NCBI GenBank assembly: GCA_025353765.1
Contig: JANXOD010000015.1
Coordinates: 1 to 64,000, forward strand
DNA length: 64,000 bases
Source of the DNA: Sphingobacteriales bacterium
Lineage (GTDB): Bacteria > Bacteroidota > Bacteroidia > Sphingobacteriales > Sphingobacteriaceae
Reading direction: 5' to 3'
Shown here: one piece after another, positions 1-64,000 of the stretch
How positions within the stretch are numbered: the first letter of the stretch is position 1
Layout: each line of letters begins with the position of its first letter
Translations under genes and position numbers: made by a program
Notes under the pieces: model-generated
What the model saw: only the letters and a program-made list of their open reading frames with translations
Database searches by the model: none
Told to the model about the DNA's origin: nothing

Positions 1-2839
1 GGATATAGTACTGGATCTTCGAACCGGCCACATCGGCCTTGGTCGCCCAGTGGAAAGCAGGACCCCAGGGGTAAGGCGTCTCGATCTGGGCCTGATCAAT
101 ATCTCTCCCATCCGTTACAAACGAACGGACGTCTGTACCCAAGGATAATTGAAACTTTAATTCAGCGCACTCGGCAGCGGTTTGGCCAAAGTGACACATA
201 TCAAAAGCCGTGGTACGCACCCGCCAGTAATACTTGGTGTGGGTTTGCAGATTCACGTTCAGCGAGGGAACCAGTAGAGAGCGTACTCCCTTATTATCTA
301 ATTGGGTATTGCCGGCTTTAGTTAGGTTTTTAATCGTATAGATTGGAGATTTGCCTAAGAAAGTCTTATCTGTAGAAATATCGACCTCCCAGCTATTCTC
401 AAAGTCCGCATATTGGATCTCTTTCTTCAAACCTGTTGGGCCATTTAGTGGCCAGGGGTTGATTTCTACCTCCTGGTCCTTGGGAGCTGATACCAGCAGC
501 TGGGCGGCCGAAGGGCCAATTCCAATAGCATAAAAGGCATCCTGAACGGCATGTAATTCTGGTGGAGTGGATGCGGCTCCTTCGGCTGCTTTGCGCAGAC
601 TTAAAAAATCCGTTACCTGGCCTTGTGGGGAATTCATCACCGCCGCCCATAAAATGGCCTCTGCTGTACCAATGCCCGTAACTGAATACATCGGCTGGGA
701 CAGGTCATTATCCAGATGACCCGTTTTACCTTCTGATAAAATATAAAACCAGAAGTTCAACAGACTCGAATTCTCTACAGGATTGGCATTAGGGGATTGA
801 CTGGAAAATTCACCCCCCAGATAAATCGGTTGTTTTTTAGATTTAGGATCTGAAAAACTGCGCAGATAATCGGCCGGATTGCCATTATTATTATCATCAA
901 ACTGCTGCTCCCCAATCGTCCACACCGTGGGCTTACTCTCGGCTTTCAGCTGTTTATTCTTGATTTGAAGACCTAGTATATCTCCAAAGCCTTTGCAGAT
1001 CGCCTGATTCTGGCCCGCAGCACCCAGCTTAAGTACAGCCGTAGCGTATCCCATCTCCGAACCCACCAGGTCCATACTCACGGCCGGATGAAAACCGTTG
1101 ACTACCTTATTATAACTGTAATGAAAACTCCCATCCAGAATATTAAAACCAAAATTTTTGGTCTCTGCTCCCAGGAAAGACTGGATAGGCAGTTTACCCG
1201 TACCATCTATACCGATATAATTATAGGTTTTATACACATAATCCAGCGCCTGCTGGGCTGCCCAGTGGACCGAAACCGCCGCCTGCGAACGGTCCTTATT
1301 ATTATAGGGGTCAAATAATTTATCCACATCCTGATCCGAATCATACGCGAGATGGGCATTTCCTACCTTATCTACATATTCGGTCTCCACCACCGGACGC
1401 GTAGGCGTAGCTAGCGATTTTAACTCAAATACTGGGGAGGCAATACTAATACCGGCCAGTTTAAAATTAGAAACGCTGACCGATTTAACACCGTCAAAAT
1501 CAACTGTACCATTATATTGGCTTGCACCATGAAGGCTAATGCTAGCATTTGGAGAAGTAGCACTTTGGATGGTTTCTTGATATGGTGCATCTATTAATTT
1601 AACTGCATATAAGGCATCCTGCACAGTTATATATTTGGGTGTGCCATATTTAAAAAGTTTTGATGCTTGATATAAAATAGAGTTTCCAACATCCTTAAAA
1701 TCATATATGGATGGGCCCTCAAGCGGATCTGTAAGAGCATCAAAGAGGAGTTGAGAGGCTTCTTTCATAGCAATAAACGGGTCTTTCTCCAAAGGCTCAA
1801 TTTTGTAATGCTCACCATCAATTATATCATCAATATCTCCTTCTTCACCAGCACATACCTTATGAAGCCAACTTAACATAATTGCTCCATTTACGTGAGG
1901 ATCATAGCCTATTTGACCAGGAAACATATAGTTTTCACCAAAGTAAGTAGTTGGAAGACCGGTTGCTTTAAGATTACGGATATCCATATCCTTATCTGTA
2001 TTTTCTTCTTTTAAAATCCAGGTTATAAGTTGCTGATTTTCTTTTCTATAGTAATTATCAGTTTCTAACCCCATGACAAAAGCAAATCCTTCATTTATGT
2101 CATTTAATTCAGGGTTTTTTGCATAATTCTTTTTAAATGGTGAATTAAACAGTATTAAATGCGCTATTTCATGGCTAATTATTTCCAAATCCACATTAGG
2201 AATTCCATTATTTACCCCATAAGTCATCGATTGATCAGCATAACTCGCAGAAGCCCTGCCGGGCCAATCTTGATTCAAAAAACAAATAACAGGTAGATGC
2301 CCTCCTTTATCCAGACCTTTCCAACCATATAAGGCACTGTTCATGGCCATTACATATTGGCTTCCCCAAAAAAGGCTTACTGCCATTTCACTGGTATAGG
2401 GTAAGTTAGTTACAGGGAAAGGAACATTAACAGATTTTGATTGAAAAAAAGAATTAGTCCAGGGAACGACACCTAATGGCCCCAGGTATTCCACAAATGT
2501 AGTTGCATCTGAAGGTCCATCTACTGCTTCTACTGTTAACCTTGGGTATCCGAAATCAAATTGATTGCTATCTCCTCTATATAATGTAATTGCATAGTGT
2601 TGAGGGAATGCAGCGCTGGTTTCCGGAAATAAACCATATTTATAGGTTTTAAATTTTACCGGGCCATTATAATAACTATTTGCAGTAATAGTGATAAGCT
2701 TGGGGTCAGCCATATCTCCAAAAGGGTCAGCAAGTATTTGCGCATACGAATGAATATTGAGCAGTAAAAAACTAGATGTCAGTAAGAGAATCGGTATTAA
2801 TTTTCGGACTATAGGTAGGGGAGTAAGATATTGTTTCAT
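1..2839 (-). CDS. Secreted tandem M4-like metallopeptidase, C-terminus beyond window
   Basis: One open frame runs without a stop from an ATG at 2839 to the window edge, giving at least 946 residues. Residues 1-32 form a signal peptide ending SYAQ. Two M4 (thermolysin-like) domains follow. The first has HEIAH at 223-227, a third zinc ligand E250 in NEGFAF, and a downstream PHVNG histidine like the M4 proton-donor His. The second, from about residue 450, has SEMGY at 594-598 instead of HExxH, K616 where the glutamate ligand should be, and no counterpart of the downstream His, so it is a pseudo-enzyme domain. The tail beyond (TDGRD...YPWG) aligns by eye with the protein encoded at 30018-33290. 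T9SS export is inferred, because the C-terminus is not visible. The family call is sure; substrate is unknown. Confidence 0.85.
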   Translation of the reverse strand, partial: MKQYLTPLPIVRKLIPILLLTSSFLLLNIHSYAQILADPFGDMADPKLITITANSYYNGPVKFKTYKYGLFPETSAAFPQHYAITLYRGDSNQFDFGYPRLTVEAVDGPSDATTFVEYLGPLGVVPWTNSFFQSKSVNVPFPVTNLPYTSEMAVSLFWGSQYVMAMNSALYGWKGLDKGGHLPVICFLNQDWPGRASASYADQSMTYGVNNGIPNVDLEIISHEIAHLILFNSPFKKNYAKNPELNDINEGFAFVMGLETDNYYRKENQQLITWILKEENTDKDMDIRNLKATGLPTTYFGENYMFPGQIGYDPHVNGAIMLSWLHKVCAGEEGDIDDIIDGEHYKIEPLEKDPFIAMKEASQLLFDALTDPLEGPSIYDFKDVGNSILYQASKLFKYGTPKYITVQDALYAVKLIDAPYQETIQSATSPNASISLHGASQYNGTVDFDGVKSVSVSNFKLAGISIASPVFELKSLATPTRPVVETEYVDKVGNAHLAYDSDQDVDKLFDPYNNKDRSQAAVSVHWAAQQALDYVYKTYNYIGIDGTGKLPIQSFLGAETKNFGFNILDGSFHYSYNKVVNGFHPAVSMDLVGSEMGYATAVLKLGAAGQNQAICKGFGDILGLQIKNKQLKAESKPTVWTIGEQQFDDNNNGNPADYLRSFSDPKSKKQPIYLGGEFSSQSPNANPVENSSLLNFWFYILSEGKTGHLDNDLSQPMYSVTGIGTAEAILWAAVMNSPQGQVTDFLSLRKAAEGAASTPPELHAVQDAFYAIGIGPSAAQLLVSAPKDQEVEINPWPLNGPTGLKKEIQYADFENSWEVDISTDKTFLGKSPIYTIKNLTKAGNTQLDNKGVRSLLVPSLNVNLQTHTKYYWRVRTTAFDMCHFGQTAAECAELKFQLSLGTDVRSFVTDGRDIDQAQIETPYPWGPAFHWATKADVAGSKIQYYI

Positions 2840-3299
2840 AAAAAAAATTAATTTAAACTTAACGTAAATATTAAAGCTGATTATTATATAATTAAAATAC
2901 AATTTATTTGGAAGAAACATTCCATGCAATTATAGAAATTAAAATCAATATTTGTTTAGTAAAACTTAAGTATTTTAATTTTTTGACTAATTAAAAGTCA
3001 GTTTTTAGAAAAATAATTAAGTTTGTAACAATTTTTTTACAATTAAGATTGAAGTTAAGGAAAGTGATTAGTAGAAAAATGGTATTAGTTCATGTACCTT
3101 TAACAGAATAATGTGATGGGATAACAGTTAAACTCCAATCCATCTTATAGATTATAAAATTATAATTGAATAGATTGGATATTCTAAACCATATTTTGAT
3201 GAAAGGGGAAAGCAGGATTAAATGGGAATAATTAATATTAACAGAATCTACAGGGTTTAAAATCTATAGAGTTTGATCTATACCTTCTATCGTACAGAT
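2840..3299. other. Gene-free AT-rich upstream region
   Basis: This stretch lies between the end of cfa and the start of the M4-like gene, both on the minus strand, so it should hold the promoter of the latter. It is very AT-rich with long A and T runs. No exact TAnnTTTG element is visible in the minus-strand direction close to the start, and no open frame of useful length is seen. Confidence 0.5.
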
Positions 3300-4400
3300 T
3301 TAATATTCACCCCGATATTCAGGTCTGGTTAGAACGATCTGCCACAGGTTATTTTTCCTGGCTCTGAAAGAAGCTGCACTGATACATAAATAATATTCCC
3401 ACATACGGTAAAAACGTTCATTATATCTCTGTTTTAATTGTGGCCATGATTTTTTAAATCTTTTAAGCCATTCCATCAATGTACGATCATAATCGGAGCC
3501 GAAATTATGCCAGTCTTGCAGAATAAATTGTTTTTCAATAATCTTGGTTATTTGTATGGCTGAAGGTATCATGCCATTAGGAAAAATATATCGGTCTATC
3601 CAAGGATCTGTAGTTATCGCACTTTCATTACCGCCAATACAATGCAATAGGAATATTCCATCATCTTTTAAATTTTGGTGTACAATATTCATAAAATCGG
3701 GATAATTTTTATAGCCCACATGCTCAAACATGCCGATGGAGACAATACGGTCATATTTTGAGTGCAGATCCTTGTAATCCTGCAACCTTATATTAACAGG
3801 AAGCCCGGTACAGCGCTTTCTTGCAAGGTCTGCCTGTTCAGAAGATATGATAATACCTGTTACGTCTACCTGATATTTTTCGGCAGCATATTGAGCGAAA
3901 CCTCCCCAACCACAACCGATGTCTAAAACAGTCATTCCGGAAGAAAGCTGTAGTTTACGACAGATCAGATCCAGCTTATGTTCCTGTGCTTCATCCAAGT
4001 TTGAAGCTTTATCCCAATAGGCACATGAATACATCATATACTTATCCAACATGTGTTTAAAAAGATCGTTGCCTATAATATAATGTTTCTTTGCCACTTC
4101 AATTGCCCCCGATCTGGATTGCAGATTAAATAATGTAGCCTTAAGAGGCAACCATAAGAGATGCAAATTTCGCTTGATCTGCTTCTCAAGGCCGGCACTC
4201 AGCAGTTTATATAAAAAATCATCCAATGTATCACAATCCCACCAACCCTCCATATACGATTCTCCTAAACCTAAAGAACCATCATGTAGAAGTCGCCAAT
4301 AAAAATGATTATTATGAACTTGTACATCAGACGAATTATTCCCGTTGATGTGAATTCCTGCGGGCCGGATCAGTTCTTCAATAGTTGTTGATGGGGACAT
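3300..4400 (-). CDS. cfa: Cyclopropane-fatty-acyl-phospholipid synthase
   Basis: The 366-residue protein belongs to the CFA/mycolic acid synthase family, which transfers a methylene from S-adenosylmethionine to cis double bonds of membrane phospholipid acyl chains. The SAM-binding loop is visible as VLDIGCGWGGFAQYAA near residue 160, followed by VSIGMFEHVGYKNY, HCIGG and YIFPNGMIPS, all hallmarks of the family. The length is slightly short of the E. coli enzyme, which has a longer N-terminal domain. It lies 25 bases downstream of a small membrane protein gene on the same strand and is probably co-transcribed with it. Assignment to the family is firm; cyclopropanation rather than a related methylation is inferred. 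Confidence 0.9.
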   Translation of the reverse strand: MSPSTTIEELIRPAGIHINGNNSSDVQVHNNHFYWRLLHDGSLGLGESYMEGWWDCDTLDDFLYKLLSAGLEKQIKRNLHLLWLPLKATLFNLQSRSGAIEVAKKHYIIGNDLFKHMLDKYMMYSCAYWDKASNLDEAQEHKLDLICRKLQLSSGMTVLDIGCGWGGFAQYAAEKYQVDVTGIIISSEQADLARKRCTGLPVNIRLQDYKDLHSKYDRIVSIGMFEHVGYKNYPDFMNIVHQNLKDDGIFLLHCIGGNESAITTDPWIDRYIFPNGMIPSAIQITKIIEKQFILQDWHNFGSDYDRTLMEWLKRFKKSWPQLKQRYNERFYRMWEYYLCISAASFRARKNNLWQIVLTRPEYRGEY

Positions 4401-4425
4401 ACTAAATAATAAAAATGTAAGCGTT

Positions 4426-4653
4426 TTACTTTCTGCTAAATAGCATAAGAATACTAATGATAATTCCCCCTACTACAACTGTTCCCAGCATAAACTTTTT
4501 AGGATTGCGAGCAATATCACGAACCGCCGCTGCCGAAATAATAGCAGTACTGCCTTTTATCAAATGCCATTGGGTTTTAGCATCAAGGTTATGCCATATC
4601 ATAGAGGATAGGGTACTCATTATGGTTTTCGGTAATTTTGTTATGAATGTCAT
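4426..4653 (-). CDS. Small single-span membrane protein upstream of cfa
   Basis: A 75-residue protein not recognised as a named family. It has a basic, mildly amphipathic N-terminal half and one clear hydrophobic span near residues 55-72 (LGTVVVGGIIISILMLF) followed by SRK, suggesting an inner-membrane anchor. An internal ATG at residue 12 is an alternative start. The short spacing to cfa suggests an operon, so a role at the membrane is plausible but unproven. An antisense open frame over the same bases looks like a shadow. Confidence 0.55.
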   Translation of the reverse strand: MTFITKLPKTIMSTLSSMIWHNLDAKTQWHLIKGSTAIISAAAVRDIARNPKKFMLGTVVVGGIIISILMLFSRK

Positions 4654-4928
4654 ATTCTTTGGAAATTAAACGAGTTCTTATGATTTTAACAAGCCGGAAA
4701 GAGAGATGTTTTGAAAAAGCTTTTCTATGTTATCAAATCCGAATACCTTTATTCGAATGCCTTTATTAATGCCTAAGATAATATTACCATAGATATATAT
4801 TCTTCCTTAAAAGGTGAATGGCAGGGTTTTTGAAAATAGATTACCATACTATGAAGTTATTGGAATTGAACATTAATTAAGTTTTAGTAAGTTTATAACA
4901 ATTAATACAAATAAATCTTATTCAAAAG

Positions 4929-6965
4929 ATGAATAGTATCACCTTTTCCAACATTAATAATAAACAGGAGAAGGGAACTTCGCTAATTGTAAATAACCAA
5001 CTTTCAAACGAAATTTTTGATAATTTGCCTGTTGCTGTATATACATGTGATACATATGGTTATATAACTTCATACAATAAAGCTGCAAAAAAACTGTGGG
5101 GAAGAGCGCCTGAGCTGGGTAAGGATCTTTGGTGCGGCTCATGGAAGATATTTCAAACAACCGGTGAACCACTTCCTCTAGATACCTGCCCTATGGCACG
5201 TACATTAAAAGAAGGTATTGCTATTGAAGGTGAAGTAATTATAGTTGAACATCCTGATGGTACCAGGAGAATTGTAGAACCTTATCCAGCTCCTCTCTTT
5301 GATTCAAATGGCATATTGAATGGTGCTATTAATACTTTAATTGACATAACTGAAAAAAGAAACAGTGAGACAAAAGATGCTATGCTTGCTTCTATAATTG
5401 AATCTTCAGATGATGCGATTATAAGTAAAAACTTAAATGGGGATATTGCCACTTGGAATTCTGCTGCTAAAAAACTATTTGGCTATTCCGAAGCTGAAAT
5501 TCTGGGCAAATCTGTAACTCTATTAATCCCATTAAACCGTTTGCAGGAAGAACAGCTTATAGTCTCCAAAATTAAAAACAATGAAAAAGTAGAGCATTAT
5601 GAAACTTGCAGGCTAACAAAAAGTGGGTTAGAAATTCCTGTTTCATTAACGATATCACCAATAAAAGATATAGAAGGGAATATAATTGGAGCTTCTAAAA
5701 TTGCACGGGATATTTCTAAACAGAAAATAGCAGAACAAAAGTTGCAGACCTATGCGAAAAACCTTGAAGTTTTAAACTCTATTGGAAAAATCATTTCAGA
5801 AAATTTAAATATTGAAGAGATACTTCAAAAAGTAACTGATGCAACAACTATATTAACAGGAGCAAAAATTGGTTCCTTCTTTTATAATACAATAAATGAG
5901 AATGGCGAAGCCTCCATGCTTTATACCCTTTCGGGGGCTCCAAAAGAAGCTTTTGAAAGGTTTGGTATGCCAAAAAGCGTAGCTATTTTTCATCCCACGT
6001 TTGCCGGAGAGGGCGTAATTAGAGTTGATGACATAAATAAGGATAGCAAGTATATCAAAAATTACCTCCCTTATAAAATGCTAGAAGGTCATTTACCTGT
6101 AGTTAGCTATCTTTCTGTGCTGGTTATATCTAAAGCGAGGATTGTTATTGGAGGATTGTTTTTTGGTCATCCGGAAGCTGGGAAATTCACAACAGAGCAT
6201 GAACGTTTAGTAGTTGGCGTTGCATCACAGGCAAGTATTGCACTTGATAATGCCAAGCTTTATGAAGAAATAAAAATTTTAAATGCTAAAAAGGATGAAT
6301 TTATAGGATTGGCGAGTCATGAATTAAAAACTCCTTTAACCAGTATTTCAGGATACCTTCAAATACTGGAACGTACACAAACCGAAGAAAAAAGCAAAAA
6401 ATTTGTTTTAAAAACTATTCATCAAGTAAAAAAATTAACTCCTTTAGTGTCAGATTTGTTGGATGTTTCAAAAATTGAGGCCAGTCAATTACAACTGATT
6501 AAGGAGCAATTCGATTTTATGGAAGTTTTGAATGATGCAATAGAGCTTATTCAAGATTCTTCTCCAAGTAATCACGAAATTTCAGTTGAGATCAATAGTA
6601 ATAATTTACAAATATACGGGGACAGGCTTCGAATTGAACAGGTAATTATTAACTTACTGACTAATGCTATCAAATACTCTCCTTTTGGAGGCAAGATAGA
6701 ATTAAGCCTAGCCCATGTAAATGATGAGATAAAACTTGGCGTAAAAGACTCAGGTATTGGTATACCAAATGATAAATTAAACCAGATCTTTTCAAGATTT
6801 TATCGAGTGGAGGGTCTTAATCCACATATGTCTGGTTTAGGTATAGGTCTTTACATATCCAAAGAAATTATTGAAAGACATAACGGAAAAATTTGGGTAG
6901 AAAGCGAATTAGGCCAAGGAAGTATTTTCTGGGTCACTCTTCCCAATTCTAGCACAACCTTTTAA
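4929..6965 (+). CDS. PAS-PAS-GAF sensor histidine kinase
   Basis: A soluble 678-residue kinase with no signal peptide or membrane span. Two PAS domains lie at about 25-140 and 150-265, a GAF domain at about 285-435, and a HisKA domain with the phospho-accepting H464 in SHELKTP. A complete HATPase domain follows: N box LLTNAIKYSP, G1 DSGIGIP, F box FSRFYR and G2 GLGIGLYIS. It should autophosphorylate in response to a cytoplasmic or redox/ligand signal sensed by PAS/GAF. No response regulator gene is adjacent, so it is an orphan and its partner is unknown. The gene stands alone, with about 275 bases of AT-rich DNA on each side. Confidence 0.9.
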   Translation: MNSITFSNINNKQEKGTSLIVNNQLSNEIFDNLPVAVYTCDTYGYITSYNKAAKKLWGRAPELGKDLWCGSWKIFQTTGEPLPLDTCPMARTLKEGIAIEGEVIIVEHPDGTRRIVEPYPAPLFDSNGILNGAINTLIDITEKRNSETKDAMLASIIESSDDAIISKNLNGDIATWNSAAKKLFGYSEAEILGKSVTLLIPLNRLQEEQLIVSKIKNNEKVEHYETCRLTKSGLEIPVSLTISPIKDIEGNIIGASKIARDISKQKIAEQKLQTYAKNLEVLNSIGKIISENLNIEEILQKVTDATTILTGAKIGSFFYNTINENGEASMLYTLSGAPKEAFERFGMPKSVAIFHPTFAGEGVIRVDDINKDSKYIKNYLPYKMLEGHLPVVSYLSVLVISKARIVIGGLFFGHPEAGKFTTEHERLVVGVASQASIALDNAKLYEEIKILNAKKDEFIGLASHELKTPLTSISGYLQILERTQTEEKSKKFVLKTIHQVKKLTPLVSDLLDVSKIEASQLQLIKEQFDFMEVLNDAIELIQDSSPSNHEISVEINSNNLQIYGDRLRIEQVIINLLTNAIKYSPFGGKIELSLAHVNDEIKLGVKDSGIGIPNDKLNQIFSRFYRVEGLNPHMSGLGIGLYISKEIIERHNGKIWVESELGQGSIFWVTLPNSSTTF

Positions 6966-7240
6966 TTCTACTATTTAAAAGCCTTTTTAAATTGAATGTA
7001 AAATTATTTGAACAAATGATGTGTGATTACGGCACCACACATGGTTCCTTTCCACGGTTGGTATCTCATCGATTGTATTATCAAAGAGTAGTGAAGCATA
7101 TTTTGCTATAACAGAAACAATCCAAGCAATTAAAATGTTTCTATAACAAATTAGCAGATTAAACTCCCATATGTATTTATCATCTGCTTGCTTAACGTTT
7201 TCTAATTAATTTATAAACAAAGACTTAAAATCCATCTATT

Positions 7241-7684
7241 ATGAACAATCTATTTTTAAAAAGCACATTGCTACTTTGTTGCGTAATCGTTTTTTCTTTC
7301 CAGAAAAATAATGCGAATCCAATTTCAAATTCTTATCAAAAAAATTGGAAAAAAAATATAACAAAAATTCAGGGAATCAATCAATCAACTGGTGAAGAAG
7401 CGCCTTATATTACAAAAATTAGCACAGAAAAAGTTGAGCCCAATACAAATTTTACTATTTATGGATATAATTTTGGGCCTGAGAATGATGTTATCCTAAT
7501 GGGAAGAGACAAAAAATCAGGTACTAGAATAGGTCCTATTCATTTACTTATAGTGTCGATATCACCAACTGAAATTACAGTAAGAGCACCTTCTGCTCTC
7601 TATAATTATAATGCCATCTATGTGGATTCAGATAAAGATAATACCGGATCTAATATATTTGAGTTTATAAAACCAGATCTATAA
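7241..7684 (+). CDS. Small secreted IPT/TIG-domain protein
   Basis: A 147-residue protein with a signal peptide in the first 25 residues (hydrophobic LLLCCVIVFSF). The rest resembles one IPT/TIG immunoglobulin-like fold: an opening PYITKISTEKVEPNTNFTIYG, then YNFG, and a closing ISPTEITVRAPS. Such domains in Bacteroidota usually sit in surface carbohydrate-binding or adhesion proteins, but a single free domain without a sorting tail gives no specific function. It is monocistronic and may use the bidirectional hairpin at 7772-7801 as terminator. The IPT call is moderate because the domain is short. Confidence 0.7.
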   Translation: MNNLFLKSTLLLCCVIVFSFQKNNANPISNSYQKNWKKNITKIQGINQSTGEEAPYITKISTEKVEPNTNFTIYGYNFGPENDVILMGRDKKSGTRIGPIHLLIVSISPTEITVRAPSALYNYNAIYVDSDKDNTGSNIFEFIKPDL

Positions 7685-7771
7685 TTCCTTCTATGTGTGG
7701 AAGCAGGGATCTTACATTAGAACAAACTTTAGACTACGTTAAGCCAAACTTATATTTCCTGCTCTAAACGC

Positions 7772-7801
7772 AAAAAAGCTTCCATTTTTGGAAGCTTTTT
7801 T
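7772..7801. terminator. Bidirectional intrinsic terminator
   Basis: A hairpin with stem AAGCTTCC/GGAAGCTT and a six-base loop, flanked by A-runs on the left and T-runs on the right. It can terminate the tRNA-Met transcript on the minus strand and the IPT-protein transcript on the plus strand. Confidence 0.8.
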
Positions 7802-7802
7802 G

Positions 7803-7876
7803 TGCGCCCACCTGGGCTCGAACCAGGGACCAAAAGATTATGAGTCTTCTACTCTAACCAACTGAGCTATGGGCGC
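7803..7876 (-). tRNA. tRNA-Met (anticodon CAT)
   Basis: Read on the minus strand this gives a full cloverleaf. The acceptor stem GCGCCCA/TGGGCGC is seven perfect pairs, followed by the D arm GCTCAGTTGGTTAGAGT. The anticodon stem is GAAGA/TCTTT around the loop CTCATAA, and the T arm contains GGTTCGAGCC. The discriminator is A and CCA is not encoded. The paired first acceptor position argues against an initiator tRNA, so it is elongator Met, or possibly Ile2 if the wobble C is modified to lysidine. It is transcribed alone into the hairpin at 7772-7801. Confidence 0.92.
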
Positions 7877-7941
7877 TGCTAAAACTTATGTTTTTGCGAG
7901 TGCAATTTTACATATTTGCATTCAATATTTAAAATGAAATC

Positions 7942-8574
7942 ATGCAAAACATAAAAAACATCATTTTTGATTATGGTAATGTCATTTTCATGATCGATTT
8001 TAAACGCACCCAACACAGTTTTACAGAGTTAGGTATCAAAAATGTGGAGCGCTTTTTTGCACATACAGGTCATGATCCCTTATTTGATGAATTTGAAAAG
8101 GGGAATATCTCTTCATCGGAATTTCATGACGGGATTCGCAGGATCACAGAAAGCCCGGACTTAACCGATAAAGAAATTGATCATGCCTGGAATACATTGC
8201 TCATTGGTGTTCCTCCAATCAATCATGAGGTTTTGCTTAAAGCAAAAGAAAAGTACCGCACATTCTTACTCAGCAATAATAACGAGATCCATTATAACTG
8301 GATAATGAATTATTTAAAAACAGAATATCAGATTCATTCCAATTCAGTTTTCTTTCAAAAAGATTACTATTCACACCTTTTAAAAATGCGTAAGCCCAAT
8401 GCTGATATTTTTGAATTTGTATTGCAGGAAAACAGCTTAGATCCCTCAGAAACACTTTTTATAGATGATAGTCCGCAGCATTTACAAACAGCTGTTAATT
8501 TAGGCTTCCAAACTCACTTACTTACTGCTCAAGAAACGCTTGAAAACTATATGCATAGTTCGGGATTATTATAA
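7942..8574 (+). CDS. HAD-superfamily hydrolase, YihX-like
   Basis: A 210-residue phosphatase of HAD subfamily IA. Motif I is IFDYGNV near the N-terminus, with nucleophile Asp and the DxGxV form seen in YihX-type sugar-phosphate phosphatases. Motif II is LLSNNN, the motif III lysine lies in MRKPNADIF, and motif IV is LFIDDSPQH. The helical cap lies between motifs I and II. A small phosphorylated metabolite such as a sugar phosphate is the expected substrate, but specificity cannot be read from sequence. It is followed 39 bases later by the Mpo1-like gene on the same strand, so the two are probably co-transcribed. Confidence 0.85.
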   Translation: MQNIKNIIFDYGNVIFMIDFKRTQHSFTELGIKNVERFFAHTGHDPLFDEFEKGNISSSEFHDGIRRITESPDLTDKEIDHAWNTLLIGVPPINHEVLLKAKEKYRTFLLSNNNEIHYNWIMNYLKTEYQIHSNSVFFQKDYYSHLLKMRKPNADIFEFVLQENSLDPSETLFIDDSPQHLQTAVNLGFQTHLLTAQETLENYMHSSGLL

Positions 8575-8613
8575 ATTTGCCTGCTCAGCTCAAAGAAATA
8601 ATTAACTTATTAA

Positions 8614-8925
8614 ATGGAAGAAAAACGCTTTTTATCACTTAAAGAATTCTATCCGTTCTATTTAACAGAGCATCGTAATACTACTAACAGAGTTTTACAT
8701 TTTATAGGAACCGGTCTGGTTATTCCATTAATTCCGGCATCTATATTATTTCACAATGCGTTCTTATTATTGCTTATTCCTTTTACAGGATACGGCTTCG
8801 CATGGGTTGGACATTTCTTTTTTGAAAAAAATAAACCTGCAACCTTTCAATATCCTCGTTATAGTTTAGCCAGTGATTTTATGATGTTTTGGGATCTACT
8901 TACCAGCAAAGAAAAATTCAGATAA
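8614..8925 (+). CDS. Mpo1-like (DUF962) membrane protein
   Basis: A 103-residue protein matching the Mpo1/YGL010w family in its pattern FYLTEHRNTTNRVLHFIGT, two hydrophobic segments (residues about 28-65), and GHFFFEKNKPATF followed by PRYSLASDF. In yeast, Mpo1 is an iron-dependent dioxygenase acting on 2-hydroxy fatty acids; the conserved histidines (H20, H29, H67) fit metal binding. The bacterial function is not established here. It follows the HAD gene and precedes a small conserved hypothetical gene. Confidence 0.8.
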   Translation: MEEKRFLSLKEFYPFYLTEHRNTTNRVLHFIGTGLVIPLIPASILFHNAFLLLLIPFTGYGFAWVGHFFFEKNKPATFQYPRYSLASDFMMFWDLLTSKEKFR

Positions 8926-8959
8926 TTAAACAAAAATAAATGAGTAATGTTCTCCATGT

Positions 8960-9280
8960 ATGTCAGATCCAACACAACGCCCAACGGTAGTAGAAACTCT
9001 GAACGAACTTAAAGAACAGGGTTTTACACATGACTTTAATCTTCATAATAATGGGTTGCATAGTAGCAAAGGAGATATAGCATTAAGCCCCAAAGATTTT
9101 GAAATTGTTAAGGTTTATCGTTTTGAAGGATTTAGCGATCCTGGAGATAATTCAGTAATATATGCTATCAATGCACCAAAACATGGGATAAAAGGAACAT
9201 TTTTTAATGCTTATGGAGTTTATGCTGATGAAATATCTGAAGAATTACTTAAGAAGTTGAGTACTCCAATTCCAGATTAG
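8960..9280 (+). CDS. Conserved small hypothetical protein
   Basis: A soluble 106-residue acidic protein of a type common in Bacteroidota, with the pattern LNELKEQGFTHDFNL, a middle LSPKDFEIVKVYRFEG, and SVIYAI...YGVYAD near the end. Homologues are sometimes labelled phosphoribosylpyrophosphate synthetase in databases, but no PRPP-synthetase motif is present and I do not accept that label. Its stop overlaps the stop end of the convergent proline dehydrogenase gene by four bases. Function is unknown. Confidence 0.75.
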   Translation: MSDPTQRPTVVETLNELKEQGFTHDFNLHNNGLHSSKGDIALSPKDFEIVKVYRFEGFSDPGDNSVIYAINAPKHGIKGTFFNAYGVYADEISEELLKKLSTPIPD

Positions 9281-10485
9281 TTTAATCTGCGACGCCTTTT
9301 TTCTTTAATTATTAATCCCAGTTCTCTTCCCATTTGCCCGGCAATAGACGTATTTTCTTGGGCTCTGCGAAAAAGATAAGGCAAAACAGCTTTTACCGGC
9401 CCATAAGGAACATATTTGGCAACATTGTATCCGGCATTCGCCAGATTAAAGCTTAAATTATCACTCATCCCCAATAATTGGGAGAAATAAACATTCGGAT
9501 GTTCATGTGACAGCCCTTTTTTATCCAGCAAATTAGCGAGTAAACGACAACTATTCTCGTTATGTGTTCCTGCTAAGAAACCAACAGTCTCAATATTATC
9601 CACACAAAAATGAACAGCCTCATCATAATCAATATCTGTGGCTTTTTTATCAAGATGTATAGGCGAGGAATAAGCCATTTTAAGAGCCCTTTTGCATTCT
9701 TTTTCCATATATGCACCACGAACTAGTTTAGCTCCTAATATAAATTGATCTGTTTTTGCCAGATAGGTATCTGCTTTTAGGGATGCCAGTTTATCATTTC
9801 TGTATAGTTGATAAGTATTGTAAACAATCAGTTTTTCGCGATTGTATTTCCGCATCATTTCTAAAGCCAAGCCATCAATTGTATCCTGAATCCAGCTTTC
9901 CTCTGCATCTATCATTACCCGTACATTAGAGGTAAAAGCCAGCTTACAAATTTGATCTACACGAAATCTAACGCGTTCAAATTCTGCTTTTTCAACATCT
10001 GTTAATGCTTGTTTTGCATCCAGCTTTTCCAGCAAAACAAACCTCCCCATTCCGGTTACTTTAAAAACAGTTAATGGGATCCGTTTATCTCCATCCGCAC
10101 GCTGAATTGTTTTGATGATTTCGTTACAGGTTTCATCAAATATCTGCTCCTCTTCTTCTCCTTCTACAGAATAATCCAGAATAGTGCCTACATTTCCTTG
10201 AGCAAGCTGCTCAATGGTATGTTCACATTCTTCTATAGTTTCGCCTCCGCAAAAATGACGGAATATGGTTGCTTTAATTAATGATTTTATCGGTAAACCT
10301 ATTTTCATGGTAAAATTGGTTATAGGCGGACCAATCTGTGTTAGAAAATTACTGCTTATAAGTTTAAACAACCAATAAGCACGATTAATATCCGCATTTG
10401 TTTTGCCACGAAATGCAATTTCTGTATTATCAAATGATAAATTCTTGCCTTCCGGCGGATGTATTTCCAGATTTTTATCCTGCAT
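9277..10485 (-). CDS. Proline dehydrogenase (PRODH)
   Basis: A 402-residue monofunctional, FAD-dependent enzyme that oxidises L-proline to pyrroline-5-carboxylate. The family signature is clear: KVTGMGRFVLLEK near residue 145, then VMIDAEESWIQ, the KLVRGAYMEKE strand, GTHNENS, and a C-terminal PYGPVKAVLPYLFRRAQENTS that carries the two arginines binding the substrate carboxylate. No P5C dehydrogenase domain is fused. The start is set by a -7 element, TAACTTTG, only four bases upstream of the ATG. It is transcribed divergently from the S4/aroB operon across a roughly 60-base shared promoter region. Confidence 0.92.
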   Translation of the reverse strand: MQDKNLEIHPPEGKNLSFDNTEIAFRGKTNADINRAYWLFKLISSNFLTQIGPPITNFTMKIGLPIKSLIKATIFRHFCGGETIEECEHTIEQLAQGNVGTILDYSVEGEEEEQIFDETCNEIIKTIQRADGDKRIPLTVFKVTGMGRFVLLEKLDAKQALTDVEKAEFERVRFRVDQICKLAFTSNVRVMIDAEESWIQDTIDGLALEMMRKYNREKLIVYNTYQLYRNDKLASLKADTYLAKTDQFILGAKLVRGAYMEKECKRALKMAYSSPIHLDKKATDIDYDEAVHFCVDNIETVGFLAGTHNENSCRLLANLLDKKGLSHEHPNVYFSQLLGMSDNLSFNLANAGYNVAKYVPYGPVKAVLPYLFRRAQENTSIAGQMGRELGLIIKEKRRRRLN

Positions 10486-10489
10486 GGCG

Positions 10490-10497
10490 CAAAGTTA
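10490..10497 (-). promoter_or_regulatory. -7 promoter element of proline dehydrogenase
   Basis: On the minus strand the sequence TAACTTTG matches the Bacteroidota TAnnTTTG consensus and is followed by four bases and the ATG. Transcription would start at or next to the start codon, giving a leaderless or nearly leaderless mRNA. Confidence 0.6.
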
Positions 10498-10534
10498 GAA
10501 ATTATAGATAATTAACATACAAATAGAAATTTTG

Positions 10535-10542
10535 TAAGTTTG
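10535..10542 (+). promoter_or_regulatory. -7 promoter element of the S4/aroB operon
   Basis: TAAGTTTG matches TAnnTTTG and ends three bases before the ATG at 10546. A TTG in frame at 10540 lies inside this element and is therefore an unlikely start. Confidence 0.55.
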
Positions 10543-10545
10543 TTC

Positions 10546-10752
10546 ATGCTTGATTTTACATTAGAAGGAGAATTTATTCCGCTTATACAACTATTAAAGG
10601 CCACACATTTAGTGCAAAGCGGTGGGGAAGCTCAAATGGTTGTATCTGAGGGACAAGTTAAATATAACGGCGAGATTGATTACCGCAAACGCTTAAAAGT
10701 AAAACGCGGAGATATTGTTGAATTTAAGGGTACTAAAATTCGGGTTGTATGA
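10546..10752 (+). CDS. S4-domain RNA-binding protein, YbcJ-like
   Basis: A 68-residue protein made of one S4 RNA-binding fold: FIPLIQLLKATHLVQSGGEAQMV, then GQVKYNGEIDYRKRLKVKRGD, the typical S4 turn. It resembles the YbcJ/YaaA family of free S4 domains that bind structured RNA, but its target is unknown. The ATG at 10546 is chosen over a TTG six bases earlier because that TTG lies in the promoter box. Its stop overlaps the aroB start by four bases, so the two are translationally coupled. Confidence 0.8.
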   Translation: MLDFTLEGEFIPLIQLLKATHLVQSGGEAQMVVSEGQVKYNGEIDYRKRLKVKRGDIVEFKGTKIRVV

Positions 10753-11816
10753 AGCCTATCCAAAGTATAGGTTACTCTATATTTTTTGAGAATAGCCTTG
10801 ATGAATTAAGAAGCTTCCTTTCAGCTAAAAAATATTCCAAGATCTTTATTCTGGTTGACACAAATACAGAACAGCATTGTTTACCACTCTTACAACAAGC
10901 TTTAAATAATTCACTTTCTTATGATATTATAGAAATTGATCCCGGTGAGGAGAATAAAAATATAGATTTCTGTATTGGGATATGGAAAATGTTGCTTGAT
11001 TTTGAAGCAGATAGAAATAGTGTTTTGATTAATTTAGGTGGCGGCGTAGTAACCGATATGGGTAGTTTTGCTGCTTCTACATTTAAACGGGGCATTGATT
11101 TTATACAAGTTCCAACCACTCTTTTATCACAAGTTGATGCTTCGGTAGGTGGCAAAACCGGCATTGATATGGATCATATCAAAAACATCATTGGTTCTTT
11201 TACTCAGCCAAAAGCAGTTTTTATAGAACCTGGTTTTCTTAAAACATTAGATAAACGCCAGATGCTTTCCGGTTTTGCCGAAATTATAAAGCATGGTTTA
11301 ATATATGATAAGGATTTATTTTCTGAACTTAAAAATCTACAGCCTCAGCAAGTAAGCAAAGAAATTATTTATCGATCAATTGAAATAAAAAATAAAGTTG
11401 TTAAAGAAGATCCTTACGAAAAGGGCTTTCGTAAAATCTTAAATTTTGGCCATACTATCGGGCATGCCATTGAAAGTTATTCCTTGAAAAATGATAAAAA
11501 ACCATTATTACACGGAGAAGCTATTGTCATAGGATTTATTTGTGAGGCTTATTTATCAACTAAACAAAATGGGCTAAGTGAAGCAGAGTTTACTGAAATA
11601 GTACATATGTTAAAAAACATATATCCGGCGTATCCGTTAAATAAATCATCTTACCCGGCATTACTGGAAATTATGAAAAGTGATAAGAAGAATAATGCAG
11701 GTATGGTCAATTGTTCTTTATTGCCAAAAATAGGGCATTGCAGCATTGATAATTATTGTTCGGAAGATGACCTGTGTGAAAGTTTAGATTATTATACTAA
11801 AAATTATAAAAAATAA
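10749..11816 (+). CDS. aroB: 3-dehydroquinate synthase
   Basis: The 355-residue NAD- and metal-dependent enzyme makes 3-dehydroquinate from DAHP in the shikimate pathway. The nucleotide-binding part has NLGGGVVTDMGSFAASTFKRG, followed by QVPTTLLSQVDASVGGKTGID. The metal and catalytic region shows FAEIIKHGLI, NFGHTIGHAIE and HGEAIVIG. Length is normal for the family. It overlaps the S4 gene and is followed after only 12 bases by the promoter of the attenuated pheA operon, so the two aromatic gene groups are adjacent but separately controlled. Confidence 0.95.
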   Translation: MKPIQSIGYSIFFENSLDELRSFLSAKKYSKIFILVDTNTEQHCLPLLQQALNNSLSYDIIEIDPGEENKNIDFCIGIWKMLLDFEADRNSVLINLGGGVVTDMGSFAASTFKRGIDFIQVPTTLLSQVDASVGGKTGIDMDHIKNIIGSFTQPKAVFIEPGFLKTLDKRQMLSGFAEIIKHGLIYDKDLFSELKNLQPQQVSKEIIYRSIEIKNKVVKEDPYEKGFRKILNFGHTIGHAIESYSLKNDKKPLLHGEAIVIGFICEAYLSTKQNGLSEAEFTEIVHMLKNIYPAYPLNKSSYPALLEIMKSDKKNNAGMVNCSLLPKIGHCSIDNYCSEDDLCESLDYYTKNYKK

Positions 11817-11827
11817 TTTAGCTTTAA

Positions 11828-11858
11828 TTTGATAAAGTTATTTAAGTATGTACATTTG
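11828..11858 (+). promoter_or_regulatory. Promoter of the pheA leader operon
   Basis: TTTG at 11828-11831 and TACATTTG at 11851-11858 are separated by exactly 19 bases, which matches the Bacteroidota -33/-7 consensus (TTTG-N19-TAnnTTTG). The expected transcript start is a few bases after 11858, upstream of the leader peptide ATG at 11876. This is the best complete promoter in the window. Confidence 0.85.
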
Positions 11859-11875
11859 AAATAACAGGTACAAAA

Positions 11876-11938
11876 ATGAACTTCACTAACACATATTGGT
11901 TTGGCTATTTTTACTATTACAGTAAGAACCGGGACTAA
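11876..11938 (+). CDS. Aromatic leader peptide of the pheA operon
   Basis: A 20-codon frame from ATG 11876 to TAA 11936-11938. Residues 7-15 read YWFGYFYYY, and F3 adds one more aromatic; in all there are three Phe, five Tyr and one Trp. Such clustering of regulatory codons is the hallmark of attenuation leader peptides. The frame lies between a consensus promoter and an intrinsic terminator that precedes pheA. Its last codons (11929-11935) contain the bases that can pair with the 5' arm of that terminator. No Shine-Dalgarno site is visible, as usual in this phylum. Translation has not been shown; the arrangement makes it very likely. Confidence 0.85.
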   Translation: MNFTNTYWFGYFYYYSKNRD

Positions 11939-12001
11939 TATGCAACAATATTGATAAGAGATATTAGCAAAAAGTCCCGGCCAAACAGCCGGGACTTTTT
12001 T
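11929..12001 (+). promoter_or_regulatory. Transcription attenuator (antiterminator/terminator)
   Basis: The terminator is GTCCCGGC (11974-11981) pairing with GCCGGGAC (11988-11995), with a six-base loop, flanking A5/T6 and a T-run reaching 12001. The alternative fold pairs CCGGGAC (11929-11935) with GTCCCGG (11974-11980) and TAATAT (11936-11941) with ATATTA (11961-11966), which destroys the terminator. A ribosome stalled at the aromatic codons 7-12 leaves 11929-11935 free and favours readthrough. A ribosome that reaches the stop codon at 11936 covers that segment and lets the terminator form. The pairing is read from sequence; the mechanism is inferred from known amino-acid attenuators. Confidence 0.85.
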
Positions 12002-12011
12002 ATTTAAAGCC

Positions 12012-12839
12012 ATGCAAACAAAAAGAGTAGCTATACAGGGTATCCGGGCTTCGTTCCATGAAGAAGCCGCCTTTAAATTTTTCGGCAACGATATTGAGAC
12101 TGTAGAATGCAATTCATTTAAGAAAACTTGTGAAGTTCTTAAAAACAAGCAGGCAGATTATGTGGTGATGGCTATTGAAAACTCCATTGCCGGAAGCTTA
12201 CTGCCCAACTATACACTTTTGCGTGAGTATAATTTCCCAATAATCGGTGAAGTTTATCTACCTATACAGCTGCACTTATTAGCTTTGCCCGGAGTAAAGT
12301 TTGAAGATATTAAGTATGTACAATCTCATCCGATAGCCATTCGTCAATGCGTTGATTTCTTTGATGAATTTCCTCACTTACAGGTTATTGAAAGTAATGA
12401 CACCGCAGCCTGTGCAAAAAAGATCCGCGAAGAGCAATTAACGGATACAGTAGCTATTGCCAATCAATTAGCCGCTAAATTGTATGACCTGGAAATTATG
12501 GAACGCCGGATTGAGTCTAACAAAAAAAATTATACCCGTTTTCTAATACTGAAAGACAAAGCAACGGATAGTGCTGAAAATAATAAGGCTTCTTTATGTT
12601 TTCAAGTGGGTAATGGATCAGGATCATTAGCTAAGGTTCTTACTGTTTTTGCAGAGCAGGATATAAATCTTAGTAAAATACAATCCATGCCTGTTTTAGG
12701 TAAACGCAACGAATACAATTTTTATGTTGATATTGAATGGAACAAAAATTCAGACTATGAAGAAGCGATCCGTAAAGCATTAAAGCACACTTTCAACTTT
12801 ACTATTATGGGCGAATACTTAAAAAATGATACAGTTTAA
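12012..12839 (+). CDS. pheA: Prephenate dehydratase
   Basis: A 275-residue enzyme converting prephenate to phenylpyruvate for phenylalanine synthesis. The N-terminal PDT domain starts RVAIQGIRASFHEEAA and contains MAIENSIAGSLLPNYTLL, HLLALPGV and the ESNDTAACAKK region. The catalytic threonine motif near the end of the domain reads NYTRFLIL. A C-terminal ACT domain (residues about 195-272, LCFQVGNGSGSLAKVL) should bind phenylalanine for feedback inhibition. It is the first structural gene after the attenuator. The ATG lies 10 bases past the terminator T-run. Confidence 0.93.
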   Translation: MQTKRVAIQGIRASFHEEAAFKFFGNDIETVECNSFKKTCEVLKNKQADYVVMAIENSIAGSLLPNYTLLREYNFPIIGEVYLPIQLHLLALPGVKFEDIKYVQSHPIAIRQCVDFFDEFPHLQVIESNDTAACAKKIREEQLTDTVAIANQLAAKLYDLEIMERRIESNKKNYTRFLILKDKATDSAENNKASLCFQVGNGSGSLAKVLTVFAEQDINLSKIQSMPVLGKRNEYNFYVDIEWNKNSDYEEAIRKALKHTFNFTIMGEYLKNDTV

Positions 12840-12876
12840 AAAGACGAATATCTCTAAAAGCTAAACAACTACGCAT

Positions 12877-13986
12877 ATGAAACTAAATCTTAATATCCAA
12901 CCTTTAAATTCCTGGTTAAAAATAACCAGTGAACCTTTATTAATTGCAGGGCCTTGCAGTGCAGAAACTGAGGAGCAATTAATTGCCACCGCACATTTAT
13001 TGGCAAAAACAGGTAAAGTATCTGTATTACGTGCCGGCATATGGAAACCACGCACTCGTCCCGGAGAATTTGAAGGGATAGGAAGTATCGGCTTACAATG
13101 GCTCAAACTTGCTAAAGAAGAAACCGGGTTACCTACAGCAGTAGAAGTTGCTACGGCAAAACATGTGGAAGAAGCTTTAAAGGCCGGAGTAGATATATTA
13201 TGGGTAGGAGCAAGGTCGACAGTTAATCCTTTTACGGTACAAGAAATTGCGGATGCATTAAAAGGGGTGGACATTCCAGTAATGGTAAAAAATCCGGTAA
13301 ATCCGGATCTTTCTTTATGGTGCGGGGCTTTAGAACGCATCAATAATGCAGGTATCACCAAACTCGCCGCTATCCATCGCGGATTCTCATCTTATGAAAA
13401 AACTGCTTTCCGTAATGAACCGATGTGGGAATTAGCTATTCAACTCAAAACATTAGCTCCGGAATTGCCTATTATAAATGATCCCAGCCATATTTGTGGT
13501 AATCGTGAATTAATTCAATACGTGGCTCAAAAAGCGCTTGATTTAGACATGCAGGGATTAATGATCGAATCTCATTTAGATCCTTCTATTGCCTGGACGG
13601 ATGCCAAACAGCAATTAACGCCTGTGGCTTTGAGCGAATTGATGGATCTTTTGACCCTGAGAAAGCCGGAATCCAGAGATAAAGAATTTGCAGATAAGTT
13701 AGCTCAATTACGAAAGAATATTGATAAGATTGATGATCAGATCATACAGAAAATGGCAGAACGAATGCAGATCGTCCAGAAAATTGGTGAGTATAAACGG
13801 GATAATGGCGTGACCATTTTGCAGGTTAACCGTTGGGATGAAATTATGAATAAACGCGGTGCTTTTGCATCTGCTTTAAAACTTGATCTCAATTTTACAG
13901 GTAAACTTTTGGAACTCATCCATAGTGAATCTATCCGTAAGCAAACGGAAATAATGAATGCTAAACCACTTGTTGAAGAGAAATGA
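12877..13986 (+). CDS. Bifunctional DAHP synthase / chorismate mutase
   Basis: A 369-residue fusion. Residues 1-265 are a KDO8P-like (type I-beta) 3-deoxy-7-phosphoheptulonate synthase, with IAGPCSAETEEQ, LRAGIWKPRTRPG, EVATAKHVEEAL, LAAIHRGFSSYEKTAFRN and NDPSHICGNRE. Residues about 275-365 are an AroQ-type chorismate mutase helix bundle (LRKNIDKIDDQIIQKMAERMQIVQKIGEYK). The protein therefore catalyses both the first step of the shikimate pathway and the branch step to prephenate. The mutase domain often acts as the allosteric site. The gene lies 37 bases after pheA and overlaps aroA by four bases. Confidence 0.92.
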   Translation: MKLNLNIQPLNSWLKITSEPLLIAGPCSAETEEQLIATAHLLAKTGKVSVLRAGIWKPRTRPGEFEGIGSIGLQWLKLAKEETGLPTAVEVATAKHVEEALKAGVDILWVGARSTVNPFTVQEIADALKGVDIPVMVKNPVNPDLSLWCGALERINNAGITKLAAIHRGFSSYEKTAFRNEPMWELAIQLKTLAPELPIINDPSHICGNRELIQYVAQKALDLDMQGLMIESHLDPSIAWTDAKQQLTPVALSELMDLLTLRKPESRDKEFADKLAQLRKNIDKIDDQIIQKMAERMQIVQKIGEYKRDNGVTILQVNRWDEIMNKRGAFASALKLDLNFTGKLLELIHSESIRKQTEIMNAKPLVEEK

Positions 13987-15254
13987 ATTCAGTGAATATT
14001 GCCATTGAAAAAAAGCACCTTAAAGGAACCATTCATCTAACAGGATCGAAAAGCGAAAGCAACCGGGCTTTAATTATGCAGGCCTTAAGCACAGGATTGG
14101 TTAAGGTGCAAAATTTATCTCAAGCCGCAGATACCGTAACATTACATAAAATTTTAAACACCCCACACCCCACACCTCACAACTTACAACATACACCCCA
14201 CACCCCACACCTCATAAACGTTGGTCCGGCCGGAACAGCTATGCGGTTTTTAACAGCTTTTTTCTGTTTACAATCCGCAGAAATTATCTTAATAGGATCA
14301 GATCGTATGAAGCAACGCCCTATGGGAATACTGGTGAATGCTTTAAGAGAATTAGGTGCAGAAATTGAATATCCCGAAAAAGAAGGCTATCCTCCTTTAA
14401 AAATAACTGGACCTTTAAAACAAAAGACAGCTATTATTTCCATTCAGGGAGATGTGAGCAGTCAATATATTTCAGCTCTGCTTCTTATTGCTTCCTCCCT
14501 TCCACAAGGATTAGAATTAATAATGGAGGGCGAACTCACATCAAAACCCTATGTAGAAATGACATTGGCTATGCTGGAACAGGCAGGAATAAAACATCAA
14601 TGGAATGAAAATACCATTTCTATCGGCAATCAATCATTCCGTGCTTCAAACATTTATATAGAGCCCGATTGGAGTGCGGCCTCTTACTGGTATGCTATAG
14701 CCGCTTTATCAACAGAAGCAGAATTTTTCCTTCCGGGATTAAACGGCTATAGTCTACAAGGCGATAGCAAGATCACAGAGATCATGGCAAATTTTGGAAT
14801 CACTTCTCAATTTAAAGATGGTGGCGTGTATCTAAAAAAAGAAGGCAAAAACCTGGAGCGTAAAATTTTTGATTTTAAGGATTGTCCGGATTTAGCCCAA
14901 ACAGTGATAGTTTGTTGTGCTGCTTTAGGCCATAACGCTACATTTACGGGACTGGAAACCTTGAAGATCAAAGAAACAGATCGTATAAAAGCCTTGCAAA
15001 CAGAACTTGCAAAAATGGGTGTTCACCTCATCGAAAAAAACCTAAGCTATAAATTAGACTGTTCAGAGCTTCATTTCCCCGATAAGCTCAGTATTGATAC
15101 GTATGATGATCATCGTATGGCCATGGCTTTTGCACCTTTAGCCCTCTTTATGCGTTCATTAGAAATTGAAAATCCGCAAGTAGTTGAAAAATCATATCCT
15201 AACTTTTGGAAGGATTTGGAGAAAGCCGGGTTTATAATAGATGACAGACCTTAG
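13983..15254 (+). CDS. aroA: EPSP synthase with in-frame repeat insert
   Basis: The 423-residue 3-phosphoshikimate 1-carboxyvinyltransferase makes EPSP. Motifs include LTGSKSESNRALI at the N-terminus, NVGPAGTAMRFLTAF, DRMKQRPMGILVNALRELG, GDVSSQYISALLLIA, IKETDRIKALQTELAKMG and DTYDDHRMAMAF. Between the first helix pair and the NVGPAG motif (residues about 59-77) there is a His/Pro/Thr-rich segment encoded by a duplicated C-rich repeat, absent from the usual family pattern. It sits on a loop before the active-site motif, so activity is probably kept. The start overlaps the previous stop by four bases. Confidence 0.92.
   Translation: MNSVNIAIEKKHLKGTIHLTGSKSESNRALIMQALSTGLVKVQNLSQAADTVTLHKILNTPHPTPHNLQHTPHTPHLINVGPAGTAMRFLTAFFCLQSAEIILIGSDRMKQRPMGILVNALRELGAEIEYPEKEGYPPLKITGPLKQKTAIISIQGDVSSQYISALLLIASSLPQGLELIMEGELTSKPYVEMTLAMLEQAGIKHQWNENTISIGNQSFRASNIYIEPDWSAASYWYAIAALSTEAEFFLPGLNGYSLQGDSKITEIMANFGITSQFKDGGVYLKKEGKNLERKIFDFKDCPDLAQTVIVCCAALGHNATFTGLETLKIKETDRIKALQTELAKMGVHLIEKNLSYKLDCSELHFPDKLSIDTYDDHRMAMAFAPLALFMRSLEIENPQVVEKSYPNFWKDLEKAGFIIDDRP
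14158..14214 (+). repeat. 22-bp C-rich direct repeat inside aroA
   Basis: Two perfect 22-base copies, 14158-14179 and 14193-14214 (ACACCCCACACC followed by CCACACCTCA), are separated by 13 bases. They stand out as G-poor and C-rich in an AT-rich gene and are read in frame as a Thr/Pro/His segment. This resembles intergenic word-repeat DNA that has landed in a coding region. Confidence 0.85.
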
Positions 15255-15317
15255 ATTGGAGAACTGTGCTAAGTGTTAAGTATTGTCAGTAGACTACTTA
15301 AGAGTATATCGATAAGC

Positions 15318-15393
15318 ACGTTCCCCTCGGCGTAAGGAGAGGTCTGAAACCCAATAAGCACAAGCTGAACAAAATATGGTAGCTCCTAACCTA
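15318..15393. repeat. Partial copy of the palindromic intergenic repeat
   Basis: This part of the 316-base gene-free stretch 15255-15570 carries the left half and centre of the repeat family best seen at 23004-23107, recognisable by TAAGGAGAGGT, AGCTGAACAAA and TAGCTCCTAACCT. The right inverted end is missing. The remainder of the stretch holds the duplicated upstream region of the first SBBP gene. Confidence 0.6.
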
Positions 15394-15449
15394 GGCTATT
15401 TTCATTTATGTTGGAAATGCCTATACCCTTTATTTCTTAAAAGTTATAT

Positions 15450-15570
15450 AAGTAATAATATATAACCTATCTATAATGTTACATGATAATTAATAGATTA
15501 AAGATTGTCGTGTAGATATTTGTATCGTTAAAATATAAAAATTTAATTATCTAATCCAAAATCAGAAATA
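15450..15570 (+). repeat. Duplicated upstream region, copy 1
   Basis: About 120 bases before the SBBP gene at 15571 closely match 17461-17582 before the SBBP gene at 17583, including TATCTATAATGTTACATGAT and the long AT tract up to the ATG. The -7 box differs: here GATATTTG, against TATATTTG in copy 2. The promoter was therefore duplicated together with the gene. Confidence 0.8.
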
Positions 15571-17355
15571 ATGAAAAAACAATTACTTGCCCTAGTCTTC
15601 TTATCATTTATGTTTATGAATAGTTATTCACAAAATTGGAAATGGGCTAATGGAATAAGTAATACAAATAATTATAATACAAGTTCAATTACTACCGATA
15701 GTCAGGGAAACTCTTATGTAACCGGCTATTTTAGTGGTACAAGCACATGGGGTGGCCAAAGTCTTACTGCTGCCGGGTCTTTAGATGGATATATCGTTAA
15801 ATATGATAATAATGGTGTACTCGTATGGGTTAAGCAAATTCGATCTGGAGTCCCATATGGAGAAAGTGTTGAACCTAAAAGTATTGCTTTAGACACTGAA
15901 GGCAATATTTACATCTGTGGCACATTTCATACCATTGTCTCGTTTTCTCCATCAATTAATCTTGTTAATACACCTGGCAATAAGGGCTTAGATGCATTTA
16001 TAGCAAAGTATAACAATAACGGCGTCTGCTTATGGGCACAACAGGCAGGCGATGTTCCCCCTATTCAAAATCAGCCAAATTCTGTTATTGCTAGTTCAAT
16101 CGCTGTTGATGCTAAAGGGAACAGCTATATTACCGGGCATTATTTTGAAGCAGCTAATTTTGGAGCTATTCAATTTATCTCAACAGGTGAAAGTTTGAAT
16201 GTATTTATTGCTAAATATGACCCTTCGGGTAAGGTATTATGGGCAAAGAAGGAAGGCGGTTATGATGTAGATGAAGGGAAAGGAATAGCTATCAACGCTA
16301 AAGGGGGATGTTTTGTGACAGGCCATTTTTCTTACAAAGCAGATTTTAGCGGGCATACCCTTCTTTCTTCTAATAGTATAGGAGTTAGCAGCGGTATGTT
16401 TGTAGCCTCATATAATGAAAATGGAACTATTCAATGGGTAAAGCAAAGCATAGATAAACCCAATAGCTTTTGTTCGGGACTTGCCATTACATCAGATATT
16501 GATGGTAATTGTTATGTTACAGGCGATTTTTACGGAACAGAATCGTTTGGCCCTTATACGCTTATAGTGCCGCCACTTGTAGGTCCTAATGTTTGGATAA
16601 CTAAATATGATCCTTCAGGAAATGAATTGTGGGCAAATAAAGAAGGAAGTATCAATGCAGGAACTAACTCAAATATCAAAGCCATAACCTTAAATAGCGC
16701 AGATAAAGCGGTTTATATAGCAGGCAATTATTCGAATGCCATAACCTTCAGCGATGGTACCAACCTGGTCGGAAATAATAATAATGGGAATCTTTTTATT
16801 GTAGGTTATGATTTAACAGGCAAAATTCAGCTAAAAAAACAAATTATTACATCTGATGCTGGTATCATATATGGTATTGCATCTAACCATGCAGGTGTAA
16901 CACCTTGTTTCTATGTGGCTGGAGACTATTTTAAGACAAATTCTATATTTTTTGAAGATGCATTAAATAGTCCTTCAGGAATAACTTTGAATATAGGATT
17001 TAGTGGCTTTGTTGCGAAATATTATAATGCTGCTGAAAAAGGCTATATAAAATCTTCTTCTGCCTTCAGAGTAAGTAATGTAAGCTCTGAAACAAAGCAA
17101 ACAGGTACTCAGATTTTTCCTAATCCTGCCCAAGGACAATTCACGGCAAGCACAAGGCTTGCTCAAAAAGATCTAGTAGACATTAGTATCTATAATGTAG
17201 TTGGCAGAAGAGTATCTCAACATCAGGCTGTAGCTGATGCAGGTAACTACACTCAAACTATAGACATTAGCCAATTACCTGCCGGTATGTATGTTGTCAA
17301 AATAAACGGCGGCGGAAATAATGCCATTCAAAAATTAATAATTAGCGAGAAGTAA
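15571..17355 (+). CDS. T9SS-exported SBBP beta-propeller protein, copy 1
   Basis: A 594-residue secreted protein. Residues 1-20 are a signal peptide ending YSQ. The body is built of SBBP-type repeats with the pattern GNSYVTGYF, AKYDNNGVLVWVKQ, GNIYICGTF, GNSYITGHY, GGCFVTGHF and GNCYVTGDF, consistent with a beta-propeller. Residues about 515-594 are a type-A T9SS sorting domain (IFPNPAQGQF, then DISQLPAGMYVVKI). The protein should cross the outer membrane by the T9SS and be attached or released at the surface. It is followed by an intrinsic terminator, so each copy is its own transcription unit. The ligand or substrate is unknown. Confidence 0.88.
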   Translation: MKKQLLALVFLSFMFMNSYSQNWKWANGISNTNNYNTSSITTDSQGNSYVTGYFSGTSTWGGQSLTAAGSLDGYIVKYDNNGVLVWVKQIRSGVPYGESVEPKSIALDTEGNIYICGTFHTIVSFSPSINLVNTPGNKGLDAFIAKYNNNGVCLWAQQAGDVPPIQNQPNSVIASSIAVDAKGNSYITGHYFEAANFGAIQFISTGESLNVFIAKYDPSGKVLWAKKEGGYDVDEGKGIAINAKGGCFVTGHFSYKADFSGHTLLSSNSIGVSSGMFVASYNENGTIQWVKQSIDKPNSFCSGLAITSDIDGNCYVTGDFYGTESFGPYTLIVPPLVGPNVWITKYDPSGNELWANKEGSINAGTNSNIKAITLNSADKAVYIAGNYSNAITFSDGTNLVGNNNNGNLFIVGYDLTGKIQLKKQIITSDAGIIYGIASNHAGVTPCFYVAGDYFKTNSIFFEDALNSPSGITLNIGFSGFVAKYYNAAEKGYIKSSSAFRVSNVSSETKQTGTQIFPNPAQGQFTASTRLAQKDLVDISIYNVVGRRVSQHQAVADAGNYTQTIDISQLPAGMYVVKINGGGNNAIQKLIISEK

Positions 17356-17391
17356 GATTTAATCTTTTATTAAGAACTTAATAAAAGGTTT

Positions 17392-17423
17392 AAAACCCAT
17401 TGATTTTAATCGATGGGTTTTTT
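17392..17423 (+). terminator. Terminator after SBBP copy 1
   Basis: An inverted repeat AAAACCCAT/ATGGGTTTT with a short paired inner segment (TGATT/AATCG) is followed by a T-run. Confidence 0.85.
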
Positions 17424-17460
17424 GTTTAGTATTAACATTTGAAAAAATAGGTTAATCATA

Positions 17461-17582
17461 TAAGTAACAATAGTATAAGCTATCTATAATGTTACATGAT
17501 AATTAATAGATTAAAGATTGTCATGTATATATTTGTATCGTTAAAATATAAAAATTTAATTATTTAACCTAAAACAGAAACA
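17461..17582 (+). repeat. Duplicated upstream region, copy 2, with -7 box
   Basis: This matches 15450-15570. It contains TATATTTG at 17528-17535, a good TAnnTTTG -7 box, about 48 bases before the ATG at 17583. No clear TTTG -33 element is found 19 bases upstream. Confidence 0.75.
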
Positions 17583-19361
17583 ATGAAAAAACAATTACTC
17601 ACACTAGCCTTATTATCCTTTTTGTTTATGAATGGCTATGCACAAAATTGGAGTTGGGCTGATGGAATAAGTACTACAGCCGCATCTTATAATCTTCATA
17701 CCAGTTCAATTGCTACAGATAGCCAGGGAAATTCTTATGTAACCGGCTATTTTGCCGGGAAAACTACATGGGGTGCCCAAAGCCTTACTGCTGTTGGTTA
17801 TTTAGATGGGTATGTTGCTAAATATGATAACAATGGTGTACTGGTATGGGTTCAGCAAATTGGATCAGGAGCCGGAATTGGAGAGTATGCAGAATCTAAC
17901 AGTATTGCTTTAGATGGCAATGGTAATATTTATATCTGTGGTACATTTAATAATTTTGCCTCTTTTTCAACATCCATTAAGATAGTTAATAAAGCGGGGA
18001 ATAATAGTTCAGATGCATTTATAGCAAAGTATAGTAATAATGGCGCTTGCTTATGGGCTCAGCAGGCAGGTGATGTTGCTGCTATTCAAAATCAGGCTAA
18101 TTCTGTTATTGCTAGTTCAATTGCTGTTGACGCTAAAGGAAATAGTTACATTACAGGTAGGTATTCACAAGCAGCCAATTTTAGCGGTATTCAACTTATC
18201 TCCGTAGGGGAAGCTTGGAATGTATTTATTGCTAAATATGATGCATCAGGAAATATTTTTTGGGCAAAAAAAGAAGGTGGGTATAATGTGGATGAAGGAA
18301 CAGGAATAGCTATTAATCCTAAAGGAGGATGTTTTGTGACAGGAGATTTTTCTCTTAAGGCAGATTTTAGCGGGACTACTCTTATCTCTAATAGTACAAC
18401 TACCACCAGCCTTTTTGTAGCCTCATATGATGGGAATGGGAATATGCAATGGGTAAAACAAAGCATCGATAAACCCAATAGCTTTTGTATGGGGGCTGCT
18501 ATCACATCAGATATTAATGGTAATTGTTATGTTACCGGCAATTTTTCCGGAACGGAAAGATTTGGGGCCTATACACTTATTACTACACCACCTTCAGGCG
18601 CTAATGTTTGTGTAGTTAAATATGATCCTATAGGGAAAGAATTATGGGCGAAACAAGAAGGAAGCGCCAATTCTGGCAGTCAGATACATAGTACAGCCAT
18701 CACTTTAAATGATACAGATCAGTCAATATATGTAACGGGGAATTATTGGCAAACAATAACCTTTAGTGATGGTACTAATCTAGTTGGAAATAATACCGGA
18801 AATCTTTTCATTATAGGTTATGATCTAAATGGCAAAATTCAGCTTAAAAAGCAAATGACTACAGTTGGTAGCGGTACCCCAAATGGTATTGCATCTAATC
18901 ATGCAGGTGTTGTTCCTACTTTCTATGTAGCTGGAGATTACTTTAATGCCAATTCTCTGTTTTTTCAGGACGTATTGAATAATCCTTCAGGAATTACTTT
19001 AAATGCTGGATATAGTGGTTTTGTGGCAAAATACTTAAATGGTTCTTCTATAAAACCTTTATCCTTGTCATTTAAAACAAGTGCTGTAAGTGCTGATCCA
19101 AAACAGGTAGGCACTCAAATTTACCCTAATCCTGCTCAAGAACAATTTACTGTAAATACAGTGGCTGCTCAAAAAGATTTAGTAGATATTAGCATTTATA
19201 ATGTAGTAGGTAAAAGAGTAGCTCAACAACAGGCTGTGGTTGATGCAGGTAACTATACTCAGACTATAGACATTAGCCAATTACCTGCCGGTATGTATGT
19301 TGTCAAAATAAACGGCGGAGGAAATAATGACAGTCAAAAACTTATAATTAGCAAGAAATAA
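17583..19361 (+). CDS. T9SS-exported SBBP beta-propeller protein, copy 2
   Basis: A 592-residue paralogue of the preceding gene, similar along its full length, with the same signal peptide (MKKQLLTLALLSFLFMNGYAQ in near-identical form), the same SBBP repeats and a type-A sorting domain with IYPNPAQEQF and DISQLPAGMYVVKI. Divergence is spread through the propeller, while the last 30 residues are almost identical, consistent with a tandem duplication under common sorting constraints. Upstream region and terminator position are also duplicated. The function is presumably the same surface role as copy 1, perhaps with altered binding. Confidence 0.88.
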   Translation: MKKQLLTLALLSFLFMNGYAQNWSWADGISTTAASYNLHTSSIATDSQGNSYVTGYFAGKTTWGAQSLTAVGYLDGYVAKYDNNGVLVWVQQIGSGAGIGEYAESNSIALDGNGNIYICGTFNNFASFSTSIKIVNKAGNNSSDAFIAKYSNNGACLWAQQAGDVAAIQNQANSVIASSIAVDAKGNSYITGRYSQAANFSGIQLISVGEAWNVFIAKYDASGNIFWAKKEGGYNVDEGTGIAINPKGGCFVTGDFSLKADFSGTTLISNSTTTTSLFVASYDGNGNMQWVKQSIDKPNSFCMGAAITSDINGNCYVTGNFSGTERFGAYTLITTPPSGANVCVVKYDPIGKELWAKQEGSANSGSQIHSTAITLNDTDQSIYVTGNYWQTITFSDGTNLVGNNTGNLFIIGYDLNGKIQLKKQMTTVGSGTPNGIASNHAGVVPTFYVAGDYFNANSLFFQDVLNNPSGITLNAGYSGFVAKYLNGSSIKPLSLSFKTSAVSADPKQVGTQIYPNPAQEQFTVNTVAAQKDLVDISIYNVVGKRVAQQQAVVDAGNYTQTIDISQLPAGMYVVKINGGGNNDSQKLIISKK

Positions 19362-19388
19362 AATACAACGTATTTATAAAAAGCTTAT

Positions 19389-19422
19389 AAGCCGATTGAA
19401 GTTTACTTCAATCGGCTTTTTT
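19389..19422 (+). terminator. Terminator after SBBP copy 2
   Basis: A long perfect stem AAGCCGATTGAAGT/ACTTCAATCGGCTT with a two-base loop is followed by a T-run. Confidence 0.9.
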
Positions 19423-19446
19423 AGTTTACCAAATGCGGTATAAGTA

Positions 19447-19507
19447 CAAGCTAAACAAACGGCAGTACCACTAAGTTCGAGATATCTCATTGCATTCGAT
19501 ATGATGA
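19447..19507. repeat. Partial copy of the palindromic intergenic repeat
   Basis: The centre and right half of the family are present: AGCTAAACAAACGGCAGTA, TTCGAGATATCTCATTGCATT and CGATATGATGAGATTATG. The left inverted end is missing or too diverged to see. Confidence 0.6.
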
Positions 19508-19592
19508 GATTATGAAAGGATTCTGCAATAATTTGCAAACCTCAAAACTTCTTATTAATTTCAAATTACATATCTGTTAAAAATTTGTCATA

Positions 19593-19826
19593 ATGATTGA
19601 AAAGCATGTTAAACTTTTTATTGACGTAGTAGACGTACAAGAATATCATGGTAAAAGTAAAAATTGGTGCTATGACCGGCTTAAAGCTATTCGTCAGAAA
19701 TTTGAATTAGAGCCACATCAGCGGGTTAACGTTTTCCATTTTTGTAAATACGAGAATATTTCTGAAAAGAAATTTTGGAAGATGAAGAGTTTAAGCTCTA
19801 GTTTGTTAACATCTAATGCCTCCTGA
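19593..19826 (+). CDS. Small putative helical DNA-binding protein
   Basis: A 77-residue protein not assigned to a named family. Its layout (DVVDVQEYHGKSKNWCYDRL, then LEPHQRVNVFHFCKYENIS) resembles small Bacteroidota proteins in which a helix-turn-helix-like segment precedes a FCKYxxIS or YCxYxxI tail. The last dozen residues look unconstrained. It lies in a stretch with repeats and remnants and has no obvious operon partner. Function is unknown; a DNA-binding role is a weak inference. Confidence 0.5.
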   Translation: MIEKHVKLFIDVVDVQEYHGKSKNWCYDRLKAIRQKFELEPHQRVNVFHFCKYENISEKKFWKMKSLSSSLLTSNAS

Positions 19827-20435
19827 CAAGTATACTTTATATAGAAACAGTTTAAACTCAACTTATTTAAGTAAATGCTTTTTCTATAAACATAATTGAC
19901 CTACCTCCATTTCCCGAATTTTTCTCAATCCGTTTAAAATAGTTGAAGAGTATAGTATAATCTTTAACCTTTTATTTTAACACAATTATTCTTTCAATCA
20001 CTGCATACTCATTTGCAGTAATTATTCTTGCCCTTTCAGTTAAGATGCTAAACCATGTTGCAAAAACAAGTGCTTTGGTAATGGATGTAAAACCCACTGC
20101 AATAAAAGAAAGAACTCTTGCACTTAAAGCAAAAGCACTCGATTTCTCTGCATAGCATTTTGCTTTAAAACTTCCCCTCTCTATGCTGATGCTTTTTGGC
20201 TATAAACCAAATTTTGACTAAAAATCTTTACTGGTAATCTACAAAGTATCGTAAAAATTGCAGATATGTACTATCCCTTACCGATTTGTTTAGCAGTAAA
20301 TCCATGTTTCACTAAATTTACCATAAAATCCTGTTATTCAACAGTTCATCAAGCTGCAATTTGCATGCATTGTTCAAGTGTCTGTATCTTCATTTCTACC
20401 TCTGGGAATGGACCCGGAAATGAATTCTATTTTTT
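19827..20435. other. Gene-free stretch with possible coding remnants
   Basis: No intact gene is seen in 609 bases. On the plus strand a frame ending at about 20154 reads a hydrophobic stretch and then MLNHVAKTSALVMDVKPTAI and more, but it lacks a proper start. On the minus strand, at about 20345-20425, a short frame ends KIQTLEQCMQIAA-stop, reminiscent of the C-terminal part of IS3-type OrfA proteins, and shortly after comes VKHGFTAKQIG in another frame. These look like decayed mobile-element or accessory gene remains. The assignment is tentative. Confidence 0.3.
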
Positions 20436-21056
20436 ATGAAAAAAGCAAGTTTATTAAAAGATTACTCCAGGCTTTCTGACACGAAACTGGAGTTTAAAGC
20501 TCAATCTGTAACACTGGCACTTACAAGCAACGCCAGCTTTCCGGAAACAACTCCTACTTTAACAGTTTTTACTGCTACTCATGGTGCCTTTGCTACCGCG
20601 ATGGATCAGGCTATATCCGGAGACCGCACAGCAATTGCTTTAAAGAACCAGGCACGCATTAAATTATTGGCGGCCATGAAACAACTTGCGCTTAATATTG
20701 AATCACTTGCACCGGGTGATCGTGCAAAGCTGTTAAGCAGTGGCTTTGAACTGGCATCAGATGGCGAAAGTGTGCCCGCTTTGGCTCCTCCAACAGAGTT
20801 TAAAATATCAGACGGTATCAATGCCGGTGAATTGAAATTTTCTGTTAAGCGGGTTCCGCAGGCCGTATCCTTTGTTCATGAATATACCGAAGAACCTTTA
20901 ACTCCAGAAAGTGTATGGACTTCAAAAACAAGTACTTCACGTGAATATTTGTTTACAGGTTTACGTAGTGGAGTTCGTATTTATGGTCGCACAGCAGTTA
21001 TAGGCCGTAAAAGCCAGGAAGCATATTCTGCAACATTAAGCAGGGTAGTTCAATAA
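20436..21056 (+). CDS. Fibronectin-III-like hypothetical protein
   Basis: A 206-residue protein without a signal peptide. The N-terminal half is alanine-rich and helical (HGAFATAMDQAISGDRTAIA, then LKNQARIKLLAAMKQLALNI). The C-terminal half (residues about 120-206) reads like a single fibronectin type III fold, with PPTEFKISDG, FVHEYTEEPLTPE, EYLFTGLRSGVRIYGRTAVI and a closing strand. Similar proteins of unknown role occur in Bacteroidota, often in several copies. It is more GC-rich than its flanks, and the gene-poor surroundings suggest an accessory position. Confidence 0.65.
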   Translation: MKKASLLKDYSRLSDTKLEFKAQSVTLALTSNASFPETTPTLTVFTATHGAFATAMDQAISGDRTAIALKNQARIKLLAAMKQLALNIESLAPGDRAKLLSSGFELASDGESVPALAPPTEFKISDGINAGELKFSVKRVPQAVSFVHEYTEEPLTPESVWTSKTSTSREYLFTGLRSGVRIYGRTAVIGRKSQEAYSATLSRVVQ

Positions 21057-21091
21057 GTTGTAACCTAATTTAAGTTAATAACGATCATACA

Positions 21092-21195
21092 CCCCGTCAC
21101 ATTGAATAAGATGAGAGGTCTCAAGCTCATTGACCAGCTAGCTGAACATCTGGCAGTGCAATTAATCGAGATGCCTCCTTATGTCGACATGACGG
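21092..21195. repeat. 104-bp palindromic intergenic repeat, full copy
   Basis: It begins CCCCGTCA and ends TGACGGGG as an inverted pair, with further inverted segments (GAGAGGTCTCAAG against the CGAGATGCCTC side) and a non-palindromic centre containing AGCTGAACA. A second, partial copy may follow at about 21240-21290 (AAAGCTGAACAAACAG). Confidence 0.8.
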
Positions 21196-21320
21196 GGTTA
21201 TGAAAACGCTACATACAATAGCAACGCACTTGGAGGTAACCGCGAAGTCTCTGAGCTTAATAACCAAAAGCTGAACAAACAGAATACAGCCAAAACCCAT
21301 TTATCATTAGTTTTAATTTA

Positions 21321-21328
21321 TATATTTG
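21321..21328 (+). promoter_or_regulatory. -7 element upstream of the GapN-like gene
   Basis: TATATTTG matches TAnnTTTG and lies 45 bases before the ATG at 21374. A TTG at 21326 that would extend the protein by 16 residues lies inside this box, which supports the later ATG. Confidence 0.55.
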
Positions 21329-21373
21329 GATATAGAGGAAATAAGCTTTCTTCTATTAAAAAATACATATCCA

Positions 21374-22996
21374 ATGAGTTTTCAAGATCAAATCAAATCC
21401 TTATTTGTAGAGGAAAGCCAGATCCCGGAAGAGTTCCATCTTGGGGAGATCCATCAGAAAGAATACCTGTGCAATGGTGAATTAAAACCATGGGCTGGAG
21501 AAGTGAGTGAGGTATATTCGCCCATTTGCATTTCTACTCCTGAGGGATTAAAACGCAAGTTCATCGGCACTTATCCTATAGGCACCGACAAGGAAGCAAC
21601 AGAAGCTTTGGATGCTGCTATTGCTGCCTATGACAATGGACGCGGAGATTGGCCCACTATGGGTATAGAAGGCCGCATCAAATGCATGGAGAAGTTTGTG
21701 TACATGATGAGCGAGCAACGCGAATTGGTGATTAAACTGATTATGTGGGAAATTGGCAAAGGACAAGCTGATGCTGCCAAAGAATTTGACCGCACCGTAG
21801 AATACATTAACAATACCATTGATGCCTTAAAAGACATCGACAGGCAATCTTCTCGCTTTGAGATTGCAGAAAATGTAGTAGCCCAGATCCGTCGTTCTCC
21901 ATTAGGTGTGGTGCTGTGTATGGGGCCGTTTAATTATCCTTTAAACGAAACCTTTACTACCCTGATACCAGCTATCATTATGGGGAACACCTTGCTGTTC
22001 AAACCACCTAAACATGGTACCCTGGTTCATTATCCTTTATTAAAAGCTTTACAGGAATGTTTTCCCAAAGGAGTGGTGAATACGGTGTATGGTCGTGGAG
22101 CTTCGGTGATACCGGAATTGATGAGAAGCGGTAAAATAAATGTGCTGGCCTTCATTGGTTCCAGTAAAGTAGCTAATGACCTGAAGAAAGAACATCCCAA
22201 ATTGAACCGCCTGCGTGCAGTATTGAGTTTAGATGCTAAGAATGCAGGTATTGTCACAAAATACGCCGACATTAAATTATCTGTTAATGAAATTATACTG
22301 GGCGCTTTGTCGTTTAATGGACAGCGCTGTACGGCTTTAAAAATCATTTTTGTTCATGAAAGTATAGCAGACGAGTTCAATAAACAATTGAGTGGTGCCA
22401 TCGCAGAACTGAAATGCGGTATGCCCTGGACAAAAGGTGTTTTTATCACTCCGGTTGCAGAACCCGGTAAACCCGATTACCTGAAAGCTTGTATTGAAGA
22501 TGCCAAAGTTCATGGTGCCAAAGTTGTGAATGAAAATGGTGATACTACCATAGCATCTTTTGTATTCCCTGCGGTGGTTTACCCGGTGAATAATAAAATG
22601 AAATTATACCGCGAAGAACAATTCGGGCCGGTAATTCCTGTAGTTCCTTTCAAAAATATAGAAGAAACAATTGATTACCTCATCGAATCTCCACACGGAC
22701 AACAGGTGAGTATTTTCAGTAATAATGTGGAGGAAATAGCATCATTAATCGATCCATTGGTGAACCTGGTAAGTCGTGTAAACATCAACAGCCAATGCCA
22801 GAGAGGGCCGGATAATTTTCCATTCACAGGCCGTAAAGACAGTGCTGAAGGCACCTTGTCTGTAACAGATGCATTGCGTGCTTTTTCTATCCGCTCACTG
22901 GTAGCCACAAAGATGAATGATACGAATAAAAAATTATTTAATGAAATTGTAAAAGATCACCATTCCAATTTCCTGACTACCAATTTTATTTTTTAG
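21374..22996 (+). CDS. gapN: NADP-dependent glyceraldehyde-3-P dehydrogenase-like ALDH
   Basis: A 540-residue aldehyde dehydrogenase starting MSFQDQIKSL. The oxyanion region is MGPFNYPLNET, the cofactor loop LLFKPPKHG, the catalytic cysteine lies in FNGQRCTALK, and EEQFGPVIPVVPF is near the C-terminus. Length and the N-terminal extension fit the non-phosphorylating NADP-dependent GAPDH (GapN) group annotated in many Bacteroidota, which would supply NADPH and 3-phosphoglycerate. Substrate assignment is inferred; the ALDH fold is certain. The gene is flanked on both sides by the 104-base palindromic repeat. Confidence 0.75.
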   Translation: MSFQDQIKSLFVEESQIPEEFHLGEIHQKEYLCNGELKPWAGEVSEVYSPICISTPEGLKRKFIGTYPIGTDKEATEALDAAIAAYDNGRGDWPTMGIEGRIKCMEKFVYMMSEQRELVIKLIMWEIGKGQADAAKEFDRTVEYINNTIDALKDIDRQSSRFEIAENVVAQIRRSPLGVVLCMGPFNYPLNETFTTLIPAIIMGNTLLFKPPKHGTLVHYPLLKALQECFPKGVVNTVYGRGASVIPELMRSGKINVLAFIGSSKVANDLKKEHPKLNRLRAVLSLDAKNAGIVTKYADIKLSVNEIILGALSFNGQRCTALKIIFVHESIADEFNKQLSGAIAELKCGMPWTKGVFITPVAEPGKPDYLKACIEDAKVHGAKVVNENGDTTIASFVFPAVVYPVNNKMKLYREEQFGPVIPVVPFKNIEETIDYLIESPHGQQVSIFSNNVEEIASLIDPLVNLVSRVNINSQCQRGPDNFPFTGRKDSAEGTLSVTDALRAFSIRSLVATKMNDTNKKLFNEIVKDHHSNFLTTNFIF

Positions 22997-23003
22997 TCAA
23001 CAA

Positions 23004-23107
23004 CCCCGTCACTTCGACTTAAGGAGAGGTTTCAAGGTTAATGGCAACAGTTAAACAAAGCAGTAGCTTCTAACCTTGAGATGTCTCATTTCATTCGACA
23101 TGACGGG
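23004..23107. repeat. 104-bp palindromic intergenic repeat, full copy
   Basis: This is the best-preserved copy. The left arm CCCCGTCACTTCGACTTAAGG and following TTTCAAG is partly complementary to the right arm (CTTGAGATGTCTC, CATTCGACATGACGGG). The centre carries GTTAAACAAAGCAGTAGCTT. It lies immediately after the gapN-like stop. Confidence 0.85.
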
Positions 23108-23131
23108 AATTATGAAAGTTTATATCATAAA

Positions 23132-23160
23132 AAATCCTGCTTAAAAATTAAGCAGGATTT
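23132..23160. terminator. Bidirectional terminator
   Basis: A perfect hairpin AAATCCTGCTTAA/TTAAGCAGGATTT with a three-base loop lies between the convergent gapN-like and lipoprotein genes. Confidence 0.88.
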
Positions 23161-23185
23161 ATACCTGAACGGTTTTACTACCTTC

Positions 23186-23566
23186 TTATTTAACTTTATC
23201 CATATACCAGGTTCCAAAATTAGCTTCGGGGTTAGTACCCCAGGTGCCATTAAGCTTCCCGGCTTTGTTATCGAGTGTACCTTTATAATAGGATGTTAAG
23301 TTCAAACCACCGATGTAGTTGGCCGTAAAGTTAGTGCCGTCTAATTTCCACTTTCCGGTATATACACTACCATCAGCCAATGTAACTTCTAACACTTCGT
23401 TTGGCTTAATATTAAAACTAAATACTTGACCGGGCACAGCATTAGCAAGACCACCTTTTCCGGTCCATTTACCTTCAATAGATACTACAGGTTTCTTATC
23501 TTTTTTGCATGCAGCAAATGAAGAAACAATAAACAAGGCAATAAAAGAGATTTTCAATAATTTCAT
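23186..23566 (-). CDS. Small lipoprotein
   Basis: A 126-residue lipoprotein. The signal peptide ends with the lipobox SSFAAC and is followed by KKDKKP. The mature part is a compact beta-rich domain beginning IEGKWTGKGG and ending GTWGTNPEANFGTWYMDKV, similar in style to lipocalin-like or DUF-type small lipoproteins of Bacteroidota. It is monocistronic, with the terminator at 23132-23160 downstream. Function is unknown. Confidence 0.75.
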   Translation of the reverse strand: MKLLKISFIALFIVSSFAACKKDKKPVVSIEGKWTGKGGLANAVPGQVFSFNIKPNEVLEVTLADGSVYTGKWKLDGTNFTANYIGGLNLTSYYKGTLDNKAGKLNGTWGTNPEANFGTWYMDKVK

Positions 23567-23664
23567 AATTACGTTTTTTTATTGCCCAACAAACAAATTC
23601 GAAATAAGTTTTAGATAAATTAATTTAAATGCTAAAAACTTGTTTTTTGCTATATCAAGTCTTA

Positions 23665-23778
23665 CCCAACGTTACTTTGATTAATAAGAAGAAGTCTCGA
23701 ACATTGTAAAAGCTACAGGCTAAACAAAGGACAGTGGCTCCTAACCTCGAGATATCTCATTGTATTCGATATGACGGG
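23665..23778. repeat. Degenerate copy of the palindromic intergenic repeat
   Basis: The right half is well kept (GGCTAAACAAAGGACAGTGG, CTCCTAACCTCGAGATATCT, TCGATATGACGGG). The left arm is eroded to CCCAACGTTA and GAAGTCTCGAA. The copy occupies most of the gap between the small lipoprotein and rsmG. Confidence 0.7.
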
Positions 23779-23843
23779 AATATGAAAGGTTACACCTAAA
23801 CCATTTTATTCGACAGATGGGCTTATGAAAGTATAGCCGAGAC

Positions 23844-24476
23844 CTATTGAGCCAGGAAGTAAATAACATATTTGGTATCAAAGAAATCTTCAGAAAAGTA
23901 ATCACTAATAGGGTATTGCTTTACTTTTTTCAGTCCTGATTCTGAAATTTCAATATTTAAATCTCCGCCTTTAAGGTAAAGTACACCATTGGGGAGTGTG
24001 TTTATAGATTTGCTACTAAATTTTCTTCTTATCCAGGGATAAAAATCTTTTAGCTGAGTTACTGCACGTGAAATGATGAAATTAAATTGATCGTCAATTT
24101 GCTCTGCCCGGGCATGAGTTGCTTTCAAATTGCTTAGGCCTATCCCTGTAGCTACTTCATGAACTACTTTTATTTTTTTACCAATAGAATCAACCAGGTG
24201 GAAATGAGTATCGGGGAATAATATAGCCAATGGAATCCCGGGGAAACCTCCTCCTGTACCTACATCAAGTACTTTCTCACCCGGAAGAAAAGAAATTACT
24301 TTTGCAATAGCTAATGAGTGCAAAATATGATGAAGGTAAAGCATATCGATATCCTTACGGGATATGACATTGATTTGGGCATTCCAAAACTTGTACAGAT
24401 CTTCCAGTTGGGCAAACTGCTCTTTTTGTTTTGAGCTTAGGTCAGGGAAATATTGAGATATAATATTAGAAGTCAC
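23844..24476 (-). CDS. rsmG: 16S rRNA m7G527 methyltransferase
   Basis: A 211-residue SAM-dependent methyltransferase that modifies G527 of 16S rRNA. Family motifs are seen: FWNAQINVISRKDID with YLHHILHSLA near the N-terminus, the SAM loop VLDVGTGGGFPGIPLAI, HLVDSIGKKIKVV, and ISRAVTQLKDFYPW. I chose the GTG at 24476, giving TSNIISQYF after the start. A TTG nine bases earlier is also in frame. Either way the start overlaps the end of the sigma factor gene, so the pair is translationally coupled. Confidence 0.9.
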   Translation of the reverse strand: MTSNIISQYFPDLSSKQKEQFAQLEDLYKFWNAQINVISRKDIDMLYLHHILHSLAIAKVISFLPGEKVLDVGTGGGFPGIPLAILFPDTHFHLVDSIGKKIKVVHEVATGIGLSNLKATHARAEQIDDQFNFIISRAVTQLKDFYPWIRRKFSSKSINTLPNGVLYLKGGDLNIEISESGLKKVKQYPISDYFSEDFFDTKYVIYFLAQ

Positions 24477-25080
24477 TACGCACAATCTTCTTATTTCGGT
24501 TCATTACATTTGCTAACAGATCACGGGCTCTGAATAATTGAGCTTTAACTGTTCCGAGTGGCAAATCCAGTTGTGTAGCTATTTCTTCATAAGATAACTC
24601 TTCAAAATAACGCATGGTAATTAGAATCCGATATCTGGATGGTAGATTTTCAACAATCATTTTAAGTTGCTCGCTTTGTTGTTTTTGAATAGATGTTTCT
24701 TCCGGGTTTAAGGTTTCCGATTTAATTTGAAATGGCCTGTCATCTCCATTGTCATCTACCATACCATCAATGGAAATGGCATTTAATTTTTTCTTCCGGA
24801 TAAAGTCTATGCAGCTATTGGTTGATATTCTGAATAACCAGGTACTGAAAGCAAAGTCAGGTTTATATTTCTCAATATTTTCAAATGCTTTGGCAAAAGT
24901 TTCTACCATTAGATCCATGGCATCATCCTTATTGTTCACCATTTTTAAAGCCATAAAATAGATGGAGTCTTTGTAGCGCTGCATTAATTCTGCATAAGCT
25001 TTTTGATTGCCTTCTTTAGCTTTAACTACCAGGCTAAAATCATTCTTTGCATTGGCTGAAAAATTTGGATTTACTTCCAT
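24466..25080 (-). CDS. Sigma-70 family (ECF-type) sigma factor
   Basis: A 204-residue sigma factor. Region 2 spans about residues 25-95 (LMQRYKDSIYFMALKMV, then AFSTWLFRISTNSCIDFIRK), and region 4 about 140-195 (ILITMRYFEELSYEEIATQL, LGTVKAQLFRAR). There is no region 3. No anti-sigma gene is adjacent. Instead it sits between a glycosyltransferase and rsmG with overlapping ends, a layout I associate with a conserved Bacteroidota group. The regulon is unknown; a cell-envelope stress role would be a guess. Confidence 0.88.
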   Translation of the reverse strand: MEVNPNFSANAKNDFSLVVKAKEGNQKAYAELMQRYKDSIYFMALKMVNNKDDAMDLMVETFAKAFENIEKYKPDFAFSTWLFRISTNSCIDFIRKKKLNAISIDGMVDDNGDDRPFQIKSETLNPEETSIQKQQSEQLKMIVENLPSRYRILITMRYFEELSYEEIATQLDLPLGTVKAQLFRARDLLANVMNRNKKIVRSDF

Positions 25081-26198
25081 TGAATTTTTCTTTTAAAAAC
25101 AGTAATAACGCTCAAAACAACAATATAAAAATAATAAATAAAATCGAAAACTGGAAGCAACCAAATTAACCGATTATAAGTTAATTTTTTAAATATAGGA
25201 TGATAAACAATACATTGAGTTGCAAGCCTTAAAATATAAGTTGCAACTAAGATCCACCACTGTGCATGTAAAAATGCTAATGATATTAAAGCAACGTAAA
25301 ATAAAATAGCTGAACCAGCCTGTAAGCCTAACATTTTACGATGCTCTTTTTTATAAACTTTACCTGCACTAAAATGCCGTATTTTTTGCGTGATATAAGA
25401 TGCCAAAGTAGTTTTAGGTTCACTCCAAACTTGAGTATCCGGATGAATTTCAATAACTGTATTTGTTTTTGTTGAATTTTGGTTCACAAACAAATCATCA
25501 TCTCCTGATAATAGATGCATGTGTGAAGCAAAGCCTTTGCCTCTGAAAAATAAAGATTTTGTATAGGCCATGTTTCTGCCTACACCCATATACGGTTTAC
25601 CGGCTAATGCAAAAGACAGATAGTTCAGAGCTGTAAAAAAAGTTTCGAATTGAATTAACCTATTTACAAAACCCGCTGAACGTTTATAAGGAGAAAATCC
25701 TAAGACAATTTCAGTTGAATCCTTAAAATTAGATTGCATAATACGCAACCATTGATTAGAACTGGGTTTGCAATCAGCGTCGGTAAAAAGTAAAAGTTCA
25801 TTCAGAGCCGCTTTAATTCCTAATGTAACTGCAAACTTCTTACCATGCTTAAAACGCTCGTGCTCAGCAATGCTAACTACTTTAAGATTTTTATATTTCT
25901 GGCTTAATTCTCTTAATAAATGCTGAGAGTCGTCAATTGAACAATCATTTACTACAACTACTTCAAAATTAGGATAATCCTGTTCCAGAATAAAGGGAAG
26001 ATTAAGGCCTAAATTTTTCTCTTCATTACGTGCGCAAATAATAATGGAGACAGGATTTATAGTGGAATTTTCAACATCGCTTTTCTTATAAACAGATAAA
26101 AGCCTATGAACTACAATGATGTAATAAAGTTGTACTAAAAAACAAACCTGGAAGATTGCTAAAATTAAAATGTATAGATAGTTCACGCTGATATACAA
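25071..26198 (-). CDS. Membrane glycosyltransferase, family 2
   Basis: A 375-residue GT2 enzyme. There is an N-terminal membrane span (residues about 5-30), a GT-A domain from SIIICARNEEKNLG, the nucleotide-sugar aspartates in FTDADCKPSSNQW, an acceptor/catalytic segment HLLSGDDDLFVNQ with the GDDD motif, and two or three C-terminal spans. It probably transfers a sugar to a lipid carrier or envelope polymer at the inner membrane. The first start possible is a TTG at 26198; a GTG at 26186 giving NYLYILILA is equally plausible. It overlaps the sigma factor gene by 10 bases. Confidence 0.85.
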   Translation of the reverse strand: MYISVNYLYILILAIFQVCFLVQLYYIIVVHRLLSVYKKSDVENSTINPVSIIICARNEEKNLGLNLPFILEQDYPNFEVVVVNDCSIDDSQHLLRELSQKYKNLKVVSIAEHERFKHGKKFAVTLGIKAALNELLLFTDADCKPSSNQWLRIMQSNFKDSTEIVLGFSPYKRSAGFVNRLIQFETFFTALNYLSFALAGKPYMGVGRNMAYTKSLFFRGKGFASHMHLLSGDDDLFVNQNSTKTNTVIEIHPDTQVWSEPKTTLASYITQKIRHFSAGKVYKKEHRKMLGLQAGSAILFYVALISLAFLHAQWWILVATYILRLATQCIVYHPIFKKLTYNRLIWLLPVFDFIYYFYIVVLSVITVFKRKIQWK

Positions 26199-26317
26199 AT
26201 CGGTTACGGTTACGCAAATCTCTAATTTTTACGCATATATTTATCATTACTAGTAACTTTTCTTAATACGCCTATTCACTGTCACATGAGTTATGGACTT
26301 AGAGCTTATATTTTTAC

Positions 26318-26325
26318 TACTTTTG
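26318..26325 (+). promoter_or_regulatory. -7 element of the tgt operon
   Basis: TACTTTTG matches TAnnTTTG and lies 22 bases before the tgt ATG, which predicts a short leader. Confidence 0.5.
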
Positions 26326-26347
26326 CCCGGTTTCCAAAAAGCAAGGA

Positions 26348-27478
26348 ATGAAGTTTAAATTAGAAGTTACAGATACTCTTACAAAAGCCCGTGCCGGTGA
26401 AATTACCACCGATCATGGAATTATAAAAACACCTATTTTCATGCCTGTAGGTACTGCAGGAACTGTTAAAGCAGTACATCAGCGAGAATTGGCAGATGAT
26501 ATTCAGGCTCAAATTATTTTAGGAAATACCTATCATCTATACTTGCGTCCCGGATTAAACACCTTAGAACTTGCAGGCGGATTGCATAAATTTAATGGTT
26601 GGGATAAACCGCTTTTAACTGATAGCGGAGGATACCAGGTTTACTCACTTTCTGAAGTGCGTAAAATAAAAGAAGAAGGAGTAACCTTCCGCTCACATAT
26701 TGATGGGTCTAAACATTTATTTACACCCGAAAATGTAATGGATACTCAGCGTACTATCGGAGCTGATATTATTATGGCTTTTGATGAGTGTACACCCTAT
26801 CCTTGTGAATATGGTTATGCCCGTCGTTCATTAGATATGACCCACAGATGGTTAAAGCGTTGTTGCGATCGCTTTGATCATACCGAACCCAAGTATGGGC
26901 ATTCTCAAACTCTTTTTCCGATTGTACAAGGCTCCGTATATAAAGATCTGCGTAAGCAATCGGCAGAAATAATTGCATCATTTGAACGTGAAGGCAATGC
27001 CATTGGCGGTCTTTCTGTAGGTGAACCGGATGATGAAATGTATGCAATGACGGATTTAGTTTGCGATATTTTACCGAAAGATAAACCACGTTATTTAATG
27101 GGTGTCGGAACTCCGATAAATCTCCTGGAAAATATTGCCTTAGGCATTGATATGTTTGATTGTGTAATGCCTACCAGAAATGCAAGAAACGGGATGTTGT
27201 TTACAAAAAATGGCATTATCAATATTCGCAATGAAAAATGGAAAAACGATTTTTCTGCGGTTGATGAAGACAGTGATCTTTTTGCGGATAAAAACTACTC
27301 TAAAGCGTATCTTAGACATTTAATGCATTCTAAAGAAATACTTGGATCTCAAATAGCTACGTTACACAATTTGCATTTTTACCTCTGGCTGGTAAATGAG
27401 GCAAGGGAAAAGATTATTTCCGGTGAATTTTACGAATGGAAAAATAAAAAGGTGAAGCAATTGGCGCAACGCTTATAA
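26348..27478 (+). CDS. tgt: Queuine tRNA-ribosyltransferase
   Basis: A 376-residue tRNA-guanine transglycosylase that exchanges G34 for preQ1 in Asp, Asn, His and Tyr tRNAs. Motifs include TPIFMPVGTAGTVKAV, LTDSGGYQVYSLS, IMAFDECTPYP, FPIVQGSVYKDLR, IGGLSVGEP and DMFDCVMPTRNARNGM with the second aspartate. The zinc site usual in bacterial enzymes (CxCx2C before YSxAYLRHL) is not present: the segment reads DSDLFADKNYSKAYLRHL. The gene leads an apparent operon with an LPS-transport permease two bases downstream. Confidence 0.93.
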   Translation: MKFKLEVTDTLTKARAGEITTDHGIIKTPIFMPVGTAGTVKAVHQRELADDIQAQIILGNTYHLYLRPGLNTLELAGGLHKFNGWDKPLLTDSGGYQVYSLSEVRKIKEEGVTFRSHIDGSKHLFTPENVMDTQRTIGADIIMAFDECTPYPCEYGYARRSLDMTHRWLKRCCDRFDHTEPKYGHSQTLFPIVQGSVYKDLRKQSAEIIASFEREGNAIGGLSVGEPDDEMYAMTDLVCDILPKDKPRYLMGVGTPINLLENIALGIDMFDCVMPTRNARNGMLFTKNGIINIRNEKWKNDFSAVDEDSDLFADKNYSKAYLRHLMHSKEILGSQIATLHNLHFYLWLVNEAREKIISGEFYEWKNKKVKQLAQRL

Positions 27479-27479
27479 A

Positions 27480-28559
27480 ATGATAAAAATAATAGACTGG
27501 TACATTATTAAAAAATACCTGGGCACCTTTATCTTCACCCTCGGTATTTTCACCATCATTATTGTGATTTTTGATATATCAGAAAAACTGGATGATTTTA
27601 TAAAGCATGATGCACCGCTAAGTAAGATCATATTTAATTATTATGCCGGATTCATACCTTTCTATCTCAATTTTTTATCTCCTCTAATCAATTTCATAGC
27701 GGTTATCTTCTTTACCGCAAAAATGGCCGATCAAACGGAGATTGTTCCCATATTAAGTGGGGGAGTAAGTTTTAAACGATTTTTATGGCCTTATTTTATA
27801 GCATCATTTATCATATTCTTTGTTACGTTAGTTTTTAACCTTTTCATTATTCCCGAAACAAACAGGCTTAAAATTGATTTTGAAAATGTGTATGTAAGTC
27901 CTAAAACAGATAATTCAAAGATGGAGACACATATGCAAATAGACAAGGACAGCTATGTGTATATTAAAAGTTTTGACAATAATCAAAAGATTGGTCATGG
28001 ATTTTCATTGGAGAAATTTAATGGTGATGAATTAAAAGAAAAATTGGTTGCCGAAAGTATTGTATGGGATTCATTAAAAAGGAAATGGTCTGTTGAAAAT
28101 TATTCTATTCGGAAGATTGACGACCTTAAAGAAAGTATGATTTATGGCACTCATAAAGATATTGCTTTAGATATGCGCCCTCAAGATTTTGAAGTATATG
28201 ATAATATTTACGAGGCGATGAATATGTCTGAATTAAATGTGCGTATTCAAAAAGAGGAAATACGAGGAACAGGTATTATGGTAAACCTGGAGTTAGAAAA
28301 ATACAAGCGTTTTGTATATCCTTTTGCATCATTTGTACTTACGCTGATGGGAGTTTCTCTGGCATCCCGTAAGGTACGAGGAGGTGTTGGTCTGCCTTTG
28401 GGTATTGGCATATTTTTGAGTTTTACCTACATTTTGTTTATACAGTTTTCTACTATGTTTGCTCTAAAAGGTGGCTTACCACCAATTATTGCGGTATTGA
28501 TTCCTAACTTAATATTTGGGGCACTCGGAATTTATTTACTGATTAAGGCACCTAAATAA
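27480..28559 (+). CDS. LptF/LptG family permease
   Basis: A 359-residue inner-membrane protein of the YjgP/YjgQ family, the transmembrane half of the Lpt transporter that extracts lipopolysaccharide for transport to the outer membrane. Three N-terminal spans (from KKYLGTFIFTLGIFTIIIVI), a large periplasmic beta-jellyroll part (residues about 125-265) and three C-terminal spans (FVYPFASFVLTLMGVSLASR to the end) match the family. It starts two bases after tgt, so translation is coupled. Whether it is the F or G partner cannot be decided from this gene alone. Confidence 0.88.
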   Translation: MIKIIDWYIIKKYLGTFIFTLGIFTIIIVIFDISEKLDDFIKHDAPLSKIIFNYYAGFIPFYLNFLSPLINFIAVIFFTAKMADQTEIVPILSGGVSFKRFLWPYFIASFIIFFVTLVFNLFIIPETNRLKIDFENVYVSPKTDNSKMETHMQIDKDSYVYIKSFDNNQKIGHGFSLEKFNGDELKEKLVAESIVWDSLKRKWSVENYSIRKIDDLKESMIYGTHKDIALDMRPQDFEVYDNIYEAMNMSELNVRIQKEEIRGTGIMVNLELEKYKRFVYPFASFVLTLMGVSLASRKVRGGVGLPLGIGIFLSFTYILFIQFSTMFALKGGLPPIIAVLIPNLIFGALGIYLLIKAPK

Positions 28560-28566
28560 TAGTCGT

Positions 28567-29496
28567 ATGCCTCTAATTAAAAAGTCGGCTCTTAATCAAA
28601 ATCTTATTATTTTACACTTCACGGTACTTGTTTGGGGGTTTACAGGTGTTTTAGGAGCGTTAATATCTATATCTGCAGCCTATTTAGTTTGGTACCGGGT
28701 TTTAATTGCGTTTATAACTTTGTTTCTATATTTCAAATTTACCAAAACAGATTTTAAAGTTAACCTGCAAATATTTTTAAAGCTTTTTTTTACAGGAGCA
28801 ATTGTTGGTGCACATTGGATATTATTTTTTCAATCTATAAAATCATCCACTGTTTCGGTAGCATTAGTTTGTTTGTCATCCTTAACCCTATTCACTGCAA
28901 TTCTAGAACCTCTGTTAAAGCAGCAAAAAATCTCTAAACTGGAAATACTTACCGGGTTTATGATTATTTGTGGTATCTATATGATATTTAAATTTGAATC
29001 GCAATATACTTATGGAATCATTTGCGGTTTATGCAGTGCTTTATGTGCAAGCTTGTTTTCCATCATTAATTCCAAGCAAGTAAAAAACAGGGCTGCACCA
29101 GTCATCGCATTTTATGAACTGATAGGAGCCTGGGTTTGGATATCTGCTTTTATTTTATTTACAGATGGATTTACAACAGCATCCATGGCTTTAAGCCTTG
29201 CAGATCTGTTATATTTAATTTTACTCGGCACGTTTTGTACCTCTGTAGCATACGTGGCCGGCGTTTCTGTGATGAAGGAACTCACAGCCTTTCGAGTAGC
29301 TTTAATCACGAATCTGGAACCTGTATATGGCGTTATTTTAGCCTTCATGTTCTTTGGTAAAAAAGAACAGATGACTACCGGATTTTATGTTGGTGCAGCA
29401 TTGGTTTTAAGCACCATCTTTTTATATCCCTTTGTTAAAAATCACATTGAAAAGCGAAAATTGAGCAGGCAAGCACCACTCAATACCTTACACTAA
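28567..29496 (+). CDS. EamA/DMT-family transporter
   Basis: A 309-residue protein with about ten membrane spans arranged as two EamA repeats (residues about 13-140 and 150-290). Recognisable segments are FTVLVWGFTGVLGA, GAHWILFFQSIKSSTVSVAL, and in the second repeat AFRVALITNLEPVYGVILAF with FFGKKE. Such carriers usually export or import amino acids or other small metabolites; substrate unknown. It is seven bases after the LptF/G gene and converges, with a four-base overlap, on the sorting-domain gene. Confidence 0.85.
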   Translation: MPLIKKSALNQNLIILHFTVLVWGFTGVLGALISISAAYLVWYRVLIAFITLFLYFKFTKTDFKVNLQIFLKLFFTGAIVGAHWILFFQSIKSSTVSVALVCLSSLTLFTAILEPLLKQQKISKLEILTGFMIICGIYMIFKFESQYTYGIICGLCSALCASLFSIINSKQVKNRAAPVIAFYELIGAWVWISAFILFTDGFTTASMALSLADLLYLILLGTFCTSVAYVAGVSVMKELTAFRVALITNLEPVYGVILAFMFFGKKEQMTTGFYVGAALVLSTIFLYPFVKNHIEKRKLSRQAPLNTLH

Positions 29497-29966
29497 TTTT
29501 TCATCACTACAGATATCTTTTGCATTTCATTATATTCCAGCAAACAGCGATACACTCCGGGTTTGGTCTCATTCTCTTTCTCATCCCGCCCATCCCAAAG
29601 CACAGACTGGTTTCCCGATCTACCACTTCCTTCCAGAACTTTAACTACCTGACCATTGATATCCAGAATTTTTATATTTACGCATCCCTCCCGAGGGGTA
29701 TTATAATTGATGCTGATCTCCTTATCGAACGGATTGGGATAAGCCGGAGAAACCTGAAGCCCTTCTTCCGGCCGTTTGCCCTTCAAACTCATCATATTCA
29801 CCTTAACGGCCCGAACTCCCTTCACATAGATCTCATCGGGGCTGTCGGATTTACTGCTCACTATATTTCTGCCAGTCTGACCTTCTTCCCGTTGTTGGGC
29901 AGATGCCATATTTATTGTCAGCATTACCAGTATTCCTAAAATGAGGTATTTGTTTATCGGTTTCAT
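29493..29966 (-). CDS. Secreted stand-alone T9SS sorting-domain-like protein
   Basis: A 157-residue protein made of a signal peptide (to about residue 23, ASAQ), a 45-residue spacer, and a FlgD-Ig/type-A sorting-domain-like fold from residue 75: VSPAYPNPFDKEISINY, VNIKILDINGQVVKVL, SVLWDGRDEKENETKPGVYR, and a final ISVVMKN. There is no separate cargo domain. It starts 52 bases after the stop of the M4 peptidase gene on the same strand, and that peptidase has no sorting domain of its own. An operon is likely; whether the two proteins work together is an open inference. Confidence 0.8.
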   Translation of the reverse strand: MKPINKYLILGILVMLTINMASAQQREEGQTGRNIVSSKSDSPDEIYVKGVRAVKVNMMSLKGKRPEEGLQVSPAYPNPFDKEISINYNTPREGCVNIKILDINGQVVKVLEGSGRSGNQSVLWDGRDEKENETKPGVYRCLLEYNEMQKISVVMKN

Positions 29967-30017
29967 GATTTTTCTTTTTTGTTATTTTATCGTTTATCTA
30001 AACTTCGATTTGATTCT

Positions 30018-33000
30018 TTATGGAACAGTCACTGTAAAGGTGTTCAAATCATATAGCTTAGTGTTGAGTTGAGGATGCTGGGAAGAAACAGTTCCGTCTA
30101 CATCCATATTCATTAATGTCTGATTACAGGCCGAGGGTCCTTTTGTTTTCGTTTTAATCGTATAATTACCTGAGGGTAAGTTTCCTTTCAAAACCCAGCC
30201 AATTACCGTTATATTACTCCACACATCTACATCATCTACTTTCTTATTAAAGGTATTCATATAATCATCATCCCAACCAAATACGTAGAGATCCACAGGT
30301 ACTACAGGTGGCAGTCCGGTTGAAACTTCAATAACTTCCTGTATAATTTGTTCCCCATACCACTTTGTAAAAGGGTCCTGAGACTCCCCTGCGCTGCAAT
30401 GCCAGGTCAGGGTAATGGTATGGGCTTTAGCAGATGGTGATGCTATAGTTGTAAAAGTGCTAATAGATGTATATGGCTGATCATTTAGGTATGTCCCATC
30501 TTTCTGTTGAGGTACAATATATAGCTGATAAGGTGTACCCTCTTTTAAAGTTAAAGGAAGAGTGAATGACACAGACTGGGGGCCAGGATTCTTTATATCA
30601 ATATCACTGCCTCCGTATGCAAACCCATTAGCCACGAGGTCTTTCAGCGATATTCTGAATCTACCCCCTGGAAGAACATTAGTATTGCTAAAGTTAATTG
30701 TTACATTCTCTGTTGGTATATCCAGAGCACCATCCGGAGGATATACCAACGTTGTTTTTCCGAATGAAAACGTAGCTGATCCTACTTCGCTGGTTGCTCC
30801 TTGTAAATTATCTTTAAACGAGGTAACCCGCCATTCAAAACCACTATTAACCGGTGGTACTTTAATATCCTGGCTAACATCACCAGATTTATTCCACTCG
30901 ATAAACTGCTCTGTATGAAAACTTGCATTAACAAAACTAGGGCTTGCAATTTCCACATAATATTTGGTGGCATAAGGCACAGCATGAAATTTGAAAGTTA
31001 CTGTTCCCTCAGAAGGTACCGTTTCATTCTTAATAGGTGAAATCAATTCAGGTCTAGTGGATGCTCCCCATTGAATATAAAGAGGGTAACTTCCATTAGC
31101 CATGATACCCGGCTTTCCTGTTACACCGGGTAATCCTGTAAGTGGGGGTGCTTGTGGGATAAATTCATAATAGCAATTTTGTATATCCTCTCTTGGTATA
31201 ATCGTATTATTAAAGGGGATATTAAATGTGGTAGCCATATTTAAAGGTGCATTAAGAAGGCCATTAAGAATTCCATCGCTAGGAATAGCGATCGAAGGAG
31301 AAATTAGCTGTTTATTAGCATTTAATACATTAAAAGCACACTTGAATGAATTTAAGGTTTTTAAACCTGGAATAGGAATCTCACCAGGAGGAGCAAACGG
31401 ATAAACATCTTCTTGTTCTAATGAACCTGAAGCAGGAATTTCTGTAATAAATGTTGTTGCTTCAGACTGTTTGCCCTGATTTTTTGGGTCGCCGATTACA
31501 GGCGGTTTATCCATACTGGCATACCATTTTACAGTATACTTTTTTCCGGCATCTAACATAAGCTTTGGATCTGTAAAGGTCTGTACTACGTTAGGATCAA
31601 GATTAGGGTTGATGGGAATATCCGAAGTATAGTCTAATTGTTTGTTTCCATCAAATATTAAAGCGTAGTATTTGATATTGGCGTTAGAACTAGGTGGAGG
31701 TGGCGGAAATCCTTTATAAAGCAATTGAGCTCCTCCCCAAGGATAGGCCTTCTCTACATTTAAACCCACTACCTGGCGGGAATCTGTAGTAAAAGAGCGC
31801 ACATTATCACCCGAGGCTAGTTTTGTCTTCCATAAATCACAGGCTACAGGTTGTTGGGAGGGAGGACAATTTATATCCGTTGCTATGAAACTCCAATAAC
31901 AGGTAGTACCGGGTGGCAAAATAAGGTCCCTTATCACCATGTACAGTTTTCCACCTATCATCTCTGTATCATTAGGATTTATTAGTATTTTAGTAGTGAT
32001 AGTACCTGCGGTTAAAGCTTTATCAGTAGCAATTTTGAAAGCACCTTGATTTATATTAGGACTAATCTCTATTTTTAAATCAGTCATCCAAGGGTTAACA
32101 TCCTTAGCTCCATCCGCAGGGATAGAGCTAAGCATTTGGGAAGAAGATAAGCCAACGCCCACCCCATTCCAGGCATCTGCTACCGAGGCCCTTTCTATTG
32201 ATTCAAACCCATATAGTTTTTCAGCAGCTTGTAAAGTAGCATTTCTGGCATTCATAAAAGTGGGTGTGCTACTTTGAGCTGCATTTTTTAATTCTACAAA
32301 TAAAGTTTTAAAAAATATGGCAGTTGCAGCTTGCCTACCTATCCCTACAATATTATAGCTCCCTTTTGTACCATCATCATCAATATTTCCCTTCCCACCT
32401 GTTACAAGTAAATAAAACCAATGATTCATGACTCCATCATTAGTATGGGCGGGAATAATACCACAGGTGTTATCATAATTTACCCCTTTATATGTACTGG
32501 GCTGGCCATATAATTTGGGAAATGAAAAATCTCGCAAAGGAGTACCTATTCCTTGGTCAGCTCCAAAGGACCAATCATCAGTTCCTGTTACATTATTCCT
32601 GATAAGAACTCCCATAATATCAGAACAAGATTCTTCAATTGCACGAGATTCGTGAGAAGGATCATTAGGTTGGGCGCAAAAAGGAGCAGCACCTACTTGC
32701 CTTTGAAATATAGCATGGGTTAACTCATGTCCAATAAGATCCAAACTAGCCCCCGGATTTTGTGTAGCAGAAATAGTATTTGAAAATAAAAATCTTTCAG
32801 GTAAGGCGAGATACTGAGATACGCCCATTCCATTACCAGCTAACACGACATTTAAGTTTATGGCTGCTGTACCAATGCCATCAATACCATACCAAGTTTG
32901 GCCCGGAAAGGTTGAAGTGAAATTATCAGCTATATACGTTAATGCACGTTGAGCCCCCCATAGTAAACCTGCAGCAACTTTACTATCAGTAGCAGAACTT

Positions 33001-33290
33001 CCTTGAGCTAGGTAAGGACCATTACCTGCATTACTTAAATCACTGAAAGGAAACTGGCCCCCAATAACATTTGGTGCATAATACACAGTCATATCAGGGT
33101 AGTGTCCTGAACCAGAAAGGCTTTTGTCTACCTTTAGGTAAAATTGGGTGGGACTGGTTTTAGTAACCAGAATAGGCTGGCTTTTATTATAATAGGTAGC
33201 AATAGTGTGATTTTCATTTACTTGTGCAAATGCAGATATTTGAAGACCCCAGAATATAAGCAGTAGCCCAAAGTGTAAAATTCTATTCAT
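30018..33290 (-). CDS. Secreted M4-family metallopeptidase with multi-Ig tail
   Basis: A 1090-residue protein with a signal peptide ending FAQ at residue 23. The thermolysin-like domain (residues about 60-385) has GHELTHAIF with zinc ligands H188 and H192, third ligand E220 in EESCSDIMG, and AHTNDGVMNHW carrying the proton-donor histidine, so it should be active. It lacks a typical FTP/PepSY propeptide. The remaining 700 residues are beta-rich Ig/fibronectin-like modules (YPPDGALDIPTENV and similar). No C-terminal sorting motif is seen; the protein ends TFTVTVP. It is paralogous to the gene at 1-2839 and is followed by the sorting-domain gene. Confidence 0.88.
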   Translation of the reverse strand: MNRILHFGLLLIFWGLQISAFAQVNENHTIATYYNKSQPILVTKTSPTQFYLKVDKSLSGSGHYPDMTVYYAPNVIGGQFPFSDLSNAGNGPYLAQGSSATDSKVAAGLLWGAQRALTYIADNFTSTFPGQTWYGIDGIGTAAINLNVVLAGNGMGVSQYLALPERFLFSNTISATQNPGASLDLIGHELTHAIFQRQVGAAPFCAQPNDPSHESRAIEESCSDIMGVLIRNNVTGTDDWSFGADQGIGTPLRDFSFPKLYGQPSTYKGVNYDNTCGIIPAHTNDGVMNHWFYLLVTGGKGNIDDDGTKGSYNIVGIGRQAATAIFFKTLFVELKNAAQSSTPTFMNARNATLQAAEKLYGFESIERASVADAWNGVGVGLSSSQMLSSIPADGAKDVNPWMTDLKIEISPNINQGAFKIATDKALTAGTITTKILINPNDTEMIGGKLYMVIRDLILPPGTTCYWSFIATDINCPPSQQPVACDLWKTKLASGDNVRSFTTDSRQVVGLNVEKAYPWGGAQLLYKGFPPPPPSSNANIKYYALIFDGNKQLDYTSDIPINPNLDPNVVQTFTDPKLMLDAGKKYTVKWYASMDKPPVIGDPKNQGKQSEATTFITEIPASGSLEQEDVYPFAPPGEIPIPGLKTLNSFKCAFNVLNANKQLISPSIAIPSDGILNGLLNAPLNMATTFNIPFNNTIIPREDIQNCYYEFIPQAPPLTGLPGVTGKPGIMANGSYPLYIQWGASTRPELISPIKNETVPSEGTVTFKFHAVPYATKYYVEIASPSFVNASFHTEQFIEWNKSGDVSQDIKVPPVNSGFEWRVTSFKDNLQGATSEVGSATFSFGKTTLVYPPDGALDIPTENVTINFSNTNVLPGGRFRISLKDLVANGFAYGGSDIDIKNPGPQSVSFTLPLTLKEGTPYQLYIVPQQKDGTYLNDQPYTSISTFTTIASPSAKAHTITLTWHCSAGESQDPFTKWYGEQIIQEVIEVSTGLPPVVPVDLYVFGWDDDYMNTFNKKVDDVDVWSNITVIGWVLKGNLPSGNYTIKTKTKGPSACNQTLMNMDVDGTVSSQHPQLNTKLYDLNTFTVTVP

Positions 33291-33666
33291 TTTAGTTTAT
33301 GTTAAAGAAATTCCCTTTTTTGTATAAAAAATAACGATATATTAATTGTTAATCTATTCGATAATTTAATTATACTAATTGATTAAATTAAGAAGTTAAT
33401 ATTGTTTACTTAAGAGTAATACAAAATTAATTAACTCCAATAATACGTTATTAAAATCATATATATGGGGTTTATTAAAATAATCAATGAAATTGTTAGA
33501 TAGACTTTTAATATTAATTTAAAAGAAATTTTATAGACGAATCATGCCTGAAGAGATAGAGTTTTGAAGAATTACCGCAACCTAGCCTAAGCAAGTTTTT
33601 TAAATCAATACCCAATCACAATTCTTAAATTGCAGGCTTTAAGTATTCATCCTTTAACAATACATC
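33291..33666. other. Gene-free divergent promoter region
   Basis: This 376-base AT-rich stretch separates the divergent M4 peptidase and UbiD genes and must hold both promoters. I see no perfect TAnnTTTG near either start, no open frame of note and no clear hairpin with a T-run. Confidence 0.5.
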
Positions 33667-35505
33667 ATGGCTTATAAAAATTTAGCAGAATGTGTTTCAG
33701 ATTTGGAAAAGCATGGCCATTTAATTCGTATTAAAGAGGAGGTTGATCCTTATTTAGAAGCGGCAGCCATTCATCTGCGAGTTTTTGAAAATGAAGGTCC
33801 GGCTCTTTTATTTGAAAATATAAAAGGAAGTAAATTTCCTGCGGTATCTAATTTATTCGGGACATTAGATCGTTCTAAATTTATGTTCAGAGATACGCTG
33901 GATAAAATTAAAACTTTGGTGGAGTTAAAGTCAGATCCGTTAAAGGCCTTGAGAAATCCCTTCAAATATGCTCATGTAGGCTTAACTGCTTTATCAGCTT
34001 TGCCATTAAAATCTGGTTTTAATGCACCTATTAAATTTGCTAAGGCAAAAATTAGTGATCTTCCTCAAATCGTTAACTGGCCAATGGATGGTGGGCCGTT
34101 TGTAACGATGCCCCAGGTTTATACAGAAGACAGCGATAAACCGGGCATTATGAATGCTAATTTAGGCATGTATCGCATTCAATTAAGTGGGAATGATTAT
34201 ATCCAAAATGAAGAAATAGGCTTGCATTACCAGTTACATCGCGGTATAGGAGTACATCAAACTAAAGCCAATGCGAAAGGCCAGCCGGTTAAGGTTAGTA
34301 TTTTTGTAGGTGGACCTCCATCGCATCCTTTAGCAGCTGTAATGCCTTTGCCGGAAGGATTATCAGAAATGACTTTTGCAGGAGCTTTAAACAATAGACG
34401 TTTCCGTTATTTTTATGATAAGGAAGGATTTTGTATTTCATCTGATGCAGATTTTGTAATTACAGGTACAGTAGAACCGCATCAAAATAAGATGGAAGGC
34501 CCTTTCGGGGATCATTTGGGCTATTATAGTTTGCAACACCTATTCCCATTGATGAAAGTGCATAACGTCTATCATCGTAAAAACGCCATTTGGTCGTTTA
34601 CTGTAGTTGGCCGCCCCCCCCAGGAAGATACTAGCTTCGGAGCTTTAATTCATGAAATTACCGGTTCTGCTATTCCTAAAGAGATTTCCGGTTTGCATGC
34701 CGTAAATGCAGTTGATGCCGCGGGTGTACATCCTTTATTATTTGCCATTGGAAGTGAACGTTATACGCCTTATCTTAAAGAACGTAAGCCACAGGAAATT
34801 TTAACTATTGCCAATCATATTTTAGGGAAAAGTCAGTTAAGCCTTGCCAAATATTTGTTTATATGTGCTAAAGAAGATAATCCCACCTTAGATATTTATG
34901 ATATAGGGAAGTTTATGCAGCATGTTCTGGAGCGTATAGATTTAGGTCGCGATCTGCATTTTTATACCAAAACTACTATTGATACACTAGATTATAGTGG
35001 TACAGATATTAATGCAGGCTCTAAAGTGGTGATAGCCGTTGCCGGCGATAAAAAAAGAGATCTTTTAACTGAATTGCCTGCTTCATTTACATTACCACGC
35101 CCTTTTAATAAGTATAAAATGGTTATGCCCGGAATTTTAGCAGTGGAAGCGCCTAAGTATATTAATCCGGAAGAAACACAGCAAGAAATTTTTATATTAA
35201 ATGAGGCTTTGAAGGATAGAGACTTGAGTAAATTGCCTCTGATGATCTTATGTGATGATGCCGGTTTTTTAGCCGAAACCATCAATAATTTTGTATGGGT
35301 AACTTTTACCCGCAGCAATCCATCTCATGATATTTATGGAATAAACAGTTACATAGAAAATAAGCACTGGGCTTGTAAAGGTCCTTTAATTATTGATGCA
35401 CGAATCAAACCTCATCATGCCCCGCTATTAGTTAAAGATCCTCAAGTGGAGAAACGGGTAGATCAATTAGGTGTTAAAGGTGGGGCTTTGTATGGGATAA
35501 TTTAA
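33667..35505 (+). CDS. UbiD-family decarboxylase
   Basis: A 612-residue prenylated-FMN-dependent decarboxylase of the UbiD family. The start AYKNLAECVSDLEKHGHLIR and the active-site segment KMEGPFGDHLGYYS, with its conserved glutamate and aspartate, are diagnostic, as are GGPPSHPLAA and GRPPQEDTSFG. In Bacteroidota these long UbiD proteins are usually taken to decarboxylate a quinone precursor (ubiquinone- or menaquinone-type), but other aromatic acids are possible. No ubiX-like flavin prenyltransferase is in the window. The GRPPQED motif is encoded across a run of eight C at 34614-34621. Confidence 0.88.
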   Translation: MAYKNLAECVSDLEKHGHLIRIKEEVDPYLEAAAIHLRVFENEGPALLFENIKGSKFPAVSNLFGTLDRSKFMFRDTLDKIKTLVELKSDPLKALRNPFKYAHVGLTALSALPLKSGFNAPIKFAKAKISDLPQIVNWPMDGGPFVTMPQVYTEDSDKPGIMNANLGMYRIQLSGNDYIQNEEIGLHYQLHRGIGVHQTKANAKGQPVKVSIFVGGPPSHPLAAVMPLPEGLSEMTFAGALNNRRFRYFYDKEGFCISSDADFVITGTVEPHQNKMEGPFGDHLGYYSLQHLFPLMKVHNVYHRKNAIWSFTVVGRPPQEDTSFGALIHEITGSAIPKEISGLHAVNAVDAAGVHPLLFAIGSERYTPYLKERKPQEILTIANHILGKSQLSLAKYLFICAKEDNPTLDIYDIGKFMQHVLERIDLGRDLHFYTKTTIDTLDYSGTDINAGSKVVIAVAGDKKRDLLTELPASFTLPRPFNKYKMVMPGILAVEAPKYINPEETQQEIFILNEALKDRDLSKLPLMILCDDAGFLAETINNFVWVTFTRSNPSHDIYGINSYIENKHWACKGPLIIDARIKPHHAPLLVKDPQVEKRVDQLGVKGGALYGII

Positions 35506-35524
35506 TGCCAATTTTAGAGATTAA

Positions 35525-35869
35525 CTATTTCAAAAACTCACCATCTATGATTAATAATTTCACACCATTTGTAGATGAAGTTTTGTGTGAGCTTAAATTA
35601 TCTGATACCTGATAAGACATTCCCGCACTTAATTTGTGTAAAGAACCATCGGCTAATTCCGTAATCATTTCGCCTTTCAAACAATAAATGATATGGCCTT
35701 TTTGACACCAATGATCTGCTTTGTAATTTTCAGAATAGTCGACACGTCTTATTCTTAAATTGCCAAAATTAAGCGTTCTCCAATAAGCAGTTCCTGTTTC
35801 TCCGCAATGTTCAGTTATGGATATATTTTCCCAATCTGTTGTTTGAAAGGGAATATCATTAGCAGCCAT
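35525..35869 (-). CDS. DHCW-motif cupin-fold protein
   Basis: A 114-residue single-domain cupin. The segment ADHWCQKGHIIYCLKGEM matches the signature of the small family named after its DHxC/W motif, with histidines and glutamate placed to bind a metal. The enzymatic role of the family is not established. It is convergent with the UbiD gene and followed (upstream in reading order) by a TauE-like gene 25 bases away on the same strand. Confidence 0.8.
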   Translation of the reverse strand: MAANDIPFQTTDWENISITEHCGETGTAYWRTLNFGNLRIRRVDYSENYKADHWCQKGHIIYCLKGEMITELADGSLHKLSAGMSYQVSDNLSSHKTSSTNGVKLLIIDGEFLK

Positions 35870-35894
35870 TATAATAAGCGTTAGTTAGCTTTAC

Positions 35895-36272
35895 CTATTT
35901 TGAAAAAAACATTTTTATAGCAATTAGTATTAAAATAATACTAAATACTTTCTTCAATGCTTCCTGAGGTATTCCGGTTGCGAATCTGGCGCCAAAATAA
36001 CTTCCCAATACAAATCCCACACAAATAAAAGCAGCGGCTCTGATATCTACAAAACCATCTTTATAATAAGACCATGCTGCTAAAAGCCCGATAGGCGGAA
36101 CCATTAAAGCCAATGTAGTGCCCTGAGCTGTTTGTTGTGAAAAGCCAAGTATAAAAACCAGTGCAGGTATAATAATAATGCCACCACCTATACCAATTAA
36201 TCCGCTTAAAGCGCCTGCAAGTATTCCAATTAATAGTAGAATGATTAAGGTTCCGGTTGCCATTGATTTCAT
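35895..36272 (-). CDS. TauE/SafE-family membrane protein, half-size
   Basis: A 125-residue membrane protein with four hydrophobic segments. It carries one copy of the TauE/SafE pattern (GILAGALSGLIGIGGGIIIIPAL, then TTLALMVPPIGLLAAWSYYK, and GARFATGIP). Full-length members have two such repeats, so this would need to dimerise. Small organic anions such as sulfite or sulfoacetate are known substrates of relatives. Half-size members are common in Bacteroidota, so this is probably not a truncation. Confidence 0.8.
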   Translation of the reverse strand: MKSMATGTLIILLLIGILAGALSGLIGIGGGIIIIPALVFILGFSQQTAQGTTLALMVPPIGLLAAWSYYKDGFVDIRAAAFICVGFVLGSYFGARFATGIPQEALKKVFSIILILIAIKMFFSK

Positions 36273-36350
36273 TTGATTTGGTATAGGTAATTTATTCTTT
36301 CATCAAAGATGATATTTATGAACGCTTTTAAGAAAAGATTTATAATAAAT

Positions 36351-36803
36351 TTATGCACCAAATTGTCTTAAATGATGATCCAGATGTTTATACGTTAAAC
36401 TATCCCATTCGGCAGCGTCCATTTTACCAAAAAAAGGGTGAGGATCAGATGGCGTATTATTTGCCCCATTTTGATGGAATCTCTTAATTAATGCAATGAG
36501 ATTTTCCTTTTCCTTTTCAAAATCCCGAGAATCAGATATGATAAAACTTTTTGCTGTTGGTGAATTTTTAGCAAAAGGATCATCATTTTTGGTCAATTTC
36601 TTTCTTAGAAATCCTCCAATTAGTTTTCCTATGAACAATTGAGAGAGTTTAACATCGCCAACAGCCATTTTTAAGGCAGCAGAGCAATGGGCCATCATCT
36701 GGGAAGCATTCATTTTTCCCCATTTGCGTTCTGTATCCGGATTTAAAGTATGTATCCGATCTATGAATTCATCTAAAGTTGAAGTTTCAAAAAGACTTTT
36801 CAT
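36351..36803 (-). CDS. DUF1569 (DinB-like) protein
   Basis: A 150-residue four-helix protein of the DUF1569/DinB-like group. The patterns KWGKMNASQMMAHCSAALKM near residue 25 and HPFFGKMDAAEWDSLTYKHL with DHHLRQF at the end are characteristic, and the histidines (H39 and those in the KHLDHH segment) form the putative metal triad. Relatives are metal-dependent enzymes of thiol metabolism, but no activity can be assigned here. Confidence 0.82.
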   Translation of the reverse strand: MKSLFETSTLDEFIDRIHTLNPDTERKWGKMNASQMMAHCSAALKMAVGDVKLSQLFIGKLIGGFLRKKLTKNDDPFAKNSPTAKSFIISDSRDFEKEKENLIALIKRFHQNGANNTPSDPHPFFGKMDAAEWDSLTYKHLDHHLRQFGA

Positions 36804-36835
36804 ATTATTAATTTAAATTAGAATATGGATTGGTT

Positions 36836-37369
36836 TTAAAGAAGATCATTTTGTTTAAATACCCGTATTACTTTTAAAAATCTTCCCTGGTAATATTTAT
36901 TTAAAGGAGTTATAGTTACTCCCCTCACTTTCCCGGATGATGAATGAATAAACTCACATTCATCCAATAAATTAGAGATGATGATTCCCATATGTCCCAC
37001 TTTTCTAATGGCATTATTTGTTCCAGTGAATAGAATAATATCACCTTGCTTTGCATCTTTAACATTAACTTCCCGTGCTATATATGTAAAATCTTTAGAT
37101 GACCGGGGTACAGCAATATTAAAATGGTTGAAAACATAGGTAATAAATCCAGAACAATCAAAACCTATATTGGGATTTGTAGAGCCATATTTATAAGGAA
37201 TTCCTAATAAGGTTTCAGCATAGTTAAGCAGATCTTTGGGATTTATATCTCCTGTATTTATGGTATCTGCCCGACTCCAATTATTTGACGTAGGCTCTGA
37301 TGCGCTATAAGCAAACGACTGAATGCAAAATATAGAAAAGAATAAGAATAGGGTATAACTTAATCTCAT
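36836..37369 (-). CDS. NlpC/P60 cell-wall hydrolase
   Basis: A 177-residue secreted peptidase of clan C40. The signal peptide covers about residues 1-22. The NlpC/P60 domain (about 47-170) shows the catalytic C72 in GFDCSGF, H126 in VGHMGI and H142 in EFIHSSS, with GIPYKYGS before the cysteine. It should cleave gamma-D-glutamyl-diaminopimelate links in peptidoglycan stem peptides. No substrate-targeting domain is present. The start lies only five bases from the extended guaA frame, so this gene and guaA are divergent across roughly 70 bases. Confidence 0.88.
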
Positions 37370-37435
37370 TTACAATGATAAAATTTTTATGCGAGATATG
37401 GCTAAACTATAATGAATCTGTAGTATCAAATTATT

Positions 37436-37443
37436 TATCTTTG
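37436..37443 (+). promoter_or_regulatory. -7 element of guaA
   Basis: TATCTTTG matches TAnnTTTG and ends three bases before the ATG at 37447. This predicts a leaderless guaA mRNA and fixes the start. Confidence 0.65.
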
Positions 37444-37446
37444 CCC

Positions 37447-38976
37447 ATGCCTGAAAAGATCATCATTCTTGACTTCGGTTCGCAATACACTCAATTAATT
37501 GCCCGAAGAGTAAGAGAACTAAACGTATACTGCGAAATACATCCATTTAACCATCTTCCCGAGCTGGATAATACTATAAAAGGAATCATCTTTTCAGGAA
37601 GTCCATATTCTGTTCGCCAGGCAGATGCACCTCAAATAGATTTTGTAATGTTGGAGGAAAGGTTTCCCATTTTAGGAGTTTGTTACGGTGCACAATATAT
37701 TGCTCAAAAGTCAGGCGGTGAGGTAAGGCCGGCATCCACACGTGAGTATGGAAGAGCAAATCTTTCTTTTATAAATACCAACAATCCATTACTAAAGAAT
37801 ATCTCTACAGATTCGCAAACCTGGATGTCACATGCAGATACCATTACCTCTATCCCAGATAATTTTGAGATCATTGCCAGCACTGATTCAGTAAAAATAG
37901 CCGCATTCCAGATAAAAAATACAAACGTGTATGGCATACAATTCCATCCCGAAGTAACACATAGCACTGATGGAAAACAATTGCTTGAAAATTTTCTGGT
38001 TGATATTTGCGGCTGCATTCAAAACTGGACTCCCGATGCTTTTATTGATATAACGATTGCATCACTTAAAGAAAAAATTGGAAATGATAAAGTAGTTTTA
38101 GGTTTATCCGGTGGCGTAGATTCATCCGTAGCCGCTGTTTTACTGCATGAAGCTATTGGTAAAAACCTGCATTGCATTTTTGTAGATAATGGTTTATTGC
38201 GTAAAGGTGAGTTTGAACAGGTTTTAGATTCATATAAGCACATGGGTTTGAATGTACGCGGTGTAAATGCAAAAGCTCGGTTTTTAGGTCAGTTGGCAGG
38301 AATAAAAGACCCGGAAGAAAAACGAAAAACTATTGGCCGTGTTTTTATTGAAATATTTGACGAGGCTGCTCATGAAGTCCAGGATGTAAAATGGTTGGGA
38401 CAAGGCACCATTTACCCGGATGTTATTGAATCGGTTTCCATAAATGGCCCATCTGCAACTATCAAATCTCATCATAACGTAGGCGGTTTGCCTGATTTTA
38501 TGAAGTTAAAAGTAGTAGAACCTTTAAATACCTTATTTAAAGATGAGGTTCGTCGTGTAGGTAAAGCTTTGGGTATTGATGTTGCGCTTTTAGGCCGCCA
38601 TCCATTTCCTGGCCCGGGTTTAGCCATTCGTATTCTGGATGATATTACGCCCGAAAAAGTAGCCATTTTGCAAGAGGCTGATGCTATTTATATTGATAAT
38701 CTTAAATCATCTGGCTGGTATGATAAGGTTTGGCAGGCAGGAGCTATTTTCCTTCCGGTACAATCAGTAGGAGTAATGGGAGATGAAAGAACATATGAAC
38801 ATGTGATTTGTTTACGTGCTGTGAGCTCTGTAGATGGTATGACTGCAGATTGGAGCCATTTACCGTATGATCTGCTGGCTAAAATATCGAATGAAATAAT
38901 TAATAATGTCAAAGGAATTAACAGAGTTGTGTATGATATCAGTTCCAAACCACCTGCAACAATTGAGTGGGAATAG
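37447..38976 (+). CDS. guaA: GMP synthase (glutamine-hydrolysing)
   Basis: A 509-residue enzyme converting XMP to GMP. The N-terminal class I glutaminase domain has GSPYSV, the nucleophile cysteine in GVCYGAQYI, and the catalytic FHPEVTH. The ATP-pyrophosphatase domain has the P-loop [13 protein letters not shown]. The C-terminal dimerisation domain ends KPPATIEWE. The frame is open for 24 more codons upstream, but the family start is [20 protein letters not shown], and the -7 box lies directly before it. The 3' end overlaps the start of the next gene. Confidence 0.95.
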
Positions 38977-40168
38977 GTTAATAGTCACTTTATTATTTAT
39001 TGTATTCTTGGCTTCCTGTTCCCCTAAAATTGTGACTACAAAACCGCAGGAAAAACCTAAGCCAGTTAAAGAACAACCGAAAATCGCAGAATCAAAAAAG
39101 GAGGTTTCGCATTCGATTGCGTTATTGTTGCCTTTTCAATTGGATAACATAAATCCCAAAACTGCTGCATTAAAAGACATTACCCAGGCAGATTTAGCAA
39201 TTGATTTTTACCAGGGATTTAAATTAGCTCTGGATTCTCTGTCCTTAGAAGGATATAATTTTAAATTACAGGTATTCGATACACAAGATCATGAAACGCG
39301 TGTTGTTAATCTGGCCCGGGCAAATTCGGTTAGAGATAATGACCTGATTGTAGGCCCCATATTTCCTTCTGATATTAAAACATTTGGCGAATTCTCTGAA
39401 TTGGAAACTAAGCTTCAGATATCACCATTGGCTGCAAGTATAGCTTCTGATTTTAATAATCCCAATCTGGTAACTATTACAGCTACAATTGATCAACACG
39501 CCTGGAAAGTAGCCGATTATATTAATAAAAACTACAAAGTAGCCGATGTGAATATCATTTTAGTTAACGCTAAAAAATCGGAGGATGAAAAATTTGCAAT
39601 TCCTGTGCGCAAATACCTGAAAGAGCTTTCTGCAAATAAGCTTGTGATAGTGGAGTGTTTGAATGCAATAGATTTAGAAACCTGCTTAAAATCTTCTAAA
39701 AAGAATTTGCTTATTATTCCATCCTCAGATAAGGAAACTCTTTTACCCATCATAGACCGTTTATATAAATTAAATCAGAAGAATTATAAAATAGAAGTAT
39801 TTGGCCATCCAAACTGGGCGAAAGCTCAATTTTTGAATAGTGAGAAAATGCAGGACCTTAATACACATATCACGTCTTCCTATTTTGTTAATTATAAAGC
39901 CGCTAATGTGAAACAGTTTATTGCCCGTTATCGTGGCAATTATAGTTTAGAGCCTTCTGAGTTTTCTTTTAAAGGATTTGATAACGGATATTATTTTGGC
40001 AAACTCCTGGCTAAATATGGTATGGATTATAGGAAACATCTAACAGATGAAACTTATACCGGCTTACATACTAATTTTCATTTTTCACAGGACAATAAAG
40101 CCGGATTTAAAAATACGAATGTGATGATGATGCAATATCGTGGGTTTGAATTGCAGGTAATCAGATGA
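38963..40168 (+). CDS. Periplasmic-binding-fold lipoprotein (LpoA/ABC SBP-like)
   Basis: A roughly 401-residue lipoprotein with a type I periplasmic-binding fold: [38 protein letters not shown] and [14 protein letters not shown]. Such proteins in Bacteroidota are annotated as ABC substrate-binding or LpoA-like proteins; the ligand is unknown. The frame is open from 38906 inside guaA. I prefer a TTG at 38963, which gives an ideal signal peptide of 18 residues ending LASC. It overlaps guaA by 14 bases and the following methyltransferase gene by four, so all three are likely one operon. Confidence 0.8.
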
Positions 40169-41322
40169 GATCAGAACAGCAGCTCCGCACTTTTTTACGT
40201 ATTCTGGAAGAATACCCTGCCAATACCCCATTAACCAAATTCCTTCCTCTTTTTTTTAAGAAGAATAAACAAATGGGGGCCAATGACCGGCGTACGGCAT
40301 CACGGTTATTATACAATTACTTTCGATTAGGGCAGTCTGTTACAGGATTACCCATTGAACAGAGATTGTTTTTAGCTGAGTTTTTATGCAATTCCGAAAG
40401 CACATTTTTAAAACATTTCCGCCCGGATCTGTATGCTCATATTGCTTTAGCTTTTCCTGATAAAATTGCTCTTCTACAATCAGAAGTGGGCTTTGATGTT
40501 AAGCATATTTTCCCTTTCGGAGATCATTTTTCTTCCGGTTTGGATGAACAGGCTTTTTCAACATCTTTTTTTATACAACCCGATCTATATATTCGGATTC
40601 ATCCCGGTAAGGAAACACAAATTAAAACGAAGCTGGAAGAAGCAGGAATTAGTTACCAGGATATTGGAGAACATGCTTTAGCACTGCCAAACGGAACCAA
40701 ATTAGATCTGCTATTTGATGATAATAAATTATTCCAGATACAGGATATTTCATCTCAACAAACGCTTTCTTATTTTAAACCAAATCGCTATGATAGTTGG
40801 TGGGATGCCTGTGCTGCTTCAGGTGGTAAATCTTTGCTCTTGTTTAGTAAAGAACCGGATATTAAATTATTAGTTTCCGATATCCGCGAAAGCGTTTTAA
40901 ATAATTTGGATGAACGGTTTATTCAGGCGGGATTACGTACTTATCAAAAGAAAGTCATAGATCTTACTCAAAATGCAGATCCGATATTACACCATTATGA
41001 GTTTGATGGAATTATACTGGATGCACCCTGCACCGGATCAGGCACATGGGGAAGAACGCCGGAAATGATCAGCCAGTTTGAGGAATTTAAAATTCAGGGA
41101 TTTCAAAATTTGCAGAAAACAATTGCTTCGAATGTAGTTAAATACCTCAAACCTGGTAAGCCTTTAATTTATATAACCTGTTCTGTTTTTAAGGAAGAAA
41201 ATGAGGAAGTGGTTGCTTTCCTGATTAAAGAGAAAGGTTTAAAATTGGAAAAGCAGGAACTTATAAAAGGGTATGAGCATAAAGCAGATACCATGTTTGT
41301 GGCCAGGTTGGTGAAAAAATAA
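40165..41322 (+). CDS. RsmB/NSUN-type RNA m5C methyltransferase
   Basis: A 385-residue protein with an N-terminal NusB-like helical part and a C-terminal Rossmann methyltransferase domain. The SAM-binding segment is WDACAASGGKSLLL, followed by LVSDIRESVLNNL. The two catalytic cysteines are in ILDAPCTGSGTWGRTP and YITCSVFKEEN, the pattern of enzymes forming 5-methylcytosine in rRNA or tRNA. The exact RNA target cannot be read from sequence. It overlaps the previous lipoprotein gene by four bases. Confidence 0.87.
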   Translation: MRSEQQLRTFLRILEEYPANTPLTKFLPLFFKKNKQMGANDRRTASRLLYNYFRLGQSVTGLPIEQRLFLAEFLCNSESTFLKHFRPDLYAHIALAFPDKIALLQSEVGFDVKHIFPFGDHFSSGLDEQAFSTSFFIQPDLYIRIHPGKETQIKTKLEEAGISYQDIGEHALALPNGTKLDLLFDDNKLFQIQDISSQQTLSYFKPNRYDSWWDACAASGGKSLLLFSKEPDIKLLVSDIRESVLNNLDERFIQAGLRTYQKKVIDLTQNADPILHHYEFDGIILDAPCTGSGTWGRTPEMISQFEEFKIQGFQNLQKTIASNVVKYLKPGKPLIYITCSVFKEENEEVVAFLIKEKGLKLEKQELIKGYEHKADTMFVARLVKK

Positions 41323-41377
41323 ATATTTTTTACGAATAGTAATTCTGCTACATTTTTAATTTATACACATTTATGGT

Positions 41378-41385
41378 TACATTTG
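41378..41385 (+). promoter_or_regulatory. -7 element of the interrupted lipoprotein gene
   Basis: TACATTTG matches TAnnTTTG and lies 37 bases before the ATG at 41423. Confidence 0.5.
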
Positions 41386-41422
41386 GTTTTTATAATTTTA
41401 ACAAATTCTAACCTAAACAAAA

Positions 41423-41842
41423 ATGAAAAAACTGCCTATACTATTTATACTGCTATTTTCAGTAACCTTAATTACCGTTTCCTGTAAGAAAAAAGAAATT
41501 GTAGTATCAGAAAAGACTACTTTGCAAAAATTATTAGGTAAATGGACGATTGTGAGTCGAGTTAATAATGATCATTATTCAGGATCGGATCATTTTACAA
41601 CTATTAATGCAAAAGCTGGTGATTATTTTGAATTTAAAATGGATGGAAATATAGATACTGTAATTCAATCAGTTTTGAGTTCTAATACTTATACTATAAC
41701 AGGAAATAATTCATTTAAAATATCTGGAGTTGAATTATGGACTATTTAAATTCTTACAGATCATGCCTTAAAGATTAATTATAAAACTGTACCAGACGCT
41801 AATAATTCCTATTCTGAAATTACTTTTAATCTAAGTAGATAA
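41423..41842 (+). pseudogene. Small lipoprotein interrupted by in-frame TAA
   Basis: The frame encodes a lipoprotein: signal peptide with lipobox TVSC followed by KKKE, then a lipocalin-like domain (LLGKWTIVSRVNND, YFEFKMDGN, YTITGNNSFKI). It stops at TAA 41747-41749 after GVELWTI. The same frame continues for another 30 codons without a stop, reading ILTDHALKINYKTV and ending FNLSR before TAA at 41840-41842. This is the expected last two strands of the domain (ILTLTDH-like). A single substitution of a Lys or Gln codon explains the interruption, so the gene is probably inactivated or read through. A sequencing error cannot be excluded. Confidence 0.75.
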
Positions 41843-41895
41843 TTAAGCCAGCTCTAAAATCTAAATACTATCTACTAAGTACTCTATACTAACTC

Positions 41896-43026
41896 CTATA
41901 AATTCCCTCTCAATTCCTGCTCCCGTTCCAATGATTCAAAGAGTGCCTTAAAGTTACCAGCCCCAAAAGATTGGGCACCTTTACGTTGTATAATTTCAAA
42001 GAAAAGGGTAGGACGGTCTTCAACAGGTTTAGTGAAGATCTGTAGTAAATATCCTTCTTCATCACAATCTACTAAAACACCCAATTTTCTTAATTGGGCA
42101 ATTTCTTCGTCAATTTTACCCACACGGTTGGGCATTAATTCATAATACGCTTCTGGCGGAGGGCTTAAAAACTCCACACCACGATTTTTAAGTTCTGTTA
42201 CAGTTTTAACAATATCTTTAGTAGCTACTGCAATATGCTGTACACCTTCGCCTTCATAAAACTCTAAATATTCTTCAATCTGTGATTTCTTTTTACCTTC
42301 TGCAGGCTCATTAATGGGAAATTTAGAGAAACCATTCCCATTACTCATCACTTTACTCATCAAGGCAGAATATTCGGTATTGATCTGTTTATCATCAAAA
42401 GAAAGAATATTCACGAAACCCATTACATCTTCATACCATTTAACGGTTTCATTCATACGGTTCCAGCCTACATTACCCACGCAATGGTCTATATAAAGTA
42501 AGCCTGCATCCGAAGGGTTATAATCACTATTCCATTCGCGATAGCCTGGCATAAAAGTGCCAGTATAATTTTTACGTTCTATAAACATGTGAATGGTTTC
42601 GCCATAGGTATAAATACCAGACATTCGTACTTCGCCATGCTCATCCGTTAAAGTAACTGGTTCCAGGTATGATTTTGCACCACGTTTGGTTGTTTCTTCA
42701 AAAGCACTATAAGCATCATCAACCCAAAGTGCTAATATTTTTACACCGTCACCATGTTGTTTTACATGCTCAGAAATAGGGTTATCTGATTTTAATCCCG
42801 TAGTTAAAATTAAACGGATCTTACCTTGCTGCAAAACATAAGATGCCCGGTCACGAACACCGGTTTCCGGACCTGCATAAGCCAGGGATTTAAAACCAAA
42901 GGCTGTTTTATAATAATGTGCTGCCTGCTTGGCATTTCCTACATAAAATTCGATATAATCTGTTCCGTTAATCGGAAGAAAATCTTGTGCTTTTGATATT
43001 TTTTCTGCGAATGTTTGGGTTGCCAT
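41896..43026 (-). CDS. hpd: 4-hydroxyphenylpyruvate dioxygenase
   Basis: A 376-residue Fe(II) dioxygenase that turns 4-hydroxyphenylpyruvate into homogentisate. Two VOC-type halves are present. The iron ligands lie in LYIDHCVGNVG, GVQHIAVATKDI and LFFEIIQRKGAQSFGAGNF. The frame is open for 40 more codons upstream, but those codons are repeat-like spacer DNA. The family start is the ATG at 43026 (ATQTFAEKISKAQDF). It follows hmgA on the same strand after a 120-base repeat-rich spacer. Confidence 0.94.
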   Translation of the reverse strand: MATQTFAEKISKAQDFLPINGTDYIEFYVGNAKQAAHYYKTAFGFKSLAYAGPETGVRDRASYVLQQGKIRLILTTGLKSDNPISEHVKQHGDGVKILALWVDDAYSAFEETTKRGAKSYLEPVTLTDEHGEVRMSGIYTYGETIHMFIERKNYTGTFMPGYREWNSDYNPSDAGLLYIDHCVGNVGWNRMNETVKWYEDVMGFVNILSFDDKQINTEYSALMSKVMSNGNGFSKFPINEPAEGKKKSQIEEYLEFYEGEGVQHIAVATKDIVKTVTELKNRGVEFLSPPPEAYYELMPNRVGKIDEEIAQLRKLGVLVDCDEEGYLLQIFTKPVEDRPTLFFEIIQRKGAQSFGAGNFKALFESLEREQELRGNL

Positions 43027-43146
43027 TTTTTTAGTATTGAGTAATGCGTATTGAGTATTGTGATTTTTTATAAAGTTTGGGAAAGTTGTTAAGCCTGATT
43101 TATTTAGTCTTTCGGACTTTACTGACTCTAAACTTTCGGACTTCAA
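43027..43146. repeat. Word-repeat spacer between hmgA and hpd
   Basis: The spacer has two kinds of short direct repeats: GTATTGAGTA-like words at 43032-43062, and two exact copies of CTTTCGGACTT at 43109-43119 and 43133-43143. Similar word-like DNA (TACTATCTACTAAGTACTCT and so on) lies just past the hpd stop at 41860-41890. The stretch happens to be open in the hpd frame, which can mislead start prediction. Confidence 0.6.
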
Positions 43147-44313
43147 TTATTCAACATTAATCTGCCAGCTTTTATGATAACTTTCATCTTCAATGCTAAC
43201 GGCATAATCTGTTAGCATCAGCGGACGGAAAGGGTCAATCATAACAGCCAGTTCTTCTGTTCTTTCTTTGCCAATGGATTTTTCTACCGTACCCGGATGA
43301 GGTCCATGAGGAATGCCTCCGGGATGCAAGGTGATCTGGCCTTTCACTACACTTTTCCGACTCATAAAATCACCATCTACATAATATAATACTTCATCAC
43401 TATCTACATTGCTGTGATTGTAGGGGGCAGGTATAGATTGAGGATGATAATCATATTTACGAGGAACAAAAGAACAGATCACAAAATTATGTCCTTCAAA
43501 TGTTTGGTGTACTGGAGGTGGTTGATGCACACGGCCGGTGATGGGTTCAAAATCATGAATGGAAAATGCCCAGGGATAATGAAAACCATCCCACCCTATA
43601 AAATCGAAAGGGTGTGTACCATAAGTGTAAGGATAGATTAAACCCTGTTTCTTAATCAATACTTTAAAATTACCCAGTTCGTCATTGGTTTCTAAATCTG
43701 TCGGACGTTTAATATCACGCTCGCAAAAAGGGGAATGCTCCATTAATTGCCCCCACTCATTACGGTAACGTTTTGGTGTACGTATCGGGCTAAAACTTTC
43801 TACAATAAATAAGCGGTTATCTTCAGTATCAAATTCCATCTGGTAAATAGTACCACGCGGAACAACTAAATAATCACCATACTCAAATTTAATTTTTCCA
43901 AAACCGGTTTTCAACGTTCCTGTTCCTTCATGAATAAATATCACTTCATCTGCCTGACTGTTTTTATAGAAATAATCCGTCATGGATTTTCGTGGTGCAG
44001 CCAATGAAATATGCAAGTCGCTATTTACCAATACAGGTTTACGGCTTTCTAAATAATCATCTTCAGGTTTAATTTTAAATCCAATGAGACTGGTATGGCG
44101 CAGATGCTTTTCTCTTGCAATTTTGGGTTCTACCGAATAAGGTTCACCTAACTCTTTCACAATAGTGGGTGGATGCACATGATAAACCAATGAATATAAA
44201 CTGGAAAATCCTTCGGTTGAAACGAGTTCTTCTGCATAAAGCTGGCCATTTGGCTTGCGAAAAACGGTATGGCGCTTATGCGGAATTTCTCCTAATGTAT
44301 GGTATATGGGCAT
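43147..44313 (-). CDS. hmgA: Homogentisate 1,2-dioxygenase
   Basis: A 388-residue ring-cleaving dioxygenase forming maleylacetoacetate. The iron-site signature is clear: PAPYNHSNVDSDEVLYYVDG with its glutamate, and HPGGIPHGPHPGTVE with the histidines. Other conserved parts include DEVIFIHEGTGTL and VPRGTIYQMEF. The length is shorter than fungal and human enzymes (about 440) but usual for this bacterial clade. It is upstream of hpd on the same strand, so the two consecutive tyrosine-degradation steps are co-oriented. Confidence 0.94.
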   Translation of the reverse strand: MPIYHTLGEIPHKRHTVFRKPNGQLYAEELVSTEGFSSLYSLVYHVHPPTIVKELGEPYSVEPKIAREKHLRHTSLIGFKIKPEDDYLESRKPVLVNSDLHISLAAPRKSMTDYFYKNSQADEVIFIHEGTGTLKTGFGKIKFEYGDYLVVPRGTIYQMEFDTEDNRLFIVESFSPIRTPKRYRNEWGQLMEHSPFCERDIKRPTDLETNDELGNFKVLIKKQGLIYPYTYGTHPFDFIGWDGFHYPWAFSIHDFEPITGRVHQPPPVHQTFEGHNFVICSFVPRKYDYHPQSIPAPYNHSNVDSDEVLYYVDGDFMSRKSVVKGQITLHPGGIPHGPHPGTVEKSIGKERTEELAVMIDPFRPLMLTDYAVSIEDESYHKSWQINVE

Positions 44314-44604
44314 AAATGGAATTTAAATTGGTACATAAATTCGGTATAAATTTAAGGATAAAATGGGAGATTTATTCGGGATTCTCTTGCAAATCAGCCG
44401 GCAGGGCTGCAAGCAGCTTTCATAGAGCCATTCATTTTTAAAGGGACAATTTTAATTGATATAAAATTGTTACACTTAAAAACATTAGCTATTATTTATC
44501 TTTATAAATTAAAGAGAAATTATCGATAAGCCACTTCCAATTAAATTGATATAAATAAGGAAAATCTGCAGAAGGCTAGGTTTACTAAACAGGCGTAGGA
44601 AAAA

Positions 44605-45336
44605 ATGGAAAATTATATTTTGAGCTTCTTACATAAGAATGTGAGACTTAAAAATCTCTGGAAATGTATGCTTTTATTAACGTTATTATATGTTCCTAGT
44701 AGTTGTAATAAAGATCCTTTTATTATTAATGTAAAGGAATACTATGGGCAATTTATATTTCCATTAAATTTTAAAAAGATTGATGCAGTAATAAAAAACC
44801 CGGGAATTCTTACCCAATATGATCAATCAGTTTTAAACAATTATATATGGCCATATAACGTAAAAGGCGGAGGACATCCTTTAGGACATCCCGGAATTGA
44901 TTTAGACGGACCCGACAACTGTGAAGTTTTTGCAGTTTATGATGGAGAAATTACTCGCGTTGCTCCTTATGATAATACAGAGTCTGGAACCGTTGTAGTT
45001 CTGAAAATTGTAAATGGATTTAATGTTTCTTATCAAAATCTTTCCATAGCTACCGTTTCCGTTGGTGAATCAGTTAAAAGAGGTCAGGTAATAGGTTATT
45101 TATATCATACATCTGATTCTTATGGTAATAGTATTCATTTCGGAATTGAATTTACGCAGGGTACTGCGCCAGGCTCTCCTGATTGTGCTGATCCGCATTT
45201 TGCCAATATCCGTTGTCCGTATCCTTTTTTTAATGACGAAGCAAAAGGCAATCTAAATTATTTAATAAGCAAAACAACATGTTTTAATCCGGGCTATGAA
45301 GATATTAATGGGAATTATGCGCAAGTTTGCTACTGA
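44605..45336 (+). CDS. M23/LytM-fold lipoprotein lacking catalytic histidines
   Basis: A 243-residue protein with a basic N-terminus and a lipobox-like YVPSSC at residue 34, so probably a lipoprotein. An internal ATG at residue 22 is an alternative start. The LytM domain keeps the zinc ligands: H95 and D99 in GHPGIDLDG, and H178 in SIHFGIEF. The YxHL histidine is replaced (SYQNLS), and the first histidine of the HxH motif is Ser (NSIHF). Both are catalytic in M23 enzymes, so this may be a non-enzymatic or altered LytM protein. It overlaps the following gene. Confidence 0.75.
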   Translation: MENYILSFLHKNVRLKNLWKCMLLLTLLYVPSSCNKDPFIINVKEYYGQFIFPLNFKKIDAVIKNPGILTQYDQSVLNNYIWPYNVKGGGHPLGHPGIDLDGPDNCEVFAVYDGEITRVAPYDNTESGTVVVLKIVNGFNVSYQNLSIATVSVGESVKRGQVIGYLYHTSDSYGNSIHFGIEFTQGTAPGSPDCADPHFANIRCPYPFFNDEAKGNLNYLISKTTCFNPGYEDINGNYAQVCY

Positions 45337-45895
45337 CAAAATTATTAAGAATTGCATTCTATTAACTCTTTTACTCTTTTCCTGCAATTTTTTAAAAGCT
45401 CAAAAATTGAATGTTTCAGGTATTTATATTAATAGAGGCTTCCAAAACATTTCTCTTATTTTTGAACTACTTGCCAACAAGTGGGGTAATTACTCCTGCT
45501 ATTATCAATCTTATTTTCGCATATATCCCAAAGCCCCTCAAAGTTTGGGCCTATATAGGAATAATGAATTCTTTAAAAAAATTCTTTTCGGGTATGGTAT
45601 ATCCATGTGGAATAAAATCAATCCTGAAAGCAAACAAATTTTTTATCTAACGCCCTCCCTGAAATTAAGTTGGGAAAACGAGATTTTTCCTAAAATAAAA
45701 ATTCGTGCAGAACTATTTGAAAATGTCTTTGTTAATTCATTAAACCATCAGGTGTATGTACATCCTGTAATTTATCAGGCTACAAATAAATTAAATTTTG
45801 GTATTAAACTTGGAGCATTATATTCTCATACTTATGATTTTAAATCAGTTTATAGATCTGCTATACTAAATGGAAATCTTGGTTATAGTTTTTAA
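45317..45895 (+). CDS. Putative small outer-membrane beta-barrel protein
   Basis: A roughly 192-residue protein with a signal peptide (NCILLTLLLFSCNFLKAQ) and a body of alternating polar/aromatic strands ending LNGNLGYSF, a terminal aromatic typical of outer-membrane barrels. No named family is recognised. The frame opens at 45296, and ATG 45317 gives a better signal peptide. Either start overlaps the end of the LytM-like gene, so the two are translated together and may form an envelope pair. Confidence 0.6.
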   Translation: MRKFATDKIIKNCILLTLLLFSCNFLKAQKLNVSGIYINRGFQNISLIFELLANKWGNYSCYYQSYFRIYPKAPQSLGLYRNNEFFKKILFGYGISMWNKINPESKQIFYLTPSLKLSWENEIFPKIKIRAELFENVFVNSLNHQVYVHPVIYQATNKLNFGIKLGALYSHTYDFKSVYRSAILNGNLGYSF

Positions 45896-45924
45896 TATAT
45901 ACATCAGCTCCAACAAATAAGCTT

Positions 45925-46092
45925 CTATTTTTTCTTAGCAACCTTCATAATTGCTTCAGCGATGTTTGTGATTGGCTTAGCAATGTTCATGATTACGTTA
46001 GCCATGTTTGCAATTACGTCCACAACCTTCATAATTGTATCCGAAGTGCAATTATTGTAAAGAATCTTGTGTTTAATGGTATTATAAAGCAT
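45925..46092 (-). CDS. Candidate small amphipathic peptide
   Basis: A short minus-strand frame with two in-frame ATGs: 46092 (55 codons) and 46032 (35 codons). The shorter product starts MKVVDVIANMANVIMNIAK and ends AIMKVAKKK. It has a roughly heptad spacing of I/V/M/A with polar N, K, D and E between, so it would form one amphipathic, net-positive helix. Four near-repeats of a (V/I)(I/M)(N/K)(V/I)A unit are seen. It fills most of a 284-base gap and no hairpin explains the sequence. No promoter or ribosome site is obvious. It could be a bioactive or membrane-active peptide, or chance. Expression is unproven. Confidence 0.4.
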   Translation of the reverse strand: MLYNTIKHKILYNNCTSDTIMKVVDVIANMANVIMNIAKPITNIAEAIMKVAKKK

Positions 46093-46142
46093 TGAATGGT
46101 ATTTTTATTTTTAGATAGAGCTTAGGCTAAGCCTATTTTTAT

Positions 46143-46150
46143 TAGTTTTG
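46143..46150 (+). promoter_or_regulatory. -7 element of the fah gene
   Basis: TAGTTTTG matches TAnnTTTG and lies 29 bases before the ATG at 46180. A short palindrome, TAGGCTAAGCCTA, sits just upstream and could be an operator. Confidence 0.5.
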
Positions 46151-46179
46151 AAATCCAGCTAACCCATATTATATCCCAT

Positions 46180-47178
46180 ATGAAACTAGTTTCTTATAAA
46201 ACCGAAGACCGTGAACATTTAGGCGTGTTTGTAAAAGGACATATTTATAATCTAAATTCCTGCAATAAGCTTATTCCTGATAATATGAATGAGTTTTTAG
46301 CCGGAGGCGAAGAGTTGATGGATCGTGCTAAACAGGTTAATAAAGATATAATTTCAGGTAAACAGGAAGCTAAGCAGGAAGTGTTTTTTGAACTTTTGGC
46401 TCCTGTGCCTCATCCAACTTCCTGTCGCGACGGATATGCTTTTCGCCAGCATGTGGCTTCTGCGCGCCGAAATCGTAAAGTAGATATGATCCCTGAATTT
46501 GATCAGTATCCTATTTTCTATTTTACAAATCATAATGCGATCCAGGGTCCTGGTGATATTGAATGTATGCCAGATCATTTTCAAAAACTTGATTTTGAAT
46601 TGGAAGCATCTATTGTCATCGGTAAAAAAGGAAGAAATATTAAAGCTGCCGAAGCAGATGAATATATTGCGGGTTATATGATTATGAATGATATGAGTGC
46701 CCGTACCTTGCAAATGGAAGAAATGTTATTGAATCTGGGTCCTGCAAAAGGGAAAGATTTCTCTACCGTGATTGGCCCATGGTTAGTTACACCCGATGAA
46801 TTAGAGCCATATAAAATTCCTGCCAAAGAAGGGCATATAGGTAACAGCTATGATTTGAAAATGAAATGTTGGGTAAACGGAGTAGAAGTGTCAGCAGGAT
46901 CTGTGGGTGATATGGACTGGACCTTTGCCGAGATTATTGAACGTTGTGCATATGGAGTGGATATTTTACCCGGAGATGTCATCGGTTCGGGAACAGTCGG
47001 AACAGGCTGTTTTTTAGAGTTAAACGGAACAGGCTTATTGAATGATCCTAACTTTAAACCTCAATGGTTACAACCCGATGATGTGGTTGAAATGGAAATA
47101 ACAGGCTTGGGGCGATTGAGTAATACCATCCGGAAGGTAAATACAGATTGGTCGATATTAGCTCTTAAGAAGTTTTAA
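46180..47178 (+). CDS. fah: Fumarylacetoacetate hydrolase family protein
   Basis: A 332-residue FAH-fold enzyme, the last step of tyrosine catabolism (fumarylacetoacetate to fumarate and acetoacetate). The metal site is visible: the acidic ligands in DFELEASIVIGKKGRN and YMIMNDMSARTLQ, the segment AKGKDFSTVIGPWL, and GDVIGSGTVGTGCFLEL near the end. The long N-terminal region and the setting beside hmgA and hpd support fumarylacetoacetase rather than an acylpyruvase. It is on the opposite strand to hmgA, about 1.9 kb away. Confidence 0.87.
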   Translation: MKLVSYKTEDREHLGVFVKGHIYNLNSCNKLIPDNMNEFLAGGEELMDRAKQVNKDIISGKQEAKQEVFFELLAPVPHPTSCRDGYAFRQHVASARRNRKVDMIPEFDQYPIFYFTNHNAIQGPGDIECMPDHFQKLDFELEASIVIGKKGRNIKAAEADEYIAGYMIMNDMSARTLQMEEMLLNLGPAKGKDFSTVIGPWLVTPDELEPYKIPAKEGHIGNSYDLKMKCWVNGVEVSAGSVGDMDWTFAEIIERCAYGVDILPGDVIGSGTVGTGCFLELNGTGLLNDPNFKPQWLQPDDVVEMEITGLGRLSNTIRKVNTDWSILALKKF

Positions 47179-47249
47179 GTTATAAGCTTCCGGTAGTCAT
47201 CTGTTCTTTTTTACAAAAAGTACATCATAGTGAACCTGGTGTAATTCTT

Positions 47250-47325
47250 TGTGTGCTTAGTGTTTAGATTTTAACCACCAGGGTCACAAAGCTTTAATCA
47301 CAAGGCACAAAGAAAGTTTTCAAAA
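47250..47325. repeat. ACCACAAAGGCACAAAG-type intergenic repeat
   Basis: The spacer between fah and the flavin reductase contains TTTAACCACCAGGGTCACAAAG followed by TTTAATCACAAGGCACAAAG, two related words with the CACAAAG core. Similar strings recur in intergenic DNA of several bacterial phyla; function unknown. Confidence 0.5.
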
Positions 47326-47347
47326 GAATATAATAACCAAGTATAGC

Positions 47348-48235
47348 ATGCTCACACTAAAAACATCTGATTTAAGCCCTTTGGAATTGCAAAATTATCT
47401 GCAGTATGCGATTGCTCCGCGTCCAATTTGTTTTGCATCTACTATTGATAAAGCCGGAAATATCAACTTAAGCCCATTTAGCTTTTTTAATCTGTTTAGT
47501 ACCAATCCGCCGGTATGCATTTTTTCTCCCGCAAGGAGAGTACGGGATAATACAACCAAACATACTCTACAGAATGTACTTGAAGTGCCTGAATGTGTGA
47601 TTAATGTGGTAAATTATGATATGGTGCAACAGACTTCATTAGCCAGTGTGGAGTATCCTAAAGAAACAAATGAATTTAAAAAAGCTGGTTTTACCGAATT
47701 GGAGTCTGAGCTGGTAAAACCTCCACGTGTGGCAGAAGCTCCCGTACAATTTGAATGTGTTGTAAACCAGGTAATATCTTTAGGCAAAAATGCTGGTGCA
47801 GGTAATCTGGTGCTTGCAGAAATTAAGCTCATTCACATTAAAGAAGAAATACTTGATGAAAACGGCAAAATAGACCAGGCTAAAATTAATTTAGTAGCCC
47901 GTTTAGGTGGCGACTGGTATTGTCGTGTAACAGAAAATAATTTGTTTCGGGTAGCAAAACCAGTTAAGACGATGGGTATTGGTGTTGACGCTTTACCATC
48001 GGCCATTAAAAATTCTACTATATTAACAGGAAATAACTTAGGTCAATTGGGAAATGTAGAAACATTGCCGGAGGGTAGCGAAATTGAGGCAGTAAAACAA
48101 CAATCAGATATTAAAAAAATATTAGATTCTACCATTGGCGACCTTTATACACGTGAAATTTTATTGCACTCTAAAGCCAAGGTTTTATTGGAAAATAATG
48201 ATGTAATTACTGCCTGGAAGGTATTATTAATATAA
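47348..48235 (+). CDS. Flavin reductase-like FMN-binding protein
   Basis: A 295-residue member of the flavin reductase/DIM6-NTAB family. The split-barrel FMN-binding part shows AIAPRPICFASTIDKAGNINLSPFSFFN and NVVNYDMVQQTSLAS. Residues beyond about 200 form an extra C-terminal segment. Such proteins often lie next to homogentisate-pathway genes in Bacteroidota, but their partner oxygenase is unclear. It is 169 bases after fah on the same strand. Confidence 0.82.
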   Translation: MLTLKTSDLSPLELQNYLQYAIAPRPICFASTIDKAGNINLSPFSFFNLFSTNPPVCIFSPARRVRDNTTKHTLQNVLEVPECVINVVNYDMVQQTSLASVEYPKETNEFKKAGFTELESELVKPPRVAEAPVQFECVVNQVISLGKNAGAGNLVLAEIKLIHIKEEILDENGKIDQAKINLVARLGGDWYCRVTENNLFRVAKPVKTMGIGVDALPSAIKNSTILTGNNLGQLGNVETLPEGSEIEAVKQQSDIKKILDSTIGDLYTREILLHSKAKVLLENNDVITAWKVLLI

Positions 48236-48260
48236 ATATAGTTTAAAAACTATCCGGGTT

Positions 48261-50342
48261 TTAACCGGCTTTATAAATAATTCGTCTTATTACTTCATCC
48301 AAATCTGTGGTGGTGACTTTGAGAAGGTCAAAAATTTCCTGATCATCCATAGTTGCAAAATTTGCCGGATTAACTAAAGACATGAGTCCTAAAAGGCTAG
48401 CTACAGGTTTTCTAATTTCATGGGAGTTGATTTGTGCTATTTCTCTAAGCTTTTGATTTTGTTCCATTATTCTTATCTCGTCTTCTTTTAACTTAGAAAT
48501 ATCTTGCATGGAGCCAATAACCCGACTAAGTTCATGGTTTACCTCATCATAAAGAAAGTAGGATCGGTCATATATGTATTTATATTCTCCATTTTTACAC
48601 CTGAAACGATATTCATAAATCCAAGTGGTTTCTTTATTCATGATTTTATTATCAAAGCTTTCTTTAGCCTTTTCCCTATCATCAGGGTGGATATTATTTT
48701 CCCACCAATTAAATGAATGATTATTGGTATCCTCATCATGATATCCGAAAACGGTATATAAGGCCCCATTCCAAATAGTTTTGTTGGTAGCTACATCCCA
48801 ATCCCAAATGGCGTCATTTGTTGCTTTTGATAACATTTTGTATCGTTCATTTACCACCCAAAATTCTTTTTCCGCTTCTTTTTTCTTAGTTATATCATTT
48901 ATTCCAATCAAACGGGCTTCTCTATTATTTAAAATGATAGAGTGTGATATTATTTCTACATTAATAATACTTCCGTCTTTTTTTAGATGCCTCCATTCCC
49001 CGGGTCTGTTTATTCCATTACTGTATATTTCTGGTGTATTTATAATATTTTTTGCGAAACGATCATAATCTTCTTTTGGACGCATCATGAGGATATCTAA
49101 GGTTTTAAACTCTTCTAATGAATATCCATAAAGATTTACAGATGCCTCATTTGCCATTATAATCTGAAGAGTTTCCAAATCGTATGCCCACATAGGAATA
49201 GGGTTATCAGAAAATAATAATTTATAGCTTTCTTCAGAATTTTTGAGGGCAATTTCCTGCTTTTTCTTCTTGGTAATATCTTGTATAAAAACAGTTAAAG
49301 AATCATTATAAGGATAGGCAGTTACTTCATGCCATATATTATGAGAACCATAATATTCTTCAAAATGTACAGTTATATTCTCTTCAAAAGCACGTTTATA
49401 CTCAGGATAAAATTTTAATTCTTTAGCTTCAGGAAAAATTTCCCAAAAATTTTTATTTTGAAGTTGCTCAGTTGATAACTGACTCATTTTTTGAGCAGCC
49501 GGATTAAAAGAAGTAATTAACCAGTCTTTACTTAGAGTAAAAAACCCAGCTGAATTATTTTCAATTACATTATCCATCCGTTTTCTTATACTTCGCTCTT
49601 CGTCTTCAATTTCTTTTAAATGAGTTACATCTTTAGAGTTTGCCAGAACGCCTCCAATAGCCGGGTCATTTGTAAGATCTGTTAAAACTGTTTCAACCCA
49701 GTGCCATGTTCCGTCCGGATAAAGAAATCTATAAGGCCCGATCTTTATTTTGTTACCAGGAGTAAGCTTTGATGCATTTTGATTTACTTTTTCTATATCA
49801 TCCGGATGAATAAAAGAGGATACATTTTTATTTAGATAATGTGAGGGGTCACATTGTAGTAAACGGGCAGCAGAAGGACTTACAAATACATAATTGGCAT
49901 TCCCATCTAAAATAGTGATTAGGTCAGAACCATTTTCAAGCATACTTTCAAATCGTCTTTCACTTAATCTAATTAAGTCTTCTTTCCTTTTTAATTCACT
50001 TACATCATGGCCTACACAAAAAATAGTTTGATCATCTTCCGACCAAATTGCCGACCAAACGACAATAATACAGGTACTATCTTTGCAAATACAATTGATT
50101 TCTAATGGTAGAACTTCCTTACCTGATAAAATTTCAGCGATTGCTAATTGAGTTTTTTCTGCATCATCAGGATGGATAAAATTTAAGAAATTTTTGCCTT
50201 TTAATGCCGATGTCTTATATCCCAAAATGATCTCCGTAGTTTTATTTACTTGAATAAAATTGCCCTGTTTATTCAGGGTACAAATGATCGAAAGATCAAA
50301 CAGAAGTTCTATCTGTTGGGATGACAGAGTTGAAATATTCAT
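48261..50342 (-). CDS. Multi-PAS protein ending after a HisKA-like helix pair
   Basis: A soluble 693-residue protein with five PAS domains at about 10-115, 130-245, 252-365, 372-495 and 500-620; several have FIHPDD or NIHPDD ends typical of PAS fold 3. It ends with a dimerisation/phospho-acceptor segment containing H641 in NSHEIRKPVASLLGL and stops at residue 693 (RRIIYKAG) without an ATPase domain. The natural stop is clean, so this is not an obvious truncation. It may be phosphorylated by another kinase or act as a scaffold. Confidence 0.85.
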   Translation of the reverse strand: MNISTLSSQQIELLFDLSIICTLNKQGNFIQVNKTTEIILGYKTSALKGKNFLNFIHPDDAEKTQLAIAEILSGKEVLPLEINCICKDSTCIIVVWSAIWSEDDQTIFCVGHDVSELKRKEDLIRLSERRFESMLENGSDLITILDGNANYVFVSPSAARLLQCDPSHYLNKNVSSFIHPDDIEKVNQNASKLTPGNKIKIGPYRFLYPDGTWHWVETVLTDLTNDPAIGGVLANSKDVTHLKEIEDEERSIRKRMDNVIENNSAGFFTLSKDWLITSFNPAAQKMSQLSTEQLQNKNFWEIFPEAKELKFYPEYKRAFEENITVHFEEYYGSHNIWHEVTAYPYNDSLTVFIQDITKKKKQEIALKNSEESYKLLFSDNPIPMWAYDLETLQIIMANEASVNLYGYSLEEFKTLDILMMRPKEDYDRFAKNIINTPEIYSNGINRPGEWRHLKKDGSIINVEIISHSIILNNREARLIGINDITKKKEAEKEFWVVNERYKMLSKATNDAIWDWDVATNKTIWNGALYTVFGYHDEDTNNHSFNWWENNIHPDDREKAKESFDNKIMNKETTWIYEYRFRCKNGEYKYIYDRSYFLYDEVNHELSRVIGSMQDISKLKEDEIRIMEQNQKLREIAQINSHEIRKPVASLLGLMSLVNPANFATMDDQEIFDLLKVTTTDLDEVIRRIIYKAG

Positions 50343-50506
50343 ATTTCTTCAACTTAAATAACTAACATCCAAATCATTAAGATACTATAATTTATACTCA
50401 TTGTATAAGTATATTAATATATTAAGGTAGTAATTAATACTGGATTAATAAAACATTAATTGGAGATAATTTTTAATATATTTTTCCTTTAATGATATAT
50501 GTAATC

Positions 50507-50538
50507 AAATAACTCAATATTTAAATATTGAGTTATTT
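50507..50538. terminator. Perfect 32-bp palindromic terminator
   Basis: AAATAACTCAATATTT is followed directly by its exact reverse complement, ending one base before the LytTR regulator stop codon, with A/T runs on both sides. It most likely ends the minus-strand LiaF-like/LytS/HEAT/LytTR operon. Confidence 0.8.
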
Positions 50539-51282
50539 TTATATTCCTAAAACCTCTTTTAATTTGGGGTAACCTGTTTTACTCACAGGTATTTTAATAC
50601 CAGATTTAAGTATAGCAATATGTGTTCCATTTTCATAAGGATCAATTCTTATAATTTCTTCAATTTTTATAATATATGATCGATGAACGCGTACAAACTG
50701 ATCTTTTTGCAGGATATGGTCAAAGTAAGACATTGTTTTATTCTTCAAAACTGATCCTTCCTTAGTATGGATTTTTACATAATCATCATCGGCTTCAAGG
50801 TAAATGATATCAACAACCGGGATAATTTTAATCTTATTGCCCGTCTTTACTACAACGCGTTCATTTTTAAGAGATGAGGATGGTTGCAGATTATCAATAA
50901 ACAGTTTAGTGTTTTGCTTAGCCTCTGAGGTTTGTTGTTGGTCCAACCATTTTTGTATGGCTTTATCAAAGCGTTGTTTGCTAAAGGGCTTAAGAAGGTA
51001 ATCTACTGCATATTCTTCAAAAGCACGGATTGCATATTCATCAAAAGCAGTGGTAAATATAACAGCTGGGGGCTGATCAATTAATTCAAGCATTTCAAAA
51101 CCATTTATCTTAGGCATTTGAATATCAAGAAATATTAAATCTGGCTCAAATTGCATAATGGCTTTTATACCTTCAAATCCATCATTGCATTCTTGTACAA
51201 CCTCAAGCTGGGGCCATGATTGCAGATATTCAATGACTATTGAACGAGCTAAGGGCTCATCATCAATTAAAATTACTCGCAT
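50539..51282 (-). CDS. LytTR-family response regulator
   Basis: A 247-residue regulator. The receiver domain (1-120) has the acidic pocket LIDDEP, phospho-acceptor D53 in IFLDIQMPKING, the switch T in TAFDEYA and K in LKPFSKQRF. The C-terminal LytTR DNA-binding domain (about 140-247) has IIYLEADDDYVKIHTKEG, FVRVHRSYIIKIEEI and IPVSKTGYPKLKEVL. It is the last gene of a four-gene unit whose LytS-type kinase is two genes upstream, separated by a HEAT-repeat gene. Confidence 0.93.
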   Translation of the reverse strand: MRVILIDDEPLARSIVIEYLQSWPQLEVVQECNDGFEGIKAIMQFEPDLIFLDIQMPKINGFEMLELIDQPPAVIFTTAFDEYAIRAFEEYAVDYLLKPFSKQRFDKAIQKWLDQQQTSEAKQNTKLFIDNLQPSSSLKNERVVVKTGNKIKIIPVVDIIYLEADDDYVKIHTKEGSVLKNKTMSYFDHILQKDQFVRVHRSYIIKIEEIIRIDPYENGTHIAILKSGIKIPVSKTGYPKLKEVLGI

Positions 51283-51320
51283 ACATTAACATTTGCAGGA
51301 CGTCTTAAGTCCATTAATTT

Positions 51321-51881
51321 TTATTTATGTTTTTTAATTTTCGATTTAAAATAACCCGTATAACCGTCTAAAGTATCCTGCATCATTGCTCTGGTCTCTT
51401 CTTCTTCATAGTTAGGGTATTTTTCAGGATGTAATTTTATGTAGTCCCACATTTTTTTTATTTCTAAAATGTCATTATCTGTAAATGTAAAAATCTGGGC
51501 AAATAAAATGGAATAAGCAGATTGTTTTGATTCCCAAGTTTGGTAGAATAATATTTTAAAAATCTCTTTCAATTTCGCACTGCAATCAAGTGTCTCAAGG
51601 GCATAAACCATAGTTCCATTATAATTATGGTTTTTCTTTTTGAAAATTGCTTTTAATAATGGTTCTAATGCTCTATTGTCTTTTATGTCGCGAAGTGCAA
51701 GTGCTGCTCTGTTTCTAATAGTTGAATTGTCCTCAGCAATAAGTGATATAAAGAAATTAATTACTTCATCACCACCAATTTCAATAAGTCTGACGGCTGA
51801 AGAGTCCGCAAGGTGCCAATCATCTGAAAGGACATCTTCTTTTAGTTGATCAATTTCTATTCTCAGTTTGTCACCCGGCAT
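51321..51881 (-). CDS. HEAT-repeat protein within the LytS/LytTR operon
   Basis: A soluble 186-residue helical protein. HEAT/PBS-lyase-like repeats are visible at SAVRLIEIGGDEVINFFISL, TIRNRAALALRDIKDNRALE and GTMVYALETLDCSAKLKEI. Such repeats act as protein-protein scaffolds. It lies between the sensor kinase (20 bases away) and the response regulator (38 bases away) on the same strand, so it is very likely co-expressed and may modulate signalling. No direct evidence for that role is in the sequence. Confidence 0.82.
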   Translation of the reverse strand: MPGDKLRIEIDQLKEDVLSDDWHLADSSAVRLIEIGGDEVINFFISLIAEDNSTIRNRAALALRDIKDNRALEPLLKAIFKKKNHNYNGTMVYALETLDCSAKLKEIFKILFYQTWESKQSAYSILFAQIFTFTDNDILEIKKMWDYIKLHPEKYPNYEEEETRAMMQDTLDGYTGYFKSKIKKHK

Positions 51882-51901
51882 ATTTTTGAGGATTATAGAT
51901 T

Positions 51902-52948
51902 TTAATCTAACTGCGGGATTTTTATAGTTGTGGTAAATATATGGCTATCAGAGCTGGTCTTCAATAAATTTATCCGGCCAAATAATAAATAAAGTCGTCG
52001 TTTTACACCGCTCAAACCAAAACCGGTTCCATGTTTAGGACGAGTAGTATCCGGGTCATATGGATTTTGTACCGTTATATGTAATTCATTTTCTACACAT
52101 TCTGCAAAAATACTGATGGTTACAATGCCGGTTGTATCATATAAACCGAACTTTATGGCATTTTCAACAATAGGTTGAAGGAGCATGGGGGGTAAAAGCT
52201 TCAACTTACATTTTTCGGTAAATGATATTTCAGTAGACAGGCGATGCCCAAAACGAACTTTCTCGATATCCAGATACAATTGTAACTGCTGTAATTCTTC
52301 GTCTAATGATACAGGCTGTTGATCTTCTTTTTTTAGGGTCCCTCGCAGAAAATCAGAAAGTTGATGGATCATTTTTCGGGCTTCCTCAGGCCGGTTGCCG
52401 ATTAAAGCAGTAATAGAATTTAAACTGTTAAATAGAAAATGCGGTTGTAATTGCTGTCTTAAATTGTATAATTCGGCATCTCGGGCTAATTTTTCAGCAT
52501 CTGCTTTACGTTGTTCCGTTTCTTTCTGATCTTGCTGTGTATACCAAAGTATACTCATAATAGCAATAAGAATAGTTATTAGCAAACCCATGAAAAAACG
52601 AATGGGAATTGATTTATATAGAAAATTTGAATAATGTAAATCTGTTGTGATGATAGAATTTAGTATCCAGTTATTTACAAATAACCATAAAGCAACCAAT
52701 ATGATACATCCCGTTAGCATAAATAAATACCTATTTTTCTCAGGACGGTAATATTTGAGGTTATTAACAATTAAATAACATGCGGCAGATAATAGTAGTA
52801 TGCTTACAGTACTATCAATTAATGAGGTTTCTATACTTAAACCATACCAAAATAGAATCGCAAACTGAAGTAAGATACAGGTTAATAGGGATCTGAAAAA
52901 TACCCAGATAAACTTATTTAAGGTTAGTAACGAACTTTCCTGAGGCAT
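51902..52948 (-). CDS. LytS-type sensor histidine kinase
   Basis: A 348-residue membrane kinase. About four spans occupy residues 10-135 (for example FMLTGCIILVALWLFV), with no extracytoplasmic sensor domain. A coiled linker rich in E, K and R follows, then the HisK_5 motif LQPHFLFNSLNSITALIGN with phospho-acceptor H170. The HATPase segment has LPPMLLQPIVENAIKFG and a final GFGLSGVKRRL loop. It should phosphorylate the LytTR regulator encoded downstream. It follows the LiaF-like gene by 19 bases. Confidence 0.92.
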   Translation of the reverse strand: MPQESSLLTLNKFIWVFFRSLLTCILLQFAILFWYGLSIETSLIDSTVSILLLSAACYLIVNNLKYYRPEKNRYLFMLTGCIILVALWLFVNNWILNSIITTDLHYSNFLYKSIPIRFFMGLLITILIAIMSILWYTQQDQKETEQRKADAEKLARDAELYNLRQQLQPHFLFNSLNSITALIGNRPEEARKMIHQLSDFLRGTLKKEDQQPVSLDEELQQLQLYLDIEKVRFGHRLSTEISFTEKCKLKLLPPMLLQPIVENAIKFGLYDTTGIVTISIFAECVENELHITVQNPYDPDTTRPKHGTGFGLSGVKRRLYLLFGRINLLKTSSDSHIFTTTIKIPQLD

Positions 52949-52967
52949 GCTTAAGAGCTTAGATGAA

Positions 52968-53735
52968 TTAAAAACTTCTGATATCTATGCCTCCGAATAT
53001 AGAAGTGCCTTCAATAATTAAAATCTTATCTGTAGATGCAGTAGTTTGTGGGGGACGTTTGTCTTCAATACCTGCAAATATGGCTGTCATTTCTGATTGA
53101 ACAGTCCAATTAGACGGAATAATAATTTTTGTTCCTCCGAATACTTGTACTACATCCAGTTTAATTTTGCCATTGAAATCGGCCTGAATTAAATTAATTT
53201 CTGATCCGCCAAAAAAATTCACTATTTCTCCACCCTGGAAATTTTTAGAAATAATGTTTTTTTTTACTCCACCAAATATGGATACCGAATCTATTCTATC
53301 TTCTCCTGTTGATGACGTAGAATTATAACCTGTTTGTATGGAATTATCCCCATCAGGCTTATTGACCCGTTTATCCCAACTACCGAAATTTTTTCTGTTG
53401 CAACTATGGAGATTACGGGCAAAGATCATCCACAAGCCAAATCCAATAAGCAAAACTGGCCATAAAAACTGATTAAAATTCCATTCTGGAAAAATACGAT
53501 GTGTTAGAAAAATAAATCCAATGAAGATTAGCATATAAGGAGTAGGGTTTCGGAAGCCTTTTTGTAGACCCATAAATGTCCCTAAAGCAATTAAAATAAC
53601 CGGCCAGCTAAAAATCCATCTGGGTAAGAATAGTATATCTAAAGATCTAAGTAGTAAAAAGCTTCCTAAAATCAGAAAGGCCATACCGACAAATACTTTG
53701 CCGGATTTTTGGTTTGAATTTTTAAAGTTATCCAT
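52968..53735 (-). CDS. LiaF-like membrane protein
   Basis: A 255-residue protein with four hydrophobic segments in residues 15-105 (VFVGMAFLILGSFLLLRSL and WPVILIALGTFMGL), then a hydrophilic linker and a beta-helix-like C-terminal domain (about 150-255) with repeated FGG motifs (SIFGGVKK, NFFGGSEIN, VQVFGGTKI, SIFGGIDI). The layout matches LiaF/DUF5668 proteins that inhibit or tune cell-wall-stress sensor kinases. Its position just upstream of a LytS kinase supports such a role by analogy with Lia systems. Confidence 0.85.
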   Translation of the reverse strand: MDNFKNSNQKSGKVFVGMAFLILGSFLLLRSLDILFLPRWIFSWPVILIALGTFMGLQKGFRNPTPYMLIFIGFIFLTHRIFPEWNFNQFLWPVLLIGFGLWMIFARNLHSCNRKNFGSWDKRVNKPDGDNSIQTGYNSTSSTGEDRIDSVSIFGGVKKNIISKNFQGGEIVNFFGGSEINLIQADFNGKIKLDVVQVFGGTKIIIPSNWTVQSEMTAIFAGIEDKRPPQTTASTDKILIIEGTSIFGGIDIRSF

Positions 53736-53757
53736 AATAAGAGTATTATATTTAATT

Positions 53758-53788
53758 CAAAGCTATATGAAATGTAGTTACTAGCCAA
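53758..53788 (-). promoter_or_regulatory. Promoter of the LiaF-like/LytS/HEAT/LytTR operon
   Basis: On the minus strand, TAGCTTTG (53758-53765) fits TAnnTTTG and a TTG (53786-53788) lies 20 bases upstream of it. The -7 box is 22 bases before the ATG at 53735. Confidence 0.6.
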
Positions 53789-53869
53789 TATGAATTAGGT
53801 GACTTTATCCAGATTTTCGGTAAAGGATAGAAAATTTTCGGTGAAATGAGTTCATTTAGAATTTAGCAG

Positions 53870-54136
53870 CTAGAATAATTTACATATTATTCTAAAATCA
53901 CATAGCATAAATCCTGTAATCCATATCATAGCTAGCAAAGATGAAAATCCTAAACTGTAAAGAATTCGTTTAATAAAAGACCAGTTCTTTTGAAAGAATG
54001 GTAATAAAAGAGTAACAATTAAGCCAATTATCCCGGCATACACATAGGCCTGCCCTCCCCATTCGCATGAATGTGGGCCGAATATTATTGCTAAAATGAT
54101 TTCTATTGCACACACTCCCAAAAATATTTTTATCAT
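53870..54136 (-). CDS. Small hypothetical membrane protein
   Basis: An 88-residue protein with three hydrophobic segments (IKIFLGVCAIEIILAIIFG, YVYAGIIGLIVTLLLPFF and FSSLLAMIWITGFMLC). No family is recognised. It stands between the LiaF-like operon and the SET gene with gaps of 72 and 134 bases and may be its own unit. Residue composition is consistent with a genuine membrane protein. Confidence 0.55.
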   Translation of the reverse strand: MIKIFLGVCAIEIILAIIFGPHSCEWGGQAYVYAGIIGLIVTLLLPFFQKNWSFIKRILYSLGFSSLLAMIWITGFMLCDFRIICKLF

Positions 54137-54208
54137 ATTCCTTTATTGCTTCTGCAATTAAAGAATAATAATAACAAGTATTGAAAAATAATATGAAAAG
54201 ATATCTGC

Positions 54209-54814
54209 TTAAATAAGTTTTTCTGCAACCGGTTCACTATAGCAGTTTAAAATACTATCCATTTTTGCTTTACCCTTAGCAACCAATTCTACTTTCTTCT
54301 GGTGTTGTTTTTCAATGAAGGGTAAAAAAGGCTGGTCTACTTTGTTAAACTGTTTGAAAGCATTTATCAATTGAGCGTCCCATTGCTCATGGAAATTAAG
54401 CAGATCATCAGGTAATACTCGAGTACGGCTAGTACCTTCTTCTGGCATGCAATCAAAGGGCTCTGTCACATTTAAATAACCATAATCATCAGTTAGTTCT
54501 TCGCCGGGATAAATATCGCGTACTGCTAACTCAAAATTATAGGCTGTAGAAATGCAATTAGAATGAAAACTATGATTCACAAATCGCGAATGATCCCAAC
54601 AAAGTACAAACTGGCCTTTATTATCACGATAGGAATACGTGTGCAGTATTTGCTTAAAATAAGGATCGAATTCGAGAACCTGTTGAGGAGTAAAAACCTG
54701 ATCGAGCGGATCAAATATCCAGGTAATGGTTCCTAATGGAATGAATTTGGTGGCGACAACGCCATGGCCTTTTTGTGCATTAATGAATTTAAGTTTTGTA
54801 TGCGGATGTATCAT
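54209..54814 (-). CDS. SET-domain protein (putative lysine methyltransferase)
   Basis: A 201-residue protein that is essentially one SET domain. The SAM-binding opening is KGHGVVATKFIPLGT (residues about 15-29), the pseudoknot motif is RFVNHSFHSNC (77-87) and the second half EELTDDYGY (105-113), with the catalytic tyrosine in DDYG. Bacterial SET proteins of this size methylate protein lysines; some were acquired from eukaryotes. A cysteine pair for the post-SET zinc site is not evident. The target is unknown and no neighbour suggests one. Confidence 0.85.
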   Translation of the reverse strand: MIHPHTKLKFINAQKGHGVVATKFIPLGTITWIFDPLDQVFTPQQVLEFDPYFKQILHTYSYRDNKGQFVLCWDHSRFVNHSFHSNCISTAYNFELAVRDIYPGEELTDDYGYLNVTEPFDCMPEEGTSRTRVLPDDLLNFHEQWDAQLINAFKQFNKVDQPFLPFIEKQHQKKVELVAKGKAKMDSILNCYSEPVAEKLI

Positions 54815-54886
54815 AGGTTTACGATCTAAAATCTAAATTTTATAATGGATATAACCTTAAACTGTTTAAAATATTTTAAGTTCTCT

Positions 54887-56347
54887 TTATTTTAACAAAT
54901 TTTTCCAGCTAACCAAATTACCTATAATTTTATCTAATTCCTTAACTGGTACACGTTCCTGTTCCATGCTATCGCGATGACGGATAGTAACCGTATTATC
55001 TTCTAAAGTTTGATGATCTATAGTGATACAAAAAGGTGTTCCAATTGCATCCTGGCGGCGATAACGCTTACCTATAGAATCTTTTTCGTCATACTGCATA
55101 TTGAAATCCAGTTTTAAATTATCCATTATTTCACGGGCTTTTTCCGGTAAACCATCTTTTTTAACTAAGGGTAAAACAGCAGCTTTAACAGGAGCAAGGG
55201 TTGGATGTAAATGCAAAACTGTGCGTGAATCTGGCTTTTCGGCAGTGCTTAGATCTTGTTCCTCATAAGCGTTACACATGGTTAACAAAAACATCCGGTC
55301 TAAACCAATGGAGGTTTCTATCACATATGGGATGTAATTTTTATTTTCAACAGTATCAAAATATTGAAGTTTTTTACCGGAGAATTTTTCATGCTGACTT
55401 AAATCAAAATCTGTACGGCTATGAATTCCTTCTACTTCTTTAAAGCCAAAAGGAAATTCAAACTCAATATCCACTGCGGCATTAGCGTAATGAGCCAGTT
55501 TAACATGATCATGGTAACGATATTTTTCGGGCAAAGTACCAACAGCTAAATGCCATTTTAAACGAGCTTCTTTCCAGTAAGCATACCACTCCATTTCTGT
55601 ACCTGGTTTTACAAAAAATTGCATTTCCATCTGCTCAAATTCACGCATTCGCATGATAAACTGTCGTGCAATAACCTCATTACGGAAAGCTTTACCAATC
55701 TGGGCTATCCCAAAAGGAATTCTCATCCTTCCGGATTTTTGGACGTTTAAGAAGTTGACAAAAATGCCCTGTGCAGTTTCCGGGCGAAGATACACTTCAT
55801 CAGCACCTTCGGCCATTGCACCCATTTGGGTCGAAAACATCAAATTAAATTGACGAACATCAGTCCAATTACGCGTGCCGGAAACCGGGCAAACAATTTG
55901 GTGTTCTTCTATTAAAGCTCTTAGAGCAGGCAAATCATCTGAAGCCAAAGCAGCATCTAAATCTTTTTGAAGACTTTCAGACTTTTCCGTCTTCCCGTCT
56001 TTTAAGTAACGGGCTATTTTATCTTCAATTAAATTATCAGCCCGATAACGTTTTTTAGAATCCTTATTATCAATCATCGGATCAGCAAAACCATCTACAT
56101 GGCCACTTGCTTTCCAAACTTTAGGATGCATAAATATGGCAGAATCTATTCCCACAATATTTTCATGCATTTGAACCATGCTTTTCCACCAATACATTTT
56201 AAGATTGTTTTTTAATTCGGATCCCAACTGACCATAATCATAAACAGCGCTTAAGCCATCATATATTTCACTGGAAGGGAAAACAAAGCCATATTCTTTG
56301 GCATGGGAGATTACATTCTTAAAAAGTTCGTCGTTGTTTTTGCTCAT
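54887..56347 (-). CDS. glyQS: Glycine--tRNA ligase, homodimeric type
   Basis: A 486-residue class II synthetase of the eukaryote/archaea-like homodimeric type. Motifs include GSELKNNLKMYWWKSMV, LMFSTQMGAMAEGADEVYLRPETAQGIFVNF, the motif 2 region GKAFRNEVIARQFIMRMREFEQMEMQFFV, and motif 3 in ETSIGLDRMF. A C-terminal anticodon-binding domain starts with LHPTLAPVKAAVLPL. The ATG is confirmed by a TATATTTG box seven bases upstream. It is divergent from gldA. Confidence 0.95.
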   Translation of the reverse strand: MSKNNDELFKNVISHAKEYGFVFPSSEIYDGLSAVYDYGQLGSELKNNLKMYWWKSMVQMHENIVGIDSAIFMHPKVWKASGHVDGFADPMIDNKDSKKRYRADNLIEDKIARYLKDGKTEKSESLQKDLDAALASDDLPALRALIEEHQIVCPVSGTRNWTDVRQFNLMFSTQMGAMAEGADEVYLRPETAQGIFVNFLNVQKSGRMRIPFGIAQIGKAFRNEVIARQFIMRMREFEQMEMQFFVKPGTEMEWYAYWKEARLKWHLAVGTLPEKYRYHDHVKLAHYANAAVDIEFEFPFGFKEVEGIHSRTDFDLSQHEKFSGKKLQYFDTVENKNYIPYVIETSIGLDRMFLLTMCNAYEEQDLSTAEKPDSRTVLHLHPTLAPVKAAVLPLVKKDGLPEKAREIMDNLKLDFNMQYDEKDSIGKRYRRQDAIGTPFCITIDHQTLEDNTVTIRHRDSMEQERVPVKELDKIIGNLVSWKNLLK

Positions 56348-56354
56348 AACGCAG

Positions 56355-56362
56355 CAAATATA
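56355..56362 (-). promoter_or_regulatory. -7 element of glyQS
   Basis: On the minus strand TATATTTG (TAnnTTTG) lies seven bases before the ATG, predicting a leader of at most a few bases. Confidence 0.6.
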
Positions 56363-56446
56363 ATCTGATTTACGATTTTTATGAGGTTTGCCTTTTAAAA
56401 CTTACAGATTTTATTTTAATACTGCTGATTTTAACTAAAGAGTGTA

Positions 56447-56454
56447 TATTTTTG
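56447..56454 (+). promoter_or_regulatory. -7 element of gldA
   Basis: TATTTTTG matches TAnnTTTG. An in-frame TTG at 56452 lies inside the box, so the TTG at 56476 is the better start. Confidence 0.5.
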
Positions 56455-56475
56455 AACGGACATAAGTATATAACA

Positions 56476-57183
56476 TTGAGTGTACAGGTAGAATCTTTAA
56501 CAAAAATTTACGGTGAACAAAAAGCAGTAGACAATATTTCTTTTTCTGCAGAGCCAGGCCATATTCTGGGATTTTTAGGACCAAATGGTGCAGGAAAATC
56601 TACCACCATGAAAATGCTTACTTGTTTTATTCCACAAACTTCGGGTAAAGCCAGTGTTTGCGGCTTTGATATAAACGGAAATTCGATGGATGTGCGCCGG
56701 AATATCGGTTACCTGGCAGAGCATAATCCACTTTATTTAGATATGTATATTAAGGAATCTTTAAACTTTACAGCGGATATTCATCGCGTAAGCAATAAAG
56801 CAAAACGCATAGCAGAAGTAATAGAACTAACGGGATTAGGAGAGGAACAACATAAAATAATTGGAGCTTTGTCAAAAGGTTATCGCCAGCGTGTGGGTTT
56901 GGCACAGGCTATTTTACATAACCCGCAGGTATTAATATTGGATGAGCCTACATCCGGACTTGATCCTAACCAAATTATAGGCATACGCAACCTGATTAAA
57001 GATATTGGGAAAATAAAATCGGTAATATTATCTACACATATTATGCAGGAAGTAGAAGCAATATGCGATCAGGTCATTATTATTAATAAGGGCAAGATCG
57101 TAGCAAATGATTCAATCAGGCAATTGTATATAGATAATAACAATAAAACGTTGGAAGATATCTTCATTTCTTTAACTAATTAA
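56476..57183 (+). CDS. gldA: GldA-type ABC transporter ATPase
   Basis: A 235-residue ABC ATPase. Walker A is GPNGAGKSTT, the signature LSKGYRQRVGLAQA, Walker B VLILDEPTSGLD, and the switch histidine STHIMQE. The N-terminus SVQVESLTKIYGEQKAVDNIS and the general pattern fit GldA, the ATPase of the GldAFG complex required for gliding in Flavobacterium. The membrane and substrate-binding partners gldF and gldG lie 1.6 kb downstream on the same strand, separated by two barrel-protein genes. The start is a TTG; no ATG is available. Confidence 0.82.
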   Translation: MSVQVESLTKIYGEQKAVDNISFSAEPGHILGFLGPNGAGKSTTMKMLTCFIPQTSGKASVCGFDINGNSMDVRRNIGYLAEHNPLYLDMYIKESLNFTADIHRVSNKAKRIAEVIELTGLGEEQHKIIGALSKGYRQRVGLAQAILHNPQVLILDEPTSGLDPNQIIGIRNLIKDIGKIKSVILSTHIMQEVEAICDQVIIINKGKIVANDSIRQLYIDNNNKTLEDIFISLTN

Positions 57184-57292
57184 CCCCTTATACTTTTTCA
57201 TTAGAATTCATTAAAAATTAAAAAAACAATTAAGTTTTAAGATTTGTTAAACAAGTATTAATTATAACATCTATTTAACAAATCAAGAACTT

Positions 57293-57892
57293 ATGAAACG
57301 TTTAATCCTTTTATCGGCATTTTTATGCTTCACTGTTGTAACAGTATTGGCGCAACAAATAACAAAACCCCAAACATCTGCTGTTGTTGATGATACACCC
57401 TTAGAAACGGGAAATTGGCTTGTTGGAGCAGGTATAGGCTCTACAGGTTATAATTTCAGTACAAAAACCTTTCAATTAAATATACAACCCCGGCTTGGGT
57501 ATTTTGTTCAGGATAATGTGGTAGTAGGGGCAGGAGTTAGTTTGGGCATTAAATCATACAAGGGCGGAAATAGTTTTGGTTATGGCGTTGCTCCGTTTGT
57601 ACGCTATTATTTTGATCAGGCAAGCACCTCTACCGGAAGATTTTTTGGTGAAGGTAGTGCTGGTATAGCAGGAAGTTCAAGTAAGGATAGTCAAGAAGAA
57701 AAGCCCCTTTCTCTTTCACTGGGTGTTTCAGCAGGTTATGCACATTTTATAACCAGAACAGTTGCCTTAGAAGGGACATTGGGATATACATACTCTAAAG
57801 CGGATATTTCTTCCGGAGTTTCAGGTAGCGGTTCATCTGGTTTAAATATCGGTTTTGGGTTTCAAATATATTTACCTGGCACAACGAAGTAA
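57293..57892 (+). CDS. Outer-membrane beta-barrel protein (OmpA/opacity-like)
   Basis: A 199-residue barrel with a signal peptide ending LAQQ near residue 21. It has eight or so amphipathic strands (GNWLVGAGIGSTGYNF, QPRLGYFVQDNVVVGAGVSL, GVAPFVRYYF, TLGYTYSKADIS) and ends with a final strand IGFGFQIYL. A short conserved core (FxPRLGYFVxDNxxxG) is common in small Bacteroidota porin-like proteins. No periplasmic domain is present. Function is unknown; it lies between gldA and gldF. Confidence 0.75.
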   Translation: MKRLILLSAFLCFTVVTVLAQQITKPQTSAVVDDTPLETGNWLVGAGIGSTGYNFSTKTFQLNIQPRLGYFVQDNVVVGAGVSLGIKSYKGGNSFGYGVAPFVRYYFDQASTSTGRFFGEGSAGIAGSSSKDSQEEKPLSLSLGVSAGYAHFITRTVALEGTLGYTYSKADISSGVSGSGSSGLNIGFGFQIYLPGTTK

Positions 57893-58017
57893 ACCCTTAA
57901 TTCATATTTAATTTTAAATGCATTTCTATTTAAATAGGAATGCATTTTTTTTGAAAATACTTATTATATTATATGTTATAAAAGGTAAAATATTTCTTTC
58001 ATATATTAATTTTGTAA

Positions 58018-58025
58018 TACTTTTG
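58018..58025 (+). promoter_or_regulatory. -7 element of the PorT-type barrel gene
   Basis: TACTTTTG matches TAnnTTTG and lies 16 bases before the ATG at 58042. Confidence 0.5.
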
Positions 58026-58041
58026 CTGAAAATTCAAAAAC

Positions 58042-58704
58042 ATGAAAAAAATGTTTATTATAATCTTTATTGCACTTGTTTCTTTTTCGGCATTTGCCCA
58101 AAAAGGCAGTAGCAACATTAAAATTGGAGTTAAAGCAGGTGCTACATTTGCAACAATTGCATTTTCAGGCAATGGTTCCCAAACTTCTAATTCCCAAACT
58201 TTGACTTCCTTATTTTTAGGTGGTAATGTAGATTTTCCCATTAGCCCTATTTTCTCAGTACAGCCAGGATTATCAATTGTTGGAAAGGGTGATAAAGAAT
58301 CAGATGATGATGGTAATGGAAATACTAGTTCATTTACAACAAATTTAATGTATTTAGAAGTTCCTGTAAATTTGTTAGCAAATTTTAGAACAGCTTCTGG
58401 TAAATTCTTTATTGGTGCAGGTCCATATTTTGCATTTGCTGTAAGTGGGCAAAGCAAAGGTGAAGTTAAGAATGGTAGCCAATCAGTATCTGCAACTACT
58501 ACTCTTAAATTCGGAACATCTGATGATAGCGACTTAAAAGGTACTGATTTGGGAGTTAACTTTTTAGCAGGTTATGAGTTACAAAGTGGCCTTAGTATTA
58601 ATGCCGGTTATGGATTAGGATTAAGTAATTTAGCACCTAAGCCAATAGGAAATCAAAAATCATCAAACAGAGTATTCTCTGTCGGATTAGGTTTTTCTTT
58701 CTAA
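58042..58704 (+). CDS. Outer-membrane beta-barrel protein (PorT-type)
   Basis: A 220-residue porin-family protein with a signal peptide ending SAFAQ at residue 19. It has strands IKIGVKAGATFATIAF, FPISPIFSVQPGLSIVGKG, MYLEVPVNLLANF and FFIGAGPYFAFAVSGQSKGE, and ends RVFSVGLGFSF, a typical barrel terminus with a C-terminal Phe. The pattern matches the outer-membrane beta-barrel (PorT-like) family. It has its own promoter and a strong terminator downstream, so it is an independent unit inserted in the gld region. Confidence 0.8.
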   Translation: MKKMFIIIFIALVSFSAFAQKGSSNIKIGVKAGATFATIAFSGNGSQTSNSQTLTSLFLGGNVDFPISPIFSVQPGLSIVGKGDKESDDDGNGNTSSFTTNLMYLEVPVNLLANFRTASGKFFIGAGPYFAFAVSGQSKGEVKNGSQSVSATTTLKFGTSDDSDLKGTDLGVNFLAGYELQSGLSINAGYGLGLSNLAPKPIGNQKSSNRVFSVGLGFSF

Positions 58705-58730
58705 AGAGAAGTAGGTATTCTTCTGTAATA

Positions 58731-58764
58731 AAAAGGTTTCGGCAAAATTGCTGAAACCTTTTTT
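58731..58764 (+). terminator. Terminator after the PorT-type barrel gene
   Basis: The stem AAAAGGTTTC/GAAACCTTTT, with an inner GCAA/TTGC, is followed by a T-run ending at about 58764. Confidence 0.88.
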
Positions 58765-58809
58765 GCTTTGAATATTATTGTAGTAATTTCGGCAATAAAT
58801 AAATATAAC

Positions 58810-59538
58810 GTGCTAACCATTCTTAATAAAGAAATAACAAGTTTTTTTAGCTCATTGGTGGCCTACATAGCCATTGGTGTTTTTTTAATAGCGATGGGTT
58901 TGCTTCTCTGGGTTTTTCCAGATTCAAGTATTTTAGAATATGGATATGCCGGATTAGACAGTCTTTTTAATATTGCTCCTTATATCTTTATGTTTCTAAT
59001 TCCTGCTGTAACCATGCATTCTCTGGCCGAAGAAAAAAAGGAAGGGACATTTGAATTACTGGCCACCAGTCCGCTAACAGACTGGCAGATTATTTTGGGA
59101 AAATATTTTGCCTGTTTGCTAATTGTAGTTTTAGCGCTGTTACCAACATCCATTTATTATTTCACCGTATACCAGCTTGGCGTAACAAAAGGAAATATAG
59201 ATACAGGTGCTATAATTGGTTCATATATAGGCTTATTTCTTTTGGGATGTGCATTTACATCTATTGGTATATTTGCTTCATCGCTTAGCAAAAACCAAAT
59301 CATTTCTTTTATTGTTTCCGTTTTTTTATGCTTTTTCGCTTTCAGCGGATTTGATTCCATAAGTCAGATCATATCATTGCAAAAGCTAGATTCTTTTATT
59401 TCGGGATTGGGACTGAATCAGCATTATCAATCTATTAGTCGTGGCGTTTTAGATACCCGAGACTTGGTTTATTTTTTATCTTTCATCACCTTATTTCTAG
59501 TAATTACCAAAACCATTTTGGGAGGTAGAAAATGGTAG
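58810..59538 (+). CDS. gldF: Gliding-motility ABC permease GldF
   Basis: A 242-residue permease with six membrane spans. The start LTILNKEITSFFSSLVAYIA and the motif AVTMHSLAEEKKEGTFELLATSPLTDWQIILGK match GldF and related ABC-2 permeases. The frame opens with a TTG at 58768, but the GTG at 58810 gives the normal family N-terminus. It overlaps gldG by seven bases, so the two are translationally coupled. Confidence 0.88.
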   Translation: MLTILNKEITSFFSSLVAYIAIGVFLIAMGLLLWVFPDSSILEYGYAGLDSLFNIAPYIFMFLIPAVTMHSLAEEKKEGTFELLATSPLTDWQIILGKYFACLLIVVLALLPTSIYYFTVYQLGVTKGNIDTGAIIGSYIGLFLLGCAFTSIGIFASSLSKNQIISFIVSVFLCFFAFSGFDSISQIISLQKLDSFISGLGLNQHYQSISRGVLDTRDLVYFLSFITLFLVITKTILGGRKW

Positions 59539-61214
59539 ATCGTCGTAAAAAAGATATTCTTTATCTCACCATATTTTTGGGATTAATTATTGTCTTCAAC
59601 CTTCTTTCCTCTTTGTTTTTTACACGCTTTGATTTCACCATGGGAAAACGATATACCTTATCGCCAATCACTAAAAATCTGCTCAATAATTTAAAAGAAG
59701 ATGTACAGATAACCGTTTATTTAGAAGGTGATTTTCCAGCTGGTTTCAAGCATTTACGGAATTCTACACGTGATCTGCTGTTAGATTTTAAAGCATACTC
59801 CAACAACACTATTCATTTTGATTTTGTAAATCCATCGTCCGGAGATTCAAAAACAAAAGAGTCCGCTTATCAGGAATTAAATGAAAAAGGTATTGAACCG
59901 ACTTCTTTAAGTATTAAAACAGACGATGGAGTTTCTCAGCAAATGATTTTTCCTGCCGCTTTAATTACCTATAAAGGCAATCAGATACCTGTGAAATTAA
60001 TGCAAAATAAATCGGGTGCTACCCCAGAAGAAGTATTAAACAACTCAATTCAAAACTTGGAATATGCTTTTATAAGTGCCATAAAAAAAATAACCCGTGG
60101 AGGCAAGCCACGTGTTGGATTTACAGAAGGTCATGGCGAGTTAACTGATTTGCAATTAAATGATGCTATGAAATCCCTGGCTGATGGTTACGAGGTTGGT
60201 CGTATAAATTTAAATGAAGTTAATTTTACAGGGCTAGATAAATTAAAATTACTGGTTATTGCAAAACCAAGCACTGCCTTCACAGAAGCCGAAAAATACA
60301 AGATTAATTATTTTGTAATGCATGGTGGTCGTGTTTTTTGGGCTATAGATCAGGTTAATGCTGAACTGGACAGTTTACGTGGAAAAGGAGATCAATTAGC
60401 TTTTCCCAAAAAGCTAAATCTGGATGATATTTTATTCAAGTACGGCGTTCGCATCAATTATGATTTGATAGCTGATATGAATTGCGTTCAAATTCCAGTT
60501 CATGTTGGAGATGTTGGCGGACAGGGTCAGATCCAATTATTACCCTGGTTATTTTATCCCATTTTTGTCCCCATATCTACACATCCGCTCGTAAAAAATC
60601 TGGATGGGATAAGAAGTGAATTTGCCAGCACAATAGATACCATTGCTGTAAGAAATGTAAAGAAACAAGTTATATTATCGTCTTCTCCTTTTAGCAAAAT
60701 ATTAGAAGCACCTACTATGCTTTCTTTGCAAATGGTAGAACAGGAGCCAGATCCCAAATCTTTTAGGGGTTCTCCAAAAACCGTAGGCGTATTATTGGAG
60801 GGAAATTTTGCTTCAGATTTTAGTAATCGGCCCATTCCCCCAGGTATTACGGAACAGGGGATCATTCCTCTTCAAAGTAAATCAACCAAAATGATTGTTG
60901 TGGCGGACGGAGATATCCTTAAAAATCAGATAAGTACAAAAGACGGTTCTGCGTTTCCTTTGGGCTATGACCAATATACCGGGCAGCAATACGGTAACAA
61001 AAGCTTTCTGCTGAATGTAGCGGATTATCTTACAGATGATTCTGACATCATTCAGTTACGTAATAAAGAGATTAAAATAAGACTGCTTGACAGAGTGCGA
61101 ATCCGTGAAGAAAAATTTTTTTGGAAGACCCTTAATATTGGTTTGCCTTTACTTTTATTAATAATATCAGGAATTTTTCAACATTACTATCGCAGACGAA
61201 AATATGCTATTTAA
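59532..61214 (+). CDS. gldG: Gliding-motility ABC substrate-binding protein GldG
   Basis: A 560-residue protein with an N-terminal span (ILYLTIFLGLIIVFNLLSSLF), a large extracytoplasmic ABC-auxiliary/GldG domain (residues about 30-525) with YTLSPITKNLLNNL, GFTEGHGELTDLQ and HGGRVFWAIDQVNAELD, and a C-terminal span (IGLPLLLLIISGIF) followed by YYRRRKYA. In Flavobacterium GldG partners GldA and GldF; the transported molecule is not known. It is followed by dnaN after 83 bases. Confidence 0.9.
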   Translation: MVDRRKKDILYLTIFLGLIIVFNLLSSLFFTRFDFTMGKRYTLSPITKNLLNNLKEDVQITVYLEGDFPAGFKHLRNSTRDLLLDFKAYSNNTIHFDFVNPSSGDSKTKESAYQELNEKGIEPTSLSIKTDDGVSQQMIFPAALITYKGNQIPVKLMQNKSGATPEEVLNNSIQNLEYAFISAIKKITRGGKPRVGFTEGHGELTDLQLNDAMKSLADGYEVGRINLNEVNFTGLDKLKLLVIAKPSTAFTEAEKYKINYFVMHGGRVFWAIDQVNAELDSLRGKGDQLAFPKKLNLDDILFKYGVRINYDLIADMNCVQIPVHVGDVGGQGQIQLLPWLFYPIFVPISTHPLVKNLDGIRSEFASTIDTIAVRNVKKQVILSSSPFSKILEAPTMLSLQMVEQEPDPKSFRGSPKTVGVLLEGNFASDFSNRPIPPGITEQGIIPLQSKSTKMIVVADGDILKNQISTKDGSAFPLGYDQYTGQQYGNKSFLLNVADYLTDDSDIIQLRNKEIKIRLLDRVRIREEKFFWKTLNIGLPLLLLIISGIFQHYYRRRKYAI

Positions 61215-61286
61215 TTTCTCTATTTTTGGCCAGTAACCTTATGGTAAAGCCCATATAGGTGACATTATTTACTTAGTTTTTTCAGA

Positions 61287-61294
61287 TATTTTTG
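61287..61294 (+). promoter_or_regulatory. -7 element of dnaN
   Basis: TATTTTTG matches TAnnTTTG and ends three bases before the ATG at 61298. The in-frame TTG at 61292 lies inside it. Confidence 0.6.
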
Positions 61295-61297
61295 AAT

Positions 61298-62422
61298 ATG
61301 AGATTTATTGTTTCGACCTCCACTTTGTTAAAACAGTTGCAAGCTGTTAATGGAGCATCCAGCAGCAGTACAGTATTACCAATTCTTGAGAATTTTTTAT
61401 TCGAGATTAAAGATGGTACATTAACCATTTCTGCTACAGATTTGCAAACCAGTATGACTACTTCTTTGCCTGTAGAATCAAAGGAGAATGGTAAGGTGGC
61501 TATTCCATCTAAAATATTATTAGAAACGCTTAAAACTTTACCTGATCAGCCTATTGCATTTTCAGTAGATGACAGCACGTTTTCCATTGAAATAAGTGCC
61601 GGTGACGGTAAATATAAATTAAGCGGAGAGAATGGTGAGGATTTTCCTAAAATTCCGGCAGTAGAAAATGCTTCATCAGTTACGATAACTGCATCTGTAC
61701 TTTCTGAAGCTATAAATAAAACATTGTTTGCTGTGAGTAATGATGAGCTTCGTCCGGCTATGACGGGTGTTTATTGCCAGTTAAGCCCTCAACATGTTAC
61801 ATTTGTAGCTACCGATGCACACAAATTGGTTCGATACCGTAGAATGGATGCTAAATCTGATTCTGCTACCACATTCATACTCCCTAAAAAAGCCTTAACT
61901 CTGTTAAAATCTTCTTTACCTACAGAAGATGTAAATGTCTCTGTTGAATATAATAGCACTAGTGCTTTCTTTCGCTTCGGAAATATTAATTTGATCTGTC
62001 GTTTAATTGATGAGCGTTATCCGGATTATGAGGCAGTTATTCCTACAAATAATCCCAATAAATTAATTATTGACCGGAGCTTATTTTTAAACTGTTTAAG
62101 ACGTGTAGTTATTTTTGCTAATAAAACTACGCATCAGGTTCGGTTAAAAATTACCGGAAGTGAATTAAATATATCATCAGAAGATATTGATTTTGCAAAT
62201 GAAGCGCATGAGCGTTTAAGTTGCCAGTATGAAGGTGAAGATATGGAGATTGGTTTTAATGCTAAATTTTTAATTGAAATGTTAAATAATTTGGGTGGTG
62301 AGGAAGTATTGCTGGAAATGAGTACTCCTAATCGTGCCGGTTTATTAATGCCACAAACACATGACGAACAGGAAGAAGTGCTTATGCTAGTGATGCCTGT
62401 TATGTTAAATACTTACGCTTAA
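61298..62422 (+). CDS. dnaN: DNA polymerase III beta subunit (sliding clamp)
   Basis: A 374-residue clamp with the three-domain pattern: RFIVSTSTLLKQLQAVNGAS, LPILENFLFEIKDGTLTISATDL in domain I, RPAMTGVYCQLSPQHVTFVATDAHKLVRY in domain II, and RVVIFANKTTHQVRLKI with the C-terminal MPVML in domain III. ATG 61298 gives the family start; the -7 box lies immediately before it. It follows gldG and is not next to dnaA or a DnaA-box cluster in this window, which is usual for Bacteroidota. Confidence 0.95.
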   Translation: MRFIVSTSTLLKQLQAVNGASSSSTVLPILENFLFEIKDGTLTISATDLQTSMTTSLPVESKENGKVAIPSKILLETLKTLPDQPIAFSVDDSTFSIEISAGDGKYKLSGENGEDFPKIPAVENASSVTITASVLSEAINKTLFAVSNDELRPAMTGVYCQLSPQHVTFVATDAHKLVRYRRMDAKSDSATTFILPKKALTLLKSSLPTEDVNVSVEYNSTSAFFRFGNINLICRLIDERYPDYEAVIPTNNPNKLIIDRSLFLNCLRRVVIFANKTTHQVRLKITGSELNISSEDIDFANEAHERLSCQYEGEDMEIGFNAKFLIEMLNNLGGEEVLLEMSTPNRAGLLMPQTHDEQEEVLMLVMPVMLNTYA

Positions 62423-62463
62423 TAGAATAGTATATTAATTAGATATAATTCTTTATTTGAATC

Positions 62464-62493
62464 AAAGTCCGGCTTTTAAAATAGTCGGGCTTT
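62464..62493 (+). terminator. Terminator after dnaN
   Basis: A ten-pair stem AAAGTCCGGC/GTCGGGCTTT (with G-U pairs) around a ten-base AT loop is followed by a T-rich tail. Confidence 0.75.
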
Positions 62494-62517
62494 CTTATTT
62501 TTACTTCCATATTAAAA

Positions 62518-63183
62518 TTGAATATTTTGGAAATCATCCACAACATTATAGACTTTATTTTACATATAGATAATCATTTAGTTGAAATTATAAAAGATTA
62601 TCAAACCTGGGCTTATCTGATTATCTTCCTCATCATTTTCGCTGAAACGGGCTTAGTTGTAACCCCTTTTTTACCAGGGGATTCTCTTTTATTTGCAGCT
62701 GCTGCACTAATAGCTAAAGGCAATACCGGCTTGGATATATTTCTGATGACTATCTTATTATGTATTGCCGCTGTGCTTGGTAATACTGTAAATTATTATC
62801 TGGGTCGATATTTTGGTCCGAGAGTATTCAAGCCTCAAAACCGTATTTTGAAATTGGATTATTACCTAAAAACGCAGAATTTCTTTCTTAGACACGGAGG
62901 TAAAGCCGTTATTTTTAGTCGGTTTTTACCTATTTTCCGTACTATAGCACCTTTTGTTGCCGGTGTTGGTGGTATGCCGATTAGTCGTTATACAGTATAT
63001 AATATTGTTGGCGGAGTAAGTTGGGTTATCAGTTTTTTATGTTTAGGATATATATTTGGGAATATTCCGGTTATTAAGCAAAACTTTTCCATAGTAGTAA
63101 TTGCAATTATATTATTATCTGTTTTGCCTGCAATTTATACTGCAATAAAATCCGCATTGAAAAAAAAAGATAACAAACTTTAA
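62518..63183 (+). CDS. DedA-family membrane protein
   Basis: A 221-residue membrane protein of the DedA/SNARE-associated (VTT) family: an N-terminal amphipathic helix, then AETGLVVTPFLPGDSLLFAAAALIAKG, the conserved GNTVNYYLGRYFG, and FFLRHGGKAVIFSRFLPIFRTIAPFVAGVGGMP with the family's conserved Arg residues. DedA proteins act in membrane lipid flipping and proton-motive-force homeostasis. The start is a TTG at 62518, or another TTG nine bases later. Confidence 0.9.
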   Translation: MNILEIIHNIIDFILHIDNHLVEIIKDYQTWAYLIIFLIIFAETGLVVTPFLPGDSLLFAAAALIAKGNTGLDIFLMTILLCIAAVLGNTVNYYLGRYFGPRVFKPQNRILKLDYYLKTQNFFLRHGGKAVIFSRFLPIFRTIAPFVAGVGGMPISRYTVYNIVGGVSWVISFLCLGYIFGNIPVIKQNFSIVVIAIILLSVLPAIYTAIKSALKKKDNKL

Positions 63184-63233
63184 GGAATTAAATTTTAGAA
63201 TAGCAATTTAATTTTTTTGCCCCGGTATCCATG

Positions 63234-63887
63234 CTATACCCATAATGCAGGGCCAATAAGGAAATAAGTAAAGCCAGACAATCCTGCTAAATTAATAGGC
63301 AAACTAATTGCTATAATGCATGACAAAACACCTATGCATGAATTAATCAAATAACCGTACCCTATGGTTTTTGTATGATAAAGCTCTTTGTCAGTTAGAT
63401 CAATTTCTTGGCTGTATTTAATGGCATTGTTATACATTAAAAAGAAAAGAAAGAAGATTGTAAAATACCCTCCACCATAAATTAACATGAGAGAAGATGT
63501 TTGAGTACGATCAATAGTTATGTCGCTGTTAAAGACCAAATTAAATAAAAATTTTAAGGGATAAACATAAAATAAAACTACAAAAAGTAGTATTGCATTT
63601 AGTGCCATTGTGTAGCTATCTTTCAAGCCAAATCTTCTGAAAAATGTATTTTGAATATTCCAAATATTGAAGAGCATAAAAAAGCAAACCGCAAAGCTTG
63701 CAAAGCCGTTCATTATTTCATGGAGTTCATTGAAAGATTTTGGCACTTCCAGTGAAACTATAACCAGTGTTACAGCAAAAGCAAATACCGCATCACTAAA
63801 GGTTTCGAGGCGTGAAGGTTCATGACTTCGCCATTTTATGATATGATTATTTTGCTTTGTTGTTTTTGTCACTGCTCCTTTTACCAT
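63234..63887 (-). CDS. TMEM175-family (DUF1211) potassium-channel-like protein
   Basis: A 217-residue membrane protein with six hydrophobic segments. The first carries the hallmark RLETFSDAVFAFAVTLVIVSLEVP, including the FSD motif that builds the selectivity filter in bacterial TMEM175 channels. FMLFNIWNIQNTFFRRFGLKD and a C-terminal set of spans complete one repeat; four copies assemble into a channel. A role in potassium leak or volume control is inferred from the family. It starts 11 bases after the partial gene at the window edge, so it is probably co-transcribed with it. Confidence 0.88.
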   Translation of the reverse strand: MVKGAVTKTTKQNNHIIKWRSHEPSRLETFSDAVFAFAVTLVIVSLEVPKSFNELHEIMNGFASFAVCFFMLFNIWNIQNTFFRRFGLKDSYTMALNAILLFVVLFYVYPLKFLFNLVFNSDITIDRTQTSSLMLIYGGGYFTIFFLFFLMYNNAIKYSQEIDLTDKELYHTKTIGYGYLINSCIGVLSCIIAISLPINLAGLSGFTYFLIGPALWV

Positions 63888-63898
63888 ATCAGTAACGT

Positions 63899-64000
63899 TT
63901 AATTTTCTTCTCTTCCGATAATTTTCCCCTGCTTATACTGTTGTTCTTCTTTTTCAATTTCTTTTTTCTCTTCATCGGTTACATCTTTTCTTTGAAGATT
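63899..64000 (-). CDS. C-terminal end of an unidentified protein (partial)
   Basis: The minus-strand frame is open from the window edge to TAA at 63899-63901 and encodes at least 33 residues. They are highly charged and helical (DVTDEEKKEIEKEEQQYKQG, then KIIGREEN). Coding character is suggested by the charge pattern and the 11-base gap to the TMEM175 gene on the same strand. No family can be named from this fragment. Confidence 0.55.
   Translation of the reverse strand, partial: NLQRKDVTDEEKKEIEKEEQQYKQGKIIGREEN

Follow-up and report, generated by a model that had tools for sequence, protein, structure and literature searches.

A candidate attenuator with phenylalanine and tyrosine codons precedes pheA in a Sphingobacteriales bacterium and in many of its relatives

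Directly upstream of pheA in a Sphingobacteriales bacterium lies a short open reading frame dense in aromatic codons, followed by two mutually exclusive RNA pairings, one of which forms an intrinsic terminator. The window analyzed here is the whole 64,000-nucleotide stretch of DNA that contains this region, and all positions are given on its forward strand. We interpret the arrangement as a ribosome-mediated transcription attenuator that would sense charged tRNA-Phe and tRNA-Tyr and control an operon of pheA, a DAHP synthase-chorismate mutase (DAHPS-chorismate mutase) gene and aroA, a reading to which we assign a probability of roughly 0.93. A sequence-only reading of the same DNA had proposed attenuation of pheA with a response to all three aromatic amino acids and had put it forward as a complete example in a Bacteroidota-type genome. 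The proposed attenuation gains strong comparative support from conservation, coevolution and spacing; the sensing of all three aromatic amino acids and the novelty fare less well. This kind of regulation is already known, including in this phylum, and it is widespread before pheA in related bacteria. The comparison provides an alignable and testable set of 130 well-supported Phe/Tyr attenuator candidates; the copy in the window has no match to any leader family at the Rfam gathering score.

Leader peptide and alternative hairpins upstream of pheA

The leader open reading frame (MNFTNTYWFGYFYYYSKNRD, 20 codons) spans 11876-11938 and ends in a stop codon at 11936-11938. Its residues 7-15, encoded at 11894-11920, read Tyr-Trp-Phe-Gly-Tyr-Phe-Tyr-Tyr-Tyr, so that eight of nine positions are aromatic, a run of regulatory codons of the kind that defines a ribosome-mediated attenuator. 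Upstream, a TTTG box (11828-11831) and TACATTTG (11851-11858) are separated by 19 nt and match TTTG/TAnnTTTG, which we take to be the Bacteroidota-type promoter consensus. Of the 130 loci described below, 102 have a TAnnTTTG box in the 60 nt preceding the leader, compared with 164 of 2600 shuffles. A generic scan for sigma-70-type promoters returned 8 sites where 8.5 were expected by chance.

Between the leader and the first gene, segment 3 (11969-11981) and segment 4 (11988-12000) form a terminator hairpin of 13 pairs with a predicted energy of −21.1 kcal/mol. Segment 4 ends in a T-run, T-rich sequence follows, and only 11 nt separate the hairpin from the pheA start codon. A terminator scan of our own detected the hairpin and a generic terminator scanner did not list it, perhaps because the stem runs into the T-run.

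The 5′ arm of this terminator is also the partner of an alternative structure. Segment 2 (11929-11936), which lies in the final codons of the leader, reaches one base into the stop codon and is supported by folding, coevolution and covariation, pairs with 11973-11980 within segment 3. Together with an inner helix (11941-11943 with 11967-11969), this core is the predicted minimum free energy structure of a transcript cut at 11983. The resulting antiterminator, at about −19.1 kcal/mol, is close in strength to the terminator, and the two cannot form at once. In the predicted fold of the full leader RNA (11859-12010), at −40.3 kcal/mol and z = −5.79, the terminator is present. The sequence-only reading had described each of these elements, and each is present: the 20-codon leader with its YWFGYFYYY run, the terminator with its T-run (then placed at 11974-11995) and the alternative pairing (then 11929-11941 with 11961-11980). 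Its consensus promoter stands as the Bacteroidota-type pair of boxes, with nothing above chance of the sigma-70 type.

We propose that under a shortage of either Phe or Tyr the first ribosome on the leader would stall within the YWFGYFYYY run and leave segment 2 free to pair with segment 3 before segment 4 is made; this pairing would block the terminator, and the operon would be transcribed. When both amino acids are plentiful, the ribosome would reach the stop codon and cover segment 2, and the 3:4 terminator would then halt transcription just 5′ of pheA. Translation of the leader and a response to starvation are thus predictions of the model.

The timing of synthesis appears central to such a switch. 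When the RNA is cut before the 3′ arm, all 130 loci pair at least five bases of the terminator 5′ arm with upstream sequence, compared with 415 of 650 shuffled-spacer controls. Once the RNA extends through the terminator, however, 111 of 130 loci form the terminator at equilibrium even if segment 2 is unoccupied, and antitermination must therefore rest on the order of synthesis. Known attenuators likewise switch during transcription.

Conservation of the unit in related genomes

To compare relatives we used 158 pheA loci, comprising 17 from the genus, 81 from elsewhere in the family and 60 from elsewhere in the class. The genus loci come from the 17 of 20 genomes with a pheA match, and the 81 family loci were taken, partly by hand, from 118 pheA-matching genomes outside the genus. 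The class sample held 295 genomes; 60 of the 68 pheA-matching genomes outside the family were taken, the eight left out having the weakest E-values (G176, G426, G345, G296, G172, G436, G386 and G432). A Pfam search gave the same tally for pheA, 78 of 295 genomes, so it is unlikely that pheA was missed for lack of sensitivity.

A fixed scan, which called for a leader of 10-45 codons with five or more F/Y/W among 10 residues, followed by a terminator, found the unit at 129 of 158 loci (16/17 in the genus, 77/81 in the family and 36/60 in the class). Only one of 790 dinucleotide-shuffled upstream regions passed the same scan (0/85, 1/405 and 0/300, respectively). At one further locus, L004, the scan had picked another upstream hairpin; re-examination of the last 150 nt revealed the expected terminator, which brings the set to 130. 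Leader and terminator thus precede pheA in 17/17 same-genus loci. Alignment of the upstream regions of relatives, proposed in the earlier reading as a check, bears out the retention of F/Y/W leader codons in all 17. The aromatic leader taken alone (at least five F/Y/W in 10 residues) is more widespread still, being present at 17/17 genus, 80/81 family and 43/60 class loci. Within the window, a scan of 47 open reading frames of at least 150 aa located the leader and terminator unit only before pheA.

With L004 included, the scan leaves 28 of 158 loci without the unit. At three of them (L127, L134 and L153) the sequence directly 5′ resembles, by eye, the end of aroA, and pheA is therefore internal to an operon there. 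Six class loci (L138, L148 and L155-L158) do have an aromatic leader, with at least six such residues in 10, and no terminator placed by the scan. Judging from these sequence features, most of the pheA loci in the class sample are probably preceded by the classical mechanism.

Coevolution and spacing of the pairing segments

If the 2:3 pairing is functional, segment 2 should fit the terminator arm of its own locus. The duplex of segment 2 with its own arm averages −13.4 kcal/mol, compared with −9.7 kcal/mol when arms are swapped between species, in a set of 53 distinct arms whose only control for kinship is the use of one locus per distinct terminator arm; none of 20,000 permutations matched the own-arm mean. 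Shuffles of the locus's own spacer were beaten at p ≤ 0.05 in 112 of 130 loci, and nine of 130 failed to beat them at p 0.1. An example illustrates the pattern: the arms TCCCGG and TCCCTG are matched with segments CCGGGA and CGGGGA.

In the genus alignment, 99.1% of cells in the 3:4 stem are paired and three pairs are changed on both sides, a number reached by 2 of 500 shuffles. The 2:3 stem has 77.9% of cells paired, its last three columns pairing in few same-genus rows, and its two doubly changed pairs are reached by 78 of 500 shuffles and are not telling alone. The covariation score of either stem was reached by 0 of 500 shuffles, so that the covariation check suggested earlier turned out in favor of both stems, and versions of the two stems that had been slid along the alignment score lower.

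The placement of segment 2 is also regular. The median distance from the last aromatic codon to its start is 10 nt (quartiles 8 and 11), and the leader ends a median of 2 nt beyond it. The classical mechanism needs spacing of this kind, as follows from the footprint of the ribosome. The spacing is thus the evidence that segment 2 would be covered by a ribosome at the stop codon and left free by one stalled in most of the codon run, and it agrees with the earlier suggestion that a ribosome finishing the peptide would hide the antiterminator segment in the last leader codons.

These results also bear on whether the hairpin is simply the terminator of aroB, the aromatic reading frame being a coincidence and the pheA promoter lying further downstream. 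The gene order lends itself to this explanation, since aroB is encoded upstream on the same strand and ends at 11816, 59 nt 5′ of the leader start codon. An aroB terminator would hardly be expected to coevolve with segment 2 or to sit so close to the pheA start codon, and leader and terminator together arise by chance in only the single shuffle noted above. By eye, moreover, the unit is kept before pheA in genus loci whose farther-upstream sequence differs. We regard this explanation as highly improbable and favor the attenuator.

A further stem was considered. A possible segment 1 (CATATT, 11892-11897) could pair with 11937-11942 to form a protector stem. In the genus alignment 97.1% of its cells are paired, but it shows no covariation. 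In a looser form, the 1:2 duplex of the window is no better than its synonymous recodings (p 0.63), and p ≤ 0.05 is reached at 12/17 genus, 19/77 family and 9/36 class loci. The protector stem is thus weakly supported and undemonstrated.

The 3′ end of the leader (window 11920-11950) differs among same-genus relatives. Many of these leaders extend past segment 2 to end in GENMQ or GENMR, and two end just 5′ of it. As judged from sequence, a ribosome at the stop codon would cover or adjoin segment 2 in all of these forms.

Amino acids probably read by the leader

Phe and Tyr codons both occur in 130 of 130 accepted leaders, a filtered set for which acceptance required F/Y/W content and no particular residue. 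Trp codons are present in 52 of the 130 and in 4 of 17 in the genus, which weakens the proposed response to all three aromatic amino acids: the Phe and Tyr part of it stands, and the Trp part is unproven.

The same genome offers a separate candidate for Trp. A trpE-like locus (a chorismate-binding match), whose neighbors resemble trpG and trpC by eye, is preceded by a 25-aa leader reading frame, MIREINILNYWWPVITTAPGTGILK, that holds Tyr-Trp-Trp (L161 618-695, + strand; contig C16 near 142,100; found by eye). This leader is probably a Trp attenuator; a search of the locus against Rfam gave no match at E ≤ 0.05. Given this separate leader with its two Trp codons, and the absence of Trp from many leaders before pheA, the operon in the window most likely reads Phe and Tyr. 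By eye, a terminator-like hairpin follows the MIREINILNYWWPVITTAPGTGILK reading frame.

Tyr codons before a gene for Phe synthesis can be understood from the route to Tyr in this organism. Its genome (99.79% completeness) yielded no match to PDH_N (tyrA). It does hold a gene for an aromatic amino acid hydroxylase of 592 aa (G000:C13:186740-188518, L166 741-2519), which matches NF010657 at 778 bits, where the cut-off is 346. Tyr is thus probably made from Phe by the hydroxylase, and Tyr codons before pheA therefore make sense; a single switch at this position would serve both amino acids. Synthesis of Tyr by such a hydroxylase has been proposed for Dyella japonica; for the Bacteroidete Echinicola vietnamensis it has been proposed alongside a dehydrogenase (PMC7311316).

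The balance of the two codons differs between lineages. Leaders of the genus hold on average 4.94 Tyr and 2.29 Phe, and class loci outside the family 4.44 Phe and 3.47 Tyr. One could take this dominance of Tyr in one group and Phe in the other to mean that the attenuator senses mainly one of them, the other codons being neutral. We consider this unlikely, since every accepted leader contains both, and prefer an attenuator that would respond to Phe and Tyr alike.

A possible, and at best tentative, extension is that one class-wide leader reads two end products and that its Tyr:Phe mix is tuned by the lineage's route to Tyr, being Tyr-heavy without tyrA and with the hydroxylase, and Phe-heavy in lineages that retain tyrA at another genomic location. 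We surveyed 80 genomes, hand-picked among those with an aromatic leader. Of these, 71 had a PDH_N match at E ≤ 0.001, and in 53 the match was above the cut-off. We counted tyrA as present in 38 genomes: 34 had a strong match, with an E-value no higher than 1e-28, and in four a weaker match lay, by its coordinates, inside the pheA operon (G317, G395, G287 and G256). The other weak matches were assumed to be other dehydrogenases, including those of the same-genus genomes G001, G008, G010 and G017, which lie just over the cut-off in frames of 427-451 aa. Mean Y/(Y+F) is 0.44 in the 38 genomes with tyrA and 0.61 in the 42 without (p 6e-8). On the PheA tree the tyrA state changes at least four times, at least once within the family, and contrasts of Tyr:Phe against tyrA yield a correlation of −0.27 across all genomes (p 0.017) and of −0.40 within the family (p 0.004), where the support may rest on one event. 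Outside the family the trend fails: four genomes without tyrA and with the hydroxylase average 0.39, compared with 0.48 and 0.43 in those with tyrA. G021, which lacks both, is Phe-heavy at 0.22, and its group of 10 has a mean of 0.55. With a strong raw difference and no trend outside the family, we offer the link between Tyr:Phe ratio and tyrA loss only as a hypothesis. Because lineages with different Tyr routes differ in codon content, these leaders nonetheless make up a natural test series on how an attenuator weighs two amino acids.

Attenuators of hisG and ilvD had been considered as a same-genome comparison and were dropped, as searches of this genome matched neither gene; among 14 control genomes the same searches were positive in 13 and 14, respectively. 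The organism may depend on an external supply of His and branched-chain amino acids.

Comparison with known attenuators

The closest functional parallel is the E. coli pheA leader, in which pheA is likewise preceded by a short leader rich in cognate codons and by an antiterminator and a terminator that exclude each other. The E. coli leader carries Phe codons only, in contrast to the Phe and Tyr codons found here, and in the window DAHPS-chorismate mutase and aroA follow pheA. Comparative prediction of RNA regulatory elements of amino acid genes has reportedly been extended beyond the Proteobacteria in a study of Actinobacteria, another phylum. Lopatovskaya et al. 2010 may already predict pheA attenuators in the Bacteroidota. 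Our literature search, mostly of open-access papers, found no report of a Phe/Tyr leader across the class, and the work just named could contain one.

Searched against Rfam, the region matches no leader family at gathering score. A Phe leader family is neither among the gathering-score matches nor among the 23 matches obtained at E ≤ 10. Thr_leader (RF00506; 29.4 bits, gathering score 55, E 0.00084) ranks first among the weak matches of the 281-base search, and in a larger Rfam search the locus in the window had no match at E ≤ 0.05. A weak match over 11853-11981 to the Bacteroidete tryptophan peptide leader RNA (RF01692, Bacteroid-trp; 25.7 bits, gathering score 49, E 0.71) falls short of membership. 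That family is a peptide-leader cis-regulatory RNA of the same phylum, but it is named for Trp and not for pheA.

The Rfam results also speak to whether a protein, or a tRNA in the manner of a T-box, flips the terminator in place of a stalled ribosome, so that the leader reading frame would matter only as RNA. A leader that is not translated would leave room for such a switch, but no T-box appears at gathering score or among the 23 weak matches, and the leaders keep their content rich in Phe and Tyr while differing in nucleotide sequence and in where the stop codon lies. The odds of such a switch are very slim in our view, and a stalled ribosome is the preferred explanation.

Related elements have been described in the phylum. 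RF01692 is listed as a Bacteroidetes motif (PMC2864571), and short reading frames reminiscent of attenuation leaders are described in Bacteroides thetaiotaomicron (PMC7366714). In F. psychrophilum, a 2021 study speaks of 'strong clues' that amino acid operons are attenuated through leader peptides and describes a structured 5′ element before pheA, also found in other genera of the Flavobacteriaceae and without an Rfam hit (PMC9723704). That element resembles ours in being structured and located before pheA; the accessible text leaves the sensed amino acids unstated. The novelty claimed earlier for the Bacteroidota was therefore overstated, as the Rfam family and these two studies already point to such elements in the phylum. 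Finally, a survey of five bacterial genomes shows two candidate F- and Y-rich uORFs upstream of genes of the shikimate pathway (PMC6429828). Like the leader described here, they tie Phe and Tyr codons to aromatic amino acid genes; unlike the present set, they stem from a five-genome survey, and the accessible text names neither a class-wide set nor a host.

Gene order of the probable downstream operon

The first gene after the terminator, pheA (12012-12839), encodes a prephenate dehydratase (PF00800, 5.8e-56) with a probable ACT domain, whose match of 22.3 bits lies below its cut-off of 27. It is followed by a DAHP synthase fused to a type II chorismate mutase (12877-13986; PF00793 and PF01817) and by aroA, encoding EPSP synthase (13983-15254; PF00275 and TIGR01356), all on the same strand as the leader. 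With a gap of only 37 nt between the first two genes and an overlap of 4 nt between the last two, the three likely form one operon. The order pheA-DAHPS-aroA is kept in 17/17 same-genus loci, and the earlier suggestion that DAHPS and aroA also come under the attenuator is thus likely, provided that the genes are co-transcribed, as this layout suggests. More broadly, DAHPS is the immediate 3′ neighbor of pheA at 100 of the 130 loci that carry the leader and terminator unit. Outside the family, where sequence sufficed, the commonest order is pheA, aminotransferase, tyrA, DAHPS, in which the aminotransferase and tyrA were named by eye and tyrA is backed by a PDH_N match at that position.

Beyond aroA, positions 15571-17355 and 17583-19361 encode two neighboring proteins that resemble each other, of 594 aa and 592 aa. 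Both have signal-like starts and similar C-terminal tails, and by eye the pair appears to be a tandem duplication.
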